NCBI GenBank assembly: GCA_015234045.1
Contig: JADFWU010000098.1
Location: 1-5,293 of the forward strand
Origin: Magnetococcales bacterium
Lineage (GTDB): Bacteria > Pseudomonadota > Magnetococcia > Magnetococcales > JADFWU01
Length of the DNA: 5,293 nt
Direction: 5' to 3'
A program made the position numbers and the translations under genes. This document shows positions 1-5,293 of the stretch, piece after piece (positions within the stretch are counted from its first letter, which is position 1; each line of letters starts with the position of its first letter). The notes under the pieces were generated by a model that worked only from the letters and a program-made list of their open reading frames with translations, made no database searches and had not been told where the DNA came from.

Positions 1-59
1 ACGTAACCCTTTCTGGAACGCAGTGGACGGATCAAGAGACCAGTGAATGGGATGATTAA
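1..59 (+). CDS. Possible 3' end of an upstream gene (partial, uncertain)
   Basis: Two of the three + frames stay open from the left edge for a short distance. The frame starting at base 3 reads about 18 codons and stops at TAA 57-59, giving an acidic tail ending in EWDD. The frame starting at base 2 stops at TGA 44-46. Either could be the C-terminus of a gene lying mostly outside the window, and neither can be assigned to a family. If the longer frame is real, the gap to the radical SAM start is only 42 bases, which would be compatible with a shared transcript. The stretch is too short to rule out chance. Confidence 0.22.
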   Translation, partial: VTLSGTQWTDQETSEWDD

Positions 60-88
60 TTTTTTCCGTGGCCCTAAGACCAGGGATT

Positions 89-92
89 GAGG
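89..92 (+). promoter_or_regulatory. Shine-Dalgarno site of the radical SAM gene
   Basis: GAGG lies 9 bases before the ATG at 102-104, inside a purine-rich stretch (GGATTGAGGA). This supports the ATG at 102 as the start. No clear -35/-10 pair was found further upstream, although an AT-rich run sits at about 51-65. Confidence 0.6.
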
Positions 93-101
93 ATCAATTG
101 A

Positions 102-1397
102 ATGAGTTCACAAAAAGGGAAACATATTCTGCTGGTCACCCTACCTTCTGATGGTGAGGTTCGTGATCAGGTAACGCATAAGTTTTACAAAAACAAAGTC
201 GTTAAATATATGCCGCTGGGCGTTCTCAGTGTTGCGGCCAACCTGACTGATCATCATGTTACCGTGTTGGATGCCTCAAGCCGTGGATTGAGCATTCAAC
301 AGACCATTGACGAGATCAATGCCCAAGCGCCCGAGATTCTTGGTATTTCAGCTGTCACCTATCGTGCATGGGCAATGACCCAGATACTGACCAACACACA
401 CGCGACCAAAAAGGTTGTCGGTGGTCCCCATGTATTGGGCAATGAACGCACCATTCTCAAACAAGGCGCGGATGCGGTATTTGTCGGCGATGCGGAGAGC
501 ACTTTTCCAAACTGGATTAAGCAGGGCATGCCTGATGGCATGTTTGTCGGTGAACCGGTGGATTTTGATACGGTTCCTTTACCACGTCGTGATCTACTGA
601 ACCTTGATGACTACGCTATCACACCCAATAAGGATCTACTGTTTAACGTTGGCCGTTTGCGGATGCCGATGGTCAGTTCAAAAGGGTGTCCATTTCGCTG
701 TACCTACTGTGATGTTCAGCAAAAACAGTTCAATTGGAAATCACCAGAGCGTGTTGTGGAAGAGTTTCAAGCACTGATTGAGATGGGTGCGACCTCAATT
801 CATATTATTGATGACTGTTTCAATGTGCGAAAAGATCGCGTCATTAAAATATGTAACCTTTTAATCCAGGAGAACATCACCATAGACTGGAGCGCCCGAG
901 GTATGGTGGAAACCCGCGAACCGGTCATTGCCGCTCTTGCAGAAGCGGGCTGCCAACGATTGCACGTGGGAATCGAACATCTGGATGATAATATTCTAAC
1001 CTTTTTTCGCAAACAGGATCGCTATCACCATATCGAACAGTTCTGCCAACTCTGCACTAAATATGGTATTCAGGTTCTCGGCTACTTTATTCTTGGTGCG
1101 CCAGGAGAAACCCGCCAGTTTCGCGACAGCTTGCCTGATCGGCTGGAAGCGTTGAACATCACCATGCCCTATTTCAATGTTCTAACCCCTCTAAGCAACA
1201 CAGCCTATTACAGCTATCTTCTGGAAACTGGACAGTTAAAGGACGATTTTTGGTCCGGCTTCATTCAACAACCAACCAAAGATTTTGCCATTCAATCAGG
1301 CCGTAGCTTTGATGAGGATCTGGAACTACGGGAGACTGTGGAAAAACTTGCTCAGATTTTTCAAGAACGCAGTCGTGTTCGAACTGTTTCTGGATAA
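102..1397 (+). CDS. B12-binding-domain-type radical SAM protein
   Basis: This 431-residue protein is complete. Residues about 7-135 look like the Rossmann-type B12-binding domain that precedes many radical SAM domains: an opening strand (HILLVTLPS), a VLDAS segment at 55-59, VGGPH at 106-110 and GDAEST at 129-134. The usual DxHxxG cobalamin-ligand motif is not seen, as in many members that bind cobalamin base-off or have lost it. Residues about 185-375 form the radical SAM core. The [4Fe-4S] cysteines are C196, C200 and C203 (CPFRCTYC), followed by SPERVVEE, IIDDCF at 235-240, GIEH at 290-293 and LGAPGET at 331-337. The family cleaves S-adenosylmethionine to a radical and performs methylations, rearrangements or thiolations. 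The substrate here cannot be read from sequence. The next gene is a convergent glycan operon, so a role in sugar or lipid precursor modification is possible but inferred. Cytoplasmic, with no signal peptide or membrane segment. Confidence is high for the family and low for the reaction. Confidence 0.93.
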   Translation: MSSQKGKHILLVTLPSDGEVRDQVTHKFYKNKVVKYMPLGVLSVAANLTDHHVTVLDASSRGLSIQQTIDEINAQAPEILGISAVTYRAWAMTQILTNTHATKKVVGGPHVLGNERTILKQGADAVFVGDAESTFPNWIKQGMPDGMFVGEPVDFDTVPLPRRDLLNLDDYAITPNKDLLFNVGRLRMPMVSSKGCPFRCTYCDVQQKQFNWKSPERVVEEFQALIEMGATSIHIIDDCFNVRKDRVIKICNLLIQENITIDWSARGMVETREPVIAALAEAGCQRLHVGIEHLDDNILTFFRKQDRYHHIEQFCQLCTKYGIQVLGYFILGAPGETRQFRDSLPDRLEALNITMPYFNVLTPLSNTAYYSYLLETGQLKDDFWSGFIQQPTKDFAIQSGRSFDEDLELRETVEKLAQIFQERSRVRTVSG

Positions 1398-1459
1398 GAA
1401 TCCTGCTCTCTTTCCAGACGTTTGGTGAACAATCAAACAGGCTCTAACGCCTAACAACA
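1398..1459. other. Convergent intergenic junction without a clear terminator
   Basis: These 62 bases separate the stop of the radical SAM gene from the stop of the last operon gene. Only weak hairpins are visible: GTTTG at 1420-1424 with CAAAC at 1434-1438 (9-base loop), and AGGC at 1439-1442 with GCCT at 1449-1452 (6-base loop). Neither has a GC-rich stem followed by a T run in either direction, so no intrinsic terminator is called. Confidence 0.4.
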
Positions 1460-2281
1460 CTATCGTTCGCTATAAACAGTTTCGGCCATTCCAGCCCGCT
1501 TGGCCAGTGCGGTTAATTGCGGTGCGGCCTGAGCCAATACTGTTTTTATTTGATGACAATGCGACTTGGTTAATTCAGTGAGATGTCCTTTTGGCTTGCC
1601 ATGGCGAAAATGTGAAGGTGCCAACCTTTCATCGGAATCAGCCCGCGCTTTCATGGCTTCAAATCCACTTGCTTCAACGATTGTCCGACATCGGTCAACA
1701 GTCAGTTCAATGTCCAAAAACGCTGCCAAAGAACGTACTGCTTCGGCTTTATTTTGCACCAACTGTTCATAACTGATGATCCAGGATGGATACTCTTGCG
1801 CCAATAAAAACATCTCTTGCATGTGTTTGAGATGAAAACCAAGTCCTGGCCAATGAAAATCGGGTTTAACCATGCCATTGATGATGGCTGACATCCCTTC
1901 CTGTCGGCTCATTCCCTTGAAATAGTGATCCACATTACGCCCACGTCCCAATTCCGCGTCAATATTTTTAGCAAAGTGATGGTACATGGAGACGGTCATA
2001 TCATAAATATTGCGTACCAACAGCACTGGCCGCCCATTCAGCAGTCTGATTCTATGACGCACTTCATCTGTAGGATGCAGATGCCAGGAGTAGTAGCTGC
2101 CTGGTTTAATTTGAAGCTGATCACTGTCCCGATAATTTACCCGACCTGGCGTGATCGGTGGTTCATGGAATGGTAAGCCCGTCAGATCCTCCAGAATTTG
2201 CCTTAGCAGATGCGTGCCTGACTTGAACAGAGTAAGATTAATAATCGGTTTTGCATCAAAGCGTGATAGTGCTTGAGTCAT
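1460..2281 (-). CDS. PAPS-dependent sulfotransferase (Sulfotransfer_1-like)
   Basis: This complete 273-residue protein is of normal length for a cytosolic-type sulfotransferase, which moves sulfate from PAPS to a hydroxyl or amine. The 5'-phosphosulfate loop is at 18-25 (LFKSGTHL), with K20 in the catalytic lysine position. The 3'-phosphate site is at 84-103: RPVLLVRN followed by YDMTVSMY, with R90 and S98 at the usual 8-residue spacing. YEQLVQNK (171-178) and FLDIEL (188-193) match the conserved late helix region. FRHGKPKGH (225-233) corresponds to the C-terminal RKGxxG-type loop that closes over PAPS. It is the last gene of the operon, starting 15 bases after the stop of the preceding sulfotransferase-like gene. 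Its Shine-Dalgarno is poor (a GGA about 10 bases upstream), so translation may partly depend on the upstream gene. The acceptor is unknown. The operon context suggests a glycan, but a lipid or small-molecule acceptor is not excluded. No signal peptide or membrane helix is seen. Confidence 0.9.
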   Translation of the reverse strand: MTQALSRFDAKPIINLTLFKSGTHLLRQILEDLTGLPFHEPPITPGRVNYRDSDQLQIKPGSYYSWHLHPTDEVRHRIRLLNGRPVLLVRNIYDMTVSMYHHFAKNIDAELGRGRNVDHYFKGMSRQEGMSAIINGMVKPDFHWPGLGFHLKHMQEMFLLAQEYPSWIISYEQLVQNKAEAVRSLAAFLDIELTVDRCRTIVEASGFEAMKARADSDERLAPSHFRHGKPKGHLTELTKSHCHQIKTVLAQAAPQLTALAKRAGMAETVYSER

Positions 2282-2296
2282 CTATTCAAATATCCA

Positions 2297-3115
2297 TTAC
2301 AGGGTGTAGCCGTACTCTTCGAACATAGCCAAAGTCTCTGGTTTAACAATCCGAGACCATGCTTCTTCCTTCCACTGAGGCCATGTTGCTCGCTCTTTTT
2401 CCAAATCGGTCAGGATGACACCATTGGCCCGTGAAGGAACATCCAGTCGTGCGTAGGTCTGTTTCAGGCGTTCTTTATCAAACTGAACTCTACCATGAGT
2501 CAACCAGGAGATGATTTTTTGAAAATAGTCTGGGCTCTCCACGATTCGCTCAAGTGGGTAGTTCACGTTAACACGTTTATCCGACACCATTCGGTTAAGG
2601 ATATCCATGCCTTGGTAGGCGCTCCAAATTGCGACATCTTCACGGCTGTACGATTTCAGATTCAACGCTGAAAAAGTATCATGGCAAGTCACTTTCCATT
2701 CATGATCCAGCGGCGTGGTAATGGTGGCAGGCATGCGCATATTGTTACAGCGCCAGGAGACGTAGAAATGGAGCCATGCCACTGGATGACGCACAACATT
2801 GATAAACCGTACCTGATCTCCGAACATTTCAGATAACGATTCCAACTGATAAGCCCGATAGGAATAACAGTCGCCAACAGCCGTATAAGGCATACCAAGA
2901 TCGGCAAGGAAACGCACGAACAGTGCTGTATCAGGCCGTTCATTACGCGCCCGTTCATGAAAATATTTCTGCCGAACCGCTTCACCGGCAAATATCATAA
3001 TCTCGGGATGGGCATTTAATGCCTTAGCCAACCATTCGAACCAGTGATCACCGGCGGTTCCGTGACTGGTAACAAAGAAAACATGGCTGTTTGGATCGGT
3101 CACCTGATGAGTCAT
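2297..3115 (-). CDS. Divergent sulfotransferase-like protein
   Basis: This complete 272-residue protein has the sulfotransferase layout: a first strand and loop at 11-26 (HVFFVTSHGTAGDHWF), then a helix ending LNAHPE, and a central strand and helix at 102-122 (VRFINVVRHP, then WLHFY). It ends with a tryptophan-rich segment (WPQWKEEAW at 245-253) and GYTL, a C-terminal style common in bacterial sulfotransferases. It differs from the canonical pattern in two places. The nucleotide loop has histidine (H18) where K or R is usual. Eight residues after R109, where the 3'-phosphate serine normally sits, there is F117 (the nearest serine is S120). By eye it is not a recent duplicate of the neighbouring 273-residue enzyme. 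The start is ATG 3115-3113, overlapping the stop of the glycosyltransferase as ATGA, which points to translational coupling. It may sulfate a different position of the same glycan, or have altered or lost activity. The family call is fairly secure; catalytic activity is uncertain. Confidence 0.78.
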   Translation of the reverse strand: MTHQVTDPNSHVFFVTSHGTAGDHWFEWLAKALNAHPEIMIFAGEAVRQKYFHERARNERPDTALFVRFLADLGMPYTAVGDCYSYRAYQLESLSEMFGDQVRFINVVRHPVAWLHFYVSWRCNNMRMPATITTPLDHEWKVTCHDTFSALNLKSYSREDVAIWSAYQGMDILNRMVSDKRVNVNYPLERIVESPDYFQKIISWLTHGRVQFDKERLKQTYARLDVPSRANGVILTDLEKERATWPQWKEEAWSRIVKPETLAMFEEYGYTL

Positions 3116-5172
3116 GAGGATGTCAACTCCGTCTGCCAGTCATCTGAAATCGCATGCACTTCATCTGTTGTAAGCTCAATAATACGTTGGGCGCAGTTGG
3201 CATAGGAGTGGTGAGCACGCACTTTTTCACAAACACGTTGCGCTATTTCTTTACGCTCCTGCTCATGTTCCAGATAGTAATTCACTTTCTCCAACAGATC
3301 TTTTTCATCATCAAAGAACACCACCTCACTACCCTCTTCAAAGTAGTCGGTCAGACGGGTATTATCCAACTCAGGCGCAATACGGCGGGTAAGCAGGAAT
3401 CCACCAGCGGCCATTACTTCCAACGCCCACATATGGAACGTTGTTCCACTTGAATTATTGATGCATATTTTTGATCTATTGATCAATGCGTTGAGAGGTT
3501 CTCCGTTTTGCGCTGGACCTTGGGCAGCCTGAGCCATACCGGGCACTAAATTCCAGTTATTGCCAAAAGTCTTTACCGCGACACCTTTTTCGGCCAAATA
3601 GCGCATTGGTTTTATTTTATTATTGGTATTCATGTGAATCGTGACACGAGACGGAACGGGATCACCAATCAACAATTGATGGATGGCATCACGGTCTTTC
3701 ACTCCGGTCAACGCGATCATTTGATCTTTAAACGCCTCGCGCTGTTTTGGATCTTTGAGGATCTCATGGTGTCGCCCCAAGGGAAACGCTTCAACCACGC
3801 CATATATTTTTTGGTAAAACGCTTCCAGGTCACTAACCTGCCAACTCAGTTTTTCCAACACAACCCGTTCAGCATACTCCAACTTTTCCAAACCAGTTCC
3901 TTGCTGAATATGGCAGAGTCGTTTCTCCGGCGGTGTGACATGCGACACATAGAGCACATCTATATCCTGATTGGCTTCAGGCAAAGGCCGATAGATATCC
4001 ACATTGGCGCTGATAGGTAAAAAATGGGTCGTACGCCCGTTGAACATCGGGTTATTTTCGAAATGGCCCTCTTTAATCCAAGACTGCGAAAAGCTACAAA
4101 CAACATCCCAAGGACCAAGGCGATTATCAGAAGGCTCGCGGACATTAGACAGTAGATCCTGGATCCAACTTACCAATGGAACACCTTCGGGAACAATAGG
4201 ATTTTCCCAACGAAAGTGATCCAGCAGAACCAAAAAATCCGGTTTAAACGCCTCTAATTTTTCCAACACATGGAGATTTGTTAATCCAGCCAGTTCATCG
4301 GGTTCAATCAAGCAATCTGTTTCACAGCCGATATCTCTAAACCCTTTGAGCAGATCGCGCATACAGTATTGTAAAAACGAGGTGTGTATGGAGGTCATAC
4401 CCATCACCCGTAGCGGTCGGTTCCGTTTTTCGGAAAAGATGTCACGCCACGCTTCAACTGGACGACTCTGATAAAAGTCGCGCAACATAGTATAACGCTC
4501 AACCACTTCAACCTTATGTTGGGCGTGAAATTGGGTTTCAACCTGCTTTATTATGTCGCTAACAAACGTCTTTTCCACATTGATCTCATGTAGGATCAAA
4601 TTGGGATAGCGATTCGTACTGACACGATAATAATCCATCATTTGACCACGTGCATTTTCTCCGACAAAGAACAGCACACGACCGGATAGAATCAGATCTC
4701 GCAGATCATGAATATGTAGAAAAACAATAAATTGACTAATATCCGGCTCCATTACAAAGACCGGCACTTTCAGGGTTTTCAGCTCTCTATGTGGTCTGCG
4801 CGTCTTATCATAGATCCAGAGCAACACATGGCCGATCCCTACACCTACCACCAAACTGATAGTTGTTTCGGACATTTCCCGCGCATCTCGGACGAGTTGA
4901 GCCAGGATCTGCTGCTCCTTCATTTCCACCTGACGTCCATCTGAGAGCCATACCCGTATATCTTGAAATTGTCCTTCCTTTATGACCACATCCCATGATT
5001 GACCACGCGGTCCACGATAATCCACAACAGCGCGATAGATTTCTGGAGAATGGACGCTTAACAGATTCATATTGGAGAGGAAATGTGATTCGAGAACCTG
5101 TTCGACACGGGCATTGACTGTAAGATGGAATGGATCTGTTGCATTTTTGCCTGCGTTGGTCAGCATGGCCAT
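3112..5172 (-). CDS. Maf-like/CgeB-like glycosyltransferase fusion, 686 residues
   Basis: This is the first gene of the operon. The C-terminal half (about 250-670) resembles CgeB/DUF3880-type GT-B glycosyltransferases: SWIQDL at 335-340, FLPISANVD at 384-392, DIDVLYVS at 403-410, FGNNW at 536-540 and an ALEVMAAGGFLLTR block at 583-596. In that block E585 and the Gly pair are where family 4-like enzymes bind the sugar nucleotide. The N-terminal part (about 45-200) looks like the Rossmann core of Maf/DUF115 proteins: a VVGVGIGH glycine loop at 108-115, VFVMEPD at 138-144 and a strand at 165-172. Maf proteins transfer nonulosonic acids to flagellin. Here the domain is joined to a second transferase type, so the protein may be bifunctional or use one half for acceptor recognition. 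Typical CgeB-like proteins are shorter, roughly 300-400 residues. No transmembrane helix or signal peptide is seen, so action is cytoplasmic. ATG 5172 is preferred over ATG 5166 because of Shine-Dalgarno spacing. The glycosyltransferase call is strong; the Maf relation is by eye. Confidence 0.85.
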   Translation of the reverse strand: MAMLTNAGKNATDPFHLTVNARVEQVLESHFLSNMNLLSVHSPEIYRAVVDYRGPRGQSWDVVIKEGQFQDIRVWLSDGRQVEMKEQQILAQLVRDAREMSETTISLVVGVGIGHVLLWIYDKTRRPHRELKTLKVPVFVMEPDISQFIVFLHIHDLRDLILSGRVLFFVGENARGQMMDYYRVSTNRYPNLILHEINVEKTFVSDIIKQVETQFHAQHKVEVVERYTMLRDFYQSRPVEAWRDIFSEKRNRPLRVMGMTSIHTSFLQYCMRDLLKGFRDIGCETDCLIEPDELAGLTNLHVLEKLEAFKPDFLVLLDHFRWENPIVPEGVPLVSWIQDLLSNVREPSDNRLGPWDVVCSFSQSWIKEGHFENNPMFNGRTTHFLPISANVDIYRPLPEANQDIDVLYVSHVTPPEKRLCHIQQGTGLEKLEYAERVVLEKLSWQVSDLEAFYQKIYGVVEAFPLGRHHEILKDPKQREAFKDQMIALTGVKDRDAIHQLLIGDPVPSRVTIHMNTNNKIKPMRYLAEKGVAVKTFGNNWNLVPGMAQAAQGPAQNGEPLNALINRSKICINNSSGTTFHMWALEVMAAGGFLLTRRIAPELDNTRLTDYFEEGSEVVFFDDEKDLLEKVNYYLEHEQERKEIAQRVCEKVRAHHSYANCAQRIIELTTDEVHAISDDWQTELTSS
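3127..3130 (-). promoter_or_regulatory. Shine-Dalgarno site of the divergent sulfotransferase-like gene
   Basis: GGAG on the - strand lies 11 bases before the ATG at 3115-3113, inside the 3' end of the glycosyltransferase coding sequence. With the ATGA overlap, it supports this start and reinitiation by ribosomes finishing the upstream gene. Confidence 0.5.
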
Positions 5173-5180
5173 AAGTGTGT

Positions 5181-5185
5181 TCCCT
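5181..5185 (-). promoter_or_regulatory. Shine-Dalgarno site of the glycosyltransferase gene
   Basis: AGGGA on the - strand lies 8 bases before the ATG at 5172-5170. A second in-frame ATG (5166-5164) would be 14 bases away, which is too far, so the upstream ATG is chosen. No convincing promoter was found between this site and the hairpins further upstream. The AT-rich TTAAAAATT at about 5203-5211 is the only -10-like candidate and lacks a good -35. Confidence 0.55.
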
Positions 5186-5226
5186 GTACTCTTGAAAAAC
5201 TCAATTTTTAAGACTGCTTACCGGGT

Positions 5227-5241
5227 GTGGGCGGAGCCCAC
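5227..5241. repeat. Hairpin 1 of the REP-like element
   Basis: GTGGGC at 5227-5232 pairs perfectly with GCCCAC at 5236-5241 around a GGA loop: six base pairs, four of them G-C or C-G in a row. There is no T run on either side, so it is not a typical intrinsic terminator. Confidence 0.7.
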
Positions 5242-5261
5242 GTTCTAAAACTGGTTGGGTT

Positions 5262-5286
5262 GTAAGGGAGGCTGTGCCGCCCTTAC
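5262..5286. repeat. Hairpin 2 of the REP-like element
   Basis: GTAAGGG at 5262-5268 pairs with CCCTTAC at 5280-5286. After one A/G mismatch, GGC at 5270-5272 pairs with GCC at 5276-5278 around a TGT loop. Ten pairs with one internal mismatch is a strong structure and typical of REP stems, which often carry such a bulge. It is preceded by a small tandem GGTTG-GGTTG at 5253-5262. Confidence 0.72.
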
Positions 5287-5293
5287 CGGGTGT

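Follow-up and report, generated by a model that had tools for sequence, protein, structure and literature searches.

A sulfotransferase with an obligate, apparently degenerate partner in a Magnetococcales operon, and its possible role in sulfating a surface glycan

Introduction

A short operon of Magnetococcales joins one glycosyltransferase to two dissimilar sulfotransferases, and raises the question of whether the two sulfotransferase-like proteins act at separate sites or together, and on which glycan. The DNA analysed here (the window, 5,293 nucleotides) is the entire contig G000:C115 within the 3.65-Mb draft genome of a Magnetococcales MAG, and is occupied by four genes, one on the + strand and three on the - strand. 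Their features are as follows.

3112-5172, - strand: GT, a 686-aa glycosyltransferase that opens the operon (ORF; Glyco_trans_1_2)
4669-5076, - strand: GT aa 33-168, putative Maf-type N-terminal domain (BLASTP)
3178-3594, - strand: GT aa 527-665, Glyco_trans_1_2 domain (Pfam)
2297-3115, - strand: ST-B, 272 aa, partner with a predicted sulfotransferase fold (ORF; AF2 model, without a Pfam model)
3041-3067, - strand: ST-B aa 17-25, P-loop position SHGTAGDHW, without K or R (close-member alignment)
1460-2281, - strand: ST-A, 273 aa, PAPS-type sulfotransferase (ORF; Sulfotransfer_1)
2213-2224, - strand: ST-A aa 20-23, P-loop KSGT (homologue alignment)
102-1397, + strand: B12-binding radical SAM protein, convergent neighbour (Radical_SAM, B12-binding)

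Operon layout and contig ends

Transcription runs in the order GT, ST-B, ST-A, with a 4-base overlap between GT and ST-B and a 15-base gap between ST-B and ST-A, and the ORF coordinates thus bear out the three-gene - strand operon proposed in a preliminary description of this DNA. The radical SAM gene lies outside the range (1460-5172) treated in that description. Promoter- and terminator-like sites in the window occur at chance level, and an Rfam search of the window gave no match.

Positions 1-77, at the left contig end, are part of an element of about 160 bases with terminal inverted repeats (GGGCCACGGAAAAAATTAATCATCCCA...), which looks like a MITE and has copies at more than 20 places throughout the genome. 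Positions 5217-5293, at the right end, belong to a repeat unit (CCGGGTGTGGGCGGAGCCCACG...) that recurs at some ten further places in the genome; on contig C23 its copies are spaced 75 bases apart. Because both contig ends sit in multi-copy repeats, no gene context can be read beyond the window, and the context described below comes from other contigs and other genomes.

A canonical sulfotransferase and a partner of the same fold

By its domain and motifs ST-A is a canonical sulfotransferase of the PAPS-dependent type. Its match to Sulfotransfer_1 scores 57.2 bits (Pfam cut-off 22; 2.1e-15), and all motifs tested are present, namely the P-loop KxGT, the catalytic His, and the Arg and Ser of the 3'-phosphate site. 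Residues K20, G22, T23, H67, R90 and S98 are invariant in 10 of 10 aligned homologues, and the P-loop register is confirmed by alignment with KSGT of SULT2A1; H67, R90 and S98 we take to be catalytic or cofactor residues from what is established for SULT enzymes. SULT1C2 matches the ST-A domain of a Gallionella fusion protein (described below) with a Z of 17.8. An FRKG-type motif near the C-terminus is kept in some form by 8 of the 10 homologues and is missing from two Gallionella fusions. On these residues ST-A is probably the catalytic subunit.

For ST-B the assignment as a sulfotransferase is thin from sequence and clear from predicted structure. No family match was found in Pfam or NCBIfam, and the family that ST-B represents is new to Pfam. 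A structure predicted with AlphaFold2 from eleven homologues (pLDDT 83.7, pTM 0.83) brought sulfotransferases to first rank in Foldseek, and all 50 of the 50 entries listed by VIA-align were sulfotransferases, the best being Teg12 (Z 12.3, 210 residues, rmsd 3.7), with similarity spanning residues 8-272. A profile of eleven homologues extends to no more than the RHPY stretch of the CurM and olefin-synthase enzymes, with E values of 0.6-1.7. When the profiles of ST-B and ST-A were compared, no significant match emerged, so that it is the fold which points to a common origin of the two. The two dissimilar sulfotransferases first described therefore hold at the level of fold, ST-A by Sulfotransfer_1 and ST-B by its predicted structure.

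The putative PAPS site of ST-B differs from that of ST-A. No lysine or arginine occurs at aa 14-25, the P-loop position, in any of 10 close members; R109 is invariant, and a serine eight residues beyond it, at the 3'-phosphate site, is present only in the member L045. This pattern, read from the sequence, suggests that the site has degenerated, with another mode of PAPS binding possible. A distant ST-B-like protein (L091:205-1083, 26% identity), encoded in an alphaproteobacterial MAG, has the P-loop lysine; no ST-A relative was seen near its gene, and the protein may be an active, ancestor-like form of ST-B. No relative of ST-B turned up in collections of plasmids and viruses.

Pairing and fusion of ST-A and ST-B

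A search for ST-B across 48 Magnetococcales genomes gave five positives (G000, G002, G009, G013 and G035), which belong to five different families, and ST-A orthologues were found in the identical five, scoring at least 272 bits as against at most 78 for the next best. Of 81 genomes related to Methylomonas fluvii, three have ST-B, and ST-A (more than 260 bits, next 26) is present in the identical three. Neither gene was found alone in any of these 129 genomes. Under independence, and uncorrected for kinship, the probability of such exact coincidence is 5.8e-7 for the Magnetococcales and 1.2e-5 for the Methylomonas relatives. The two genes adjoin or overlap in all cases but G002, in which they lie 3.4 kb apart.

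In two Gallionella MAGs and a deltaproteobacterial MAG, and partially in a gammaproteobacterial MAG, ST-B and ST-A are fused as one ORF (fusion loci L086, L087, L088 and L090); those of Gallionella are 19% different from each other and so do not stem from one assembly error. The deltaproteobacterial fusion (L088:9971-12067) continues at its C-terminus for about 130 aa beyond what the Gallionella fusions have. An AF2 model of the fusion reached a pTM of 0.50, at which the domain arrangement is not confident. ST-A and ST-B are thus an obligate pair that is sometimes fused. Trees of both proteins place M. fluvii beside the Magnetococcales genome G009 (support 80/89 and 73/87), and this concordance suggests, with modest support, joint transfer of the pair between lineages; in agreement with such movement, G035 and M. 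fluvii share 63% identity in a methyltransferase encoded downstream of ST-A.

The preliminary description had taken two different sulfotransferases to indicate two sulfation sites or two acceptors. That both proteins are active, and sulfate two positions of one glycan in the manner of Agl30 and Agl31 of Halobacterium, would fit the sulfotransferase fold of each, and the fusion is compatible with enzymes acting sequentially; there is also a precedent for two different sulfotransferases acting on one N-glycan (PMC11980604). The ST-B P-loop, however, is without K or R and the 3'-phosphate serine is not conserved, and whereas the Halobacterium pair is reported to act independently, ST-A and ST-B were never apart in the 129 genomes. 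Two active enzymes are rather unlikely on this balance. Since the pair is obligate, at times fused, and one member is without PAPS-site residues, a single two-part enzyme is more likely than two independent sites, and the idea of two sites is not upheld.

The glycosyltransferase and the radical SAM neighbour

GT matches Glyco_trans_1_2 with 90.1 bits against a cut-off of 25 (1.7e-25, Pfam). A Maf-like domain had been noted in it previously, and this reading stands in part. GT aa 33-168 resemble the N-terminal domain of a deltaproteobacterial Maf (BLASTP 31.2 bits, 3e-5; shuffle z 7.8), in a single pairwise match; the similarity is under the Pfam cut-off, profile-profile comparison with the N-domain gave no match, and neither did pairwise comparison of the segment with two Methylomonas Mafs or comparison of whole-length GT with Maf profiles. 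The MptE-like catalytic core (PF01973) is absent from the Pfam matches of GT, which has Glyco_trans_1_2 instead, and with that core missing GT is not a Maf protein.

Full-length GT homologues occur in eight other genomes within the order, and GT is full-length in four of the five genomes with the sulfotransferase pair, including that of the window (p 0.003, hypergeometric). The genes thus recur together elsewhere, a point left open by the preliminary description: the pair in 5 of 48 and 3 of 81 genomes, and GT in four of those five. The radical SAM protein (Radical_SAM 8.9e-23, B12-binding 1.3e-11, Pfam) was considered as a further member of the unit and rejected. Its orthologues are found in 6 of the 48 genomes, 5 of which also have full-length GT and 3 the sulfotransferase pair; the gene thus follows GT more closely than the pair and is loosely associated.

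Gene context in relatives and in the genome of the window

In M. fluvii the pair lies at about 1485.1-1486.7 kb of its contig, in a run of genes for glycosyltransferases, methyltransferases, a cytidylyltransferase, LegB, LegC, NeuC and NeuB (the last four exceeding NCBIfam cut-offs), which goes on with a sugar nucleotidyltransferase, flagellin, FlaG, FliD, FliS, a second flagellin and a Maf-type MptE-like protein. On one deltaproteobacterial contig (G065:C48) flagellin is at 6.1-7.0 kb, a Maf with both Maf domains at 9.1-11.0 kb, the ST-B::ST-A fusion at 27.4-29.5 kb and neuB at 40 kb. Linked flagellin, nonulosonic-acid synthesis and Maf genes are thus found at both loci, which belong to lineages distant from the Magnetococcales. 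M. koyamae has the pair beside the same legionaminic-acid genes, with flagellins some 50-60 kb away.

The Magnetococcales loci give a different picture. Next to the pair lie genes for GT relatives, radical SAM proteins and methyltransferases, and no flagellin was found near the pair in the other Magnetococcales loci within the stretches read; nor does the window, a 5,293-nt contig ending in repeats, hold a linked flagellin or nonulosonic-acid gene. In another genome of the order a 1042-aa GT relative (G037:C177, L055, 5209-11543) has two flagellin genes within about 1.2 kb.

The genome of the window itself has 14 flagellin-domain matches, PseI (pseudaminic-acid synthase), PseC and APS kinase, all on other contigs, so that the components sought for flagellin, nonulosonic acid and PAPS supply are at hand in the organism. 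APS kinase, which is present in 15 of 16 and 6 of 6 genomes, also serves sulfate assimilation and is not specific evidence for PAPS supply to the pair. Tandem flagellin arrays lie on contigs C64 (L117) and C23 (L118) of this genome (G000), and a pseudaminic-acid type cluster on G000:C90 (L119) comprises PseI, PseC, an N-acetyl sugar amidotransferase and a radical SAM-like protein. The flagellins of the cultured Magnetococcales strain MO-1, which are highly glycosylated, number 14 (PMC7175107), as many as the flagellin matches counted here.

The earlier idea of a sulfated flagellin glycan is thus supported by the flagellin, Maf and nonulosonic-acid clusters of relatives, that is, by context and not from the window, and lacks a linked flagellin in the window and in the other Magnetococcales loci. 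Its chief rival as to the acceptor is that the pair sulfates another surface glycan, such as O-antigen, capsule or exopolysaccharide. In G002, G009 and G035 the pair is surrounded by genes for glycosyltransferases, methyltransferases, formyltransferase-like and radical SAM proteins, with no flagellin among them, and none is close to the Gallionella loci, as would be expected of such a glycan; the linkage to flagellin, Maf and nonulosonic-acid genes in M. fluvii and the deltaproteobacterium, and the GT relative that adjoins two flagellin genes in G037, argue the other way and leave this alternative fairly unlikely.

B12-radical SAM proteins and sulfotransferases are both found in natural-product clusters, and a pathway to a small molecule or lipid, in which the radical SAM protein would be a tailoring enzyme, would accord with these two enzyme types and with the weak similarity of the ST-B profile to polyketide sulfotransferases. 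The loci read are surrounded mainly by sugar-nucleotide and glycosyltransferase genes, and none for the synthesis of polyketides, peptides or lipids was recognised there. Such a pathway, which the preliminary description had set against its own proposal, is very improbable.

Proposed function and significance

In the reading that we prefer, GT, ST-B and ST-A would be co-expressed as parts of a surface-glycan pathway. GT would add a sugar to, or extend, an O-glycan built in the cytoplasm, and ST-A would move sulfate from PAPS onto that glycan, while ST-B, its PAPS site having degenerated, would bind ST-A and either position the acceptor or stabilise ST-A. The most likely acceptor would be a glycan of nonulosonic-acid type on flagellin. 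We hold this reading tentatively, with confidence a little short of even. The gene layout, the pairing and fusion, the predicted fold of ST-B, the motif pattern and the context in relatives are observed or computed, and we infer a physical complex, its catalysis and its acceptor, and flagellin as the carrier in the organism of the window. The more specific proposition, that of a two-component sulfotransferase with a catalytically dead obligate partner making a sulfated nonulosonic-acid glycan on bacterial flagellin, is doubtful.

An architecture in which a sulfotransferase is always accompanied by a degenerate partner of its own class would be unusual among these enzymes, and the pair would serve as an easily recognised marker of sulfation on bacterial flagellin or surface glycans. 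The idea can be tested directly in Methylomonas fluvii, a named strain in which the pair lies by flagellin and legionaminic-acid genes. More speculatively, added negative charge on the filaments of Magnetococcales could affect the packing of filament or sheath.

Comparison with known systems

In the open-licence literature no description of a sulfated bacterial flagellin was found, and the nearest system is the taurine glycan of C. difficile. The type B flagellin glycan of that organism likewise has a sulfur-bearing acidic group on a bacterial flagellin, but this is a sulfonate derived from taurine and not a sulfate ester added by a sulfotransferase (PMC5207245). Agl30 and Agl31 (VNG1056C/VNG1057C) of Halobacterium salinarum are, as in the present operon, two dissimilar sulfotransferases, and they serve one protein-linked glycan that is also on the motility filament; they are reported to act independently, and one is membrane-bound (PMC11980604). 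They differ in that the glycan is an archaeal N-glycan and in that no fusion or degenerate partner is described in the abstract (PMC11980604).

The Maf flagellin glycosyltransferases may be resembled by GT in the N-terminal domain, but GT has Glyco_trans_1_2 where Maf has the MptE-like catalytic core; true Maf genes share clusters with the sulfotransferase pair in Methylomonas and the deltaproteobacterium. With the tyrosylprotein and Teg/CurM-type sulfotransferases ST-B shares the overall predicted fold (Z 11-12), and with the CurM and olefin-synthase enzymes the RHPY stretch, but unlike them it is without the P-loop arginine or lysine, and the 3'-phosphate serine is present in one member only. 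ST-A has the same fold and all the active-site motifs of the cytosolic-type PAPS sulfotransferases (Sulfotransfer_1, SULT family), from which it differs in being always accompanied by ST-B. What is new in the present system, compared with these enzymes, is a sulfotransferase with an obligate and apparently degenerate partner.
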